From an uncultured Hyphomicrobiales bacterium (GTDB lineage: Bacteria; Pseudomonadota; Alphaproteobacteria; Rhizobiales; Beijerinckiaceae): a DNA stretch of 61,023 nt. A program made the position numbers and the translations under genes. The stretch is taken from assembly GCA_903851305.1 (NCBI GenBank), contig CAINNX010000065.1:1-61023 (forward strand), read 5' to 3'. This document shows, one piece after another, positions 1 to 61,023 of the stretch. Position 1 is the stretch's first letter, and every line of letters starts with the position of its first letter. A model generated the notes under the pieces. That model was not told where the DNA came from and made no database searches. It saw nothing but the letters and a program-made list of their open reading frames with translations.

Positions 1-1224
1 CATTGTCTTTTGCAGCATCACAAGTTCGGTGCGCGTTTTCATTTCGAAAATGGCGGTGATCTCGAAGAGAAGTGTCAAAAGCTTGGCCATGGAAATCTGA
101 TCAGCTGTGCGTGAATGAATGGGCTCGCCAATCGCGCGCACAGCTTGGGCAAAATGGTCGATGTCAAATGTCTCGGGCACATAGCCGGCTTCAAAATGCA
201 CTTCAGCCACGCGCCGGTAATTGCGGGTGATAAAGCCATAAAGAATCTCGGCCAGAAAACGCCGCTCTTTGTGGCCCAGTCGGCCTGTGATGCCGAAGTC
301 CACGGCAACCAAGCGACCCTGCGGGTCCATAAACAAATTGCCCTGGTGCATGTCGGCATGAAAGAAGCCGTCACGCAAAGCATGACGCAAAAAGGATTGA
401 ATGACGGTGCTGCCCAAGAGCGGCAGATCATGCCCCGCACGCCTCAAGGCCTCGAGATCTGTCAGCGGAATTCCATCAACCCATTCAAGGGTCAAAACTT
501 CCTTGGTGGTGCGATCCCAATCAACGGAGGGAATCCGAAAGTCGGGGTCACCGGCAACATTTTCCGCAAATTCAGATGCGGCTGCTGCCTCAAGCCGGAA
601 ATCCATTTCCATCCTGACGGAGCGCGCCAAAGTGTCGACCACCTCCACAGGACGCAGGCGATGCGCATCAGGAAAATGTTCTTCAGCAAAACGAGCGGCC
701 GCATACATGTCCGACAAATCACGCGCAAAGCGATTTTGTACGCCCGGACGCAACACCTTTACCGCCACATCGCGTTCACCGTGAATATCTTTGACACGAG
801 CGCGATGAACCTGAGCGATAGAGGCCGCAGCAACAGCTGGCCCGAATTCGACATAGACATCTTTCAAGGGACGCCCAAAAGCAGCTGCCACTTGCGCTTC
901 TGCGATGGCTTGCGGGAAGGGCTCCATGCGATCTTGCAAAAATTCAAGATCACGCACCACCGCTGGCCCAACGACATCAGGCCGTGTTGCCAGAAACTGA
1001 CCGAGCTTCACATAGGACGGGCCCAATCGGCTGATAGCAACCGCCAAGCGTGCGGACTGCGCTTCGGCGCCACGGCGCGCAATAAGACGTGCAAGCGCCA
1101 AAGGCAACCGCGCAGTAGGCGGCAACATCACGGGATCGACGTTTGAAAAAACGCCTTCGCGCGCCAACACAAAGCCTGCGCGACCGAGCCGCCAAAGATG
1201 ACCAATTTTGCTGAACAAGGCCAT
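1..1224 (-). CDS. ubiB: UbiB-family ubiquinone biosynthesis protein (partial, C-terminus off the left edge)
   Basis: Atypical protein-kinase-like (ADCK/UbiB) protein needed for ubiquinone synthesis and lipid handling at the inner membrane. Reading from ATG at 1224, 408 codons stay open to position 1, so the end of the gene is missing; the family is usually around 500 residues or more. Visible family motifs are the KxGQ signature KLGQ at residues 73-76, the alanine-rich loop AAASIAQVH at 132-140, a lysine in VAVKVLRPG near 156, and HADMHQGNL followed by VAVDFG about 120 residues before the cut. ubiE ends 2 nt before this start, so the two genes are almost certainly co-transcribed and act in the same pathway. 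Confidence 0.93.
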   Translation of the reverse strand, partial: MALFSKIGHLWRLGRAGFVLAREGVFSNVDPVMLPPTARLPLALARLIARRGAEAQSARLAVAISRLGPSYVKLGQFLATRPDVVGPAVVRDLEFLQDRMEPFPQAIAEAQVAAAFGRPLKDVYVEFGPAVAAASIAQVHRARVKDIHGERDVAVKVLRPGVQNRFARDLSDMYAAARFAEEHFPDAHRLRPVEVVDTLARSVRMEMDFRLEAAAASEFAENVAGDPDFRIPSVDWDRTTKEVLTLEWVDGIPLTDLEALRRAGHDLPLLGSTVIQSFLRHALRDGFFHADMHQGNLFMDPQGRLVAVDFGITGRLGHKERRFLAEILYGFITRNYRRVAEVHFEAGYVPETFDIDHFAQAVRAIGEPIHSRTADQISMAKLLTLLFEITAIFEMKTRTELVMLQKTM

Positions 1225-1226
1225 AT

Positions 1227-2006
1227 TTACAGCTTCCAACCCGAATGAATGGCCACAACGCCACCGGTCAGACGCGTGTAAGAAGCCCTTTTGAAACCGG
1301 CTTCTTCGATCATGTCCCGGAAAACTTCAGGGTGCGGAAATTTGCGGATCGACTCAACAAGATAGCGATAGGGATGTCCATCGCCTGTGACAGCTTTGCC
1401 AATCGCAGGAATCGCCGTGAAGGAATAGGCATCATAAATTTTATCAAGGCCGGGAATATCGACAGCCGAAAACTCAAGGCACAGAAAACGGCCGCCGCGC
1501 TTCAACACACGATAGGCTTCGGCCAGCGCAAGATCGATGCGCGGAACATTGCGGATACCAAAAGCGATGGTATAGGAATCAAAAGTTTTGTCAGGCAGCG
1601 GCAATTGTTCCGCATTGGCTTCGACAAAGGTAAGTTTGCCAGCAATATCGCGCTGCGCTGCGCGCTCTTCACCCACACGTAGCATCTCACCATTAATGTC
1701 GAGAATGGTGACATCCGTTTCAGGGCCACCTGCATCTGCGATGCGGAACGCTACATCACCCGTGCCGCCTGCAACATCAAGATGACGGAAGGGGCGATTA
1801 CGGGGCGGCTTGACCATTGAGACCAGCACATCCTTCCAGGCCCGATGCAGGCCAGCGGACATGAAATCATTCATCAAGTCATAGCGATCAGCTACCTTGT
1901 GAAACACATCGTCCACCAAGGCCTGCTTCTGGCCAAGACGCACAGTGGAGAAACCGAAATGGGTCTCCTCGTCGGGACGCGGGGCGGAAGAAGATGCGTG
2001 ATCCAT
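1227..2006 (-). CDS. ubiE: Ubiquinone/menaquinone C-methyltransferase UbiE
   Basis: SAM-dependent C-methyltransferase acting on the benzoquinol ring in ubiquinone synthesis. The 259-residue protein has the SAM-binding loop [14 protein letters not shown], the motif [10 protein letters not shown], and the family C-terminal stretch with [11 protein letters not shown]. The frame is open 27 codons further upstream, but I chose ATG at 2006 because GGAG lies 6 nt before it and the length then fits UbiE (about 250 residues). It is followed after 2 nt by ubiB and faces mutM divergently. Confidence 0.95.
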
Positions 2007-2104
2007 GACTGTCTCCAAAGCGGGCGGGACCATAGCGCGACATCTGCGAATTGACCATGTAGGATTATCATCTGAGATCAAAGCCAAAGAGCGCTGGACC
2101 TGCC

Positions 2105-2986
2105 ATGCCCGAACTGCCCGAGGTCGAGACTGTCCGCAGGGGACTTGAGCCCGCCATGGTGGGTCAAAAAATCAATAAAGTGGAACAGCGTCGGCCAGAC
2201 CTACGCTTTCCGCTGCCTGAGCGCTTTCCTGAGCGCCTGACAGGGCGGACCATCACCGGGCTGTCTCGCCGGGCCAAATATCTTTTGGCCCACCTCGATG
2301 ATGGGGTCGTCTTGGTCTGCCATTTGGGGATGAGTGGCTCGTTCCGGGTCGAGGAAGGGCCAAAAAGCCTCCAGCCGGGACAATTCCACCACGAGCGATC
2401 GAAGGCTCTGGCCCATGACCATATCGTGCTCCATCTCTCAAGCGGCGCCCGGGTCACCTATAATGACCCACGTCGCTTTGGCTTTATGGATCTGATCCCG
2501 CAGCCCACCCTCTCTGAACACCCGTTTTTCCGCGATCTTGGCCTGGAGCCTCTGGGCAACGAGCTCGATGGGGCGCATCTCGCTAACCTGTTCAAGGGGC
2601 GTAAGGCCCCACTCAAAGCAGCCTTGCTCGACCAGCGCCTTATTGCCGGGCTCGGCAATATTTACGTCTGTGAATCCCTTCACCGCTCAGGCCTGTCGCC
2701 CAAACGGGCCGCCGGGACCTTAGCTCGCAAGTCAGGTGCGCCAACCACGGGAGCCGGACGGCTGGCCGCCAATATCCGCTTGGTCCTTCAAGATGCCGTC
2801 CAAGCGGGTGGGTCGTCCTTGCGCGACCATCGACAGACGGATGGGTCCCTTGGCTATTTCCAGCACAATTTCCGTGTCTATGACCAAGAGGGGAAACCCT
2901 GCCCGACGAGCGGGTGTGACGGCACAGTCCGCCGGATTGTACAAAGTGGTCGCTCGACCTTCTACTGCCCGAAATGCCAGAAATGA
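2105..2986 (+). CDS. mutM: Formamidopyrimidine-DNA glycosylase (Fpg/MutM)
   Basis: Base-excision repair glycosylase/AP lyase that removes 8-oxoguanine and ring-opened purines. The 293-residue protein begins [16 protein letters not shown], which gives the catalytic Pro2 and Glu3 after Met removal. It carries the helix-two-turn-helix region [12 protein letters not shown] and ends in a zinc finger with Cys266, Cys271, Cys288 and Cys291. The first cysteine pair is spaced C-x4-C. It is divergent from ubiE-ubiB. In many rhizobia this neighbourhood continues to rpsT and dnaA; here a solute-binding protein follows instead. Confidence 0.95.
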
Positions 2987-3043
2987 GATAAGACGGTCAC
3001 AACGAGCCGGAAAACCGGCCGAAAATATAATGGGAGGAACTTG

Positions 3044-4048
3044 ATGAAGCTGACATCACTGGTCTCGCTGGCAGCCCTGCTCGCAGCCTCAACCGCGCAA
3101 GCCGACGCCGTCTCGGATTTTTATCACGGCAAAACCGTGAACGTGCTGATCGGTGTGGCCGTTGGTGGCGAATATGACCTGCATGCGCGCGTCGTCTCCC
3201 GCTATCTCGGCAAATATGTTCCCGGCAATCCCGCTGTCGTGCCGCAAAATATGACCGGCGCTGGCGGGTTAAAAATGGCGAACTATCTCTTCGAAGTCGC
3301 CGCCCGTGATGGCACCAATATTGGCATGATCGCCAATACATTTCCAGCCATGCAGGCCGCAGGCGTGAAGGGCGTCATGTTCGATGCCAACCAATTCCAA
3401 TGGATTGGTTCGATCTGCCCGACGGTTGAGACGATGACCGTCTGGAAAACCACTGGCGTCAAATCCATTGAGGATGCGCGCAACAAAGAAGTGATTGCGG
3501 GTGCAACAGGCCGCGGCGCGATCACTTATATGTTCCCGGCTATGCTGAATGAATTTGCCGGAACCAAATTCAAAATTGTTACCGGCTATCCCGGTGGCAA
3601 CGACGTCAATCTTGCGATGGAACGCGGCGAAGTTGGTGCGCGCAACAATACATGGTCTAGCTGGAAAGTGACCAAGCCCAACTGGCTGGCCAATAAAGAT
3701 ATTACGGTCATCGTGCAGGCTGGTCCAAAAGCTGCCGATCTTCCTGGCGTGCCATCAATCGAGGATGTCATCCCCGATGCAGACAATCGCAAGATTGTGG
3801 AACTGCTCGTATCAGGCACGCTGCTTGGACGCCCGTTGGCGACAACGCCTGGTGTGCCAGCCGAGCGTGTGAAAGCCCTGCGCGATGCATTTGATGCTGT
3901 GATGAAAGATCCTGACTTCTTGAAAGAGGTGGGGGCAGCAAATATTGAGGTCGATCCTGTTCGTGGTGTTACGATGCAAGAGGTCGTCAAAAAAGTGCTG
4001 GCAACGCCCAAACGTCTGGCTGAAAAAGCCCGCGATCTCATCGAATAA
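3044..4048 (+). CDS. TctC/Bug-family periplasmic substrate-binding protein (orphan)
   Basis: Periplasmic solute-binding protein of the tripartite tricarboxylate transporter (TctC, or Bug) family, which usually binds small carboxylates. The 334-residue protein has a signal peptide (MKLTSLVSLAALLAASTAQA), then FYHGKTVNVLIGVAVGGEYD, the ligand-loop style PGNPAVVPQNMTGAGG and TGYPGGNDVNLAMERGEV. ATG at 3044 is preferred over the in-frame TTG at 3041 because GGAGG sits 6 nt upstream. No TctA or TctB membrane genes are nearby, so it must use a transporter encoded elsewhere or act as a sensor. The ligand cannot be read from the sequence. Confidence 0.85.
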   Translation: MKLTSLVSLAALLAASTAQADAVSDFYHGKTVNVLIGVAVGGEYDLHARVVSRYLGKYVPGNPAVVPQNMTGAGGLKMANYLFEVAARDGTNIGMIANTFPAMQAAGVKGVMFDANQFQWIGSICPTVETMTVWKTTGVKSIEDARNKEVIAGATGRGAITYMFPAMLNEFAGTKFKIVTGYPGGNDVNLAMERGEVGARNNTWSSWKVTKPNWLANKDITVIVQAGPKAADLPGVPSIEDVIPDADNRKIVELLVSGTLLGRPLATTPGVPAERVKALRDAFDAVMKDPDFLKEVGAANIEVDPVRGVTMQEVVKKVLATPKRLAEKARDLIE

Positions 4049-4075
4049 AAAAGGCGGGTTAAACCCGCCCTTTTT
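4047..4075. terminator. Bidirectional intrinsic terminator between the two binding-protein genes
   Basis: Stem GGCGGG (4053-4058) and CCCGCC (4064-4069) with a 5-nt loop is flanked by A-rich sequence on the left and TTTTT on the right, so it has a U tract in both directions. The minus-strand stop codon of the PotF-like gene (4074-4076) lies inside the T run. It separates two convergent genes. Confidence 0.85.
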
Positions 4076-5165
4076 ATTTACCTGTCTTCACGCGCGTCCA
4101 TTCACGCGTCACTAGACGTTGCGTTTGCGCATCATAGGGCGTGATGGTGAACAGCCGAGCCATGGTTCCTTCATCGGGATAAATCGCAGGATTTTCAAGC
4201 ACGCTTTTTTCAACAAACGGCTTTGAATCAATCACGCCATTGGCATAATTGGTAATACTGCTGTTGCGCGCAGCCACCTGCGGGCGCAGCATAAAGTCGA
4301 TAAACCTATATGCCTCGGAAACGTGCGGTGCATCTTTCGGAATGGCGAAAGCATCGAACGTCATCAGCGTGCCTTCTTTCGGAATCGTATAATTGATTTT
4401 AATTCCGTTCTTGGCATCCTCAGCTCGTGTGCGTGCCTGGAATGTATCCCCCGCCCAACCAATTGCCAGACAAATATCCCCATTGGCCAGCGCGTTGATA
4501 TACTCGGAAGAATGGAATTTTTTTACGTAAGGACGGACTTGCGCAATCAATGACGTAGCCTTGCGAATATCGTCCGGTTTTTTCGAATCCGGGTTAAGCC
4601 CAAGATATCGCAGAGCGACCGAGATGAGATCTTCTGGGCTATCGAGAAAATAAACTCCGCAATCAGCGATTTTCTTGATCAATTCCGGCTTGAAGACAAT
4701 GTCCCACGTATCGATGGGCATCACGCCAAGGCGCTGCGCAACTTTATCGATATTGTAGGACAGGCCTGTCGTGTACCACATATATGTCACGGCATATTTA
4801 TTGCCGGGATCATAAACGGCCAGCCGCGCAGCCACCTCTTGCCAGATACCTTTGGCATTTGGAAGTTTATGCACATCGAGCTGCTGAAAAATTCCTGCCT
4901 GAATTTGTCTTTGCAGAAACGTGCCTGACGGAACGACGATGTCGTAACCCGTATTGCCTGCCAGCAATTTGGCCTCCAGCATTTCATTGGAATCATATGT
5001 GTCGTAGACAATTTTAATGCCCGTCTCGCGGGTAAATTCCTCAAGCAATTTTGTATCGATATAATCCGTCCAATTATAGACGTTGAGAATACGCTCCTGC
5101 GCAAATGCTGGTGAAACAAACAGACCAAGCCCCACCAAACAAAATCCGAACATGCGCTTCAACAT
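4074..5165 (-). CDS. potF: PotF-like putrescine/polyamine periplasmic binding protein
   Basis: Periplasmic binding protein of the spermidine/putrescine ABC-transporter type, 363 residues. A signal peptide ends near FVSPAFA. The mature part opens with LNVYNWTDYI, where N31-W32-T33-D34 corresponds to the ligand-contacting NWSD of PotF. It continues with VVYD-type YDTYDSNEMLEAKLLAGNTG, VVPSGTFLQRQ and YMWYTTGLSYN, all PotF-like. The SD GAGG lies 8 nt upstream of the ATG. No PotG/H/I genes follow. It sits 10 nt downstream of an aminotransferase on the same strand, which suggests a shared transcript and amine or amino-acid metabolism, but the ligand is inferred only from similarity. Confidence 0.8.
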   Translation of the reverse strand: MLKRMFGFCLVGLGLFVSPAFAQERILNVYNWTDYIDTKLLEEFTRETGIKIVYDTYDSNEMLEAKLLAGNTGYDIVVPSGTFLQRQIQAGIFQQLDVHKLPNAKGIWQEVAARLAVYDPGNKYAVTYMWYTTGLSYNIDKVAQRLGVMPIDTWDIVFKPELIKKIADCGVYFLDSPEDLISVALRYLGLNPDSKKPDDIRKATSLIAQVRPYVKKFHSSEYINALANGDICLAIGWAGDTFQARTRAEDAKNGIKINYTIPKEGTLMTFDAFAIPKDAPHVSEAYRFIDFMLRPQVAARNSSITNYANGVIDSKPFVEKSVLENPAIYPDEGTMARLFTITPYDAQTQRLVTREWTRVKTGK

Positions 5166-5175
5166 AACGCTTTCC

Positions 5176-6327
5176 TCACGACCTGCAGATGGCTCGCGCC
5201 AAACGCGTGAGGCCTTCGTCTAATGTTGAGTCTTTTTTTGCAAAACAAAGTCGAATGACGTTTTTCACGGGGTTCTGCGCATAGAACGCTGAAACCGGAA
5301 TCGCAGCTACTTTGTGCTCCGTTACAAGCCGCTTGCAAAAAGCAAAATCATCCGTCTCGCCAAGGGCTGAAATATCAATGTTCAAAAAATAAGTGCCTTG
5401 GCTTGGAATTACATCAAATCCCAATGTGCGCAGACCATCGGTCAAGCGGTCGCGGCTTTTTTGAAATCCTGCTCGCATGTCAGCAAAATACAGCGCATCT
5501 TTCATAAGGCCGTAAGCCACAGCCGACTGCAGATTGGGTGGTGTCGTGAAGGTCAAAAACTGATGCGCTTTGGAAACGATACGCATCAAATCAGGTGCAG
5601 CAACAACCAAACCGATTTTCCATCCCGTGAGAGAGAAAATTTTTCCGGCAGATCCAATCTTGATGGTACGCTCGCGCATGCCCGGGATCGACATCAGTGG
5701 GACATGCTGATGATCATCGAACACAATATGTTCCCAAACCTCATCACTGATGCAAACCGCATCAAATTTAACGCAATAGCGTGCAAGCATTTCCAGAAGG
5801 TGGCGCGGCAAAACCGTGCCTGTGGGGTTCAGTGGGGTGTTGATCAAAACAGCCTTGGTCTTTGGACTGAAGACGGCATCGAGATCTTCTTGGGTAAAAT
5901 GCCAATGAGGCGGCTTCAACGTGACAAGTCTAGGAATGGCGCCAGCCAGTTTCACCATCGGCAAATAGGAATCATAGACTGGTTGAAAGAGCACAACTTC
6001 ATCACCCGGACAGACAGTTGCCAGAATCGCTGCCGTCAGGGCTTCGGTCGCGCCCGATGTCACCATGGTCTCGCGCTGGGCATCAATAGAAAGACCGTGG
6101 AAGCGTCCGTAGTGAGCGGCAATCGCCTCGCGCAATTCGGGAATGCCCATCATCGAAGGGTATTGATTATAGCCAAACACTGAGGCTTCAGCCGCCTTAC
6201 GACGTACATCTTCCGGACCGGGGTCATCCGGGAAACCTTGGCCGAGATTAATCGCGTCATGCTCGCGCGCGAGCGACGACATCATTTCGAAAATAGTGGT
6301 TGGAAGATCAGCAAAAAGCGGGTTCAT
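5176..6327 (-). CDS. PLP-dependent class I/II aminotransferase (kynurenine/methionine aminotransferase-like)
   Basis: Fold-type I aminotransferase of 383 residues. It shows INLGQGFPD, YNQYPSMMGIPELREAIA, VTSGATEAL, NTPLNPTG, the PLP-contacting SDEVW around residue 195, and the Schiff-base lysine K229 in GSAGKIFSLTGWKIG. This pattern resembles the KAT/YbdL group that transaminates kynurenine, methionine and similar amino acids. It is the first gene of a likely two-gene unit with the PotF-like binding protein (10-nt gap), so an amine-derived substrate is possible. The precise substrate cannot be read from the sequence. Confidence 0.85.
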   Translation of the reverse strand: MNPLFADLPTTIFEMMSSLAREHDAINLGQGFPDDPGPEDVRRKAAEASVFGYNQYPSMMGIPELREAIAAHYGRFHGLSIDAQRETMVTSGATEALTAAILATVCPGDEVVLFQPVYDSYLPMVKLAGAIPRLVTLKPPHWHFTQEDLDAVFSPKTKAVLINTPLNPTGTVLPRHLLEMLARYCVKFDAVCISDEVWEHIVFDDHQHVPLMSIPGMRERTIKIGSAGKIFSLTGWKIGLVVAAPDLMRIVSKAHQFLTFTTPPNLQSAVAYGLMKDALYFADMRAGFQKSRDRLTDGLRTLGFDVIPSQGTYFLNIDISALGETDDFAFCKRLVTEHKVAAIPVSAFYAQNPVKNVIRLCFAKKDSTLDEGLTRLARAICRS

Positions 6328-6421
6328 TGGCCTCGCGCAGTCCTCAAAATACCTGACTCGCTCTACTTCCTAGCATGGGTTGTGATCGGCTAGAAGATTG
6401 TCGTCTCCATGCAATGTCCGA

Positions 6422-6997
6422 TCAGCGCGGTGCGCGCTTGGCCAGAATTCGCTGCAACGTGCGCCGGTGCATATTGAGGCGTCGCGCTGTCTCGGACACA
6501 TTGCGGCCGCACAATTCATAAATGCGCTGGATATGCTCCCAGCGTACGCGATCGGCAGACATCGGATTTTCAGGCAATTCAGACTTGTCATGCTTGATAG
6601 CCATCAAAGCATTGTAAATTTCATCCGCATCTGCAGGCTTGGCTAGATAGTCAAAAGCACCAAGCTTCACAGCCGTAACGGCGGTCACGATATTTCCATA
6701 GCCTGTGAGAATAATGCCGCGTGAATCGGGTCTCAGGGCCTTGAGTTCGGAAATAATATCGAGCCCATTTCCATCGCCCAATCGCATATCGATGATAGCA
6801 AAGGCTGGTGCGGATGTACGAATGGCTAGAAGACCCTCTGCCACAGTCTCAACGGGTGTAACCTGAAAGCCCCGCGTTTCCATAGCGCGGGTAAGACGCG
6901 TCAAAAAGGGGCGATCGTCATCGGCAATCAGCAACGTCTTGTCTTCGAGGCCAAAGACGCCACCCGGATTTTCGGCGAGTTTCAAGCTATCCATCAT
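6422..6997 (-). CDS. regA: Redox response regulator RegA/PrrA/ActR
   Basis: Output half of the global redox two-component system of alphaproteobacteria. In 191 residues it has a receiver domain with acidic pair D26/D27, phosphoacceptor D70 in IIDMRL, T98 and K120. After a short linker comes the compact Fis-type helix-turn-helix NVSETARRLNMHRRTLQRI (166-184), which is nearly invariant in RegA orthologues. Its start codon overlaps the regB stop in an ATGA, so translation is coupled. Known targets of the family include photosynthesis, carbon and nitrogen fixation, and respiratory genes; which apply here cannot be seen. Confidence 0.95.
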   Translation of the reverse strand: MMDSLKLAENPGGVFGLEDKTLLIADDDRPFLTRLTRAMETRGFQVTPVETVAEGLLAIRTSAPAFAIIDMRLGDGNGLDIISELKALRPDSRGIILTGYGNIVTAVTAVKLGAFDYLAKPADADEIYNALMAIKHDKSELPENPMSADRVRWEHIQRIYELCGRNVSETARRLNMHRRTLQRILAKRAPR

Positions 6998-8370
6998 GTT
7001 TCAATCCTCGGTTTCCCTTGGATATAGGCCTGTATTGCAGCGTTTCCATCCTCTTGCCCCTCTTGTGAGCGCGTCGGCTCAAACAGGCTGCGCGGCCAGG
7101 CAACAGAAATACGGGCGCCCGACTGGGGCTGGGGCCTGTTGGAGACGACAACACTGGCCCCCGAACGCTCCAGCAGTGTTTTTGCGATAAAGAGCCCAAG
7201 TCCCAGCCCGCCCTCGTCCGACTTGGCCCGACGATCCAGACCTTTTGTCGAAATATAAGGATCGCCCAAACGCGATAGCACTTCAGGCTGAAAACCGGGT
7301 CCGTCATCTTCAATCGTCAAGCGCACTTGGGCGGCGCCCCAGCGAATATGAATACCAACAGAGGATCCGGCGAAATCGATGGCGTTTTCGACAAGGTTAC
7401 CAAGGCCATACAGAATGCCCGGATTGCGTTGGCAGACGGGCTCGGGGCCGTCGCCAGACTTTTCTGTCACAAGTTTAACGCCAAAATCTCTTTGCGGAGC
7501 AATAACTTCTTCAACCAGCACTGAAATTGTCATGCGATCAAGCATGGTGCCCGTGTCGTTCCCCAATGATGCCAATTTACCCAGAATGGTTCGGCATCGC
7601 TGAACCTCCTGTGTGAGCAGAGCGAGATCGGCTGCAGCCTCGCTTCCATCTGGCAAAAGCTTGGCGAGGTCCTTCACGACCAAGGTGATGGTGGCAAGCG
7701 GGGTGCCAAGTTCATGTGCCGCAGCGGCTGCAAGGCCATCAAGCTGGGTGAGATGCTGTTCGCGCGCCAAAACGAGCTCCGTGGCCGCCAGCGCATCCGA
7801 TAACCGTCGCGCTTCATCGGCAACCCGAGCTGCATAAATCCCGATAAATGCCGTGCCCAAGACGATGGCTATCCAGATACCCGCCACATAAAGGACCGGC
7901 AATGCCATGGGTTCATCAAGCCGCCAGGGGAGGGGGTAATGAAACAGGGTCAGGAAGCTCGCCATAGCGACAACCAATGCACCCAGCAAAAGTGTCGCGG
8001 CCCCATTGAGCGAAACAGCCGCAATCATGACGGGCGCCAGAAACAACATGGCAAAAGGATTTTGCAGACCGCCCGTCAAAAACAACAGGCCGGAAAGCTG
8101 CAGGACATCATAGCAGAGCAGAATCAACGCCAGTCTGTCACCAAGCCGATGGCTGGCGGCAAAACGCAACCGGAGCCCGATATTCAGCCAAGCCGAAGCC
8201 GAAATGACTAAAAAACAAATGGTTAGAGGTAGAGAGAAACCCAGTGCGAAATGCGTGGTGAGAACTGCTAGAGACTGCCCAGCCACAGCCAGCCAACGCA
8301 GGCGCACAATAGTATCAACCCGCAACTGCCGGGCCCGTCTCCCAAGATCTAGTTCCCCAAGTTCACGCAT
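6994..8370 (-). CDS. regB: Redox sensor histidine kinase RegB/PrrB/ActS
   Basis: Membrane sensor kinase partner of RegA, 458 residues from ATG at 8370. A TTG three codons earlier is possible, and neither start has a strong SD. The N-terminal half has about six membrane segments and the quinone-site signature GGLQNPF (100-106). The dimerisation region has the H box AAAAHELGTPLATI with phosphoacceptor H219. It also has the conserved redox cysteine C259 in VQRCRTILGKL. The ATPase domain shows NLVENAIDFA, DDGPGF and GGLGLGLFIAKTLL. Both known redox inputs (quinone pool and the cysteine) are therefore retained. Confidence 0.95.
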   Translation of the reverse strand: MRELGELDLGRRARQLRVDTIVRLRWLAVAGQSLAVLTTHFALGFSLPLTICFLVISASAWLNIGLRLRFAASHRLGDRLALILLCYDVLQLSGLLFLTGGLQNPFAMLFLAPVMIAAVSLNGAATLLLGALVVAMASFLTLFHYPLPWRLDEPMALPVLYVAGIWIAIVLGTAFIGIYAARVADEARRLSDALAATELVLAREQHLTQLDGLAAAAAHELGTPLATITLVVKDLAKLLPDGSEAAADLALLTQEVQRCRTILGKLASLGNDTGTMLDRMTISVLVEEVIAPQRDFGVKLVTEKSGDGPEPVCQRNPGILYGLGNLVENAIDFAGSSVGIHIRWGAAQVRLTIEDDGPGFQPEVLSRLGDPYISTKGLDRRAKSDEGGLGLGLFIAKTLLERSGASVVVSNRPQPQSGARISVAWPRSLFEPTRSQEGQEDGNAAIQAYIQGKPRIET

Positions 8371-8485
8371 AGACCACAATTAGTCCCAAATCGCGCCCAC
8401 CGCCAGCGCATTGACCTAAGTAGGGTAGGGGGCGGCACCCACGTCTTGTGCTTTTGACGCACTTGCACAGTAGGAGGACAGGTTT

Positions 8486-8575
8486 ATGCTGCTATGCGAA
8501 AAGTTCACCAAAGCGCCCGAGTCTATCGAGCGGCTTTGCCTTGCTGCTTCGCAACATGAAGGGCTCTCTGCATGA
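8486..8575 (+). CDS. 29-codon leader reading frame translationally coupled to phaZ
   Basis: An ATG at 8486 is preceded by GGAGG with 8-nt spacing. It opens a frame of 29 sense codons (beginning MLLCEKFTKAPESIERLC) whose TGA at 8573-8575 overlaps the phaZ ATG at 8572 as ATGA. The strong SD and exact start/stop overlap are what one expects of a translated, coupled upstream ORF. I recognise no family. It could be a regulatory leader peptide, a small protein, or a chance frame whose SD recruits ribosomes for phaZ, which itself has only a weak SD. Confidence 0.5.
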   Translation: MLLCEKFTKAPESIERLCLAASQHEGLSA

Positions 8576-9873
8576 ACCGCTTCTCTTATCATATGTATGA
8601 GATGGCCCATGCCGCTCTCGTCCCAGCAAGGGCTACGACCGATGCAACGCGGCTGTTTTTTAAGAGCCTCGTTAACCCGCTGGCCTATACGCCCTTTGGC
8701 CGCAACATCGCAGCATCTGCAGAATTGTTCGAGCGGTTGACCCGCCGCTATGGCAAACCGAGCTTTGGGCTCGACACGACCAGCATCAACGGCGTCACGG
8801 TCGACATCAAAGAAGAGGTCGTCTGGGAAAAGCCATTCTGCCGTCTTCTGCATTTTTCGCGCGCCACGAAACTGGCCAAGCCACAACCTAGTCTCCTGAT
8901 TGTGGCGCCGCTTTCGGGTCATTACGCAACCTTGTTGCGTGGAACTGTGGAAGCCTTTTTGCCCCACTACGAAGTCTACATCGCCGATTGGGCAGACGCC
9001 CGCATGGTGCCGCTGACCGCCGGCTCTTTCGATCTAGATGATTACATCGACTATCTGATCGAAATTTATGAGCTGCTCGGCAAAGACATAAAAGGCGCGG
9101 GACTTCATACGCTTGGCGTGTGTCAACCTTCTGTCCCATTAATCGCAGCTGTTGCGCGCATGGAGGCTGAAGGCCATCCACATGTTCCAGCGTCAATGAC
9201 ATTAATGGGGGGCCCAATCGACACGCGTCGTAGCCCCACTGCTGTAAATGCGCTTGCCCAAGAACGTGGCACTGAATGGTTCCAGCGCAATTGCATTTTC
9301 AGTGTGCCGTTCCCCTATCCGGGTTTTGGACGCAAAGTTTATCCGGGGTTTTTGCAGCTCTCCGGTTTCATGGCGATGAATATGGACCGCCATATGAATG
9401 CCCATGTCAACATGTTCAATCACCTCGTCAAAGGCGATGGTGATTCAGCTGAAAAGCATCGTGATTTCTATGATGAATATATGGCTGTCATGGACCTCTC
9501 TGCCGACTATTACATGCAGACCATTGAAAACGTCTTCGTCCGGCACTCTTTGCCAAAAGGCGAGATGATGCATCGAGGAAAGCGCGTCGATCTGACGGCG
9601 ATTCATCGCACGGGCCTGATGACCGTCGAGGGTGAAAAGGACGATATTTCAGGCGTTGGGCAAACCTATGCCGCGCAAGAGCTCTGCGTGAATATCCCGG
9701 CTTCGCGCAAAGTGCATTATCTGCAAAATGGCGTTGGTCATTACGGGGTCTTCAATGGTTCACGCTATCGTTCTGAGATTGCCCCTCGGATCCGCGATTT
9801 TATCTCAAATCTGGAACAAGACGCCGCACGCGGGGGTAAGCCACAGCTAAGGCTGGCAGCTTCAGCTGAATAG
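8572..9873 (+). CDS. phaZ: Intracellular polyhydroxybutyrate depolymerase PhaZ
   Basis: Intracellular PHB depolymerase that mobilises storage granules to 3-hydroxybutyrate oligomers. The 433-residue protein resembles the Ralstonia PhaZa1 type. It begins with YHMYEMAHAAL and has the lipase-box-like nucleophile Cys184 in GVCQPSVP, with catalytic Asp in EGEKDDISG and His in NGVGHYGVFNG. No signal peptide is present, consistent with a cytoplasmic granule enzyme. It is divergent from regB-regA across a 200-bp region, so redox control of PHB use is an attractive inference. A coupled 29-codon frame precedes it. Confidence 0.92.
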   Translation: MNRFSYHMYEMAHAALVPARATTDATRLFFKSLVNPLAYTPFGRNIAASAELFERLTRRYGKPSFGLDTTSINGVTVDIKEEVVWEKPFCRLLHFSRATKLAKPQPSLLIVAPLSGHYATLLRGTVEAFLPHYEVYIADWADARMVPLTAGSFDLDDYIDYLIEIYELLGKDIKGAGLHTLGVCQPSVPLIAAVARMEAEGHPHVPASMTLMGGPIDTRRSPTAVNALAQERGTEWFQRNCIFSVPFPYPGFGRKVYPGFLQLSGFMAMNMDRHMNAHVNMFNHLVKGDGDSAEKHRDFYDEYMAVMDLSADYYMQTIENVFVRHSLPKGEMMHRGKRVDLTAIHRTGLMTVEGEKDDISGVGQTYAAQELCVNIPASRKVHYLQNGVGHYGVFNGSRYRSEIAPRIRDFISNLEQDAARGGKPQLRLAASAE

Positions 9874-9918
9874 CCGCCTCTGGCGTAACACGGCCAGAAT
9901 CGGTTAGATTTTGGTATC

Positions 9919-10668
9919 ATGTTTCGTCTTCTCCGACAGATCGCTGCCCCACCCCAAACGCCTGATCATTTGGACGTTGTCCATGAAGGCGTAAATTATC
10001 GCGTGCTTCTCAAACGCGTCCCCACTGCGCGGCGCTTCACCTTACGAGTACGCAATGCCACGCGTGACGTTGTTGTCACTCTCCCCAAACGCAGCTCCCT
10101 CGCCGCCGCAAAAGATTTTGCCCAGCGCCATTCTGCTTGGATTGCTGCACGGATGAACCGGGTTCCTCGCGCTGCTCCTTTTGTTGATGGTGCAACGCTG
10201 CCATTCAAGGGCGAAGACTTTACGATTGCGCATATCGAGCGCCTGCGGGGCGGTGTTGAAATCTACGCAACCGAAAAAATAGTCCGCGTCTCATGCTCGC
10301 AAGACCATTTGTCACGCCGCCTCCATGATTTCCTGAAAAAGGAAGCGCAGGCTGCATTAGAAGACGCTGTCAGGCTACATTGTGGCACATTAGGATTTGC
10401 ACCAAGACGCGTAACGGTTCGCGACACAACCAGTCGCTGGGGATCTTGTTCAGCTAGTGGAGCTCTCAGTTTTTCTTGGCGACTAATTATGGCGCCACCC
10501 TTTGTGCTGGATTATCTCGCTGCACATGAAGTGGCGCATCTGGTTCATATGAACCATTCGGATGAATTTTGGGCAGTAGCAAAAAAACTCGCGCCTATGA
10601 CAGATCGGGCAGAGGCCTGGCTTCATGCACATGGCTTATCTTTACATCGCTACGGCGCAACAGATTAA
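9919..10668 (+). CDS. YgjP-like (WrpM/DUF45) zinc metallopeptidase domain protein
   Basis: Protein of 249 residues with the YgjP/DUF45 metallopeptidase layout. It has the central motif RDTTSRWGSCSASGALSFSW, then the zinc-binding HEVAH (203-207) with a further histidine in MNHSDEFW. This core resembles SprT and M48-type domains. The substrate of the family is not established. Its stop codon overlaps the stop of convergent trmB by 4 nt (TTAA). Confidence 0.85.
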   Translation: MFRLLRQIAAPPQTPDHLDVVHEGVNYRVLLKRVPTARRFTLRVRNATRDVVVTLPKRSSLAAAKDFAQRHSAWIAARMNRVPRAAPFVDGATLPFKGEDFTIAHIERLRGGVEIYATEKIVRVSCSQDHLSRRLHDFLKKEAQAALEDAVRLHCGTLGFAPRRVTVRDTTSRWGSCSASGALSFSWRLIMAPPFVLDYLAAHEVAHLVHMNHSDEFWAVAKKLAPMTDRAEAWLHAHGLSLHRYGATD

Positions 10669-11378
10669 GCTGATTTGATAAAGCTCAAATAAACAGGCTT
10701 GCGGCCCTCGCGGAATGCTTTTGCTTCATAACGCGTACTGGGCCAATTTTCCCAAGACACTTGCCAAGCACGAGCGCCCGGCTTGGCCTCCTGCCAAATC
10801 CAGCGCTCAGATTTCAGAACACGCGCCAGAACCCAACCCGCATAATCATCAATATCGGTGGCAAAGCGGAACACCGAGCCTGGCTTCAACACACGTGCAA
10901 TTTCGTCAATATTATTTTCTGACAAAAACCGCCGCTTGCGCTGGCGCCATTTTGGCCAAGGGTCCGGATATAAAACATCCACACGCGAAAGCGATGCTTC
11001 AGGAAGGCGCAACAAAACCTCACGCGCATCACCATGGTGAACCCGCACGTTTTGCAATTGCTTTTCATTCAGCTGAACGAGAAGTTTGGCCACACCATTG
11101 ATAAAGGGCTCGCAGCCAATGTAACCAACATCTGGATGGTTTATGGATTCATGCACAAGATGCTCGGCACCACCGAAGCCAATTTCCATACGATATTCGG
11201 AATAAGATTTTTCAAAAACTTGCTCAGGAACAATATCCTTTGAGCAATCAACGGAAATATCCGGAAGTTCGTTTGTAACAAGCCCCGCCTGAAGTTGGCG
11301 AAGCTTTTTACCCTTGCGACGGCCATAAAGTGTGCGGTTGATCGGTCCGGAAACGCCGACAACCTCATCCGCACACAT
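10665..11378 (-). CDS. trmB: tRNA (guanine-N7)-methyltransferase TrmB
   Basis: Makes m7G46 in the tRNA variable loop. The 237-residue protein shows EIGFGGAEHLVH (SAM loop), GCEPFINGVAKLL, HGDAREVL and the hallmark YPDPWPKWRQRKRRF, followed by FATDIDDYAGW. ATG at 11378 was chosen over the TTG six bases upstream because GAGG lies 7 nt before it. It lies 20 nt downstream of metK, which makes its cofactor, so an operon with metK is likely. Confidence 0.93.
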   Translation of the reverse strand: MCADEVVGVSGPINRTLYGRRKGKKLRQLQAGLVTNELPDISVDCSKDIVPEQVFEKSYSEYRMEIGFGGAEHLVHESINHPDVGYIGCEPFINGVAKLLVQLNEKQLQNVRVHHGDAREVLLRLPEASLSRVDVLYPDPWPKWRQRKRRFLSENNIDEIARVLKPGSVFRFATDIDDYAGWVLARVLKSERWIWQEAKPGARAWQVSWENWPSTRYEAKAFREGRKPVYLSFIKSA

Positions 11379-11398
11379 GTTCAAACCTCTTCAGCTAA

Positions 11399-12586
11399 TC
11401 AGAAACGGCTCTTGAGAGCATCAACCAGATCGGTCTTTTCCCACGAGAAGCCGCCATCGGCATCCGGTGCGCGACCAAAGTGGCCATAGGCCGAGGTGCG
11501 CGCGTAAATCGGACGATTGAGCTGGAGATGCTCGCGAATACCACGCGGCGTTAATTTCATGGCTTCGCGTAAGACGGCCTCCAACTTGGCCGGATCAACC
11601 TTGCCCGTGTCATACAGGTCGGCATAGATCGACAGCGGCTCGGCAACACCAATGGCGTAAGCGAGCTGGATGCTGCAACGATCGGCCAAACCAGCAGCCA
11701 CAACATTCTTCGCCAAATAGCGTGCGGCATAAGCGGCCGAGCGGTCGACCTTGGTCGGATCTTTTCCTGAGAATGCACCGCCACCATGGGGAGCCGCACC
11801 ACCGTAGGTGTCGACGATAATCTTGCGGCCTGTCAGACCCGTGTCGCCATCGGGCCCGCCGATGTAGAACTTGCCGGTCGGATTGATGTGCCATTGCGTA
11901 TTATTGGTGATCCAGCCAGCTGGCAGAGCTTTCTCAACATAAGGGCGCACGATGTCAGAAATCTGCTGGGAGGTGAGATCTTCTTTCACATGTTGATGTG
12001 ACACGACGATCTGCGTCGCCTCTACCGGCTTGCCATTCTCATAGCGGATTGTGACCTGGCTCTTGGCGTCCGGACCAAGATGCTTCTCAGCGCCCGAACG
12101 GCGAGCTTGTGAGAGAAGCTGCAAAATCTTGTGAGAATAGTAGATGGGTGCAGGCATCAATTCCGGCGTTTCGCGGCAAGCGTAGCCAAACATGATGCCC
12201 TGGTCGCCCGCACCCTCATCCTTATTCCCGGCTGAATCAACGCCCTGCGCGATATCAACAGACTGGGCATGCAACAGCACTTCAATATTGGCGCGTTCCC
12301 AATGGAAGCCATCCTGTTCATAGCCGATATCGCGAATGGCCTGACGTGCCAGATGAATGATGGTGTCTTCTGTAAAAGAGGGGCCACGGACTTCACCGGC
12401 GATCACCACACGGTTCGTCGTTGCCAAGGTCTCGCAAGCCACGCGTATGTCGTAAGGATTGATGCCGGCCTTCGCGCCTTCGCGGAAAAACAGATCAACG
12501 ACTTCATCAGAAATACGGTCACAAACCTTGTCGGGATGGCCTTCGGAAACCGACTCGCTGGTGAACAAATAATCTTGTCTGGTCAC
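11399..12586 (-). CDS. metK: S-adenosylmethionine synthase
   Basis: Makes S-adenosylmethionine from methionine and ATP in the cytoplasm. The 395-residue protein opens [16 protein letters not shown] with catalytic His17. It contains [13 protein letters not shown] and the P-loop-like [19 protein letters not shown], all standard. It lies between an XRE regulator and trmB on the same strand. The 130-nt leader holds a striking 12-bp inverted repeat (separate entry) but no recognisable SAM-II or SAM/SAH riboswitch. Confidence 0.97.
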
Positions 12587-12661
12587 ACTTATCTCCGCTG
12601 GTCGCGCAGTTTCGCATAGCGCCTATCTTGATTGGCGCTTGGGGTCGAAACAGATTTGCCA

Positions 12662-12720
12662 TTGAGCGTTCGTCAGGTCAAGCCAGATAGGCTGTTTTGT
12701 TCTTTTTAACGAACGCTCAA
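12662..12720 (-). promoter_or_regulatory. 12-bp perfect inverted repeat in the metK leader
   Basis: On the minus strand TTGAGCGTTCGT (12720-12709) pairs perfectly with ACGAACGCTCAA (12673-12662) around a 35-nt spacer. The spacer contains a smaller AGCC-TATCT-GGCT hairpin. The first arm overlaps the stop codon of the XRE gene. No T run follows, so it is not a simple terminator. A possible TTGACC -35 with a CAAATC -10 at 17 bp would place the second arm between the promoter elements. It could be a structured metK leader or a two-site operator. Confidence 0.5.
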
Positions 12721-13154
12721 GCCGAGCTTTCTGAGGCTGCTTCGGGCATGCTCGCCTGGCTCTCGGCGATTTGAACAACGAGATCCACAATGCGACGGCG
12801 CACCTTAGGGTCGGTGATGCGCGCAAAGGCCCGATTGAGGTGCAGGCCTTCCGTTGAGGTCACTAGATCGGGCACAAAAGTGCGAGTGCCATCTGCAAAA
12901 CCAGACATGTCACCCAGGGAATCTGTCGCGCCTTCAAAAAAATAAGAAGGCGGGACATCCAATACATGGGCGATGGCCTGCAAGCGACTGGCACCAATGC
13001 GATTTGTACCCTTCTCGTATTTTTGAACCTGCTGAAAAGTCAGGCCAAGGGCCAGGCCCAATTTTTCCTGCGTCAGCCCTAGAAGCGCACGGCGCATTCT
13101 GACGCGGTTTCCAACGTGTAGGTCGATGGGGTTCGGCTGTTTGGTCACGCGCAA
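12717..13154 (-). CDS. phrR: XRE-family transcriptional regulator (PhrR/PraR-like)
   Basis: Helix-turn-helix regulator of 145 residues. The DNA-binding domain is near the N-terminus: NPIDLHVGNRVRMRR, LGLTQEKLGLALGLTFQQVQ, YEKGTNRIGASRLQAIAHVL. A C-terminal helix RRRIVDLVVQIAE follows. Sequence and position between lnt and metK match the rhizobial PhrR/PraR regulators, linked in other species to acid response and to repression of surface and quorum genes. The start is uncertain: TTG at 13154 has GGAG 4 nt upstream, and GTG at 13148 has it 10 nt upstream. Confidence 0.8.
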   Translation of the reverse strand: MRVTKQPNPIDLHVGNRVRMRRALLGLTQEKLGLALGLTFQQVQKYEKGTNRIGASRLQAIAHVLDVPPSYFFEGATDSLGDMSGFADGTRTFVPDLVTSTEGLHLNRAFARITDPKVRRRIVDLVVQIAESQASMPEAASESSA

Positions 13155-13281
13155 TTATCTCCATGCTCGAAACCTGAACGGTGCCGCATTCCGCTCAAAC
13201 CTCAGCATTGCTGAAACATAAGTCTTGTCTCAGACAGCAAAGCTCAGGGCAAGAGTTTGTTGAACGAACCTGCAAGTTTGC

Positions 13282-14892
13282 TTAACGCCGCCAACGCAGA
13301 AAACCGAGAAGCAAGAAACCAAAAAGCGCCAATAAAAACGGGCTTAAAAATGGATAGTGCGCAACCAGCGGCATAGTGATGGCTGCCGGTAAATTGGCGT
13401 CCAGAACTGCTTCAACACCAATAGCTAGTTGATCAATACTGCGGCCATAAGGATCTATGATTGCAGAGATTCCAGTATTAGCTGCGCGTAGAAAAGGGAG
13501 CCCGCTTTCAATGCTGCGCAAGCGTGCCTGGGCCAAATGTTGATAGGGTCCGAAGGTCGTTCCAAACCATCCATCATTGGTCACATTCACGATCACGCCG
13601 GCATTGTAAAGCAACTCAGGCTCAACAGATTCAGGAAAAATAGCCTCATAACAGACCAGTGGAAAAACTCCCGGCAAGCCCGGAACAGCTAATAATTTGC
13701 GGGCGATTCCTGATTCGAACCCTCCAGGAATATGGACAAACTGACGAAGGCCGAGTTTTTCCAGCAATCCAGTAAGCGGCAGATATTCACCAAAAGGCAC
13801 GAGGTGCAATTTGTCGTAAGTATCAATAATCGTGCCCGAACCCGTCAAAACCTGAATGGAATTGAAATAAGAAACCTTTCTAATCTCACTGGGAAAAGCA
13901 CCCCCATTCACCGTCTCTGCGCGCGCAGCTCCAGTCACCAGAACGACCCGTCCTAAGGCACGGCTGATAAGTGCCAGAGATTCCGGATCTCGAGAGAGAA
14001 TGAAAGGAAAGGCGGACTCAGGCCAGATCAGATGCGTGATATCGGCCAGACCGTTTGGCGCTTGTGCACTGGGCTGCGCAGACAAGCGTAAATATTGATC
14101 AAGGATCTGGTCTTTATTCTCAGCACGGAACCGATCGTCCTGAGGCACATTGGGCTGCATGACACGGATTTTAACGCCTGCAACATTTTTATCTGAAGCA
14201 CCTGCCAGACGCAGTGCCCCAAAAGCTGTCAACGCAACAAGCAGAATAAGACCCCAAATCAATGCCGTCGGCTTTCGGCCAGACGAGCGGTCCGACAAGA
14301 CGGCTGGGCTCGCAAAAATAAACACCGACAAAAATGTAAGGCCATGCAATCCAAAGAGGCTGGCGCTTTGTGCCAGCACAAGATTGCTACCCAGGATCAT
14401 GCCAAAATCGTTCCAAGGAAAGCCGGTAAAGAGCGTGCCGCGCAACCATTCGGAAAGACCCAATGCCAGCGCCAGCGCCAAGATGCGCGTCGAACCAGTC
14501 GACCAAAGCAGACGCGCGATCATCATGCCAAAAGCTGTGAAGCAACCCAAAATAGCCGGCAGTCCTGCCACGCCAAAAGGCAGCGCCCAGGCAAATTCTT
14601 CAGCATCCACCAGAAAAGCAGCGCCTAGCCACCAGAGCCCCGCCACAAAATAACCAAAGCCCAAAAACCAACCAATCAAGCCAGCTTGGCGTAAAGCTGT
14701 TCTATCAAATCGCGCGCCTTTGACCGGGGCCAAACCATCCAACAGCAGAACACTGACAATCATCGGCACAAAAGCAGCTGGAATGATATGAACCGGAGCC
14801 AATGCGAGAGCGCCAATGGCTCCCGCTATAAAAGCCATTAAATGGCGACGCCAACCATCCGATAAGGTGATGACGTGGACGAGCCTCAGCAT
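13282..14892 (-). CDS. lnt: Apolipoprotein N-acyltransferase Lnt
   Basis: Inner-membrane enzyme that adds the third acyl chain to lipoproteins. The 536-residue protein has several N-terminal membrane segments and then the nitrilase-like domain. The catalytic triad is visible as E292 in WPESAFP, K361 in DKLHLVPFGEYLP and C414 in VCYEAIFP. It ends with a C-terminal membrane helix. An in-frame GTG at 14919 would overlap corC, but ATG at 14892 gives the usual family N-terminus. It is part of the ybeY-corC-lnt row typical of proteobacteria. Confidence 0.95.
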   Translation of the reverse strand: MLRLVHVITLSDGWRRHLMAFIAGAIGALALAPVHIIPAAFVPMIVSVLLLDGLAPVKGARFDRTALRQAGLIGWFLGFGYFVAGLWWLGAAFLVDAEEFAWALPFGVAGLPAILGCFTAFGMMIARLLWSTGSTRILALALALGLSEWLRGTLFTGFPWNDFGMILGSNLVLAQSASLFGLHGLTFLSVFIFASPAVLSDRSSGRKPTALIWGLILLVALTAFGALRLAGASDKNVAGVKIRVMQPNVPQDDRFRAENKDQILDQYLRLSAQPSAQAPNGLADITHLIWPESAFPFILSRDPESLALISRALGRVVLVTGAARAETVNGGAFPSEIRKVSYFNSIQVLTGSGTIIDTYDKLHLVPFGEYLPLTGLLEKLGLRQFVHIPGGFESGIARKLLAVPGLPGVFPLVCYEAIFPESVEPELLYNAGVIVNVTNDGWFGTTFGPYQHLAQARLRSIESGLPFLRAANTGISAIIDPYGRSIDQLAIGVEAVLDANLPAAITMPLVAHYPFLSPFLLALFGFLLLGFLRWRR

Positions 14893-14905
14893 TGCAAATT
14901 CGGAA

Positions 14906-15880
14906 TCATTCGCCGGCACCCAAAAGAGTGAGACGCAGGCGCTTCAGGCGCCGACGATCAGCGTCAAGAACATCAAAACGAATGACATCAGGAATCTCAA
15001 ATGTTTCACCGCGCGGCAGAACCCGCCCTGCAAGGGTGATAACAAGTCCACCTAGAGTTTCGACTTTTTCCTCTCCCGCCAGCGAGACAAAATCAAAACC
15101 TATTTCTTTGGTCAGATCATCAAGATTAGCGCGCGCATCTACAAGCCAATGGCCATCCGCCTGTTTTTCGATTAGCGGTCGGTCGTCTTCATCATGCTCA
15201 TCTTCGATATCGCCGACAATCATCTCAACAATATCTTCAATAGAAGCCAAACCGTCTGTGCCGCCATATTCATCAATCACAAGGGCCATATGCGTGCGCG
15301 TTGCCTGCATTTTTACAAGCAAATCAAGCGCGGGCATGGACGGCGGGACAAACAGAACTTGGCGAACAATGTTTGCTTTCGACAAAGGCAGCGTCAAATC
15401 AAGCTCACCCAAACCACGCAGACGGATCACAGCATCTCGCTTGGCTGAACGCTCTTCACTCTTTGGCGCAGGGCCTTTCCAAAAATCTTCTGCAGCAGCA
15501 GCTATGTAATCAACAAAATCACGTATGTGGACCATGCCGCGCGGATCATCGAGAGAATCACCGTGTACTGGCAAGCGTGAATGACCCGCGGTGCGAAAAA
15601 CGGACAAAACATCAGCTAGTTTATCTTCAATTCCAACCGAAATGATGTCGGCCCGTGGAACCATCACATCCTGCACACGCAATTCATGCAGACCGAGAAC
15701 ATTTTTTAAAATGGTCCGTTCCTGCAGCGTGAAATCACTTCCCACAGACTGATCCTCAAGGGCGTCTTCGATATCGTCTCGAATGGATGGCTGATTCAAT
15801 CCAAACAGTGAGCGAACCCGCTCAATCAGGCTCGGGCGCTCCGGGCGACTGTCCCCTTGGGATGTGTCCGGCAGGCTCAT
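14906..15880 (-). CDS. corC: CorC/HlyC-type CBS-domain protein
   Basis: Cytoplasmic protein of 324 residues with two CBS motifs (DVMVPRADIISVGI and FVPPSMPALDLLVKM with VIDEYGGTDGLASIEDIVEMI) and a C-terminal CorC_HlyC transporter-associated domain (GHWLVDARANLDDLTKEIG). Family members are linked to magnesium/cobalt efflux and other ion transport, but biochemical roles vary. It overlaps ybeY by 4 nt (ATGA), so translation is coupled. Confidence 0.92.
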   Translation of the reverse strand: MSLPDTSQGDSRPERPSLIERVRSLFGLNQPSIRDDIEDALEDQSVGSDFTLQERTILKNVLGLHELRVQDVMVPRADIISVGIEDKLADVLSVFRTAGHSRLPVHGDSLDDPRGMVHIRDFVDYIAAAAEDFWKGPAPKSEERSAKRDAVIRLRGLGELDLTLPLSKANIVRQVLFVPPSMPALDLLVKMQATRTHMALVIDEYGGTDGLASIEDIVEMIVGDIEDEHDEDDRPLIEKQADGHWLVDARANLDDLTKEIGFDFVSLAGEEKVETLGGLVITLAGRVLPRGETFEIPDVIRFDVLDADRRRLKRLRLTLLGAGE

Positions 15881-16380
15881 GATGCTTTCTTTCTGTTGAC
15901 TGGTTCTGTCGCCGCATAAGGATCGGCTATGCCCAATCGCGCCAGCGCTGCTCGTTCAAGCGCTTCCATTTCTTCTGCTTCTTCATCCGTTTCATGATCA
16001 TAGCCTAATAGATGCAAGAGCCCATGCACAATCATGTGGCTCGTATGATGCGACAGTGTCTTACCTTCGTCCTTGCTCTCACGTGAGACAGTTTCAAAGG
16101 CCACTGCAATGTCACCGAGCAAGGGGGAAGTTGCCAATCGATCAGCCGAGACAGCAGGAAAAGACAAAACATTGGTCGGCTTGTCGAGATCGCGCCAATC
16201 GCGGTTTAATTCCCGGATACGCGCATCATCACAAAATAGCAGGCTGACCTCGGCACCATCCAGAAGCTGTTTCCTGGCTTCTACAACCGTCGCCTTGAGA
16301 GCATCATCGACCAGTTGGTCCAAATGATCGATGGCGGACCAGCTCTCGCATTCGAAACTTATATCAGATTCAAGTTTCAT
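15877..16380 (-). CDS. ybeY: Endoribonuclease YbeY (rRNA maturation and quality control)
   Basis: Metal-dependent RNase acting in 16S rRNA 3'-end maturation and ribosome quality control. The 167-residue protein has RELNRDWRDLDKPTNVLSFP and the zinc triad H119, H123 and H129 in HGLLHLLGYDHE. It overlaps phoH upstream and corC downstream by 4 nt each, placing it in a tightly coupled run. Confidence 0.96.
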   Translation of the reverse strand: MKLESDISFECESWSAIDHLDQLVDDALKATVVEARKQLLDGAEVSLLFCDDARIRELNRDWRDLDKPTNVLSFPAVSADRLATSPLLGDIAVAFETVSRESKDEGKTLSHHTSHMIVHGLLHLLGYDHETDEEAEEMEALERAALARLGIADPYAATEPVNRKKAS

Positions 16381-17441
16381 TTCTGGGCCTGATTCACAAC
16401 ATGCGCTGCTTCATAAGCACTGACAATCCGGCGCACGAGGTCGTGGCGCACAACATCGACATCGCGGAATTTCACGTGCCCGATACCCTCCAGATTGGTG
16501 AGTAAATGGACAGCTTCACTCAGTCCCGATTTTTGACCTGGTGGTAAATCTGTTTGCGTTGGATCGCCGGTAATGATCATGCGCGAGCCTTCGCCCAGTC
16601 GAGTCAAAAACATTTTCATCTGCATCGATGTGGCATTTTGCGCTTCATCCAGCAGCACACAGGCTGACGTCAATGTCCGTCCACGCATGAAGGCAAGCGG
16701 GGCAACTTCAATCATGCCGGTCTGCAAACCGCGCTCAACCATGCGCCCATCCATGAAGTCATAGAGCGCATCATAAATTGGTCGCAGATAAGGGTCGACT
16801 TTTTCTCGCATATCGCCGGGCAGGAAGCCAAGACGCTCTCCCGCCTCAACAGCTGGGCGTGACAGAATGATTTTTTCGACAGCGCCTTGCTCCAGCAAAG
16901 ACACGGCGTGTCCAACAGCGAGCCAGGTCTTGCCTGTGCCTGCTGGCCCCTCCGCAAAAACAAGCTCATTGCGCTTGAGGGCGCGCAAATAATGATCCTG
17001 AGCTTCATTGCGTGCCCGCACGGCACCTCGTTTGCGCGTATTCACACTATCAAAAGCTGTTCGCCCACTTTCCTCTTTGGGAAAAAGATTGCCCTGAAGT
17101 GCGCCTTCTTGAACAGCGCCATCTACATCTCCAAGCGAAATAGACTGGCCTTTTTTGATCCGCTCATAAAGGGTTTCCAGAACCCGCTTGGCCTGATCAC
17201 AGGCCTCAGGTGTGCCTTTCAGCGTGACATGATTGCCATTGGCATTTGCGGCAATCCCAAGCCGACGTTCCATCCGCGCCAGATTTTGATCATAATGACC
17301 AAAGAGCAAAGATGCGTGGCGATTATCATCAAAGGCAATCGTCATCTCTGTCTTTTCGATGGTTGCCACATCAGCAGCTCCAGCGCGCTCGGGGGCTGCA
17401 TGCACGCGCCCAGACGAATGGGTTTTGTCCGATGATCTCAA
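16377..17441 (-). CDS. phoH: PhoH-family ATPase
   Basis: P-loop ATPase related to E. coli YbeZ, which works next to YbeY in RNA metabolism. The protein has an N-terminal KH-like region and a Walker A GPAGTGKT, followed by ILSRPAVEAGERLGFLPGD, VLLDEAQNAT (Walker B) and MIITGDPTQTDLP. I placed the start at TTG 17441 because GGGGAG lies 8 nt upstream and the 354-residue length then fits. The frame is open to a TTG at 17483 that overlaps miaB. The ATGA overlap with ybeY indicates coupling. Confidence 0.94.
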   Translation of the reverse strand: MRSSDKTHSSGRVHAAPERAGAADVATIEKTEMTIAFDDNRHASLLFGHYDQNLARMERRLGIAANANGNHVTLKGTPEACDQAKRVLETLYERIKKGQSISLGDVDGAVQEGALQGNLFPKEESGRTAFDSVNTRKRGAVRARNEAQDHYLRALKRNELVFAEGPAGTGKTWLAVGHAVSLLEQGAVEKIILSRPAVEAGERLGFLPGDMREKVDPYLRPIYDALYDFMDGRMVERGLQTGMIEVAPLAFMRGRTLTSACVLLDEAQNATSMQMKMFLTRLGEGSRMIITGDPTQTDLPPGQKSGLSEAVHLLTNLEGIGHVKFRDVDVVRHDLVRRIVSAYEAAHVVNQAQK

Positions 17442-17463
17442 GCGAGGATCTCCCCTAAAGGGC

Positions 17464-18852
17464 TCACGGTATCTCTCCAACAAGAGAGCCCATGAGTGAA
17501 TTGGTCCGGGTTTCTGTAATCAGCACATCCGCTATGCAACCAATGATCGAGTCGGGTCCATCAACCTGAACCGCCTGGAGATAAGGTGTCTTGCCCGCAA
17601 TTTGTCCGGGATAACGACCTTTTTTCTCAAACAAAACCGGCATGACCTGCCCAACCGCAGTCTCATTATAAGCATAACGCATGCCGTCAGCGAGCTCTTG
17701 CAAACGGCGCAACCGCTCACTTTTAACATCTTCTGGAATCTGATGCTCCATCTCCGCACCAGGCGTGCCGGGCCGAATCGAATATTTGAAAAAATAACTG
17801 CTGCCAAAATTGATGTTTTTGATCAGATTGAGCGTGGCCTGAAAGTCTTCTTCGGTTTCATCGGGGAACCCGACAATAAAATCTGATGACAAGGCAATAT
17901 CTGGTCGGACAGAGCGGACACGCGCGATCAGGTCGACATATTGCTGCGCTGTATGCTTACGGTTCATCGCCTGCAAAATACGGTCTGAGCCCGACTGAAC
18001 AGGCAGATGCAGAAAAGGCATCAAGGCTGGCTGGCTTGCATGTGCTTCAATCAAATCATCCTGCATGTCATTGGGATGACTGGTCATATAGCGCAGGCGC
18101 AAGAGGCCCGGGATTTCTGCAAGACGGGCGGTCAATGCAGCCAAAGATACGCTATGGCCATTCTCATCGAGGCCATGAAATGCATTGACGTTTTGACCTA
18201 ACAAAGTCAGCTCACGCACCCCCGATGCAACAAGGTGGCGGGCTTCATCCATGATCTTACTGATGGGACGAGATGTTTCGGCGCCGCGTGTATATGGCAC
18301 AACACAGAAGGTACAAAATTTATCGCATCCTTCCTGAATCGTCAGGAAAGAAGAAATGCCGCGGCTTGCCACTTTTTCAGGCTTGGGCGGCGCGAGATGA
18401 TCAAATTTATCTTCGATAGGAAAATCGGTTTCGATACGCGCGCCTGCTTCAAGCGTGCGCAACATCTCGGGCAGACGGTGATAGCTTTGCGGGCCAACAA
18501 CAAGATCGACCGCTTTCTGGCGACGAATAATTTCTGCGCCTTCGGCTTGAGCAACACAGCCGGCCACCGCGATTTTCATCTCTTGGCCGTTTTTGGCACG
18601 CTCTTCCTTCAGCTCGCGAACTTTGCCAAGCTCAGAAAAGACCTTTTCAGCGGCCCGCTCACGGATATGACATGTGTTGAGAACGACCAGATCAGCTTGC
18701 GCAATATCGGTCGTTTCATCATAGCCTTCGGGCGCAAGCACGTCTGCCATGCGCGTGGCATCATAGGCGTTCATCTGACATCCGTAGGACTTGATGAACA
18801 ATTTTCGCCGTCCAGCCTGACTGTTTTGCTGAGCGGATTGCGACTTATTCAA
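17464..18852 (-). CDS. miaB: tRNA-2-methylthio-N6-isopentenyladenosine methylthiotransferase MiaB
   Basis: Radical-SAM enzyme that adds the methylthio group to i6A37 of tRNA. In the 462-residue protein the N-terminal cluster is held by C25 (YGCQMN), C61 (NTCHIRE) and C99 (AGCVAQ). The radical-SAM cluster is held by C176, C180 and C183 (CDKFCTFC). A C-terminal TRAM domain follows. TTG at 18852 is the likely start because GAGG lies about 8-10 nt upstream. In several rhizobia a fur/mur gene lies between rimI and miaB; here there is only about 100 bp. Confidence 0.96.
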
Positions 18853-18956
18853 GCGGGTTTCACCTCGAGTGGGAATCGTGTTTCGTCCACCCCATCAGGA
18901 TAGGCGAAGTTTCATGACGTTCTAGTGCCATCGGGCGCTTTTGAGAACAAAAGTAT

Positions 18957-19445
18957 TTAGCTGAGCACAGCACGCATCACCAACGCTGTGGCGCGCGTGC
19001 CGTCCTGTTTGGGATAATAGCCCGCGCGCTCGCCAACTTTGGCAAAGCCAAACTGCTCATAAAGCCGCAATGCAGGCTCATTACCCTGTTCAACCTCAAG
19101 AAAAACCTCCTGCACGCCTTGGACCGCGAGGCGGTAAAAATGTGCACTCAAAAGACGTTGCCCCACGCCGCGTCCCTGGAAGCGTGGTTCAACCGCAATA
19201 GACAGCAGCTCTGCCTCTGGGGCCACAAAACGAGAAATGGCAAAGCCGAAACATGTCTTTCCAGGACCATCAAAGGCGCCATCCGCCACGACCTGACGAT
19301 CCCTGACCAATTGTTCGAAATCCGAAACGCTCCAAGCACGGGCAAAAAAGCGTCCATGTAGACGCGCTGCATCAGCGAACCAGCGACTCTCGAGCGGACG
19401 AATGACGGGATCCGGCTTTTTTGAAAAAAATGGCCAGCCCAGCAT
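18957..19445 (-). CDS. rimI: GNAT acetyltransferase RimI
   Basis: N-acetyltransferase of the RimI type (N-terminal acetylation of ribosomal protein S18). The 162-residue protein has a GNAT core with ELLSIAVEPRFQGRGVGQRLL (acetyl-CoA loop), FLEVEQGNEPALRLYEQFGF and a GYYP motif before the end. The start overlaps the tsaB stop by one base (TGATG). The tsaB-rimI pairing is widely conserved and supports the assignment. Confidence 0.9.
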   Translation of the reverse strand: MLGWPFFSKKPDPVIRPLESRWFADAARLHGRFFARAWSVSDFEQLVRDRQVVADGAFDGPGKTCFGFAISRFVAPEAELLSIAVEPRFQGRGVGQRLLSAHFYRLAVQGVQEVFLEVEQGNEPALRLYEQFGFAKVGERAGYYPKQDGTRATALVMRAVLS

Positions 19446-20128
19446 CAGGCTGTCCGAGGGATCGCGCCATTGGCCTGCGGCTTGGCATCGGGTGCTTTAA
19501 GATAATAGGGGCGGGGGGGCGCTGATGCCGGATCAGCCAAGGACCCCAACCGGGCAACATAAGCAATATCAGGGTTGACCGTTTCGCCAGCAACTTCAGC
19601 CTGCGCGCCTAAAGACCAAGCCTCAATCGCCATCATCGTTGCGCCAGAGCCTGAAAAGACCAAAGGCCCGGCGCCCAAGGTCCGCACAGCATCTCGAACT
19701 TTTGCGATGCGAGGAGCTGCCAAAGGCTGTCCTTTGACAGTAAAGCCCTGCACATAGACATGGCCATGTTTGGCATCCACAGCTGCCGCGATCACCCCAG
19801 CACCTTCACGCCCGATGAGCGGGGCCGCAAAGGCAGCCAGTGACGAGACCCCGACAACAGGAATGCCCGCCGCCAAACCGATGGCGCGCGCCGCCGCTAT
19901 GCCAATGCGTATACCTGTAAACGAGCCGGGGCCGACCACGACCGCTATGCGATCAAGCTGTGCAAACGGCAAGGCTGCGGTTTTGACAACGCGTTGGACC
20001 AGCGGAAGGAGAGCTTCTGAGTGTCCGCGCACCATTGGCAGCACTTCATAAGCCAATAATGCCCCGTCATCGCCCATAATGCAGGCACAAACTGCCGCCT
20101 GTGATGTGTCGATGGCGAGGAGTTTCAT
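19445..20128 (-). CDS. tsaB: tRNA threonylcarbamoyladenosine biosynthesis protein TsaB
   Basis: ASKHA-fold partner of TsaD in t6A37 synthesis. The 227-residue protein opens MKLLAIDTSQAAVCACI and has HSEALLPLVQ, VVGPGSFTGIRIGIAAARAIGLA and AVDAKHGHVYVQ, all diagnostic. It has lost the metal ligands of TsaD, as is normal for TsaB. It starts 4 nt after the NifU-domain gene and overlaps rimI. Confidence 0.95.
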   Translation of the reverse strand: MKLLAIDTSQAAVCACIMGDDGALLAYEVLPMVRGHSEALLPLVQRVVKTAALPFAQLDRIAVVVGPGSFTGIRIGIAAARAIGLAAGIPVVGVSSLAAFAAPLIGREGAGVIAAAVDAKHGHVYVQGFTVKGQPLAAPRIAKVRDAVRTLGAGPLVFSGSGATMMAIEAWSLGAQAEVAGETVNPDIAYVARLGSLADPASAPPRPYYLKAPDAKPQANGAIPRTA

Positions 20129-20132
20129 CAGA

Positions 20133-20696
20133 TCAGAGCTGCTCGACCGATTGCACTTCCGGCAAGAAATGCTTGAGAAGGTTCTGAATGCCGCTTTTGA
20201 GCGTAGCTGTGGAAGATGGGCACCCAGAGCAGGCGCCTTTCATCGTCAAATAAACAATCCCGTCGCGAAAACCACGGAATGTGATGTCGCCACCATCTCC
20301 GGCCACTGCAGGGCGAATGCGGGTTTCAAGAAGATCTTTGATCGTCGCGACCGTTTCAGCGTGTTCGGGCGCAAAAAATTCTTCGCCCTCATCCGAACCG
20401 GACGTGTCCTGACCTTCGACCAGCAAGGGCGCGCCGGACACAAAATGTTCCATGATGGCGCCAAGCACTGAAGGCTTCAGATGCTGCCACTCGCCATCCG
20501 ACTTGCTGACGGAAACAAAATCGGAGCCAAAAAACACCGTCGAAACACCAGGAATAGCAAAAAGTGCCTTAGCGAGAGGCGATTTTGACGCGGCATCCAC
20601 ATCTCGAATTTCGAGCGTTCCCTCGGGCAAGACTGTGCGGCCCGGCAAAAACTTGAGCGTAGCGGGGTTAGGCGTGGCTTCAGTTTGAATGAACAT
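20133..20696 (-). CDS. nfuA: NfuA-like Fe-S scaffold/carrier (Nfu_N plus NifU C-terminal domain)
   Basis: Fe-S cluster carrier of 187 residues. The N-terminal Nfu domain starts MFIQTEATPNPATLKFLPG with PLAKALFAIPGV. The C-terminal NifU domain has RPAVAGDGGDITF and the cluster-binding CxxC in KGACSGCPSSTATLK. This is the mitochondrial-NFU1-like form common in alphaproteobacteria. It sits 4 nt upstream of tsaB. A plausible client nearby is MiaB, which needs two Fe-S clusters; that link is my inference. Confidence 0.92.
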   Translation of the reverse strand: MFIQTEATPNPATLKFLPGRTVLPEGTLEIRDVDAASKSPLAKALFAIPGVSTVFFGSDFVSVSKSDGEWQHLKPSVLGAIMEHFVSGAPLLVEGQDTSGSDEGEEFFAPEHAETVATIKDLLETRIRPAVAGDGGDITFRGFRDGIVYLTMKGACSGCPSSTATLKSGIQNLLKHFLPEVQSVEQL

Positions 20697-20793
20697 GGCT
20701 TTCTCCTCGGCGTCCGGTTCAAGGCCGGCGACGGATGACGCTCACAGATAAGGGCTTAAACCTACGAAAATCAATGGCGATTGTGTCGCGCCC

Positions 20794-21828
20794 TCAGCGC
20801 ACGAAACCGACAATATCGCGAACGGCAGTCATGGTGGCAGCCGCCCGCGCGCGCGCGCGGTTGGCCCCATCCCGAAGTACGCTGTCAATGTAAGCATGAT
20901 CTGCTTGTAAACGACGCATTTCACCGCCAATCGGGGCAAGTTTAGCGACCGTCAGATCGACGAGGGCCGATTTAAAGGTCGAAAAATTGCCGCCACCAAA
21001 TTGCTGCAGAATATCAAGCTTGGTCTTGTCTTCCAGCGCGGCATAAATGCCCACGAGATTGTCGGCCTCGGGCCGACCAGCCAGACCTTCCAAAGCCGAA
21101 GGCAATGCATCGGGATCGGTCTTCGCCTTGCGGATCTTCTGTGCAATCGTATCCGCATCATCGGCCAAATTGATCCGCGAATTGTCAGACGGATCGGACT
21201 TCGACATTTTCTTCGACCCGTCTCGCAGGCTCATAACGCGCGTGGCAGGGCCTTGGATGAGAGGCTCTGGAAGCGGAAAGAAACCCTTCCCGTCAGCATA
21301 ATCAGCGTTATCAGCCAGAAAGTCGTTATTGAACTTTTGCGCAATATCACGCGCCAACTCGAGATGCTGTTTCTGATCTTCACCAACAGGCACATGCGTC
21401 GCGCGATAAACAAGAATGTCGGCAGCCATCAACGCCGGATAGGCATAAAGACCAACGGATGCGTTTTCACGATCCTTGCCGGCCTTTTCCTTGAATTGTG
21501 TCATGCGATTGAGCCAGCCAATGCGCGCCACACAATTGAAAATCCAAGCTAATTCAGCGTGTTCTGCAACTTGGCTCTGGTTAAAAACAATGTGTTTTTT
21601 AGGATCAATTCCAGCCGCGATGAAGGCCGCCGTCACTTCACGAATATTGGATGTCAGCTCTGACGGCTTTTGCGCGACCGTAATCGCATGCAAATCTACG
21701 ACGCAATAAATGCAATCATGGGTGTCCTGCAAAGCCACGAATTTCGTGATGGCCCCGAGATAATTGCCCAGATGCAAATTGCCCGTCGGCTGAACACCTG
21801 AAAAGACGAGCTGTGGGAAGGCTTGCAT
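20794..21828 (-). CDS. trpS: Tryptophanyl-tRNA synthetase
   Basis: Class Ic aminoacyl-tRNA synthetase, 344 residues. It has [15 protein letters not shown] (HIGH-type motif), the dimer/tryptophan-binding region [18 protein letters not shown] and the KMSKS loop [17 protein letters not shown] at 21828 has GGAG about 9 nt upstream. About 100 bp separate it from the NifU-domain gene on the same strand. Confidence 0.97.
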
Positions 21829-22243
21829 GCGTCATGGCTCCGATCAGCAAGGCCGCCTTATCGCAAATCGGTAGACCGTCTGGCAAGCCTTTCAGCGGCA
21901 CAGTATAAAATGGCTCAATGACATCTTTTAAGCCAGCATCGACATCATTTTACTGTTGAGCCGGCCAAGGTCTCCCCGCCCCGATACGCAGGAGGAGCAC
22001 ATAGGCACCCCCACCAAGAGGCATTTGGCCACAATCTGTTCAGACACCGAAGGCCTGAAAGCCAGGCAGCCAGACATCAACAAGCCCAAAAGGGACCGAA
22101 AACCGTATTCACGAAACCGGTAAGAAACTGACAAGAGCCTGTCAGGTAAGACTATGGCCAGAAAGCCACTCAAGCGCCGGTCCGAGGTAGCCATACGGCA
22201 CCGGGCTTGCTAGAAGCCCCAATATCAGCTCAGGACGTTCAAC
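21829..22243. other. 415-bp divergent intergenic region between trpS and hisB, no supported gene
   Basis: No convincing coding or RNA gene. It contains two short perfect hairpins on the plus strand: GCCTG-AAAGC-CAGGC around 22055-22070 and CTGACA (22128-22133) with TGTCAG (22140-22145). It also has the hisB SD AGGA about 8 nt before its ATG. An 88-codon minus-strand frame at 21928-22194 has a weak start and no recognisable domain. Promoters for trpS and the his cluster must lie here, but I cannot place them. Confidence 0.5.
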
Positions 22244-22837
22244 ATGCGCAGCGCCACACTTTCGCGTCAAACTCGCGAAACCGACATCAAGGCGAAGGTC
22301 AAGCTCGACGGCACGGGCATGGCTTCGATCAAAACCGGTATCGGTTTCTTCGACCACATGCTCGATCAGATTGCACGCCACAGCCTCATCGATATTGAGA
22401 TCGAGGCCAAAGGCGATCTGCATATCGATCAGCATCACACGGTCGAAGATACGGGTATCGTACTGGGTCAAGCGATCCGGCAGGCGCTCGGTGATCTGCG
22501 CGGCGTCACCCGCTATGCGGATGCCCTTTTGCCGATGGATGAGACACTCACCCGTGTGGCGCTAGATATTTCCGGACGACCCTTTCTCGTCTTCCGCACA
22601 AATTTTCATCACAGCAAGATTGGTGACTTCGACACAGATCTGGTGCGCGAATTTTTTCAAGCTTTTGCGATGAATGCCGGGATCACTTTGCACATCGAGA
22701 CCCTCTACGGTCTCAATGATCACCACATCGCGGAATCCTGCTTCAAGGGTCTTGCGCGCGCTCTGGGTGCGGCCATCGCTATTGATCCGCGCCAGAAAGA
22801 TCGCGTGCCCTCTACCAAGGGCAGCCTCGCAGGCTGA
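22244..22837 (+). CDS. hisB: Imidazoleglycerol-phosphate dehydratase HisB
   Basis: Monofunctional dehydratase of histidine biosynthesis, 197 residues, without the phosphatase domain of the enterobacterial fusion. It opens [14 protein letters not shown] and has the duplicated metal-binding motifs [15 protein letters not shown] and DNHH-type [17 protein letters not shown]. The SD AGGA lies 8 nt upstream. It is first of a six-gene plus-strand cluster followed by coaA. Confidence 0.96.
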
Positions 22838-22847
22838 GAACCACCAC

Positions 22848-23306
22848 ATGGGCATTTATTCGGTCCATATAAAGGGATCCCCTGACGAGCCGTCCGCTTT
22901 CGAGCGGGCGGTATTCGTACGCGAAGGATTCAGCTGGCTGGCCTTTCTGCTGGGACCATTTTGGCTCATCTGGACGCGTGCATGGTTTGTGCTGCTGGCT
23001 TGGATCATGTTGCAAATAACTCTGGCCTATCTGGTCTATGCACAGATTTTGCCAATCATGACGCAAAGTCTTGTCGACTTCATCGTGGCGCTGGCTCTTG
23101 GTTTCGAAGCATCAAGCGTACGCCGCTTTGCCTTGGGGCGTCGCGGTTTTCAGATGATTGATCTTGTGCATGAAAGACAATGCGCAGACGCAGAGCGCCG
23201 CTTTTTTTCCCGTTGGGCTTTGCTAAATCGTAACGCTTCAAGCCAAGCTTCAACCGTGAATGCAGTGCCTAATCTAGTTGGCCTTTTTCCGTCTGCAGGA
23301 GCCTGA
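22848..23306 (+). CDS. DUF2628 small membrane protein in the his cluster
   Basis: Protein of 152 residues starting MGIYSVHIKGSPDEPSAFER. It has two or three hydrophobic segments (WLAFLLGPFWLIWTRAW through LQITLAYLVYAQIL and LVDFIVALALGF), then RRFALGRRGFQMIDLV. The layout is that of DUF2628 proteins, whose function is unknown. It sits 10 nt after hisB and 3 nt before hisH, an arrangement seen in other rhizobial his clusters. A role linked to histidine synthesis is not shown by anything in the sequence. Confidence 0.8.
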   Translation: MGIYSVHIKGSPDEPSAFERAVFVREGFSWLAFLLGPFWLIWTRAWFVLLAWIMLQITLAYLVYAQILPIMTQSLVDFIVALALGFEASSVRRFALGRRGFQMIDLVHERQCADAERRFFSRWALLNRNASSQASTVNAVPNLVGLFPSAGA

Positions 23307-23309
23307 GCG

Positions 23310-23954
23310 ATGAGTGTCGCCATCGTTGATTATGGCTCCGGCAATTTGCACTCGGCTCATAAAGCGATTGAGCGCGCAGCCGCCGAACAAGGTGTGCAAG
23401 TCATTGTGACATCTGACCCTGATGTTGTGCGACAGGTCGACCGCATTGTGCTGCCGGGTGTGGGCGCTTTCGCTGATTGTCGCCGCGGACTTGATCACGT
23501 TGCCGGTATGGTGGAAGCGCTGGAAGACAGCGTGATCCGGAGTGGCAAGCCGTTCCTCGGAATTTGTGTTGGCATGCAATTATTGGCCACACGCGGCCTT
23601 GAACATGGTGTGGCGGAAGGTTTGAACTGGATTCCAGGCCAAGTCATTGAGATCAAACCCGACGCACCCAATTTAAAAGTTCCCCATATGGGGTGGAATA
23701 CGCTGAAGCCGAGCCGCCCGCATCCGCTCCTCAAAGATATTCCAACCGGCGAAAACGGTTTGCACGCCTATTTCGTTCACTCCTATCACCTACAAGCTGC
23801 CAATCCGGATCAGATCATCGCTTCCACCGAATATGGTGGCGAGCTCACAGCTATGGTTGGGCGCGACAATATCGTTGGAACCCAATTCCATCCCGAAAAG
23901 AGCCAGAAACTTGGACTGGCACTGATCGCCAATTTCCTAAGGTGGACACCTTGA
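23310..23954 (+). CDS. hisH: Imidazole glycerol phosphate synthase, glutaminase subunit HisH
   Basis: Class I glutamine amidotransferase, 214 residues, that feeds ammonia to HisF. It opens [19 protein letters not shown], has the oxyanion/nucleophile motif [11 protein letters not shown] with Cys86, and ends with the His-Glu pair in [10 protein letters not shown]. Its stop overlaps the TTG start of hisA by 4 nt (TTGA). Confidence 0.96.
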
Positions 23955-24697
23955 TTCTTTTTCCTGCGATCGATCTCAAAGAAGGCGAATGCGTGCGCCT
24001 GATACATGGCGACATGGACCAATCCACCGTGTTCAACACAGACCCGGCCGCACAAGCGCAAGCTTTTGAAGATCAGGGTTTTGAATATTTGCATGTTGTC
24101 GATCTGAATGGCGCCTTTGCCGGTGAACCCCGCAATGCACATGCCGTCGAAACCATTCTCAAACGGATCAAAATGCCGGTTCAATTGGGTGGTGGCATTC
24201 GCGACATGCGCACCATTGATGGCTGGCTTTCCAAGGGAATCACACGCGTTATCATCGGAACAGCGGCCGTTCGCGATCCGGATCTTGTACGCGAAGCTGC
24301 ACGTAATCACCCTGGCAAAATCGCTGTGGGTATTGATGCACGAGATGGACTCGTTGCCGTTGACGGCTGGGCTAAAGTCTCACAAGTCACAGCTCTTGAG
24401 CTCGGCAAACGCTTTGAAGATGCCGGCGTTGCGGCGATTATCTATACTGATATTTCGCGTGATGGCGTCCTCAAAGGGTTGAACATCGAGGCAACGCTCG
24501 CTCTCGCGGAAGCACTGTCCATCCCCGTGATTGCATCTGGAGGCCTTGCCTCATTGGCCGATATCGAACGTCTTTTGATGCCCGATTGCGAAAAGCTCGC
24601 TGGCGCAATCACCGGCCGAGCTCTTTATGATGGTCGTCTTGATCCTGCATCTGCTTTGAATTTAATCCGCGTAGCGCGGGAGGCTCGGCGTGCTTAA
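23951..24697 (+). CDS. hisA: Phosphoribosyl-ProFAR isomerase HisA
   Basis: TIM-barrel isomerase of histidine synthesis, 248 residues. The true N-terminus [16 protein letters not shown] starts at TTG 23951, which has AAGGTGG 5 nt upstream. The frame extends far upstream inside hisH, but that part is not coding. Catalytic-type aspartates and phosphate loops are visible in [22 protein letters not shown] and DISRDG. It overlaps hisF by 8 nt. Confidence 0.95.
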
Positions 24698-25451
24698 ATG
24701 CCGTGTTATTCCTTGTCTTGACGTCAAAGACGGCCGCGTCGTCAAAGGCGTGAATTTTGTTGACTTGAAAGATGCTGGCGACCCGGTCGAAAGCGCGATT
24801 GCTTATGACGCTGCAGGTGCTGACGAGCTCTGCTTTCTCGATATCACGGCCAGCCATGAAAATCGTGGAACGATACTTGATGTCGTGCGCCGTACCGCCG
24901 AGGCTTGCTTCATGCCACTGACCGTCGGTGGCGGTGTGCGTACAACCGATGATATTCGTAATCTACTCTTGGCCGGGGCTGACAAAGTTTCGATCATGAC
25001 GGCGGCCGTGAACAACCGCGATTTTGTGCGTGAAGCAGCTGAGAAATTTGGTAGCCAGTGCATTGTTGTTGCCATTGACGCCAAGCAAGTCTCTCCAGAC
25101 CGCTGGGAAATCTTCACACATGGTGGTCGCAAGCCCACAGGCATCAATGCGGTGGACTATGCCAAAGAAGTGGTCGCGCTAGGCGCAGGCGAAATCCTGC
25201 TGACCTCAATGGATCGGGACGGGACGAAATCAGGCTTCGATATCACGCTGACGCGGGCCATTGCCGATGCCGTCCAGGCGCCATTGATTGCCTCTGGCGG
25301 AGTTGGCACGCTTGACCATCTTGTCGAAGGCATCCGGGACGGTCATGCCACAGCCGTTCTGGCCGCATCTATTTTCCACTTTGGCGAATTTACAATCCGT
25401 GCCGCCAAAGAGCATATGCAGAAGGCAGGCTTGCCTGTCCGGATGGACTAA
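24690..25451 (+). CDS. hisF: Imidazole glycerol phosphate synthase, cyclase subunit HisF
   Basis: TIM-barrel cyclase partner of HisH, 253 residues. It opens [22 protein letters not shown] with the catalytic Asp11 and has VAIDAKQ carrying the second catalytic Asp, then [11 protein letters not shown] and [14 protein letters not shown] at 24690 is the start; GGGAGG lies 6 nt before it, inside hisA. Confidence 0.96.
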
Positions 25452-25466
25452 CAAGGGGACCGAGGC

Positions 25467-25781
25467 ATGGCTTTCCGTCTTGAAGACTTGGCCGCAATCA
25501 TTGCAGCGCGCAGCGCGGCTGATGCCGAGAAATCCTATACCAAAACTTTACTAGACAGGGGCGTTGCCCATTGTGGCAAGAAATTCGGCGAAGAAGCAGT
25601 CGAATTTGCCATGGCGACAGCCCAAGGTGAGCGGGCGCCGATGACGGCGGAGGCCGCCGACGTCCTCTATCATCTATTGGTAGCGCTTCAGGCAGGCGGC
25701 ATTTCGTTGCAAGATGTTCTCGACGAACTTGGTCATCGCACAGGTATGTCAGGGCATGAGGAAAAGGCCGCCCGAGGCTGA
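25467..25781 (+). CDS. hisE: Phosphoribosyl-ATP pyrophosphatase HisE
   Basis: Second step of histidine synthesis. The 104-residue protein has KKFGEEAVEFAMA and EAADVLYHLLVALQ, the MazG-like metal-binding helices of HisE. It is monofunctional; there is no HisI domain and no hisI in the window. It follows hisF by 15 nt. Confidence 0.94.
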   Translation: MAFRLEDLAAIIAARSAADAEKSYTKTLLDRGVAHCGKKFGEEAVEFAMATAQGERAPMTAEAADVLYHLLVALQAGGISLQDVLDELGHRTGMSGHEEKAARG

Positions 25782-25808
25782 TACAGGCCTGGGTTGTCGG
25801 GGAACATA

Positions 25809-26765
25809 ATGAAGAAAAAATTCGTAGCAGCCCCACCCCAAGAGCTTTCCCCCTATCGTCATTTCACGCGTCAGGAATGGGCGGCTCTGCGTGCTGACAC
25901 GCCTTTGACACTGACCATCGAAGATCTGGAAAAGCTTCAGTCGATTAATGACCCGATCTCCGTCGAAGAGGTCATTGCGATTTATCTGCCACTGTCACGT
26001 CTTCTGGCTCTCTATGTGGCAGCAACACAAGGCCTTTTCAAAGCAACGCAAAGGTTCCTCGGCGCTGAAGATGGCAAAATGCCCTACATTATCGGCATTG
26101 CAGGCTCAGTGGCTGTTGGCAAATCAACCACCGCGCGCGTCTTGAAAGCACTACTGTCGCGCTGGCCTAACACCCCAAAGGTCGAGCTCATCACAACGGA
26201 CGGTTTTCTCCATCCCAATTCCGTTCTGGAGCGTGAAGGTTTGATGGACCGCAAAGGGTTTCCCGAAAGCTACGATGGTTCAAGCCTCTTGCGCTTTTTA
26301 TCCGAAATCAAAGCGGGGAAGCACCACGTCGAGGCGCCGGTTTATTCCCATCTCTTCTACGACGTCATGCCAGGTAAATCGATTTCTATTGATCGTCCTG
26401 ACATTCTCATTGTTGAAGGCCTCAATGTTCTTTTGCCCAACAAGCCGGGCAAGGAAATTCCTTTCGTCTCGGACTTTTTTGATTTCTCCGTCTATCTGGA
26501 TGCAGACGATAACGATCTCGAGCGATGGTATGTTTCGCGTTTCATGACATTGCGTGAAACAGCTTTTCGTGATCCGCGCTCCTATTTCCGCAAATATGCA
26601 GATTTGAACGATGTTGAAGCGGAGCGCACTGCACGAGATATCTGGCAGAGGATCAATCTACGAAATTTGCACGAAAATATTCTTCCAACCCGAGCGCGTG
26701 CGAGCCTGTTTTTGACCAAAGGTCAGAACCATAAAATCGAACAAGTTGCGCTGAAAAAGCTCTGA
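25809..26765 (+). CDS. coaA: Pantothenate kinase (type I, CoaA)
   Basis: First committed step of CoA synthesis. The 318-residue protein has the P-loop [17 protein letters not shown], the pantothenate-site segment [28 protein letters not shown] and [16 protein letters not shown] at 25809 was chosen over an in-frame TTG at 25794 because GGGGA lies 5 nt upstream. It sits 27 nt after hisE, the arrangement found in many alphaproteobacteria. coaE, the last CoA step, is 6 kb away. Confidence 0.95.
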
Positions 26766-26768
26766 CCT

Positions 26769-27776
26769 TTAGGCGGGAACAGAGATTCCATTATCTGACA
26801 CATAACTCGCCAGATTGACCTGTGGTCGCGCTCCATAATGCTGAATGACTTCAGCCGCCGCCAACCCACCAAGGCGACCGGAATCGCGCAAATGGCTTCC
26901 CCGCACAAGACCTGCCAAGAATCCAGCAGCAAATAAATCGCCAGCTCCTGTCGTATCAACCAACTTCTCGATTGGCGAAGCTGGGACAGCCAGTGTCTCA
27001 TCACGCGTAATGATCAGACATCCATCTTCGGAGCGTGTCACTGCACCTAGAACGCCTTCATTTCGAAAGGCTGCAACAGCGCTGTCAAAATCTGACGTCT
27101 GATAGAGTGACTTCAGCTCTTGCTGGTTCGCAAAGACAATATCGACAACCTTGTGTCGAATAAGCTCCAAAAACTCATCGCGATAACGATCGATACAAAA
27201 AGCATCTGACAAAGTCAGCGCAACCTGATTCCCTGCTGCATGAGCTATGGAGGCCGCTTTCTTGAAAGCTTCTTTGGCGGCTGGTGGGTCCCAAAGATAA
27301 CCCTCAAGATAAAGAACGGATGCCTCACGGACGAGCTTTTCATCAATATCCTCTGGCCCAAGATTTTGGCAGGCCCCGAGATAAGTGTTCATGGTTCGCT
27401 CACCATCGGGTGTCACCAGCACAAGGCAGCGCGCAGTAGATGGCCCATCACTCGCAAATGGCGTCTCAAAATGGACGCCGCTTTTGCGAATATCATGTGC
27501 AAAAGACCGTCCCGCTTCGTCATTGCGCAGCTTGCCAACAAAGGCTGTGCGAATACCCAGAGACGACAAGCCGACAATTGTATTGGCTGCAGAGCCGCCC
27601 GATATCACCGTAGCTGACCCAATTGAATTGTACAGACGGTGCGCTGCCGCTTCATCGATCAGCATCATGCCGCCTTTGGCGAGTCCATGCGCTACAAGAA
27701 AGTCGTCTTCCGCCTGGGCGATCACATCAACAATCGCATTGCCAAGACCAAGAACTTCGATTTTATCTGCAGGCAT
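26769..27776 (-). CDS. PfkB-family carbohydrate/nucleoside kinase (adenosine kinase-like)
   Basis: Ribokinase-fold kinase of 335 residues. It shows LGLGNAIVDVIAQ at the N-terminus, the glycine-rich SGGSAANTIVGLSSLG, and the C-terminal signature DTTGAGDLFAAGFLAGL with the catalytic Asp. The closest pattern I recognise is bacterial adenosine kinase/sugar kinase, but the substrate is not certain. ATG at 27776 has AGGAGGG 9 nt upstream; upstream in-frame codons are not needed. It is tail-to-tail with coaA at a 3-nt gap. In several rhizobia gyrB occupies the position after the XRE-smr genes. Confidence 0.85.
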   Translation of the reverse strand: MPADKIEVLGLGNAIVDVIAQAEDDFLVAHGLAKGGMMLIDEAAAHRLYNSIGSATVISGGSAANTIVGLSSLGIRTAFVGKLRNDEAGRSFAHDIRKSGVHFETPFASDGPSTARCLVLVTPDGERTMNTYLGACQNLGPEDIDEKLVREASVLYLEGYLWDPPAAKEAFKKAASIAHAAGNQVALTLSDAFCIDRYRDEFLELIRHKVVDIVFANQQELKSLYQTSDFDSAVAAFRNEGVLGAVTRSEDGCLIITRDETLAVPASPIEKLVDTTGAGDLFAAGFLAGLVRGSHLRDSGRLGGLAAAEVIQHYGARPQVNLASYVSDNGISVPA

Positions 27777-27828
27777 AAACGAAAACCCTCCTAATTCGAT
27801 GGCGGTGTCGCACCGCATGCAAGATGCG

Positions 27829-28212
27829 TCAAGACCGTGGCCGTTTTGAAGCCATCGCGGCACGTTCGTCTAGCAAAGTGAGCAAGGCTCGCACATCCGT
27901 CTCTGACAGGGTTGAAATCTGACGGGCAAATTTATTTGCCAGTTCGGTGGCTTCAGCACCAAGCCCTGCCGTATCAACAACAATCCGTGGATGTGAAATC
28001 TGAGCGAGGCGTTCGATTTCTTCAGCTTCATCCCAAATCACATTGAAAAAAGTGATGATGCGCTGAACGAGATACCAAGCTGGCGCACCTCTATGCCCAT
28101 GTTCAAGAGCAGAAAGATAGGCCGGTGAAACGCCGATAGCGGCGGCCATATCTTTCATCGTAATGCCGCGCTCTGCCCGCATGACGCGCAACTTTTGGCC
28201 CAAGGGCGTCAT
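27829..28212 (-). CDS. XRE-family helix-turn-helix protein
   Basis: 127-residue protein with an N-terminal HTH: MTPLGQKLRVMRAERGITMKDMAAAIGVSPAYLSALEHGHRG. A helical tail with ISTLSETDVRALLTLLDERAA follows. It overlaps the smr gene by 4 nt (ATGA) and is part of the mltA-smr-HTH run. Its regulatory target is unknown. Confidence 0.88.
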   Translation of the reverse strand: MTPLGQKLRVMRAERGITMKDMAAAIGVSPAYLSALEHGHRGAPAWYLVQRIITFFNVIWDEAEEIERLAQISHPRIVVDTAGLGAEATELANKFARQISTLSETDVRALLTLLDERAAMASKRPRS

Positions 28213-28808
28213 GTCTGCGGACTTTCTGTCAAACGGCGACCCGCGCGCAGACGCACATAAAGTGCACCACTGCCACCATGACCGCGCGCAGCTTCCTCAA
28301 ATTCCAAAACAATGTGACGCAAGTCAGGTTCAGATAACCAATGGGGAACCACGCGACGCAAAATTCCCATGCGATCATGATAGCCCGTTTCGGACGAAAC
28401 CTGCGTTCGCCCCTTGCCGGTAACCACCAAAACAACACGCACATCATTCTGGTGAGCCCGCATCAAAAAGCCCCGCAAAGCTTCATGGGCTTGTGTCTGA
28501 TGCATCCCGTGCAAATCGAGCTTCATGGTCACGTCTAACTGACCACGTGACAAACGCTGTTTCAGGCGACGCTCCAATGGAGCCAATGGGGGTGATTTTG
28601 CCTTTTCGGGCAGCGCAGGCTTTTTGGGTGGAGGGGCAGCCACAAGCGGGGCGGCATTTTCAGCTATTTGAATGGGCTCATCATCATCATGTGCGGGGAG
28701 CTCGGCTCCGGGTTTGGCACGAACGGTTCGGGCCACTTCTACCCATATCCGCACATCCTCACGGGTCAGACGGCCACCTTTCGGACGGGATGGAGGCCGG
28801 CCCTTCAT
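28209..28808 (-). CDS. Smr-domain protein
   Basis: 199-residue protein with a disordered, charged N-terminal part (RPKGGRLTREDVRIW and a KKPALPEKAKSPP linker). The C-terminal Smr domain has LDLHGMHQTQAHEALRGF, VVLVVTGKG and LRRVVPHWLSEP. Smr domains are DNA- or RNA-cleaving modules related to the MutS2 C-terminus. Stand-alone versions may act on nucleic acids, recently often on mRNA with stalled ribosomes. It overlaps both neighbours by 4 nt. Confidence 0.9.
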   Translation of the reverse strand: MKGRPPSRPKGGRLTREDVRIWVEVARTVRAKPGAELPAHDDDEPIQIAENAAPLVAAPPPKKPALPEKAKSPPLAPLERRLKQRLSRGQLDVTMKLDLHGMHQTQAHEALRGFLMRAHQNDVRVVLVVTGKGRTQVSSETGYHDRMGILRRVVPHWLSEPDLRHIVLEFEEAARGHGGSGALYVRLRAGRRLTESPQT

Positions 28809-29941
28809 GGCGCAAAACCTTTAGGTAAAAGAACAGTCATCCGCCCATGATGTCGAATATTCCCAGCCAGACGGCCAGCGTCATCGCCCGTACCAAAATA
28901 AAGGTCCGCCCGTGCCGGACCCAAAATGGCCGAACCCGTATCTTGTGCGATCATCAACCGATGGAAGGGAATCATGGCATCATCATGCCACGGGAGATTG
29001 GCTTCAATCCAGAAGGGGAGGCCATAAGGCCACAGGCTACGATCAACGGCGATAGAGCGCATAGGTGTCAACGGAACATTCGCCGCTGCCACAGGCTCAA
29101 GGGAATCATCGTGAACAGGTGATGCCGAAAAGAAAACAAAGGAGTCATTTCGGTGAAGTAAAGCGCGTCCACGCTCACCCGGCCTTTGTCCAGTCTGTCG
29201 AACCCAAGCTTTCAGTCGCTCCAATGACATGTCTTCCAGCGGGATCTCGCCATCTGCGATCAGAATTTTTCCAATCGACGTATAGGGACGACCGTTGCGT
29301 CCTGCATAGGTGAGATCAATCTTTGTTCCGTCTGGAAAACGCAATCGTGCTGATCCTTGCACATGAATCATAAACGCTTCGATCGCGTCTGCCACGAAAG
29401 CCACTGGATGTGTGTGCGATTCAATCGCGCCTGCATCAATCTCGGCGCGTGACGGATAGACTTTACGAGTACCATCAGGCATCAGCCGCGCTGCTGCAAA
29501 GCCTGACAATTCAGCAATATCTTCCCCTAGCAAGAGAGTGACTAAATCATCAGGCCGCGCGAACAAAGGCTCTGTAAAATTTTCAGTGCAAACGGGTGAA
29601 GCAAAAATTTCAGGTCTGTAGTAGGCTGTGAAGAAAGCGCTGCTAGCTTGGTTCAGGGAATCATTTGGCACTATCAAATAGGGCGTGAATTGGGTTTCAA
29701 AAAAATCGCGCGCCTCCTCCGATGTGAGGGGCCCAAGTGATAGAGCTAACTTAGCAATCTCAACCTGCTGTGAAAGCGGCTCTAAACCCAGACGCTGATG
29801 AGGAATTGCTTCGAAAATTGCTCGACATGATTGCAGGTAAGCTTTCCAGCTTTCCTGATGATTATCTTTTTCAAACAGCGTGAGATTTTCAAAGCTCAGC
29901 TTTTCGAGTCTTGCAGCAAGCGTCTTGCTGAGATCATCCAT
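28805..29941 (-). CDS. mltA: MltA-type lytic murein transglycosylase
   Basis: Peptidoglycan lytic transglycosylase, 378 residues. The MltA core has AYYRPEIFASP, GSARLRFPDGTKIDLTYAGRNGRPYTSIG and the terminal 3D domain MIAQDTGSAILGPARADLYFG with the catalytic aspartate. No signal peptide or lipobox is visible at the N-terminus (MDDLSKTLAARLEKLSF), unlike enterobacterial MltA. The start is reasonably fixed by the 5-nt spacing to the Tim44-like gene. Export route is therefore unclear. Confidence 0.88.
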   Translation of the reverse strand: MDDLSKTLAARLEKLSFENLTLFEKDNHQESWKAYLQSCRAIFEAIPHQRLGLEPLSQQVEIAKLALSLGPLTSEEARDFFETQFTPYLIVPNDSLNQASSAFFTAYYRPEIFASPVCTENFTEPLFARPDDLVTLLLGEDIAELSGFAAARLMPDGTRKVYPSRAEIDAGAIESHTHPVAFVADAIEAFMIHVQGSARLRFPDGTKIDLTYAGRNGRPYTSIGKILIADGEIPLEDMSLERLKAWVRQTGQRPGERGRALLHRNDSFVFFSASPVHDDSLEPVAAANVPLTPMRSIAVDRSLWPYGLPFWIEANLPWHDDAMIPFHRLMIAQDTGSAILGPARADLYFGTGDDAGRLAGNIRHHGRMTVLLPKGFAP

Positions 29942-29946
29942 ATCAA

Positions 29947-30654
29947 TCAGGCGCCAACTTCCGTCGCAACCAAACGCCAGTTTGGATCACGCGAGCTGGT
30001 TTCACGCGCAAAAGTCCAGACATCAATCATATCGACAATTTTGTCAGGATTCCCATCAACAATCTTGCCATCTTTGCTGCGCGTTGCCGTAATCAGTTTC
30101 GACTGGAAGCGCATCGTGATCTGCGCTGTTACGTCTCGCAATTGAACATCAACCATGGCTGCCCGATCAATCGACACGAATGTGGTGTCGACAGTGTCAC
30201 CACGAGCCTCACGATCATTGATAGCTGCGAGGAAACTGTCATAAACTTCTCCGGAAAGAAGGTCGCGCAAGACGCCTTGGTTGCCGGCCGCAAATGACAT
30301 GATGATCATTTCATAAGCCGACTTAGCGCCATCAATAAATGAACGTGGCTCAAAGGTTTTGTCAGCTTGGGAGACGACCTCAAGGCCTGGCAGAACATAC
30401 TGCTCAATACCAGGAATCTGCAGCCATGCAGCCCGCATATCATCAATGGATTGTTCTGACGGTTCAGAAACCTTGCCAGGATAGGGGATAACATTGTCCG
30501 AAGCCTCCGCGGGGGGCTCCAGCTTGCGGCGATACATTTCTAGATTTGATTGCTCTTGGCCCGTTCGGGTTCCCAAAACCGAGCGGAGCTTCCAAACGAC
30601 GAAAACGGCCAAAAGCCCAAAAACCAGTGTTGTGGCGTCCATTGATCTTATCAT
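29947..30654 (-). CDS. Tim44-like domain protein
   Basis: 235-residue protein with one N-terminal membrane segment (LVFGLLAVFVVWKLRSVLG), a polar linker and a C-terminal Tim44-like domain (EPRSFIDGAKSAYEMIIMSFAAGN, LRDLLSGEVYDSFLAAI, TRSKDGKIVDGNPDKIVDMIDVWTFARE). It is the alphaproteobacterial relative of mitochondrial TIM44. The bacterial role is not firmly known; an envelope-associated function is likely. ATG at 30654 or 30642 are both possible. It is divergent from fxsA. Confidence 0.85.
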   Translation of the reverse strand: MIRSMDATTLVFGLLAVFVVWKLRSVLGTRTGQEQSNLEMYRRKLEPPAEASDNVIPYPGKVSEPSEQSIDDMRAAWLQIPGIEQYVLPGLEVVSQADKTFEPRSFIDGAKSAYEMIIMSFAAGNQGVLRDLLSGEVYDSFLAAINDREARGDTVDTTFVSIDRAAMVDVQLRDVTAQITMRFQSKLITATRSKDGKIVDGNPDKIVDMIDVWTFARETSSRDPNWRLVATEVGA

Positions 30655-30770
30655 CCAGCCTGATGTCGACCCGGCTCTGTCATTCGCCGGAACCTATTCA
30701 TATATATCAGATAGGATCGCAATTGCAGTTTGCTAATGGCGATTGAGGGCAAACTGACGGGGACGTGATA

Positions 30771-31220
30771 GTGAAGGGCATTCTAAAACTGGCCCTGCTG
30801 GTGTGGGCAGGTGCCGAATTGCTAACATTTGCCATTTTGGTCTCGATTTTAGGACTGGGCCTAACACTGTTGCTTGGCTTGGTGACGACTTTAGCCGGCT
30901 TTTTTCTGATCGGTCGCTCCAGCCGGGCAGTCCTTGAAGAATTGCAGCAGGCAGGCCAGCCGGAGGGGCAAAGGATCGATTTCGTCATTCTAGGGCCGGC
31001 GCGGATCCTCGCCGCGATCCTTTTGATTCTTCCCGGATTTTTGACTGATTTGATGGGGCTCTTGCTACTGCTTCCGGGAGTTGGGGATACTGCCTCCGGT
31101 ATCATGCGCCGTCGCTATGCAACAGGGTCATCACGAACGCTCGATCTCCATGCCTCGGAATGGCATGCAAACCCGTCCCCGGGGCAATCTTTGCCACGCG
31201 CGCATGATGATCGTATCTGA
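30771..31220 (+). CDS. fxsA: FxsA-family membrane protein
   Basis: 149-residue protein with the FxsA layout: membrane segments ILKLALLVWAGAELLTFAILVSILG and LTLLLGLVTTLAGFFLIG, then ILAAILLILPGFLTDLMGLLLLLPGV, the diagnostic PGFLTD-PG pattern. E. coli FxsA interferes with F-exclusion of phage T7; the native role is unknown. GTG at 30771 has GGGGA 7 nt upstream; GTG at 30765 is an alternative. It lies upstream of secB, as in other rhizobia. Confidence 0.88.
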   Translation: MKGILKLALLVWAGAELLTFAILVSILGLGLTLLLGLVTTLAGFFLIGRSSRAVLEELQQAGQPEGQRIDFVILGPARILAAILLILPGFLTDLMGLLLLLPGVGDTASGIMRRRYATGSSRTLDLHASEWHANPSPGQSLPRAHDDRI

Positions 31221-31304
31221 TTTTTAAGCCCCGGATTGGCTTGTGAAGACAGCGCCAGCATGTTACCCGCCAAGCACAAATTTATTTTCGGAGATTAAGA
31301 CGAA

Positions 31305-31781
31305 ATGACGGACGCAAACGGAAATGGCGCTTCTCAGGATCTCGCCCCCCAGATGAACGTCCTGGCGCAATATACGAAGGATCTTTCTTTCGAAAATCCA
31401 AATGCGCCGCGCTCATTGACGTCTCAGCAGGGTGCGCCTGAAATCTCTATTCAGGTCAATGTGAACCTGCGTCAGCTCGCGGCCTCTGATTATGAAGTCG
31501 AATTGTTGCTTGAGGGCTCAGCCGTCGAGGGCGCAAATACTTTGTTCCGCTTTGAGCTGAATTACGGCGGTGTCTTCCGCGTTCAGAATGTACCCGAACA
31601 AGATTTGCAACCTATTTTGATGATCGAATGCCCGCGCCTTCTCTTCCCGTTTGCGCGTGAAATCGTGGCCAACGCCATCCGTGGTGGTGGCTTCCCGCCT
31701 TTGCTGATTGATCCGATTGATTTCGTCAGCCTCTACCGTCAGCGCCTGGCAGAGAATGAAAATCCCACGTCGGCCTCTTAA
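31305..31781 (+). CDS. secB: Protein-export chaperone SecB
   Basis: Tetrameric cytosolic chaperone that keeps preproteins unfolded for SecA. The 158-residue protein has [38 protein letters not shown] and [32 protein letters not shown], all typical. Its stop codon overlaps that of convergent dnaQ by 4 nt (TTAA). Confidence 0.96.
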
Positions 31782-32473
31782 GAAGCCGGTCCGAGATATT
31801 TTATCCAAACAGCTTTTTCGCTCATCTTTCCGATAAAGGAACGGTGGGCGTTTTCGTCTTCTGAGCTGATCAAAACTGGCAATGGCTCGGGCCTTGGTCG
31901 AACCTCAACAGCTTCCGTTTTTTGGACGACTTTGATGTCATTCGCCAAAACGAGTGTTGATTGTCGTCCGCCACAGAGCTCGACATAAACTTCCGCCAGT
32001 AATTCAGCATCGAGCAGCGCACCATGTTGAACGCGCCGGGAATTATCGATGCGATATCGTGAACACAGCGCATCTAGCGATGCTGGAGATCCAGGATATT
32101 TGCGCCGAGCCATAGCCAGCGTGTCAATCACACGGTCCATCATTAAAGGCGTTCGACCACACCGTTTTAGCTCGGCATTGAGAAAACGCATATCAAAGTC
32201 GGCGTTATGAATGACGAGAACTGAATCACCGACAAACGCCAAAAAATCTTCGACCACCTGATCAAAGGTGGGCTTCCCCTTCAAAAATTGTGTCGACAAT
32301 CCATGAACGCGAAAGGCTTCATCAGGAACCTCGCGTTTAGGGTCAATATAGACATGAAAATGTTCACCAGTGACGATAGTATTTATGGTTTCGACGCATG
32401 CTATTTCGACGATCCGATCACCCGTCACGGGATCAAGGCCGGTTGTTTCTGTGTCGAGAATAATTTGTCGCAT
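31778..32473 (-). CDS. dnaQ: DNA polymerase III epsilon subunit (proofreading exonuclease)
   Basis: 3'-5' exonuclease of the replicative polymerase, 231 residues. DEDDh motifs are visible: [10 protein letters not shown] (ExoI), [13 protein letters not shown] (ExoII) and [14 protein letters not shown] (ExoIII) with the catalytic His. ATG at 32473 is preceded by GTG in frame at 32476. It is the last gene of the ppsR-maf-coaE-dnaQ run beside oriC. Confidence 0.95.
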
Positions 32474-32498
32474 CACAGCCCTGTATGATCAGCAGTGC

Positions 32499-33077
32499 TC
32501 AAACGAATGCACGTAAAAAACGGTCTATCTGGCGACGGGCATCATCAAAACCGTTTGATGTATCCACTACCAGATGGGCGCGGCGGCGCTTTTCTTCATC
32601 AGGCATCTGTTTTGACAGAATGACATCAAATTTTCCCGGCGTCATTCCGGGCCGCTGTAAGACTCGCGCTTTTTGCACGGCAAAAGGTGCGGAAACAACA
32701 AGAATAATGTCCATGTCCTGATCTAGACCGGTTTCAAAAAGCAGAGGAACATCGCAAACAGCATAACGGGCCCCGGTGAGGCGGGCGCGGTCCAAGAATG
32801 CTTTGCGATGGGCCGAGACAAGCGGGTGAACCAGCTCTTCAAGCCGCTTTATAGCAGCTGGATCGGCCAAGACGATATTGGCTAATCTGTTGCGGTCTAT
32901 TCCTGAAGAGCCCGCCGCCGCTGGAAAGGCCTCCAGAATGGGGGCGCCTTTTGGACCAGCATAAATATCATGAACTGCACGATCGGAATCATGCACAGGT
33001 ATGCCGAAATCGCGGAAAATGGCCGCCGTTGCCGATTTTCCCATTCCAACAGATCCCGTGAGGCCAATGACACGCAT
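32499..33077 (-). CDS. coaE: Dephospho-CoA kinase
   Basis: Last step of CoA synthesis, 192 residues. It opens RVIGLTGSVGMGKSATAAIF with the P-loop and shows VPLLFETGLDQ and VVSAPFAVQKARVL. ATG at 33077 was chosen; a TTG at 33086 would overlap the maf stop as TTGA. In rhizobia aroE usually lies between maf and coaE; it is absent here. Confidence 0.94.
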   Translation of the reverse strand: MRVIGLTGSVGMGKSATAAIFRDFGIPVHDSDRAVHDIYAGPKGAPILEAFPAAAGSSGIDRNRLANIVLADPAAIKRLEELVHPLVSAHRKAFLDRARLTGARYAVCDVPLLFETGLDQDMDIILVVSAPFAVQKARVLQRPGMTPGKFDVILSKQMPDEEKRRRAHLVVDTSNGFDDARRQIDRFLRAFV

Positions 33078-33082
33078 CTTGG

Positions 33083-33706
33083 TCAAACCTCTACCAAACC
33101 GGCTTCGCGGAAAAAGGCGAGTAATGGTTGAAGGGGGAGCCCCAAGATCGTGCTATGGTCACCTTCAACTTTTTCGAACAAATGAATGCCAAGCCCCTCA
33201 ATCTGATAAGCGCCCACACTCTTTGTCACACTTGATCCTGCAGCATCAAGATAGGACATGAGAAAGTTATCGCTAAAGTCTCGCATCGTCAGTTGCGCGG
33301 TCTCGACATGACCCATACGCTTTTCTTCACCAAAATAGCATACGACCGCCGAATGGAGTTGATGCGTTTGACCACGTAACGACTTCAAATGCTCGCCGGC
33401 TTTTTCTACTGATGCAGGCTTATGAAATTGTTCCCTGCCTAAGGCCAAAGTTTGGTCGGCAGCAACAATCCAGCGGTTTTTATAACGGGCAGCGACGTCA
33501 CGTGCTTTTGCATCGGCGAGCGCTAAAGCTATTTGAGCGGGATGCTCGCCTTTTACCTGCAGGCCTTCTTCAATGGCGCGCTCATCGACATGGGCACCCA
33601 CCGCCTCGACAGGAACCATAATATCTTGCAAAAGCTTTAGCCGGGTCACACTTGTTGACGCAAGAATAAGCGCATTCTTGTCACGCCAAATTCGGCTCTG
33701 CCCCAT
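33083..33706 (-). CDS. maf: Maf-like nucleotide pyrophosphatase
   Basis: Hydrolyses non-canonical or modified nucleoside triphosphates. The 207-residue protein has LILASTSVTRLKLLQDI, VGAHVDERAIEE, WIVAADQTLALG and SVGAYQIEGLGIHLFEKVEGDHSTILGLPL, a standard Maf pattern. The usual SxSPRR start loop is altered to STSVTRLKL, closer to the YceF/m7GTP subgroup. It follows ppsR by 4 nt. Confidence 0.93.
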   Translation of the reverse strand: MGQSRIWRDKNALILASTSVTRLKLLQDIMVPVEAVGAHVDERAIEEGLQVKGEHPAQIALALADAKARDVAARYKNRWIVAADQTLALGREQFHKPASVEKAGEHLKSLRGQTHQLHSAVVCYFGEEKRMGHVETAQLTMRDFSDNFLMSYLDAAGSSVTKSVGAYQIEGLGIHLFEKVEGDHSTILGLPLQPLLAFFREAGLVEV

Positions 33707-33710
33707 GATA

Positions 33711-34544
33711 TCAGCCTTCCGCGATAAATTTCATGCGATGCTCTTTATAGAGATCGAGAATAGCTGCGGTAGTTTCTTCAATTGAACGTCGTGTCACATC
33801 AATCATTGACCAGCCGCGTTCAGCAAAAAGTCTCTTAGATTGAGCTATTTCTGCAGCGACTGCCGTTCGATCTACATATGGGCTTTCTTGATCGGCGTTC
33901 AAAGCGAGAAGCCTATTTTGACGGATTTGCACAATCCGCTCTGGTGAAGCAATCAAGCCAACAATCAATGGTCGCTTCAGCTTTTCTACAAAGGGCGGCA
34001 AAGATACGCCTGGTACGAGCGGAATATTGGCCGTCTTAATCCCGCGATTTGCAAGATAAATACTGGTTGGTGTTTTGGACGTGCGGCTCACTCCAAGCAA
34101 AAGAACATCTGCCTCTTCGAGATTTTCAACTTGCTGTCCGTCATCGTGCATCATGGTATAATTTAGCGCATCGATACGCCGAAAATATTCCGCATTCAGC
34201 ATATGCTGGGCGCCTGGGCGTGATGTTTGTGCCGTGCCGAGATAGGACTGAAACATACCGAAAATCGGTTCCAAAACTGACAAACATGGACTTCCACATT
34301 CGCGGCAGGATTCAACCAAAACGCTGGTTAATTCCGGATCAACCAAGGTGAAAAGAACAATCCCGGGCGCTGACTCAATTTCAGCAATAGCCCTGTCCAG
34401 CTGCGCTCTAGTTCGCAGCAATGGGTAGACATGCTCGATTGATGATACGCCCTGAAACTGTGCTGTCACAGCCCGACTGACTGCAATTAGGGTTTCACCC
34501 GTCGCATCTGAAACTAAGTGAAGATGAAAATAATTACGTCCCAC
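33711..34544 (-). CDS. ppsR: PEP synthase/PPDK regulatory kinase-phosphorylase (DUF299)
   Basis: Bifunctional kinase and pyrophosphorylase that switches PEP synthetase or pyruvate phosphate dikinase off and on. The 277-residue protein opens NYFHLHLVSDATGETL and has the P-loop GVSRTSKTPTSIYLANRG and NIPLVPGVSLPPF. The start is GTG at 34544. In Caulobacter and relatives a member of this family lies next to the replication origin, as here. Confidence 0.93.
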   Translation of the reverse strand: MGRNYFHLHLVSDATGETLIAVSRAVTAQFQGVSSIEHVYPLLRTRAQLDRAIAEIESAPGIVLFTLVDPELTSVLVESCRECGSPCLSVLEPIFGMFQSYLGTAQTSRPGAQHMLNAEYFRRIDALNYTMMHDDGQQVENLEEADVLLLGVSRTSKTPTSIYLANRGIKTANIPLVPGVSLPPFVEKLKRPLIVGLIASPERIVQIRQNRLLALNADQESPYVDRTAVAAEIAQSKRLFAERGWSMIDVTRRSIEETTAAILDLYKEHRMKFIAEG

Positions 34545-34773
34545 AATCTATCCATGCATTTGGCCTGTCCACAAAGCCTGTATGACTGGGGACAAGTTTG
34601 GAAAAAGGATCAACCAGGGCACAACTTCGAATTTCCATCTCGCGCTAGCCCGGATTTCTATTAACATTAAAGACATAGAGACACGGAAAGCCAGTAGGGC
34701 CGTGGGTAAACTGGATTATGGTGACAAGCTGTTAGTTGTTTTACGGATACTCGGGATCGACTTATTGTTATCC

Positions 34774-34788
34774 TTAAGCTTTTATTAA
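34774..34788. promoter_or_regulatory. CtrA box inside oriC
   Basis: TTAA-GCTTTTA-TTAA is an exact match to the full CtrA consensus TTAA-N7-TTAA. It is directly followed by the DnaA-like CCATCCACA and overlaps TTATCCTTA on its left. In Caulobacter CtrA silences the origin from such sites in swarmer cells. The same use here is inference. Confidence 0.7.
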
Positions 34789-34829
34789 CCATCCACAGCC
34801 TCAGGAAGAGCTGTTGATCTGTGAGGATG

Positions 34830-34838
34830 CGTGGATAA
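34830..34838 (-). promoter_or_regulatory. DnaA box (TTATCCACG on the minus strand)
   Basis: CGTGGATAA on the plus strand differs from the consensus TTATCCACA at one position only. It is the best DnaA box in the putative origin. Confidence 0.65.
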
Positions 34839-34946
34839 ATAAGACTTAGCCTGTTCACTAATTGGCACCACGGTATTCTGGGGGCTAATAAGAAGAAGAA
34901 AAAGATCAAAAGATCTTTGAAGGTTTTTTTAAGGGACAAGTGGAAA

Positions 34947-35987
34947 GTGTCGCATAAACCGGAAAACAAGCTTTTCATTCAAGCTCTAGATGGACAATCG
35001 AGCTCGATCCCTCCTTTATGGATGATGCGCCAAGCTGGCCGTTATCTTCCCGAATATAGAGAGATCAGAGCAACAGTTCCGACCTTTCTTGATTTTTGTT
35101 ATTCTCCAAAATTAGCGACAGAAGCCACTCTTCAGCCCATTCGACGGTTTGGCTTTGATGCTGCAATTCTGTTTAGCGATATTCTCGTAGTACCTGACGC
35201 CTTAGGACAGAAAGTCAGCTTTGAGCAGGGCGAAGGACCCCGTTTACCCCCAATAGAAGATCTAGCTGGTCTCGCAGCCTTACGTGACCAGATTGATCTT
35301 GAAAGATTAAGTCCGGTTTTTGAGACAATCGACAGGCTTAAGACAGCTCTTCCTTCTGCAACGTCTTTGATTGGTTTTTGTGGTGCACCTTGGACTGTTG
35401 CCAGTTACATGGTAGCTGGCCGGGGGACACCAGACCAAAAACCTGCACGCCTCTTTGCATATCAAAAACCTGATTTATTTCAGAACCTTATCGATCTTTT
35501 GGTACAAGCATCCATCGATTATTTGGAGAGACAATTCGAAGCGGGAGTTGAATCTGTTCAAATTTTTGATTCATGGGCCGGCGTTTTGCCTGTTACCGAA
35601 TTTGAGAGATGGTGTCTCAAACCTATTTCAGATATCACTGCTGGGCTCAAAGCTCGGGTGCCACATGCCCGCGTGATTGCATTTCCTAGAGGGGTAGGGT
35701 CCCATCTGGAGGCTTTTATAAGTCATCCTGGAATTAATGCTCTTGGCCTCGATACATCAGCTGACCTGACTTGGGTTGCGCAACAAATCCACCCAAAAAA
35801 GACAGTTCAAGGAAACCTTGATCCTTTGGCATTGATTGCCGGAGGACGAGCATTGGATCAAAGTGTTGATCGCATCAAATCGGCGTTCTCTGGTCGCCCC
35901 TATATTTTCAACCTAGGTCACGGGATCACCCCTGAGACGCCGATTGCCCATGTGGAGCAAATGGTTGCCAGGGTCAGAGCAAAGTGA
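34947..35987 (+). CDS. hemE: Uroporphyrinogen decarboxylase
   Basis: Decarboxylates uroporphyrinogen III to coproporphyrinogen III in haem synthesis. The 346-residue protein has PPLWMMRQAGRYLPEYREIR, the family loop with catalytic arginine and the later aspartate in FSDILVVPDALG, and FCGAPWTVASYMVAG. GTG at 34947 was chosen; a TTG at 34917 would extend it by 10 codons. It abuts oriC. Local base composition is clearly more AT-rich than in the flanking operons. Confidence 0.95.
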   Translation: MSHKPENKLFIQALDGQSSSIPPLWMMRQAGRYLPEYREIRATVPTFLDFCYSPKLATEATLQPIRRFGFDAAILFSDILVVPDALGQKVSFEQGEGPRLPPIEDLAGLAALRDQIDLERLSPVFETIDRLKTALPSATSLIGFCGAPWTVASYMVAGRGTPDQKPARLFAYQKPDLFQNLIDLLVQASIDYLERQFEAGVESVQIFDSWAGVLPVTEFERWCLKPISDITAGLKARVPHARVIAFPRGVGSHLEAFISHPGINALGLDTSADLTWVAQQIHPKKTVQGNLDPLALIAGGRALDQSVDRIKSAFSGRPYIFNLGHGITPETPIAHVEQMVARVRAK

Positions 35988-36415
35988 TGACTTATCTCTG
36001 GCTGAAGACGTTGCACATCCTAGCTGTCATCTCTTGGATGGCGGGATTGCTCTACCTTCCCCGGTTATTCGTTTATCATTGTGGTTTAGCTTCTGGTTCA
36101 GAGACTGCACGTCTGTTTGAATTGATGGAATACCGGCTTTACCGATTTATTATGACGCCAGCACTTGTTGTTGCCTGGCTGACGGGCCTCTATATGGCCT
36201 CGGTTTCTGGCTTTTGGCTTGAAGCTTGGTTTATCAGTAAATTTGTCCTGATTATTCTTATGTCCGGCGTCCATGGCTTTTTAGGGCGTCTGCGCAAAGA
36301 CTTTGTGGCCGGGATTAATTCCCGCAGTGATCGTTATTTCCGTGTGCTCAACGAAGTCCCAACCCTCCTGATGATCTTTATAGTCGCTTTAGTGGTCATC
36401 AAACCCTTTGGTTGA
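35987..36415 (+). CDS. hemJ: Protoporphyrinogen IX oxidase HemJ
   Basis: Membrane protein for the penultimate haem step in organisms without HemG or HemY. The 142-residue protein has four membrane segments, LWLKTLHILAVISWMAGLLYLPRLFVYH with the conserved His10, and the conserved lysine in WFISKFVLIILMS. The start overlaps the hemE stop by one base (TGATG), so it is translated with hemE, the step two enzymes earlier in the pathway. Confidence 0.92.
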   Translation: MTYLWLKTLHILAVISWMAGLLYLPRLFVYHCGLASGSETARLFELMEYRLYRFIMTPALVVAWLTGLYMASVSGFWLEAWFISKFVLIILMSGVHGFLGRLRKDFVAGINSRSDRYFRVLNEVPTLLMIFIVALVVIKPFG

Positions 36416-36591
36416 AACCATACCCATCCTTCACCAGCTTGATCAGATGTTCAAATTAAGCTAGGTTTCGTCTCCCTCCTAAATGGCGCTTCGTACTTGG
36501 CCTTGGGCTTGTTTCCCGCCTGCGCAGATGCCCTCCCATATATTCTTTTCATTCCGCTAACTGATGCGGGATTTTGTAAGGACTAACCCCG

Positions 36592-37860
36592 ATGCGGGAA
36601 ATCAAGCTTCAAGATCTCAAGCGTAAATCAGCAACCGAATTGCTGGCCTTTGCCGAGGAGCATGAAGTCGAAAACGCTTCGATTATGCGTAAGCAAGAGC
36701 TGATGTTTGCGATACTTAAGCAGCTTGCTAGTCGCGATATTGAGATCATCGGAGAAGGTGTTGTTGAAGTCCTCTTGGATGGGTTTGGCTTTCTGCGCTC
36801 CCCTGATGCGAATTACCTTGCTGGCCCCGACGACATTTATGTCTCACCTTCCCAGATCCGGCGCTTTGGCTTGCGTACTGGTGACACGGTCGAAGGTCTT
36901 ATTCGCAGCCCTAAAGATGGTGAACGTTATTTCGCGCTTCTCAAGGTCAACACGATTAATTTCGAAGACCCAGAGAAGGTCCGTCACAAAGTTCATTTTG
37001 ACAATCTTACGCCGCTTTATCCTGATCAGCGTTTGAAGCTTGAGATTGATGATCCAACGCGGAAAGATTTGTCATCGCGGATTATTGATATCGTTTCGCC
37101 GATCGGCAAAGGCCAGCGTGCCTTGATTGTTGCTCCGCCACGCACCGGTAAAACAGTTTTGTTGCAAAATATTGCGCAGTCCGTCACGGCCAATCATCCA
37201 GAATGTTATCTGATCGTTCTGTTGATTGATGAGCGGCCAGAAGAAGTGACTGATATGCAGCGCTCTGTGAAGGGTGAAGTCGTATCCTCGACCTTTGATG
37301 AACCTGCCGTGCGCCATGTCCAAGTTGCTGAAATGGTCATTGAGAAGGCCAAGCGTTTAGTCGAACACGGTCGTGACGTTGTGATTTTGCTCGATTCGAT
37401 AACCCGCTTGGGCCGTGCTTACAACACGGTTGTGCCTTCGTCTGGCAAGGTGCTGACAGGTGGTGTTGACGCCAATGCCCTGCAGCGCCCCAAACGCTTT
37501 TTCGGTGCTGCCCGTAATATTGAAGAGGGTGGGTCGCTGACGATTATCGCGACAGCTTTGATTGATACCGGTTCTCGTATGGATGAAGTGATTTTTGAAG
37601 AATTCAAAGGCACCGGCAATTCGGAAATTATTCTGGATCGTAAAGTCGCTGACAAGCGAACCTTCCCTGCTCTCGACATCACACGTTCTGGAACGCGCAA
37701 GGAAGATCTCCTTGTACCAGCAGACATCCTCAAGAAGATGTATGTCTTGCGCCGTATCCTCAACCCGATGGGCACGGTCGATGCGATTGAATTCTTGCTT
37801 GGCAAGTTGCGCGAGACCCCGAAGGGCAATGCAAGTTTCTTCGAGTCCATGAACACTTGA
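36592..37860 (+). CDS. rho: Transcription termination factor Rho
   Basis: Hexameric RNA helicase for factor-dependent termination. The 422-residue protein has the N-terminal helix bundle [21 protein letters not shown] and an RNA-binding cold-shock-like domain with [21 protein letters not shown]. Walker A is [15 protein letters not shown] and Walker [17 protein letters not shown]. It has no long insertion. The upstream 176-bp leader has a possible TATATT -10 near 36538; rho is commonly autoregulated, but I cannot see the mechanism here. Confidence 0.98.
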
Positions 37861-37872
37861 TGTGATCTGTAA

Positions 37873-37897
37873 GGTAAGCGGGGTTATCCCCGCTACC
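37873..37897 (+). terminator. GC-rich hairpin after rho, without a T run
   Basis: AGCGGGG (37877-37883) pairs with CCCCGCT (37888-37894) across a TTAT loop, extended by GGT/ACC. No T tract follows, so it is either a weak terminator or a processing/stability element between rho and mnmE. Confidence 0.4.
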
Positions 37898-37926
37898 TAC
37901 GCCGGTCTGCCTTTATATGGGGGCTC

Positions 37927-39234
37927 ATGACAGACACTATTTTTGCGCTCGCGAGCGGATCACTTGGATGCGGGGTTGCTGTTATTCGCGTGTCTGGGCC
38001 AAAAGTGGTTCATATCGCTGATCGTTATTGTGGCGGTTTTTTATTTCCGCGTCAGGCAGCTTATCGTTCTGTATGTGACCCACGCGACGGTACAATCATT
38101 GATCAAGGTTTAATACTTTTCTTTCCTGGGCCAAACAGCTTTACTGGTGAGAACTGCCTTGAATTTCAGTTACATGGCAGTCGCGCTGTCGTTGCACGTC
38201 TTTTTCTGGCGTTGAACGAAGAAGAAGGTTGCCGCATGGCAGAACCCGGTGAGTTTATTCGCCGTTCTTTTGAAAACGGTAAATTGCCACTTACCTCCGT
38301 AGAGGGCATTGGGGATCTCATTGACGCCCGTACGGAGTCTCAGCGTCGACAGGCCTTATCTCAAGCCGGCGGTCATCTTGCTGATCGCGCCAGTTTCTGG
38401 AGGGGCGCCCTTTTGGAAGGCCTTTCCCTTCTCGAGGCAGAAATAGATTTTGTCGACGAAGGAGATGCGCCTTCAGGTGTCATTTCTCAGGTCCGGATTA
38501 CTCTAGTTAATCTGTTGAATGACCTGCAGAACGCACTCGTTGACGCAGATCGCGGAGAACGTATTCGTTCTGGCTTTCGTGTTGCATTGGCCGGTCCCCC
38601 CAACGCGGGTAAATCATCCCTGATGAATGCTCTTGTCAGGCGTGATGTGGCCATCGTTTCAGAACATGCCGGTACAACAAGGGACGTGATAGAAGTCGAA
38701 TTTGATCTCGGGGGCTACAGCGTTCTCGTTTCTGACACGGCTGGCTTGCGCGAGACCAATGACCCTGTTGAGATAATTGGTATCGAACGTACGGAACGTG
38801 AAATTTCGAAAGCTGACCTTGTTCTTTGGCTCAATGATGCAAGATCAAAGGATAGCCTGAGTTCCCTGAGACAATTTGAATCCTTGCATGTTGCTACCAA
38901 AATGGATTTGGCTGATGGACTTCCTCCTTGGGCTGATGTGGGTCTTTCCGCTGTCAGCGGAGATGGGATCAGTCATTTGTTTGCCCTTCTTGAAGATAGG
39001 GCCTCGCGGGCACTTTCTGGCGAAATGCCGCTCGTTACAAATTTACGTCAGCGCGCCTGCGTGAGCTCAGCATCTCGACATTTACAATCGGCCATGTCAC
39101 ATGATGCTCAAGACATTGAGCTGATCGCTGATGATCTACGCCGCGTAGCAGCTGAGCTTGAAGCTCTTATGGGCAGGATTGGCACAGAGGATATTCTGGG
39201 TGCGATCTTCTCCCGTTTTTGTATGGGCAAGTAA
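37927..39234 (+). CDS. mnmE: tRNA uridine-5-carboxymethylaminomethyl modification GTPase MnmE
   Basis: GTPase that with MnmG makes the cmnm5 group on wobble U34. The 435-residue protein has an N-terminal formyl-THF domain (TIFALASGSLGCGVAVIRVSG), the central Walker A GPPNAGKSSLMNAL, the G2/G3 elements HAGTTRDVIEV and DTAGLRE, and the C-terminal catalytic CxGK as FCMGK at the very end. A parS site lies between it and mnmG. Confidence 0.97.
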   Translation: MTDTIFALASGSLGCGVAVIRVSGPKVVHIADRYCGGFLFPRQAAYRSVCDPRDGTIIDQGLILFFPGPNSFTGENCLEFQLHGSRAVVARLFLALNEEEGCRMAEPGEFIRRSFENGKLPLTSVEGIGDLIDARTESQRRQALSQAGGHLADRASFWRGALLEGLSLLEAEIDFVDEGDAPSGVISQVRITLVNLLNDLQNALVDADRGERIRSGFRVALAGPPNAGKSSLMNALVRRDVAIVSEHAGTTRDVIEVEFDLGGYSVLVSDTAGLRETNDPVEIIGIERTEREISKADLVLWLNDARSKDSLSSLRQFESLHVATKMDLADGLPPWADVGLSAVSGDGISHLFALLEDRASRALSGEMPLVTNLRQRACVSSASRHLQSAMSHDAQDIELIADDLRRVAAELEALMGRIGTEDILGAIFSRFCMGK

Positions 39235-39260
39235 GGCTGGCACGTGAATGGAGTGATCAC

Positions 39261-39276
39261 TGTTTCACGTGAAACA
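39261..39276. promoter_or_regulatory. parS: parS centromere site 1 (TGTTTCACGTGAAACA)
   Basis: Exact 16-bp palindrome of the chromosomal ParB-binding site. It lies in the 78-bp gap between mnmE and the mnmG ATG, 4.3 kb from the putative oriC and 3.4 kb upstream of parB. Confidence 0.95.
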
Positions 39277-39312
39277 GCCTTTGATTCGGGTGCGTTTCGA
39301 CAGAGTTTCAGC

Positions 39313-41184
39313 ATGAACCTATCTTTCGATGTCATTGTTATTGGTGGCGGGCATGCCGGTTGTGAAGCTGCTGCTGCTGCTGCGCGCACGGGTGCCCGCA
39401 CGGCTTTGTTGACTCAAAGCGCAGATACAATTGGTGTTATGTCATGTAACCCGGCTATCGGTGGTCTAGGAAAGGGGCACCTCGTCAGAGAGATCGACGC
39501 TCTTGATGGATTGATGGGCCGTATGGCAGATGAAGCCGGAATCCAATTCCGTATGCTTAATCGCTCCAAGGGCGCTGCAGTTCGTGGCCCGCGCACCCAA
39601 GCCGATCGCAAACTGTATCGTCTGGCTATGCAGGCTGAGTTGCGGGATTATCCCAACTTGACCATTGTTGAAGCAGAGGCTCTTGAGCTTTTCGTTGATA
39701 ATGGCCAGGTGACGGGCGTGAGGACATCCGCCGGTCGATTCGTGACCGGATCAATTGTGATCACCACGGGCACTTTTCTTCGCGGCATGATCCATATAGG
39801 TGATGAACGCATTGCAGCAGGCCGATTTGGCGACCAACCATCTAATAGCCTGAGCGATTCTCTCCTAAAGCACGGGTTTGAGCTTGGGCGCCTTAAGACG
39901 GGAACCCCTGCAAGGCTTGATGGACGAACTATCAATTGGTCTGTTTTGGACGAGCAACAAGCCGATTCGGAGCCGGAACCTTTTTCTTATCTCTCCTCAG
40001 GGATCAAACAGCGTCAGGTTTCCTGTTTTATTACCCGAACCAATCTGGCCGGGCATCGTATCATTCAGGATAATTTACATCGAGCGGCCATCCATTCCGG
40101 GGCTATTACTGGCCGTGGACCCCGATATTGTCCTTCGATCGAAGACAAAATCGCTCGCTTTGCAGATCGTGATAGCCACCAGGTCTTTCTGGAACCCGAA
40201 GGGCTTGATGATCCTACAATCTACCCCAACGGGATTTCGTCATCCCTCCCAACCGATGTGCAGGCGGCTTTTATTCGAACAATGCCTGGTCTGGAGAATG
40301 TCGAGATATTTCGGACGGGCTATGCCATCGAATATGACTTCCTTGATCCGCGCGGGTTAAAGTCCACCCTCGAAACCAAACAAGTCTCAGGCCTATTTCT
40401 AGCCGGTCAAATCAACGGGAGTACAGGCTATGAGGAGGCTGGGGCGCAAGGATTGGTGGCTGGCCTGAATGCCGCCCGCCGTGCCGCCCGTAAGGATCCG
40501 GTGACCTTAGGGCGCGACAATTCGTATATAGGCGTGATGATAGATGATCTTGTCACCCGCGGTGTCAGCGAACCTTACCGTATGTTCACTTCGCGTGCTG
40601 AATACCGCCTGTCGCTTCGTGCGGATAATGCCGACCAGCGTCTCACCCCTTTGGGCATTCAAGCGGGATGTGTTGGTTTTGTGCGCCAAAGCCAGTTTGA
40701 GAGGAAGGTCGACCGGATCAACTCGGCAGTGATGCGTCTCCAGACTATCATGATGACGCCTAAGGAAGCGGGAGAGTTTGGCTTCTCGGTCAATCAGGAT
40801 GGCGTAAGGCGTAGCGCTTACGAGCTGCTAGCCTATCCAGATATTGATTTTCTGCGCATGGCTGAGGCTCGCCCGGAGCTCAAAGATATTGATCGTAAGA
40901 CAGCAGATCAAATCGAAATTGAAGCAAAATACGCCGTTTATCTTGAGCGGCAGGCAGCAGATATTTCTGCTGCCCGTAGGGATGAGGCTCTTGTAATACC
41001 CTCGGATTTCGATTTTTCATCGATCGACGGGCTCTCGAATGAGATTAAATCGCGCCTCTCCGCTGTTCAACCAGAAACATTGGGACAGGCTTCCAGAGTG
41101 GAAGGTGTAACACCCGCCGCCGTGACGCTTTTGGCCGTTATGCTGAGACGCCATCAAAAATCTCTACGGATGGCCAAAGCATGA
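39313..41184 (+). CDS. mnmG: tRNA uridine-5-carboxymethylaminomethyl modification enzyme MnmG (GidA)
   Basis: FAD-dependent partner of MnmE, 623 residues from ATG at 39313. It opens [21 protein letters not shown] (FAD site) and has [41 protein letters not shown] and [18 protein letters not shown]. The frame is open upstream to 39244 through the parS palindrome, but the family N-terminus fits 39313. Its stop overlaps rsmG by 4 nt (ATGA). Confidence 0.97.
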
Positions 41185-41825
41185 GTTCCGCTGAGCTTGA
41201 GAGGCTGGTTCTCTTATTAGATCTGAAACCGGTCGATTTGGATCGTATGAAAGTCTATGAAGGCTTGGTCCGAAAGTGGTCGAACGTCAAAAATCTTGTC
41301 TCTGCTTCAGCCCTGGCTGATTTATGGGTCCGCCATTTGTTAGATTCGGCTCAGGTTCAGCGCGCATTCCCTAAAGTCAAACAATGGGCCGATCTTGGTT
41401 CTGGTGGGGGATTTCCTGGGGTTGTCACCGCAATATTGCTGGCCGATGTGCCAGGTTCGCATGTCCATATGGTTGAATCTGATGGTCGCAAATGCGCTTT
41501 CCTGCGGGCTGTTTCACGTGAAACAGGTCTGCGCACCACGGTGCATCATGCGCGCATCGAAACTGTGGTAACGGATTTGGACCATATCGAAGCGGTCAGC
41601 GCTCGGGCTTTAGCCGAGATGGACAAGCTTGTGGAATGGGCCACACCTTTTATCGAAAAGGGCGCGATTGGTGTCTTTCCAAAGGGTAAAGGTCATCGGG
41701 AAGAATTGACCAAACTATCAATGGATAGTAGGTTCAACCTAGAGATACGCCCCAGTATTAGTCAATCTGATGGGGTGATCGTCTTGGTCAGTAGACGTGA
41801 CCCTTTGGGTGGAGACGTGTCGTGA
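41181..41825 (+). CDS. rsmG: 16S rRNA (guanine527-N7)-methyltransferase RsmG
   Basis: SAM-dependent methyltransferase, 214 residues, known as GidB. It has [45 protein letters not shown] (SAM loop) and [17 protein letters not shown]. The second parS site lies inside it and encodes VSRET at residues 111-115, so the centromere site is built into the reading frame. It overlaps parA by 4 nt (GTGA). Confidence 0.96.
41510..41525. promoter_or_regulatory. parS: parS centromere site 2 (TGTTTCACGTGAAACA), inside rsmG
   Basis: A second exact copy of the 16-bp ParB palindrome, 2.25 kb from the first and 6.6 kb from oriC. It lies in coding sequence of rsmG. Two perfect copies in one origin-proximal region fit a ParABS centromere. 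Confidence 0.95.
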
Positions 41826-42631
41826 GTACTCCGGAAATGCGGGTTTTGGTTCTCGCTAATCAGAAGGGTGGCGTCGGTAAAACGACCACGACGATTAATC
41901 TCGGCACAGCTTTGGCTGCGATTGGCGAAAAAGTTCTCATCATTGATCTCGACCCACAGGGCAATGCGTCGACCGGGCTTGGAATTGACCGCAAAAGCCG
42001 TGACCGCTCCACTTACGATGTGATGACTGGTGAGCGTCGATTTACAGACGTCATTCAAGCTACCGCAGTGCCTCGCCTCTGGGTTGCGCCATCGACCTTG
42101 GATCTTTTGGGGGTGGAGCTTGAGATTGCAGGAGATAAGGATCGCGCCTTTAAGATGCGCACCGCTATTCAAGAGCTGGCAGCAACGGTTTTGGGAGAAG
42201 AGCGCTTTACCTATGTTCTTTTTGACTGCCCACCATCCTTAAATCTATTAACAATCAATGCTTTAGCAGCTGCTGACGCTGTTTTAGTACCTCTCCAATG
42301 TGAGTTTTTTGCACTCGAGGGGCTTTCACAGTTGCTCTCGACGGTTGATCAAGTCAAAAAAACACTCAACCCTAAACTTTCAATTCATGGCATAGTTTTG
42401 ACCATGTTTGACCCCCGCAATAATCTGGCAACACAGGTTGTTGCCGACGTGCGTCAGTTTATGGGGGAGAAGGTTTATGACACCGTGATCCCACGCAATG
42501 TTCGCGTGTCTGAGGCCCCCTCCCACGGCAAGCCGGTCTTGCTTTACGATCTCAAATGCACGGGCAGCCAAGCCTATTTGAAGCTGGCATCCGAAGTGAT
42601 CCAGCGCGAACGCCGCTTGCGCGCCGCCTGA
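41822..42631 (+). CDS. parA: Chromosome-partitioning ATPase ParA (Soj)
   Basis: Deviant Walker-type ATPase that moves ParB-parS complexes. The 269-residue protein has LANQKGGVGKTTTTINLGTAL (signature lysine plus P-loop), IDLDPQGNASTGLG, FDCPPSLNLLTINALAAADAVLVPLQCEFFALEGLSQLL and a C-terminal basic helix. GTG at 41822 overlaps the rsmG stop; ATG at 41837 is an alternative start. Confidence 0.97.
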   Translation: MSTPEMRVLVLANQKGGVGKTTTTINLGTALAAIGEKVLIIDLDPQGNASTGLGIDRKSRDRSTYDVMTGERRFTDVIQATAVPRLWVAPSTLDLLGVELEIAGDKDRAFKMRTAIQELAATVLGEERFTYVLFDCPPSLNLLTINALAAADAVLVPLQCEFFALEGLSQLLSTVDQVKKTLNPKLSIHGIVLTMFDPRNNLATQVVADVRQFMGEKVYDTVIPRNVRVSEAPSHGKPVLLYDLKCTGSQAYLKLASEVIQRERRLRAA

Positions 42632-42650
42632 TATTTAGAAAGGGCCTTAA

Positions 42651-43535
42651 ATGGCAGAGGAATCACGTCCACGACTTGGTCGCGGTTTGGCGGCGCTCAT
42701 TGGCGATTCGGCTCCGGAACCATCAGCTGTGGCACCCGCGACCGGACAAAAACGCGTCCCAATAGAATTTATTCGTCCTAACCCGCGCAACCCGCGGCGT
42801 TCGTTTGATGACGAGAATCTTACAGAACTATCTGATTCTATTAAGGAAAAAGGCGTTATCCAGCCAATTATTGTGCGCGCTATCCCGCGTACAGCTGACG
42901 CTTATGAAATCATTGCTGGCGAACGTCGGTGGCGTGCAGCGCAAAAAGCGGGGGTCCACGAGGTCCCAGTCGTGATTATCGAGGCGGATGACAAGCAAGC
43001 GCTTGAAATCGCGATTATTGAAAATGTTCAACGCAGTGATCTCAATGCCATTGAAGAGGCCTTGAGCTACGAACAACTGGCCAATGAATATACCTATTCA
43101 CATTCGGATATTGCGAAGATCATCGGCAAAAGCCGCAGCTACATTGCCAATACAATGCGTTTGCTGAAGCTTCCGGCTTCTATTCATCAGATGCTCAAAG
43201 AAGGCCTTCTCTCGGCAGGTCACGCTCGAGCCCTATTGTCAGTCGATGATGCCGAATCGCTTGCGAAACGGATTGTCGCAGAGAGCCTGACGGTTCGCGA
43301 TGTTGAACGACTAGCGAGCGAAGCAGGAAAACCAGCAGGCACAACTAAAAAGCCTAGTGAGGGCACCAAAACCAAAACTCCGAAAGACGCCGATACACGC
43401 GCGCTCGAAAAGGCACTCAACGATGTGCTTGGAATGAATGTTTCGATTGCGCACGAGGGTGAGTCCGGTTCGGTCACCATCTATTATACGTCACTCGAAC
43501 AGCTCGATGCGCTTTGCCAAAGGCTGAAATCTTAA
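42651..43535 (+). CDS. parB: Chromosome-partitioning protein ParB (Spo0J), CTPase family
   Basis: Centromere-binding protein, 294 residues. It opens RPRLGRGLAALIGD (ParA-interacting N-tail) and has the ParB/Srx nucleotide domain with IRPNPRNPRR, IKEKGVIQPIIVR, IAGERRWRAAQKAG and IENVQRSDLNAIEEA, where CTP is expected to bind. The HTH AKIIGKSRSYIANTMRLLKLP and a C-terminal dimer domain follow. Its targets are the two parS sites just upstream. It is tail-to-tail with holA, sharing TTAA. Confidence 0.97.
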   Translation: MAEESRPRLGRGLAALIGDSAPEPSAVAPATGQKRVPIEFIRPNPRNPRRSFDDENLTELSDSIKEKGVIQPIIVRAIPRTADAYEIIAGERRWRAAQKAGVHEVPVVIIEADDKQALEIAIIENVQRSDLNAIEEALSYEQLANEYTYSHSDIAKIIGKSRSYIANTMRLLKLPASIHQMLKEGLLSAGHARALLSVDDAESLAKRIVAESLTVRDVERLASEAGKPAGTTKKPSEGTKTKTPKDADTRALEKALNDVLGMNVSIAHEGESGSVTIYYTSLEQLDALCQRLKS

Positions 43536-44566
43536 GATCCGCCACGCCGGGCGGCAGTTGCAATAGACCAAAAGGCGCGTGTTGCCAGGGCTTCTGACAG
43601 TCGTGCATCCTTACGTATGTCGCTGAGCGCCCGGCCTAGAATGTCTATGGCTCTTGCCAGCGCTTCGATAGACCAGCGATCGAATTGCGCGCTCAAAGCT
43701 TCTTTTCTTGGAAAGATAAAGGCTTTCCGGCTGGCTTTTTCCAAAGCTGCTTCGCGTGGCACACCGCGTTCAAAATCAAGTCGCGCACGGTGCAACATGA
43801 CCGCATAGCGCGATGCCATGCCGATCAACATGCCTGCATCGTTACCTGCACCAAGGGCCTGCATTACTGTTTCATCAACAAGGTCAAGTCGACCTGAAAA
43901 AGCTGCATTGAGAGCTGTGTCAAGATTAAGTGCAGCGGCATCAGCAACGATGGCTTCAACATCAGCTTGCGTTATTTCAGCTTCCCCGTGTTTGTAAAGA
44001 AGCAGCTTGTCGAGTTCTAATCGTGTCGTGAGACGATCAGCACCAAGTGAGTGAGAGAGGAGCTCGGTTGTTTCTCGATCAATAAAAAGCCCCGATTTAC
44101 GGGATTGTTCTGTAATCAGCGCCCGCAATTGCTGGGGGTCATCATGGGTACATTCGACGGCAGCTGCGCTTCTTTCTTTTTCAAAGAGCTTGCGCAATGC
44201 CGAGTCGCGCTTGAGAGGGCCGGCTTCGACTAAGACGACCGTATCTTTTAATTCCAGTTCCATGACGGCACCAAAAGCCGGAATCAGGTTTCGCGCTCCA
44301 GCCTTCACCCAAATTGCTCGTCTGCCACCAAATAAGCCAATCGTATTGCATTCGTCAGCAAGGCGCCCTGTCTCGCTGGCGAGTTCGTCGCCATCCAAAC
44401 GCACCAATTGGAATGCATCATTTGGATCGTCGACAGACTGGCGCAGCACAACGCGCAGGCGCTCGTTGACGAGCCCTGCATCGGTGCCAAAAAAAAGATA
44501 AAAAAGGATATGGCCTGGCATTCTTGCGAGAAGCTTGTCAGCTTCCCAATGCCGAACGGCCACCAT
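43532..44566 (-). CDS. holA: DNA polymerase III delta subunit HolA
   Basis: Clamp-loader subunit that opens the beta clamp, 344 residues. The features I recognise are ILFYLFFGTDAGLVNERLRVVLRQSV at the N-terminus, RRAIWVKAGARNLIPAF, and the helical SHSLGADRLTTRLELDKLLLYKHGEAEITQADVEAIV. The order leuS-lptE-holA on one strand is conserved in proteobacteria and supports the call. It starts 2 nt after the lptE stop. Confidence 0.88.
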   Translation of the reverse strand: MVAVRHWEADKLLARMPGHILFYLFFGTDAGLVNERLRVVLRQSVDDPNDAFQLVRLDGDELASETGRLADECNTIGLFGGRRAIWVKAGARNLIPAFGAVMELELKDTVVLVEAGPLKRDSALRKLFEKERSAAAVECTHDDPQQLRALITEQSRKSGLFIDRETTELLSHSLGADRLTTRLELDKLLLYKHGEAEITQADVEAIVADAAALNLDTALNAAFSGRLDLVDETVMQALGAGNDAGMLIGMASRYAVMLHRARLDFERGVPREAALEKASRKAFIFPRKEALSAQFDRWSIEALARAIDILGRALSDIRKDARLSEALATRAFWSIATAARRGGS

Positions 44567-44568
44567 AA

Positions 44569-45075
44569 TCAGCGTGCCAAGGCGATAGCGAGGCGGTTCT
44601 TGATTTGCTCCGCCAAGGTCCGCGCATCACGGATTTCAGCATCACGTGCAGCACGAATATTGGCGAAACGCTGGCTTGATCGATCATAAGAGGCGAATGT
44701 AAAAGCCACGCCACTTGCGACAGGCGCCCCGCCACCGATGGGCAGGAGCTTGTAGTCGGCATCAATCACAATCGAGCCTGCGGATGCACGCTGACTGGTC
44801 GAATCAACCAGAGATACTTGGACGCGCTCTCGTAAAACTATCTGGAGCCTATATTTCGGTTTAACCTCGGAGCCCGTGCCATTCAGCAGAAAGCGCAGCT
44901 CATTGGCCAGATAGTGCCCAGAACGCTCGGGGATTGGATCGATAGCAATGGCAGCAAGATCATTTTGCAAAGCCACCCCCTCAACACCGCCATAAAGCGG
45001 TTTGAAGCAGCCCATCACAGGCAGAAGCAAAGCAAATACAAGCCCGAAGCGGCTCAGTCGATCAGACCACGACAT
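44569..45075 (-). CDS. lptE: LPS-assembly lipoprotein LptE
   Basis: Outer-membrane lipoprotein plug of LptD for LPS insertion, 168 residues. ATG at 45075 (inside the end of leuS, SD AAGGA 6 nt upstream) gives a lipoprotein signal [23 protein letters not shown] with Cys as the lipidated residue, then FKPLYGG, the family opening. The frame is open 19 codons further but that part is leuS. Identity also rests on position between leuS and holA. Confidence 0.85.
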
Positions 45076-47686
45076 TGACGATCCTTTTCGGAACGATGAT
45101 GACCTTTTTAGGAAGCCGCCCGTTAAGTTCACGCACGACCGCCTCGAGTTTCAGAGCTTCAGCTTCCACCCGTGCTTGATCGGCATCAGCCTCAATCTCA
45201 AGCTCAGCACGCTTCTTCCCATTAACTTGAACAGGTATAACGATTTGGTCGTCGGACGCCAAGGCGGGGTCGAGCTGTGGCCATGCTGATTCTGAAATTG
45301 GCTTTGTATGACCTGCAGCCGCCCAGCATTCTTCGGCCAGATGCGGCATCATTGGGGCAAACATCTGAATCATAAAATCCAGAGCTTCACGATAAGCGCG
45401 GCGCTCATCGACTGTAACCTGCTCAGGTGCTGTGATCGCAGCAATCGTTGCTGAGAGGGCATTTGTCATTTTGCGGATTTCCGCAATGGCTGTGTTGAAC
45501 CGCAATCGCTCGATATGCTCTTCAACCTTTATCAGATGTCCATGAACAATTTTGCGAATGGCTGTGGCTCGGTCATTTAGGGGGCCGGTTGGCAGTTCCG
45601 CGCCATGAGACATCTCTCTCAATTCGCCAACAAGACGCCAGATTTGCTGCACATAACGCGAAGCGCCTTGAACGCCTTCTTCACTCCAGATCACGTCACG
45701 ATCGGGTGGTGAATCTGAAAGCATAAACCAACGCGCGGTATCCGCTCCATAGGTGTCTATGATCTCGTCAGGATCAACTGTGTTGCGCTTTGATTTGGAC
45801 ATTTTTTCGATGCCACCAATGTTGATTGGCGAACCATCGGTGAGGTCAAAAGCCTTACGTCCTTCCGGCGTTGTTTCAAACCGGATTTCACCTGGCGTGC
45901 GCCAGCTTCCATCAGTAGAGCGGTAGGTCTCATGCACAACCATGCCCTGAGTAAATAACCCTGCAAAAGGCTCCTTCACATTCAGATGACCTGTTGCTTG
46001 CATCGCGCGTGCGAAAAACCGCGAGTAGAGAAGGTGCAAAATCGCATGCTCGATACCACCAATATATTGGTCAACTGGCAGCCAATGATCAGCAGCTTTG
46101 GTCGTTGGTTGCTCAGCCGAAAGCGGATCGGTGAAGCGCGCATAGTACCAAGACGAATCAACGAAAGTGTCCATCGTGTCGGTTTCGCGCCGAGATGCTT
46201 TTCCACATTCCGGACAATTGACGTGCTTCCAAGTCGGGTGATGATCGAGAGGGTTTCCTGGCCGATCAAAAGTTACATCTTCCGGCAATGTCACAGGAAG
46301 GTCGGCGACAGGAACAGGTAGGGTGCCGCAATCATCACAGTGAATGACTGGGATAGGGCACCCCCAGTAGCGTTGGCGTGAAACGCCCCAATCCCGTAAT
46401 TTGAAATTGACCTGGCGCTCACCTTGCGGCTTGCCATCAATCTGCACTGCTTCGAGCCGGCGCGTCACTTCATCTTTAGCCGCTGAAATTTCCATCCCGT
46501 CGAGGAAGCATGAATTGATGAGCGTGCCATCTCCGTCATAAGCAACATTGCCAATGGTGTATGAGGCAGCATCTTGTTCAGCCGGACAAATAACAGGTGT
46601 GGCACCAAGATTATAGGCGCGCGCAAAATCCAGATCGCGTTGGTCATGAGCGGGACAACCGAAGATAGCGCCAGTGCCGTAATCCATCAGGACGAAATTG
46701 GCGATCCAGACCGGGATTTGCCAAGAGGCATCGAATGGATGCTGAACACGAAGACCCGTATCGACGCCTTTTTTCTCGGCGGTTTCAAGGGTCGCAACGG
46801 ATGTGCCCATCTTCCGGCACTCGTCTATGAAAGCCTGAATTTTAGTGTCTGTTTTCCCGGCTTCAACCGCGATTGGATGATCTGCTGATAAAGCCAGAAA
46901 TTTGGCTCCAAATAGAGTGTCGGGGCGCGTTGTATAAACTTCAACGCTGCGCTCCGCAGTAATAGTGTTGTCAGCCAATGGAAAACGAACACGCAAACCT
47001 TCCGAACGCCCGATCCAGTTCTTTTGCATCAGCCGAACTTTTTCCGGCCAACGGTGCAAATCGTCCAAAGAATCAGAGAGATCTTGTGCGAAATCGGTGA
47101 TCTTCAAAAACCACTGCGTTAACTCACGCTGTTCGATGACAGCGCCCGAGCGCCATCCACGCCCATCAATCACTTGCTCATTGGCAAGCACTGTCTGGTC
47201 AACAGGATCCCAATTTACTTTCGATTTTTTGCGGGTAACGAGACCAGCTTTCAAAAAATCGAGGAAAAGGCGTTGCTGGTGTTTGTAATAGCTCGGGTCA
47301 CACGTGGCGATTTCACGCGACCAGTCGAGCGACAGCCCCATTGATTTGAGCTGGTCGCGCATGGTGGCAATATTGGCATAAGTCCATTTTGCCGGATGAC
47401 TTTTGTTCTGCATGGCTGCGTTTTCAGCCGGCATGCCAAACGCATCCCATCCCATCGGATGCAAGACATTGAAACCGCGTGCCCGCTTGTAGCGCGCCAC
47501 CACATCGCCCATCGCATAATTTCGGACGTGGCCCATGTGGATTCGGCCTGACGGGTACGGAAACATTTCCAAAACATAATATTTTGGTCGTGGATCAGAA
47601 TTGTCAGTCCGGAACGTGTCGCGTTCCGCCCAGATATTCTGCCATTTTTTTTCCGCATCCCGCGGGTTGTAGCGTTCCGACGTCAT
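45062..47686 (-). CDS. leuS: Leucyl-tRNA synthetase
   Basis: Class Ia synthetase, 874 residues. It has [19 protein letters not shown] (HIGH motif), the CP1 editing domain with [20 protein letters not shown] and [54 protein letters not shown] (KMSKS) and a C-terminal domain. ATG at 47686 gives the family start [16 protein letters not shown] 14-nt overlap with lptE suggests coupling. Confidence 0.98.
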
Positions 47687-47847
47687 GAACTGATCAATGC
47701 TCTTGAATCTGCAGCCTAGTAGGCTTTGCACTTACGTGAATGATCGGCAATGAGCATGATTTCGCGGCAGGGGTCAATCTTTCTGACCCCCGATAGTCAA
47801 ATGCAAAGCTCCCTGCTAAATCGGGCATGAAACAGGAGCTTTTTCGA

Positions 47848-48546
47848 ATGGACCCGTCCGGCAAAAACCATGTTGCTGAAGCTTTGCAGATGGTGAGGGC
47901 GCGTATTGCCCGATCCGAGCAAGATGCCGGCCGACTTCCCGGTTCTGTTCAGCTTGTTTGTGTCACCAAAACCAAGTCAGCTGACGATATTATGCCCGCC
48001 CTAGAGGCTGGCGAGCAGATTTTTGGCGAAAATCGTGTTCAAGAGGCCCAGAAAAAATGGCCTGATCTGCGCAGCCGCTTCCCAAGGATCGAGCTCCATC
48101 TGATCGGCCCCTTACAAACAAATAAGGTGCGTGAGGCCGTGGCCGTTTTTGACGTCATCGAAACGCTAGATCGTCCCCGTTTGGCCGAAGCTTTGGCAAA
48201 GGAATTACAGACCACAGACCGCCGCCCGGAGCTTTACATAGAGGTCAACACGGGTCGCGAGCCACAGAAGGCAGGGATTCTTCCAGAAGACGCCGATGAT
48301 TTTATCGCCTTTTGCCGCGAAACCTGCGCGCTTCCTGTGACTGGCCTGATGTGTATCCCGCCGGCAGATGAGCAAGCTTCCCCACATTTTGCCTTGCTCT
48401 CAACCATTGCGCGGCGCAACGGCCTTACCAAGTTGTCTATGGGGATGAGCGCAGATTATGAGTTGGGGGTTCAACTCGGCGCAACCCATGTCAGGGTCGG
48501 CTCAGCTATTTTCGGCGCCCGGCCTGATCCGGCTAAATCTACCTAA
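47848..48546 (+). CDS. yggS: YggS-family pyridoxal-phosphate homeostasis protein
   Basis: PLP-binding protein (PLPBP) that buffers free PLP; no catalytic activity is known. The 232-residue protein has VQLVCVTKTKSADDI, with the PLP lysine first in TKTK, then FGENRVQEAQKKWPDL, ELHLIGPLQTNK, ETCALPVTGLMCIPP and LSMGMSADYELGVQLGATHVRVGSAIFG. ATG at 47848 has AGGAG 9 nt upstream; an ATG at 47827 lies in frame. The stop overlaps that of the convergent L,D-transpeptidase by 4 nt. Confidence 0.93.
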   Translation: MDPSGKNHVAEALQMVRARIARSEQDAGRLPGSVQLVCVTKTKSADDIMPALEAGEQIFGENRVQEAQKKWPDLRSRFPRIELHLIGPLQTNKVREAVAVFDVIETLDRPRLAEALAKELQTTDRRPELYIEVNTGREPQKAGILPEDADDFIAFCRETCALPVTGLMCIPPADEQASPHFALLSTIARRNGLTKLSMGMSADYELGVQLGATHVRVGSAIFGARPDPAKST

Positions 48547-49085
48547 CTCTTTATTTCTAAAAGAACTTTTCTACCTAATCGTGGCAAAAGACGGCGCATG
48601 TCGTCCTTCGAAATGGCAATGCATCCTTCAGTTCCGGAATAATTTGCCCGCGCCAGATGAAAGAAAATGGCACTTCCCGCGCCCTGAACGCGTGGCCTTT
48701 CATTATGGTTTGTCGCAAAGACAACGTCATAAACATTATCATCGCGCCATAGTTTTTCGTGGCCAAGCCGGTCTCCGGCAGGCACGGGCCTATTGTAAAG
48801 TCGCGTTCCGCTTTGGTCGCACCAGCCAAAATTGCTGCGCAGCAATTTTAGGTTGGGGGTGCAGCAAAAGCGCAGCATTCTGTCACCTCGATACCAACCT
48901 TGGCGGAAGAGAAAACCGCCAGCTGGCGTCTTTCCGTCACCCTCACGCTTGGCGTGCGAGACACCCCTCTTGCCGATGGCCGCCCGAATGATCAATGGCC
49001 CGGCGTGAATGCGAGCTGCCCAAGGCATCTGGTGCCGGGAGGTCTGGCGAACGATCAGCCGGGTCAGTTTTTTGTTCGAACACAT
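48543..49085 (-). CDS. L,D-transpeptidase-family (YkuD-like) protein
   Basis: 180-residue protein with a YkuD-type catalytic core. It shows IRAAIGKRGVSHAKREGDGKTPAG, AVFA-type VVFATNHNERPRVQGAGSAIFFHLA and the active-site motif SGTEGCIAI with the catalytic Cys and upstream His. Such enzymes form 3-3 peptidoglycan or lipoprotein links. No signal peptide is evident, so location is unclear. An in-frame GTG at 49112 is an alternative start. It is divergent from an envelope-type response regulator, a suggestive pairing. Confidence 0.82.
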   Translation of the reverse strand: MCSNKKLTRLIVRQTSRHQMPWAARIHAGPLIIRAAIGKRGVSHAKREGDGKTPAGGFLFRQGWYRGDRMLRFCCTPNLKLLRSNFGWCDQSGTRLYNRPVPAGDRLGHEKLWRDDNVYDVVFATNHNERPRVQGAGSAIFFHLARANYSGTEGCIAISKDDMRRLLPRLGRKVLLEIKS

Positions 49086-49170
49086 AGAGTTGAGCTTACC
49101 ATCGCAGGTCACATCTGGAAGCCACGCCTTCCACGTAATAGATATAAGCTGACCTGTGGGGTGAAAATCA

Positions 49171-49857
49171 ATGAACCAAGTCCGAAAGATTTTGATCGCT
49201 GACGATGACCATGATTTGCGGTCTGCTCTTGCTGAGCAATTGGCCTTTCATCCTGAATTTTCGGTGGTTGAAGCGGATTGTGCCCTCGCGGCCATGGCTG
49301 TTGCCAAGGATCAGGGCCCAGATCTCGTACTGATGGACGTTGGCCTGCCAGACCTCGATGGGCGTGAGGCAGTTAAGAAAATGCGAGAGGCCGGTTTCAA
49401 AAGCCCGGTGATCATGCTCACCGGACACGATACGGACGAAGATACGGTCATTGGCCTCGAATCAGGCGCAAATGACTATGTCACTAAGCCATTCCGGTTT
49501 GCGGTTCTTTTGGCGCGTATTCGCGCCCATATGCGCCAACATGAGGCCAGTGACGATGCGGTTTTTCGTATCGGCCCCTATATGTTCAAGCCGGGCTCAA
49601 AGCTTTTGACGACCGAAAAGGGCGGAAAACTGCGGCTAACGGAAAAGGAAACATCAATCCTGCGGTTCCTTTATCGCGCAGGTCAGCAGGTGGTGACGCG
49701 TGATGTGCTGCTGCGTGAAGTCTGGGGCTATAATGCTACTGTGACCACACATACTCTGGAAACGCACATTTATCGTTTGCGCCAGAAAATTGAATTGAAT
49801 CCAGCTAGTGCACAGCTCTTGGTAACTGATGCAGGGGGATATAAGCTCATCCCTTAA
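49171..49857 (+). CDS. cenR: OmpR/PhoB-type response regulator (CenR/OtpR-like)
   Basis: Response regulator of 228 residues. The receiver has acidic residues in LIADDDHD, phosphoacceptor Asp56 in LMDVGLPDLDG, MLTGHDTDEDTV and KPFR. The DNA-binding winged helix has LRLTEKETSILRFLYRAGQQVVTRDVLLREVWGYN and THTLETHIYRLRQKIE. No kinase gene adjoins. Sequence and the following cyclic-nucleotide-binding gene match Brucella OtpR/CenR, an envelope-stress regulator. The orthology is inferred, not proven. Confidence 0.75.
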   Translation: MNQVRKILIADDDHDLRSALAEQLAFHPEFSVVEADCALAAMAVAKDQGPDLVLMDVGLPDLDGREAVKKMREAGFKSPVIMLTGHDTDEDTVIGLESGANDYVTKPFRFAVLLARIRAHMRQHEASDDAVFRIGPYMFKPGSKLLTTEKGGKLRLTEKETSILRFLYRAGQQVVTRDVLLREVWGYNATVTTHTLETHIYRLRQKIELNPASAQLLVTDAGGYKLIP

Positions 49858-49873
49858 ATAAAGGCGGGATGAG

Positions 49874-50311
49874 ATGGCTCTTGAAGATGATGTCCGCGAT
49901 ATGGTGCGGCTTCCACTTTTTCAGGAAATAGAGCCTGAAGCTCTCAGGCTTTTGGCATTTTCTGCAGAGACACGCATCTTGCGGACGGGGGATGTGCTTT
50001 TCCGTAAGGGCGAACCCTCCCAAGACGGTTTTTTTGTCCTCTCCGGATCCCTTCAAATTGAAGATCCATTACATCCGGCAATGCAGAAAATCATTCCACC
50101 CTTTTCGTTGATTGGCGAAATGGCTTTGTTCACAAACACGGAGCGACCAGCAACAATCATTGCGCGTGAACCTGCAACGGTGATGCAAATCGGGCGGCAT
50201 GTATTTCATCGTGTGATGAAGGAATACCCAAAGTCAGCGCGAAAAGCACGCGCCTCAATTGAGGCTCGATTGACGGCGCTCACGAAATCCTTGGCGCATG
50301 AAGGTTTTTGA
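49874..50311 (+). CDS. Cyclic-nucleotide-binding domain protein
   Basis: 145-residue protein consisting of one cNMP-binding domain: MVRLPLFQEIEPEALRLLAF, LFRKGEPSQDGFFVLSGSLQI, and the phosphate-binding-cassette region FSLIGEMALFTNTERPATIIA. It has no DNA-binding HTH, so it is not a Crp regulator. The cassette has GEMALFTNTERPATI, where the arginine that would contact the phosphate is present. It lies 16 nt after the response regulator and is probably in its operon, as with the Pkr-like gene of Brucella. Confidence 0.82.
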   Translation: MALEDDVRDMVRLPLFQEIEPEALRLLAFSAETRILRTGDVLFRKGEPSQDGFFVLSGSLQIEDPLHPAMQKIIPPFSLIGEMALFTNTERPATIIAREPATVMQIGRHVFHRVMKEYPKSARKARASIEARLTALTKSLAHEGF

Positions 50312-50314
50312 CTA

Positions 50315-51121
50315 TCAATCGTTGAGCGAAATCATCACTGGCACATGATCTGACGGGCGCTCCCAACCGCGCGCATCTTTCAAAATATCCAGATCTGCTA
50401 GGGCCGATTTTAAATCAGCGCTGAGCCAAACGTGATCAAGACGGCGACCTTTATTGGCGCTTTCCCAATCCGCTGACCGATAGCTCCACCATGTGTAGAG
50501 CTTCTCATCTTCCGGGATTTTTGTCCGGAGGGCGTCCACCCATGGACCCGCTTCAAACACCTTCTTCAATCTTTCGACTTCTATAGGTGTGTGGCTGACA
50601 ACTTTGAGCAAAGCCTTGTGGCTCCACACGTCATGTTCAAGCGGCGCAATATTCAGATCGCCAACAAGAACGGATGGCCTGTGGGCAAGCTTTTCAGCTG
50701 TCATCCACTCGGCCATTTCGTCTAGGAAATCGAGCTTATGGCCGAATTTAGGATTGAGCTCACGATCGGCGATATCGCCGCCCGCGGGAACGTAGAAATT
50801 ATGAACCGTAATCTCGCGCTGACCGGCGATGACTTTTGCTGAAATATGGCGGGCGTCACCCATGTTGCAGAATTCGTGCTTGTCGATATCTGCAAGCGGC
50901 ATACGGGAGGCAATGGCCACACCATGATAACCCTTCTGACCATTGATCGCGAGATACTGATAACCAGCAGCGCGCAAGTCGCTTGAAGGAAACTCACTGT
51001 CGCGGCATTTTGTTTCTTGGAGACAAAGGACATCCGGCCCGTGCGACTTTAGATAACGCAGTACGATCGGCTTGCGCAACCGGACAGAATTGATATTCCA
51101 GGTCGCAATTTTTAAGGACAC
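50315..51121 (-). CDS. xth: Exodeoxyribonuclease III
   Basis: AP endonuclease/3'-5' exonuclease of base-excision repair, 268 residues. It opens KIATWNINSVRLRK and has CLQETKC with the metal-binding Glu, GDLNIAPLEHDVW and the terminal SDHVPV with catalytic His. The start is GTG at 51121, with GAGG 6 nt upstream. That SD lies in the 3' arm of a perfect 8-bp hairpin (separate entry). It complements mutM, which creates its substrate. Confidence 0.95.
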   Translation of the reverse strand: MSLKIATWNINSVRLRKPIVLRYLKSHGPDVLCLQETKCRDSEFPSSDLRAAGYQYLAINGQKGYHGVAIASRMPLADIDKHEFCNMGDARHISAKVIAGQREITVHNFYVPAGGDIADRELNPKFGHKLDFLDEMAEWMTAEKLAHRPSVLVGDLNIAPLEHDVWSHKALLKVVSHTPIEVERLKKVFEAGPWVDALRTKIPEDEKLYTWWSYRSADWESANKGRRLDHVWLSADLKSALADLDILKDARGWERPSDHVPVMISLND

Positions 51122-51123
51122 AG

Positions 51124-51149
51124 GTCACCTCGCTGCATCATGAGGTGAC
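51124..51149 (-). promoter_or_regulatory. Hairpin containing the xth ribosome-binding site
   Basis: On the minus strand GTCACCTC (51149-51142) pairs perfectly with GAGGTGAC (51131-51124) across a 10-nt loop. The GAGG of the second arm is the SD for the GTG at 51121. If formed in mRNA, the stem would hide the SD and lower xth translation until opened. Confidence 0.55.
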
Positions 51150-51198
51150 ACAAAGAAAAACCTGCTTCAAGCCCAGGAAAATGTTTTCCAGAACGAGC

Positions 51199-51894
51199 TT
51201 AGTCAAAACGCTCGTAATTGATCTTGAAAAGTGACGGATCGGGTTTTTGAGTCAGGTTGATGTTGGAAAGCGACACAAGCGTCTCATAGCCTTGCGGATC
51301 AGATATGGTCCATTGGCGAAGGCTGAAATTAAGCGTGTCGAAAACGAGTCTTATTCGTGATGTGCCGCCAAAGGTCGCCTTGTCTTCAATGAAGATCATA
51401 ACTGAGCGTTCATCAGCCTTGACGTCAAGGATTTGAGTATCCTTGGCGATATCAATCTTTTCCTTGAGTAGAAATTTCAAAGGTGTCTGGCCAATGAAAT
51501 AGACATCTTGCGTGGCAAGCTTTCGATCGCGAACAGCAACTGAGGTGCCATCAGCTATGATTTCAAGAGTTGCTGGCCTGGCATATTCAAAACGCAGGCG
51601 TCCTGGCCTTTGTACATAGAGCTGACCATCCGTCCGCTTCCTGTCTGCGCTGAGCTGAACAAAATCGGCCACCATGTTCAGATTGGCGTTGAACCAAGCA
51701 TTAGCTTTTGCAATGGCAGTGGCCGCATCCATCGCAGGTTTGTCGATGGTCTTAGCCTGTTTTGAAATGGCCTGACTGGCAGGGGCATTTTGCGGGACGA
51801 GGTTCATCGGCGCGCCGTTCTGAGCCAGCAGCGGCGCAGCAAGGCCAAGCCACAGCACACAGGCACTTGAAAAAAGCAGGGCTCGCTGGGTCAT
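51199..51894 (-). CDS. lolA: LolA-like outer-membrane lipoprotein carrier protein
   Basis: Periplasmic lipoprotein-carrier-type protein, 231 residues. A signal peptide (ALLFSSACVLWLGLAAPLLAQ) is followed by an unusually long low-complexity linker of about 45 residues. The LolA fold then has ANAWFNANLNMVADFVQLSADRKRTDGQLYVQRPGRLRFEYA, DVYFIGQTPLKFLL and TLNFSLRQWTISDPQGYETLVSLSNI. Rhizobial versions form a divergent LolA branch. ATG at 51894, with TTG at 51897 possible. It follows ftsK on the same strand. Confidence 0.85.
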   Translation of the reverse strand: MTQRALLFSSACVLWLGLAAPLLAQNGAPMNLVPQNAPASQAISKQAKTIDKPAMDAATAIAKANAWFNANLNMVADFVQLSADRKRTDGQLYVQRPGRLRFEYARPATLEIIADGTSVAVRDRKLATQDVYFIGQTPLKFLLKEKIDIAKDTQILDVKADERSVMIFIEDKATFGGTSRIRLVFDTLNFSLRQWTISDPQGYETLVSLSNINLTQKPDPSLFKINYERFD

Positions 51895-51962
51895 CAATCC
51901 GTCCGCATATCTTGCGATAAGAGAAGTGGTTTAATCGTCAGTCATGGCAAATCTGAGACGGC

Positions 51963-54464
51963 TTAGGATTCCGGATCAAATGCCCCGCGATCAACCCCGC
52001 CACCAACCAGAATTTCACGCTTGCCGGCATGGTTGGCACGACCAACAACCCCTTCGTCCTCCATCCGCTCGACCAGTGATGCGGCTTTATTATAGCCAAC
52101 CGAGAGGCGACGCTGGATATAGCTCGTCGAGCATTTGCGATCACGCAACACGATGTTCACGGCTCGGTCGTAAAGATCGCCGGATTCTTCAGCTGCAAGG
52201 CTGCCGGGTTCAGCGCCATCGCCAACCAGATCATCTTCGGCAGTGATGGAATCAAGATATTCCGGAACGCCCTGCATTTTGAGATGAGAAACAATCTTGT
52301 CGACCTCACTATCCGAGACAAAGGGCCCGTGCACGCGGGAGATGCGACCACCACCCGCCATGTAGAGCATGTCACCTTGGCCCAGCAGTTGCTCGGCGCC
52401 TTGTTCACCAAGAATGGTGCGGCTGTCGATTTTGGATGTCACCTGGAAAGAAATACGGGTCGGGAAATTGGCTTTGATCGTTCCCGTGATCACATCAACG
52501 GAGGGACGTTGTGTCGCCATGATCAGATGAATGCCGGCTGCGCGCGCCATTTGTGCAAGTCGCTGGATTGCGCCCTCAATATCTTTGCCAGCGACCATCA
52601 TAAGGTCGGCCATTTCGTCAACAATCACGACAATAAAGGGGAGAGGTGAAAGATCCATCTCCTCCTTTTCATAAACAGCCTCACCGGTCTCACGATCATA
52701 GCCGGTCTGTACTGTACGTGTGATCACTTGGCCTTTGGCCACAGCTTCGGCAACGCGCGCATTAAATCCTTCAATGTTGCGCACACCAACCTTGGACATT
52801 TTCTTGTAGCGGTCTTCCATTTCGCGGACCGCCCATTTCAGAGCAACGACCGCTTTCTTTGGATCTGTCACAACCGGGGTCAAAAGATGCGGAATGCCGT
52901 CATAAACAGACAGCTCCAACATTTTTGGATCAATCATGATCAATCGGCATTCATCTGGACGCAGCCTATAAAGCAGCGACAGGATCATTGTATTAATGGC
53001 AACAGATTTGCCAGAGCCTGTTGTACCGGCCACAAGCAAATGCGGCATACGCGCGAGATCAACAATAATTGGCTCACCGCCAATAGTTTTTCCGAGCGCA
53101 ATCGCAAGGCGATGCTTGTTTTTTTCGAAATCTTCTGATGACAGCAATTCGCGCAAATAGACTGTTTCACGCCTTTGATTAGGTAGTTCGATGCCAATAG
53201 CATTACGCCCTTGAACAACGGCGACACGCGCGGAAATGGCAGACATGGAACGCGCTATATCATCCGCAAGTCCGATGACGCGAGATGATTTGATGCCAGG
53301 CGCAGGTTCAAGTTCATACAAAGTCACAACCGGACCTGGTCTCACATTGATAATTTCACCTTTGACACCGAAATCATCAAGCACGCCCTCCAAAAGGCGT
53401 GCGTTCTGTTCAAGCGCATCTTCGGAGATTTTTGTGACGGCCTGTTTTTTTGCCTCACTTAGCAAAAGGAGTGGCGGAAGTTCATAGCCGCTGTTACCTA
53501 GCAGCGAGGGTTGCGCTTCGCGTAAGGCCCGCTTGCCAGTTTTGATGGCGGGTGCAGGAGCAGTGACTCGCGTATTGCTGGGGCGCATGTCGATCTCAAC
53601 TTCATCGAGATCAACAGGCTCACGCATGACCGGACGTTTAGGTGCGTATGAATCAAGCTTGGGCTCGAGGCGCTGGCTAGCATATATGTTGGGCTCGTCA
53701 TCATGTGTATGACGGGACTGAACAGGGTTAGGTTTCTGACCAAACCGACGGCTGATTGCGGCCTTGATGCTCATCAATCCGTGAATCGCTGCGCCAATCG
53801 AGATCAGGCCAAGCCCCGGTTCATCGACGGCATCATCCTCATCATCCATCGCGCGGCGATCAGCATGGACGTCAGGCTCCATGTCGTTGTCAGCATAGGA
53901 GGTTGAAAGGCCAAAGCCAGCCGAAATGCTGAGCGAGATGATTGAAATGCTGGCAGCCAAAATCGAGCTGATCAACTGCACCATAGAACCATCAAGATTC
54001 ATTTTTTTAGGGAGCGTGTCGATTGCATCACCAAGAACGCCGCCTAGTCCAGTTGGCAAAGGCCAGCGTTCAGTGACCGGAAATAAGGAAACCATCGCTG
54101 TTGCCGCGACGCTTCCCAAAATCCAGAAAAACAGGCGCCAGATTGGACGTTCAAGCCGGCGTTTTGACATCAGGCGCCAACCCCAGCAGGCCAGCGGAAA
54201 GAGCAGAGCAGACGATGCAAGACCAAAAAGCTGCATAATGATATCGGCGATAATCGCGCCGGGCGGTCCAAGCAGATTTCGAGTTGGCGAAGATGTCGCA
54301 TGATTGAGGCTTGGGTCTTGAACAGACCATGTCATCAAAGCGACGGCGAGCAGGCCGCAAACCAAGATCAGGATAAGGCCGACAAATTCAGCAATACGGC
54401 GCGAAATAAAATCGCGCGCCGCTTCTGGCACAAGGTGACTGGCTGAAAAGGTTGTCGTTCGCAT
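51963..54464 (-). CDS. ftsK: DNA translocase FtsK
   Basis: Septum-located DNA pump that clears the terminus and activates XerCD. The 833-residue protein has four N-terminal membrane helices (from FVGLILILVCGLLAVALMTW), then a short proline/charged linker (residues about 200-330). The motor has VAGTTGSGKSVAINTM (Walker A), IVVIVDEMADLMM (Walker B) and ATQRPSVDVITG. The C-terminal gamma winged helix is RKCSTSYIQRRLSVGYNKAASLVERME. A perfect CtrA box lies 78 bp upstream of the start. Confidence 0.97.
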   Translation of the reverse strand: MRTTTFSASHLVPEAARDFISRRIAEFVGLILILVCGLLAVALMTWSVQDPSLNHATSSPTRNLLGPPGAIIADIIMQLFGLASSALLFPLACWGWRLMSKRRLERPIWRLFFWILGSVAATAMVSLFPVTERWPLPTGLGGVLGDAIDTLPKKMNLDGSMVQLISSILAASISIISLSISAGFGLSTSYADNDMEPDVHADRRAMDDEDDAVDEPGLGLISIGAAIHGLMSIKAAISRRFGQKPNPVQSRHTHDDEPNIYASQRLEPKLDSYAPKRPVMREPVDLDEVEIDMRPSNTRVTAPAPAIKTGKRALREAQPSLLGNSGYELPPLLLLSEAKKQAVTKISEDALEQNARLLEGVLDDFGVKGEIINVRPGPVVTLYELEPAPGIKSSRVIGLADDIARSMSAISARVAVVQGRNAIGIELPNQRRETVYLRELLSSEDFEKNKHRLAIALGKTIGGEPIIVDLARMPHLLVAGTTGSGKSVAINTMILSLLYRLRPDECRLIMIDPKMLELSVYDGIPHLLTPVVTDPKKAVVALKWAVREMEDRYKKMSKVGVRNIEGFNARVAEAVAKGQVITRTVQTGYDRETGEAVYEKEEMDLSPLPFIVVIVDEMADLMMVAGKDIEGAIQRLAQMARAAGIHLIMATQRPSVDVITGTIKANFPTRISFQVTSKIDSRTILGEQGAEQLLGQGDMLYMAGGGRISRVHGPFVSDSEVDKIVSHLKMQGVPEYLDSITAEDDLVGDGAEPGSLAAEESGDLYDRAVNIVLRDRKCSTSYIQRRLSVGYNKAASLVERMEDEGVVGRANHAGKREILVGGGVDRGAFDPES

Positions 54465-54541
54465 GAATAGCGTGCCGGGCCCGGTCTTTGAGCTCGCCTT
54501 GTTGCGGCGAACAGATCGACCAGCAGGCTAGGCTGACGAGG

Positions 54542-54556
54542 TTAATGCCTGTTTAA
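54542..54556 (-). promoter_or_regulatory. CtrA box upstream of ftsK
   Basis: TTAA-TGCCTGT-TTAA (plus strand) matches the full CtrA consensus. It lies 78-92 bp upstream of the ftsK ATG, a normal position for a CtrA-controlled promoter. ftsK is cell-cycle regulated in Caulobacter; transfer of that logic is inference. Confidence 0.6.
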
Positions 54557-54580
54557 CCTTGACCTCCGGTTCATGACTTC

Positions 54581-54615
54581 TCAAAAGAAAACGGCGGCAC
54601 CAAAGGCGCCGCCGT
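54581..54615 (-). terminator. Intrinsic terminator of glnK-amtB
   Basis: ACGGCGGC (minus 54615-54608) pairs with GCCGCCGT (54598-54591) across a 9-nt loop and is followed on the minus strand by TTTCTTTTGA. It lies 22 bp after the amtB stop. Confidence 0.85.
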
Positions 54616-54637
54616 AAATTTTCCGATCTTTATTAGA

Positions 54638-56125
54638 TCAGAGGTTGTAAGCGCGCTCGCCATGTTCGGCGACGTCGAGACCTTCACGTTCGGCATCAAC
54701 CGGGACGCGCAGGCCGATGACCAGATCAACGATCTTGTAGAGGATCGCTGAACCGATACCCGACCAAGCCAAGGTCAAGCCGACAGCTTTCAACTGGGCA
54801 ATCACAGCCGGGGCGAATTCGTAGGCCGCAATGGCCAGCTCGCCAGGCTTGGATTCATAATCAGCGATACCCGTGCCGCCGAGGCCCTGATCGACCAGGA
54901 TACCGGTGGCAATGGCGCCGATGATGCCGCCGACGCAGTGAATGCCGAAGACATCGAGTGAGTCATCGTAGCCAAACTTGTTCTTTACTACAGCGACGAA
55001 GAAAAAGCAGACAACCGCAGCGACACCACCCAGAACAATCGAGCCCATCGGGCCAGCGAAGCCAGATGCCGGGGTGACTGCCACAAGACCCGCAACCGCA
55101 CCCGAGACCATGCCGAGCAGGGAAGGCTTGCCCTTTGTACCCCATTCGACGAACAGCCAAGCCAAAGAGGCAGCGGCCGCAGCGACGAAGGTGTTGACGA
55201 ACGCCAGAGCCGTCGTGCCATTGGCTTCAAGGTTCGAGCCAGCGTTGAAACCAAACCAGCCAACCCACAGGAGGGAAGCGCCAATCATGGTCATGGTCAG
55301 GGAGTGTGGCGTCATGGCTTCGCGAGGATAGCCAACACGCTTGCCGAGCATCAGGGCGCCAACAAGACCAGCAATACCGGCGTTGATGTGAACGACGGTG
55401 CCGCCAGCGAAGTCGAGAGCACCCCACTTGAAGACGAGACCGGCATCAGCCTTGACCTCTTCAAGCTTGGCAGCAGCCACAGTTTTGGCAGCTTCGTCCG
55501 AGGCTTCAGCCACAGCCTTTGCAGCATCACCGATGGCATCCGGGCCGCCCCAGTACCAAACCATGTGGGCGATCGGGAAGTAGATCACGGTAACCCAGAG
55601 GACGATGAAGACCAACAAGGCTGAAAACTTGATGCGTTCAGCGAAAGCACCGACGATCAGCGCAGGCGTAATGCAAGCGAAGGTCATCTGGAAGGCCATG
55701 TAAATATATTCAGGAATGACAACGCCATTCGAGAATGTGGCCACATTCGAATCAGGCGTAACGCCCAACAAGAATGCCTTGGACAGGCCACCAACGTAAT
55801 CGTTCAGGCTGCCACCGCTGGTGAAGGCCAGTGAATAGCCATAAGTAACCCAGAGGATCGAGACGAGCGACACGATCATGAACACTTGGCTGAGCACCGA
55901 GAGCATGTTCTTCGAGCGAACAAGCCCGCCGTAAAACAGTGCGAGGCCAGGAATTGACATCATCAGAACCAGAAGGGTCGCGACAATCATCCAGGCGGTG
56001 TCGCCCTTGTTGGGAACCGGCGCTGCCGGGGTTTGAGCTAGCGCTACACTGGCGGATACTGCCAGCGAAGTCAGTCCGGCGCCTAGCGCAAGACCCGCTG
56101 ATTTTATCATTGAGAGGGATTTCAT
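54638..56125 (-). CDS. amtB: Ammonium transporter AmtB
   Basis: Trimeric ammonium channel, 495 residues. It has a signal peptide, then eleven membrane segments. The twin pore histidines are visible in GGTVVHINAGIAG and DSLDVFGIHCVGGIIGA. Between WYWGGPDAIG and GALDFAGG a charged, alanine-rich helix of about 35 residues is inserted that E. coli AmtB lacks. ATG at 56125 has AGGAG 6 nt upstream; the longer frame runs into glnK and is not used. It follows glnK by 28 nt. Confidence 0.96.
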   Translation of the reverse strand: MKSLSMIKSAGLALGAGLTSLAVSASVALAQTPAAPVPNKGDTAWMIVATLLVLMMSIPGLALFYGGLVRSKNMLSVLSQVFMIVSLVSILWVTYGYSLAFTSGGSLNDYVGGLSKAFLLGVTPDSNVATFSNGVVIPEYIYMAFQMTFACITPALIVGAFAERIKFSALLVFIVLWVTVIYFPIAHMVWYWGGPDAIGDAAKAVAEASDEAAKTVAAAKLEEVKADAGLVFKWGALDFAGGTVVHINAGIAGLVGALMLGKRVGYPREAMTPHSLTMTMIGASLLWVGWFGFNAGSNLEANGTTALAFVNTFVAAAAASLAWLFVEWGTKGKPSLLGMVSGAVAGLVAVTPASGFAGPMGSIVLGGVAAVVCFFFVAVVKNKFGYDDSLDVFGIHCVGGIIGAIATGILVDQGLGGTGIADYESKPGELAIAAYEFAPAVIAQLKAVGLTLAWSGIGSAILYKIVDLVIGLRVPVDAEREGLDVAEHGERAYNL

Positions 56126-56153
56126 TTCGTTCTCCTGAGGAATGAAGGGGACG

Positions 56154-56528
<375 letters not shown>

Positions 56529-56608
56529 TCACGTGACGCCACTTGCCGGCTTGATCCTGGCCTAGGTGCAATCTGCATCGAGAATGCTCCTTAGCTAGGG
56601 ACTTTCAA

Positions 56609-56624
56609 TTCAAGTGGCGTGCCA
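56609..56624 (-). promoter_or_regulatory. Candidate sigma-54 promoter of glnK-amtB
   Basis: On the minus strand TGGCAC-GCCAC-TTGA has a perfect -24 element and correct spacing; the -12 element is TTGA instead of TTGC. It lies about 117 bp upstream of the glnK ATG, and NtrC/sigma-54 control is usual for this operon. The -12 mismatch lowers confidence. Confidence 0.45.
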
Positions 56625-56634
56625 AGTGCGATTC

Positions 56635-56669
56635 GCCGATTCCAAGCCTGAATCATGCTTGGAATCGGC
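56635..56669. repeat. 13-bp perfect palindrome upstream of glnK
   Basis: GCCGATTCCAAGC (56635-56647) and GCTTGGAATCGGC (56657-56669) are perfectly complementary around a 9-nt spacer. It lies 11 bp upstream of the -24 element of the candidate promoter and about 105 bp after the tesB stop. No T run follows on either strand. It could be an operator or a transcript end structure for tesB. Confidence 0.6.
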
Positions 56670-56774
56670 ATAGCTCAAGAAATAAGGGATGAAATCGCGC
56701 AGGTCTGATCAATTAATGTGCAGCATGCCGCGCCAATATGCATAAAATATAAGCATGCAAATGCAGCATATGAG

Positions 56775-57644
56775 TCATTTTGCCTTAGGCCTGATCAGAC
56801 CTTCTTGCATGACTGTGGCGATCAGAGTGCCAGTTCGAGAGAAAAGGCTGCCGCGGCAAAGCCCGCGTGCACCTTGCGTGCTTATTGCTTCTTGGTCGTA
56901 GAGCATCCATTCGTCTGCACGGAACGGGCGATGAAACCAAATGGAGTGGTCGAGGCTCGCGACTTGCATTCTGCCATCAAAAACAGACCGGTCATGGGGT
57001 ACGAGGGACGCATCAAGCAGCGTCATGTCTGACAGATAGGCGAGCACGGACCGGTGGACTGCAGAATCATCTGGTAGATCCCCTTTGGCGCGCATCCAGA
57101 CTTGCTGCTGGATTCGGCGCGGCATGCCGACAGCGCGAGGGGCAAATCGGCTGGGGTCGACGAGGCGTAGCTCGATGGGACGATCTCGCTGCAAATAGCG
57201 CAAGACACCATCCGGTAAAGACCCCCCTAGCGCGGCACCCAGTGCCTCTAGGCTAGGAAGCTCTTCCGGTGAGGGCAGGATCGGCATGTCGGGGGCATAA
57301 TCCAGCCCCTCTTCCGCAAGTTGAAAAGAGACGGTCATAATAAAAATCGTGCGCCCACTCTGTTTGGCCACACAGCGACGCGCGCCAAAACTGCCCCCAT
57401 CGCGAAGACGCTCCACTTCATAACGGATTGGCTGGGCAGGATCGCCAGGCAATAGAAAATAGCTGTGCAATGAATGGGGCGAGCGCCCGAGCACGGTACG
57501 ACTGGTCGCAACCAGCGCCTGCGATACAACAAGACCGCCAAAAACGCGCACCAGCCCACCCTGAGGACTGGTGCCAATAAAGACATCTGTTTCGACCTGT
57601 TCGAGGTCGAGCCGGGTCAGGAGATCAGATAAAGCCTGTGACAT
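56775..57644 (-). CDS. tesB: Acyl-CoA thioesterase II (TesB)
   Basis: Double-hotdog thioesterase that hydrolyses medium- and long-chain acyl-CoA, 289 residues. It opens ALSDLLTRLDLEQVETDVFIG and has GGLVVSQALVATSRTV and HSLHSYFLLPGDPAQPI. The catalytic residues are visible in ASLDHSIWFH (Asp) and TVMQEGLIR (Gln). ATG at 57644 gives the normal length and has AGGTGG nearby. It is divergent from the ubiquinone hydroxylase. Confidence 0.94.
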   Translation of the reverse strand: MSQALSDLLTRLDLEQVETDVFIGTSPQGGLVRVFGGLVVSQALVATSRTVLGRSPHSLHSYFLLPGDPAQPIRYEVERLRDGGSFGARRCVAKQSGRTIFIMTVSFQLAEEGLDYAPDMPILPSPEELPSLEALGAALGGSLPDGVLRYLQRDRPIELRLVDPSRFAPRAVGMPRRIQQQVWMRAKGDLPDDSAVHRSVLAYLSDMTLLDASLVPHDRSVFDGRMQVASLDHSIWFHRPFRADEWMLYDQEAISTQGARGLCRGSLFSRTGTLIATVMQEGLIRPKAK

Positions 57645-57751
57645 CAGACCACCTGAATCAATGTCATGCTTGGCGTCAAGTTCAGATTGATCGGGCATGA
57701 CCTGAAGCCCCCAAAGTGGTATCAAGCCAGAAGAGCTTTAGGAGCGTCTGC

Positions 57752-58960
57752 GTGTACGACATTCTTGTTTCGGGTGGTGGCATATCTGGGCTTTCGATGG
57801 CGCTTGCGCTGCGCGCAACCTTTGGCGATGGCTTGAAGGTTGGTGTGATCGACCCAGCTTTTGGAACGCGCGAAACCAATGTGCGCGCATCTGCGCTTGC
57901 GGCTGGTTCCGTCAATCTGCTGTCTGCAATCGGAATCTGGTCAGAGATCGCCGATCTGGCAGGCCCAATGCGTAGTCTCAAAGTGACTGATTCAAGGCGC
58001 AATGATGCGGTGCGCCCACTGTATTTGCAATTTGATGAGCCGCTCGAAACTGGTGAGCTCTTTTCTTTCATGGTGCGCAACCGCGACGTTTTGCAAGCCC
58101 TCGAAAAGAAAGTGCAAACTTGCGCCATTGATATTTTGAAATCATCCGTTAAACGGCTGATACCATCAACGCGTTATGTTGAATTGCGACTGGCTGATGG
58201 AAGCACGCAGAAAGCTCGTCTGGTCATTGGCGCAGACGGTGTAAAATCACAAATTCGGCGCTCGGCCGGAATTGAGATTGTTGCTCATGATTATAAAAGA
58301 TCAGCCATTGTTGCGACGCTTGCGCATGAGGAAGATCACCACGGCGAAGCCGTTCAACATTTTCTTCCACCTGGACCATTCGCCATGCTGCCTTTGGCGG
58401 GAAAACGCTCGTCTATTGTCTGGACGGAATATCGTGAGGATGTTGCAGGCTTTCTAGCCTTGCCGCCAGCTGGCTTTCTAGAACAGGTTGAGCGGCGTTT
58501 TGGTTATGCGCGCGGTAAATTTCAGATTGAGGACAAGCCGGCAGATTTCCCGCTGCGTGTCCATCTAGCGCGATCTTTCATCGCGCCCCGCGTAGCTCTG
58601 ATTGGCGATGCAGCTCATTTGGTTCATCCTTTGGCTGGCCAAGGATTAAACCTTGGTTTCCGCGATATTGCGGCACTCGTTGAAGCTCTGGCAGAGCAAA
58701 TTCGCCTCGGGCTTGATCCGGGTGAAGCAGCCGCACTGGAGGCCTATCAAGGCGCACGCTACTTCGACACAGCAAGCATGGTTGCTGCAACTCATGGGCT
58801 GCATGCACTCTTTGCGAATGACTTTGGGCCAGTGCGCCTCTTGCGTGATTTGGGTCTTGGTATTGTCGATCGTATGCCAAGTCTGAAGCAGCGGCTCATT
58901 CGCGATGCGGCTGGCCTGCAAGGTCAAGTGCCCAGTTTGCTTCTCGGCCGTTTACCTTAA
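57752..58960 (+). CDS. UbiH/UbiF-family FAD-dependent hydroxylase
   Basis: Flavoprotein monooxygenase of ubiquinone ring hydroxylation, 402 residues. It opens VYDILVSGGGISGLSMALAL (FAD site) and has RLVIGADGVKSQIRRSAGI and the family signature LIGDAAHLVHPLAGQGLNLGFRD. GTG at 57752 has AGGAG 7 nt upstream; the frame is open 12 codons further. Which ring position it hydroxylates (UbiH, UbiF, UbiI or UbiL type) cannot be decided by eye. It complements ubiB and ubiE at the other end of the window. Confidence 0.88.
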   Translation: MYDILVSGGGISGLSMALALRATFGDGLKVGVIDPAFGTRETNVRASALAAGSVNLLSAIGIWSEIADLAGPMRSLKVTDSRRNDAVRPLYLQFDEPLETGELFSFMVRNRDVLQALEKKVQTCAIDILKSSVKRLIPSTRYVELRLADGSTQKARLVIGADGVKSQIRRSAGIEIVAHDYKRSAIVATLAHEEDHHGEAVQHFLPPGPFAMLPLAGKRSSIVWTEYREDVAGFLALPPAGFLEQVERRFGYARGKFQIEDKPADFPLRVHLARSFIAPRVALIGDAAHLVHPLAGQGLNLGFRDIAALVEALAEQIRLGLDPGEAAALEAYQGARYFDTASMVAATHGLHALFANDFGPVRLLRDLGLGIVDRMPSLKQRLIRDAAGLQGQVPSLLLGRLP

Positions 58961-58963
58961 GCC

Positions 58964-59179
58964 TTAAAAATCGAGGACGCGGGCCTCATCCAGCACCATG
59001 ATGGGAATGCCATCACGGATTGGAAAAGCAAGACGGGCAGCGCGTGAAATCAGCTCCTGTTTTTCCCGATCATATTCAAGCACCGTCTTGTTCAAAGGAC
59101 AGACAAGGACTTCAAGCAAACGCGGATCGATGACCGAACGATTTCCATACGCGGTGGGCGTGTCTTCGATGTTAGTCAT
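58964..59179 (-). CDS. Trm112-like (UPF0434) small protein
   Basis: 71-residue protein with the Trm112/UPF0434 pattern [30 protein letters not shown] then [19 protein letters not shown]. In eukaryotes and archaea Trm112 activates methyltransferases; the bacterial role is unknown. It sits 7 nt after the LON-domain gene and is tail-to-tail with the hydroxylase at a 3-nt gap. Confidence 0.9.
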
Positions 59180-59186
59180 GGATCAC

Positions 59187-59849
59187 CTATTGCAGATTGG
59201 TGCTCGGACCATTTCCACGGGCTAGTTCAATCTCGGTAATTGCAACTAGAACATCAGCCCGGTCGCTCAGGGTTTTGGCCTCCAAGAGCGCTTGCTTTTC
59301 TTGTGGCCCGAACGGGCTCATCATTGCCAATGCATTGACTAGGGCTTCGTTCGGCGTTTGCTCTATGCTTTTCCAGTCAATCTTTAAACGGGTTGCACCT
59401 GCAAAGTCACGCAGTGCCTGAAGGATGGCGGCTCGGTTCACGTCCCGCTCGCCCTTGTCGCGGACGAGATCATCGCTGAATAGGTCATAGGTCACAGAAC
59501 ACTGCCGATAGGGCGTCACAACTGAAAGTTCTTCAATAACTTTAAAACGGGCAATGCCTGTTAGACTCAACATCAGCCGGCCATCGCCCGTCTCAGCAAA
59601 TTGCGTGATTTTTCCAAGGCAACCCACATCGCAAAGTGGCGGGCGCAAACCGCCTGAATCATCTCTCGGTTGAATCATAGCGATCATGCGGTCAGCCCGG
59701 AGCGCGTCTTCAATCATCGATAGATAACGAGGCTCAAAAATATTCAGAGGTAATTCACCACGCGGCAGGAGTAGAGCTGATGCGAGAGGGAACACCGGTA
59801 CAACGATCGGCAATGTATCAGGGCGATCTGGTGGATTGTTGAGACCCAT
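59187..59849 (-). CDS. LON substrate-binding-domain protein
   Basis: 220-residue protein made of the N-terminal domain of Lon without ATPase or protease: VPVFPLASALLLPRGELPLNIFEPRYLSMIEDAL, CDVGCLGKITQFAE and LTGIARFKVIEE. Its function is unknown. ATG at 59849 has GAAGG 5 nt upstream. It lies 11 nt after the thioredoxin gene, so a protein-quality unit with CnoX is plausible but not shown. Confidence 0.9.
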   Translation of the reverse strand: MGLNNPPDRPDTLPIVVPVFPLASALLLPRGELPLNIFEPRYLSMIEDALRADRMIAMIQPRDDSGGLRPPLCDVGCLGKITQFAETGDGRLMLSLTGIARFKVIEELSVVTPYRQCSVTYDLFSDDLVRDKGERDVNRAAILQALRDFAGATRLKIDWKSIEQTPNEALVNALAMMSPFGPQEKQALLEAKTLSDRADVLVAITEIELARGNGPSTNLQ

Positions 59850-59860
59850 TGTCGTCGCCT

Positions 59861-60766
59861 TCACGAGAAGAGAAGTGTGGAGAGCTTGCGTCGCGCATCT
59901 AGCGTGTCTTGCTCCATTGCGCCCCAAGCTTCAAAAAATTGCAGCAATTGTTGGCGTGCTTTGCCGTCCTGCCAATCTCTCTGTTTCTTGATGATATAGA
60001 GCAAAGCATCAGCTGCTGATGCGCGTTCACCACGTGCATTGAGTGCAATAGCCAGATCAAAGCGCGCTTCGTGGTCGTCAGGATTGGCGGCAAGCTTGCG
60101 TTCGAAGTCACTGACATCGCCAAGATCTGCAGCTTGAAGTGCAAGGTCTACGGAGGCTTGCACCGCTTGAATAGCAGGGTCTTTGGCGCTGCTTTCAGGC
60201 AGCGAGGCAAGCACCTGTTTGGCATCACCCGCGCGGCCCAGATGAAGGAGGGCGCGGGCTAAGCCAGCGCCACCAGCAATATGCGTGGCGTCTTCTTGCA
60301 AGATGGCGGAAAAGATTTCTGCTGCCTCTTCATAATGCCCGGCTTCAGCGGCGGCTTCGGCCGTTGCCAAAATACTGTCCAATTCCCCTTCGACAGGACC
60401 AACGATCCGTTCGATGAAATTGCGTATCTCGCTTTCAGGCAGGGCGCCTGTAAAGCCGTCCACAGGGCGCCCATTTTGGAAGGCAATCACTGCGGGGATG
60501 GATTTAATGCCGAGCTGGCCCGCAATTTGGGGATGCTCATCGATATTCATTTTGGCGAGCTTGACCTTGCCACCCGCCGCTTTGATGGCTTTTTCGATTG
60601 TCGGGGTCATTTGTTTGCATGGACCACACCAAGGTGCCCAGAAGTCGACAAGCACAGGCTGGCGCATGGATTCCGCGAGCACATCATCGCGGAAGCTGGC
60701 TGTTGTCGTATCCTTGATCAGCTCGTTGGAGCCTTCCGGAGCTGCCTCATTGGTCTGGCCGAACAT
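59861..60766 (-). CDS. cnoX: CnoX/YbbN-like thioredoxin-TPR co-chaperone
   Basis: 301-residue protein. The N-terminal thioredoxin fold has VLVDFWAPWCGPCKQMTPTIE with an intact CGPC centre and cis-Pro in KSIPAVIAF. The C-terminal part has TPR-like helices (GHYEEAAEIFSAILQ, AGGAGLARALLHLGRAGDAKQVL). E. coli CnoX lacks the redox cysteine pair, so this version may add thiol reduction to holdase activity. The SD GAGG lies 5 nt upstream. Confidence 0.9.
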   Translation of the reverse strand: MFGQTNEAAPEGSNELIKDTTTASFRDDVLAESMRQPVLVDFWAPWCGPCKQMTPTIEKAIKAAGGKVKLAKMNIDEHPQIAGQLGIKSIPAVIAFQNGRPVDGFTGALPESEIRNFIERIVGPVEGELDSILATAEAAAEAGHYEEAAEIFSAILQEDATHIAGGAGLARALLHLGRAGDAKQVLASLPESSAKDPAIQAVQASVDLALQAADLGDVSDFERKLAANPDDHEARFDLAIALNARGERASAADALLYIIKKQRDWQDGKARQQLLQFFEAWGAMEQDTLDARRKLSTLLFS

Positions 60767-60921
60767 GAAAACCTCTTTGTATCTTTGGCAGCGCCTTGCT
60801 CTGTGCTGCCTTTCTCATCTTCAAATGGGGCAAAGCACCCCGCTCTGCAACCGGAAGGGCCTGCTCTTTTCTGTCTGATCGATGCCAAAGTGACTGTTTT
60901 TGCTTTTCCATGAGGTTGCGG

Positions 60922-60950
60922 TTGCAATCGTAATGGGAATGCGGCATATA
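60922..60950 (+). promoter_or_regulatory. Candidate promoter of the tRNA-Gly gene
   Basis: TTGCAA (60922-60927), 17-bp spacer and CATATA (60945-60950) lie 30 bp before the mature tRNA end. A GC-rich discriminator (GCGCGCC) follows, as is typical of stringently controlled stable RNA promoters. Confidence 0.5.
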
Positions 60951-60979
60951 GCGCGCCTACCGGCTTTGCCGGGACGGAT

Positions 60980-61023
60980 GCGGGTGTAGCTCAGGGGTAG
61001 AGCACAACCTTGCCAAGGTTGGG
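60980..61023 (+). tRNA. tRNA-Gly (anticodon GCC), 5' part only
   Basis: The first 44 nt of a tRNA: acceptor strand GCGGGTG, D-arm GCTC..GAGC, and anticodon arm CAACC-TTGCCAA-GGTTG with anticodon GCC at 61012-61014. The T arm and 3' acceptor are beyond the right edge. Confidence 0.92.

Follow-up and report, generated by a model that had tools for sequence, protein, structure and literature searches.

The 402 bp that separate a ppsR-like gene from hemE in a freshwater bacterium raise two questions: whether this gap is the chromosomal replication origin, and whether replication from it could be gated by CtrA. The genome comprises 2.76 Mb in 186 contigs, and the window referred to below is the whole of one of these (C65), with a length of 61,023 bp. 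By HemE, its nearest named relatives are Beijerinckiaceae MAGs, order Hyphomicrobiales (best: L023, 91% identity). The features relevant to the origin assignment are as follows.

33711 to 34544, minus strand: ppsR-like gene, an open reading frame (ppsR matches in 49 of the 61 genomes searched, this one included)
34545 to 34946, no strand: putative chromosomal oriC, the ppsR-hemE gap (skew extremes, 48 distinct two-gene loci, same-genus skew sign change)
34947 to 35987, plus strand: hemE, with a GTG start
39261 to 39276, plus strand: parS TGTTTCACGTGAAACA, a perfect motif match
41510 to 41525, plus strand: parS TGTTTCACGTGAAACA, a perfect motif match
41822 to 43535, plus strand: parA (41822-42631) and parB (42651-43535), open reading frames named by reading the sequence

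The names ppsR and hemE for the flanking open reading frames were carried over from the earlier note and are presumed here, and we likewise take the parS motif used to identify both TGTTTCACGTGAAACA sites to be correct. The GTG at 34947 is the hemE start and is kept in 8/8 aligned sequences, which supports the 402-bp length of the gap. A minus-strand open reading frame of 103 aa (34667-34978), which also covers the CtrA box described below, was taken to be spurious.

The earlier note had proposed the gap as a putative oriC, a reading against which a GC-skew minimum elsewhere would have counted. Over the 61-kb window, cumulative GC skew reaches its minimum at 34578, AT skew its maximum at 34969 and keto skew its minimum at 34693, all three inside the gap or at most 25 bp from it. 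The GC-skew minimum of this contig alone is thus found in the gap; to the right of the gap the window GC skew is unsteady, declining again between 42 and 54 kb. We also sampled a 5.94-Mb contig of the same genus (G022) in 20 stretches of 20 kb each. All 11 stretches between 1.5 and 4.42 Mb have negative GC skew. The remaining nine, which run from 4.6 Mb to the contig end and over the first 1.2 Mb, have positive GC skew, with one value of only 0.003; the change from minus to plus between 4.42 and 4.60 Mb thus brackets the ppsR gap at 4.517 Mb. AT skew follows a less regular course across the 20 stretches. In the window, parAB and the pair of perfect parS sites are located 4–9 kb from the gap, and two parS matches were obtained in none of 100 shuffles, even with three mismatches allowed. 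Given the skew extremes, the nearby parS and parAB and the same-genus sign change, the original proposal is borne out and the 402-bp gap is very probably the chromosomal oriC, its place being directly supported by skew, parS and synteny. Both parS sites are within coding sequence, in mnmG- and gidB-like open reading frames (named by reading), and both proteins read V-S-R-E-T there. A rival origin at dnaA, which is present in the genome on another contig, was set aside on its DnaA-box content, no consensus box being found in the 3.3 kb around dnaA.

The two flanking genes are adjacent in 48 distinct loci of Hyphomicrobiales, and 47 of 80 hemE loci have no ppsR within the sequence stretch covered. 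The earlier note held that the ppsR/oriC/hemE location and the overlap of CtrA and DnaA sites mirror Caulobacter Cori. Adjoining sites are indeed present, but the neighbourhood is not particularly Caulobacter-like, given the 48 in-order loci, nor is it universal. Ten ppsR loci of the window's genus (L091, L094, L095, L097, L101-L105 and L108) have no adjoining hemE, so hemE is elsewhere or missing in part of this genus. What follows the gap in those ten loci is a small membrane open reading frame like that at 35984-36415 of the window and/or a rho-like one.

Within the gap, the elements that could serve an origin and its control are these.

34565 to 34573, plus strand: second consensus DnaA-type box, CTGTCCACA, fitting the Caulobacter DnaA consensus
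34774 to 34788, plus strand: CtrA-type box TTAA-N7-TTAA, TTAAGCTTTTATTAA, a perfect match
34789 to 34797, plus strand: DnaA-type box CCATCCACA, fitting the Caulobacter DnaA consensus and abutting the CtrA box
34774 to 34797, plus strand: composite TTAA-N7-TTAA-N3/4-TCCACA, subject of an exact pattern search of family genomes
34830 to 34838, minus strand: weak DnaA-like box TTATCCACG, outside the Caulobacter DnaA consensus
34886 to 34946, no strand: AT-rich stretch by base composition, a candidate unwinding element with two 13-mer-like repeats (34895 and 34903, minus strand)

The CtrA-type box, the DnaA-type box abutting it and the minus-strand box have the sequences and lie at the places that the earlier note had given for them. 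The consensus applied to the DnaA-type boxes is [TC][TCG][AG]TCCACA, as stated for Caulobacter in the available part of PMC2877005. With two consensus boxes and the AT-richest 60-mers of the whole window, which begin at 34886 and 34887, the gap has both the several DnaA boxes and the AT-rich element of an oriC. Two or more consensus boxes arose in 5 of 20,000 dinucleotide shuffles of the gap; smaller runs had no such shuffle in 5000 and one or more in another 300, where the box count peaked at 2. Further sequences with at most two mismatches from TTATCCACA are, besides CTGTCCACA at 34565, TTGTCCCCA at 34587 (minus), TTTTCCAAA at 34597 (minus), TTACCCACG at 34701 (minus) and TTATCCTTA at 34768. 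The 13-mer-like repeats resemble GATCTNTTNTTTT with two mismatches, and such matches total 21 in the window; the AT-rich stretch in which they lie overlaps the hemE leader. One perfect CtrA box and one sequence with a single mismatch (34918-34932) were found in the gap, in place of the several CtrA sites of a Cori-type origin; the adjoining of a CtrA box and a DnaA box is shared with that type.

There is no GANTC in the gap, as the earlier note had observed in setting it apart from Cori. The absence is true, but the difference was rejected as meaningful: shuffles give an expectation of only 1.4, so that a count of zero means little, and GANTC is over-represented in the ppsR gaps of relatives (182 against 112.7 in shuffles, 58 loci). 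A GANTC at the origin, as would mark an origin influenced by CcrM, is thus lacking, though ccrM pieces are present in the genome. The whole window is poor in GANTC (129 against about 278 expected).

A perfect TTAA-N7-TTAA appeared in 2.5% of 5000 and 2.2% of 20,000 dinucleotide shuffles of the gap, and none of the 20,000 contained both a perfect CtrA box and at least two consensus DnaA boxes. The CtrA box alone is therefore moderately surprising, and its significance comes from its conservation, as seen in a footprint, a spacing control and a composite element. The footprint alignment comprises the window and its seven nearest relatives, with pairwise gap identities of 47-71%. Across the seven relatives, identity to the window is 98% at the eight TTAA positions, 53% at the seven spacer positions and 55% over the whole gap; among the 357 positions at which this spaced pattern was placed in the alignment, just one other scores equally high. 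A single base of the second half-site differs in one relative (L085). Both copies of TCCACA, 34792-34797 and 34568-34573, are invariant in 8/8 aligned sequences, as is AATAAGAA in the AT-rich stretch, and the core GTGGA of the TTATCCACG box is kept in 6-7 of 7 relatives per column while its flanks vary. Conserved CtrA half-sites with an adjoining DnaA core are thus directly supported.

The spacing control covered 58 loci, with the 420 bp ahead of ppsR taken from each. They are the loci with ppsR from the hemE and ppsR searches (the 47 hemE loci without it drop out), after removal of duplicates (L001, L082, L003, L004, L005, L018 and L023); near-identical species stay among the 58, and the loci are not independent. 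Spacing 7 was found in 32/58 loci and every other spacing from 0 to 20 in four or fewer, while 300 shuffles gave a mean of 0.45 and a maximum of 4 for spacing 7. The box lies 200-270 bp from the ppsR start in 29 of these 32 loci. Its carriers include Methylocella tundrae, M. silvestris TVC, Rhodoblastus sp. 17X3, three Bosea, two Chelatococcus, Labrys okinawensis (at 58 bp) and MAGs of Tepidamorphus, Aquabacter and Methylovirgula; the perfect box is absent from the loci of Methylocapsa aurea, M. palsarum and Phreatobacter, and from 13/29 loci with ppsR above 76% identity. Another 66 in-order loci show spacing 7 within 500 bp in 24 cases and any other spacing in four or fewer. Forty of these, about one per family (four families appear twice, and G043 was left out as it has only 390 bp upstream of ppsR), show spacing 7 in 14/40 within 420 bp and other spacings in four or fewer, against a shuffle mean of 0.74 and maximum of 4; placement is looser here, with 8 of the 14 boxes at 189-285 bp. 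On a ppsR tree (FastTree) of 84 loci, 36 of which have the box at 150-300 bp, box presence changes 17 times, and label shuffles require 27.3 changes on average and at least 21 (none of 500 had as few as 17). Box presence is clustered on this tree.

Outside the order, a ppsR match was present in 169 genomes, of which 66 were used (26 search loci and 40 more). Spacing 7 was found in 11/66 within 500 bp and in 10/66 within 420 bp, against a shuffle mean of 0.76. Within 420 bp, the box is present in 3/13 genomes without a ctrA match (E 1e-60) and in 7/53 with one, four of these 53 matches scoring below the family cut-off; at 180-300 bp, limits that were set post hoc, the counts are 0/13 and 5/53. 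An extension of the trait to the whole class was dropped, as this smaller excess of spacing 7 does not clearly follow ctrA.

An exact search for the composite in 397 Beijerinckiaceae genomes returned 13 matches, one per genome, and three for the reversed control. Ten of the 13 are beside ppsR, five in the window's genus and five in four other genera, and the remaining three have no ppsR within the sequence stretch covered; the ten genomes with a ppsR-side composite contain no second exact composite anywhere. As the gap makes up about 400 bases of a multi-megabase genome, 10/13 is a strong origin-specific signal. The 397 genomes are a draw that omits at least two known carriers (L083, which is G019, and L088, which is G026). 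The exact composite is absent from 384/397 genomes and is a minority trait in Beijerinckiaceae; given this, and the 13 of 29 close loci without a box, neither box nor composite is indispensable.

The presence of cell-cycle genes is directly supported. The earlier reading of CtrA at this origin would have been undermined by a genome lacking ctrA, and ctrA is present (420 bits against a cut-off of 350, profile search). Over 202 residues its product is 86% identical to a Caulobacter CtrA reference sequence, and residues 148-202 are identical. A chpT-like gene (PF10090, 130.9 bits) was also found, so that both ctrA and a phosphorelay gene are present, as in a Cori-type system. A gcrA match is above the cut-off for PF07750 (175.9 bits) and below the cut-off of 280 for NCBIfam GcrA (173.4 bits). 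The ccrM gene is broken by contig ends (G000:C54 and C2; L277 and L276), its two pieces matching CcrM positions 2-95 and 108-349 of 350, each below the full-length cut-off. The perfect TTAA-N7-TTAA occurs at 12 places in the 2.76-Mb genome, against 25 for the reversed pattern. Apart from the one in the gap, nine of the 11 boxes are outside the longest open reading frames (one touches such a frame by a base) and two are within one. Their neighbours include ftsK and ftsZ (both named by reading), lpxC, cpaB, dnaN together with a class A penicillin-binding protein, and bacA, whose box falls within an N-terminal extension that precedes the Pfam match. On our reading, this set looks like a CtrA regulon that includes the origin.

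Judging from these sequence comparisons, we consider it probable that the gap is the oriC of a small-genome Beijerinckiaceae and that CtrA at its box excludes DnaA from the abutting box, thereby gating replication. DnaA would bind weak TCCACA-type boxes and open the AT-rich stretch by hemE, and phosphorylated CtrA would bind the single perfect TTAA-N7-TTAA box; once bound, CtrA would bar DnaA from the abutting box, and replication would stay off until CtrA was removed or dephosphorylated. Because the DnaA box starts at the base next to the CtrA box, CtrA should exclude DnaA from it. Such exclusion is the simplest reading by analogy with Cori, where CtrA sterically excludes DnaA and both G-boxes are close to or overlap CtrA sites, according to the available part of PMC4468827. 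CtrA binding, DnaA binding, their competition and a gate acting once per cycle or under stress are what we infer for the window. Counting against this reading are the single perfect CtrA box where Cori has five sites, the relatives without box or composite, the unclear tie to ctrA outside the order, the lack of CtrA binding at the Sinorhizobium meliloti origin and the irregularities of the skews. The same part of PMC4468827 describes Caulobacter with CtrA affinity lowered at all five sites, in which the normal replication programme was only mildly disturbed and sensitivity to antibiotic pulses was seen; given this result, a genuine site, too, may serve chiefly as a gate under stress.

The main rival to gating keeps the gap as oriC and has a real CtrA box act on transcription, as part of a promoter of hemE, ppsR or the next gene. 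CtrA boxes are often located at promoters, nine of the 11 other perfect boxes are outside the longest open reading frames and near such genes as ftsK, lpxC, dnaN with its penicillin-binding protein neighbour and cpaB, and the box in the gap has the hemE GTG 158 bp away on one side and the ppsR start about 230 bp away on the other. Both distances, however, exceed what is usual for a -35 site; the box and the DnaA core at N3-4 are conserved together, and the composite is unique in the ten ppsR-side carrier genomes. Moreover, 6/10 same-genus loci without an adjoining hemE retain the box, 203-256 bp from ppsR, which weakens the case for a hemE promoter but does not speak against every promoter. 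We regard a purely transcriptional role as unlikely. It is still more improbable that, in an oriC at this place, TTAA-N7-TTAA serves another factor or merely aids unwinding as AT-rich sequence. The box is AT-rich, and three of 13 genomes without a ctrA match outside the order carry it; against this, spacing 7 alone is enriched, the half-sites stay while the spacer drifts, CtrA matches the Caulobacter protein throughout residues 148-202, and the three boxes of ctrA-less genomes all fall outside the 180-300 bp range that was set post hoc. A chance match in an origin under DnaA alone, for which the 2.2-2.5% of gap shuffles with a perfect box might speak, was rejected as hardly credible in view of the spacing control and its shuffles (32/58, 14/40 and 10/66 loci against means of 0.45, 0.74 and 0.76), the eight-member footprint and the clustering on the tree.

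Cori adjoins hemE in Caulobacter crescentus, as the gap does in the window. In Rickettsia prowazekii, which belongs to another order, CtrA and IHF sites have reportedly been described at oriC; the IHF sites are without counterpart in the ppsR-hemE gap, where the IHF consensus with at most one mismatch was not found. Sinorhizobium meliloti belongs to the same order as the window's host. It has ctrA, but no CtrA motif and no CtrA binding at its chromosomal origin, according to the available part of PMC4433202. Cori resembles the gap in its CtrA sites near or overlapping weak DnaA boxes and its linked par locus (PMC4468827, available part) and in the TCCACA-type DnaA consensus (PMC2877005, likewise). 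By its published description, Cori has five CtrA sites (PMC4468827, in the part available), whereas the window gap has one perfect box, with a DnaA box directly abutting it and no GANTC, in a member of the Hyphomicrobiales and not the Caulobacterales. In Hyphomonas neptunium, of yet another order, a CtrA ChIP-seq signal is described at a site next to the origin (PMC7200025, available part). In the part available, the 2015 review states that CtrA sites had been unseen at origins beyond the caulobacters and perhaps Rickettsia (PMC4468827). Within the open-access literature, seen in part, we found no report of a CtrA site at the origin of Beijerinckiaceae or other Hyphomicrobiales; a report on Brucella or another member may exist in subscription papers.

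That CtrA represses the Caulobacter origin is textbook knowledge, and the conserved boxes extend CtrA sites at origins to Hyphomicrobiales. The earlier note's suggestion of a Caulobacter-like CtrA site in a genome of rhizobial type proved right, the organism falling within that order. The fused arrangement was thought nearly confined to Caulobacter-like bacteria, and here it is seen in many relatives of rhizobia. We are evenly divided on a broader reading, in which direct CtrA control of the origin would be an old trait of Hyphomicrobiales: one box, at a nearly constant distance of about 200-270 bp from ppsR, would have disappeared from some lines, Sinorhizobium among them, and in several Beijerinckiaceae genera would have joined a DnaA box almost base-to-base as a one-piece off-switch, unique in such carrier genomes. 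If true, the position-fixed box in many Hyphomicrobiales origins would make the age and loss of the switch testable, and the window would hold a minimal, one-box form of CtrA/DnaA competition. Bosea, Chelatococcus, Methylocella and Rhodoblastus are genera with named strains in which this could be tested.

Three further sites bear on CtrA elsewhere in this genome. The window's sole other perfect TTAA-N7-TTAA (54542-54556) is 78 bp upstream of an ftsK-like open reading frame (named by reading), which suggests CtrA control of a division gene. Another perfect CtrA-type box, at G000:C34:26770-26784 (L283), has dnaN on one side at 42 bp and the gene for a class A penicillin-binding protein on the other at 73 bp, and might connect CtrA with the replication clamp. 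No more than 2 kb separates ctrA from the chpT-like gene (G000:C170:2900-7242), and upstream of ctrA on this contig there is a CtrA-like TTAACAGACCGTTA together with a GANTC cluster.
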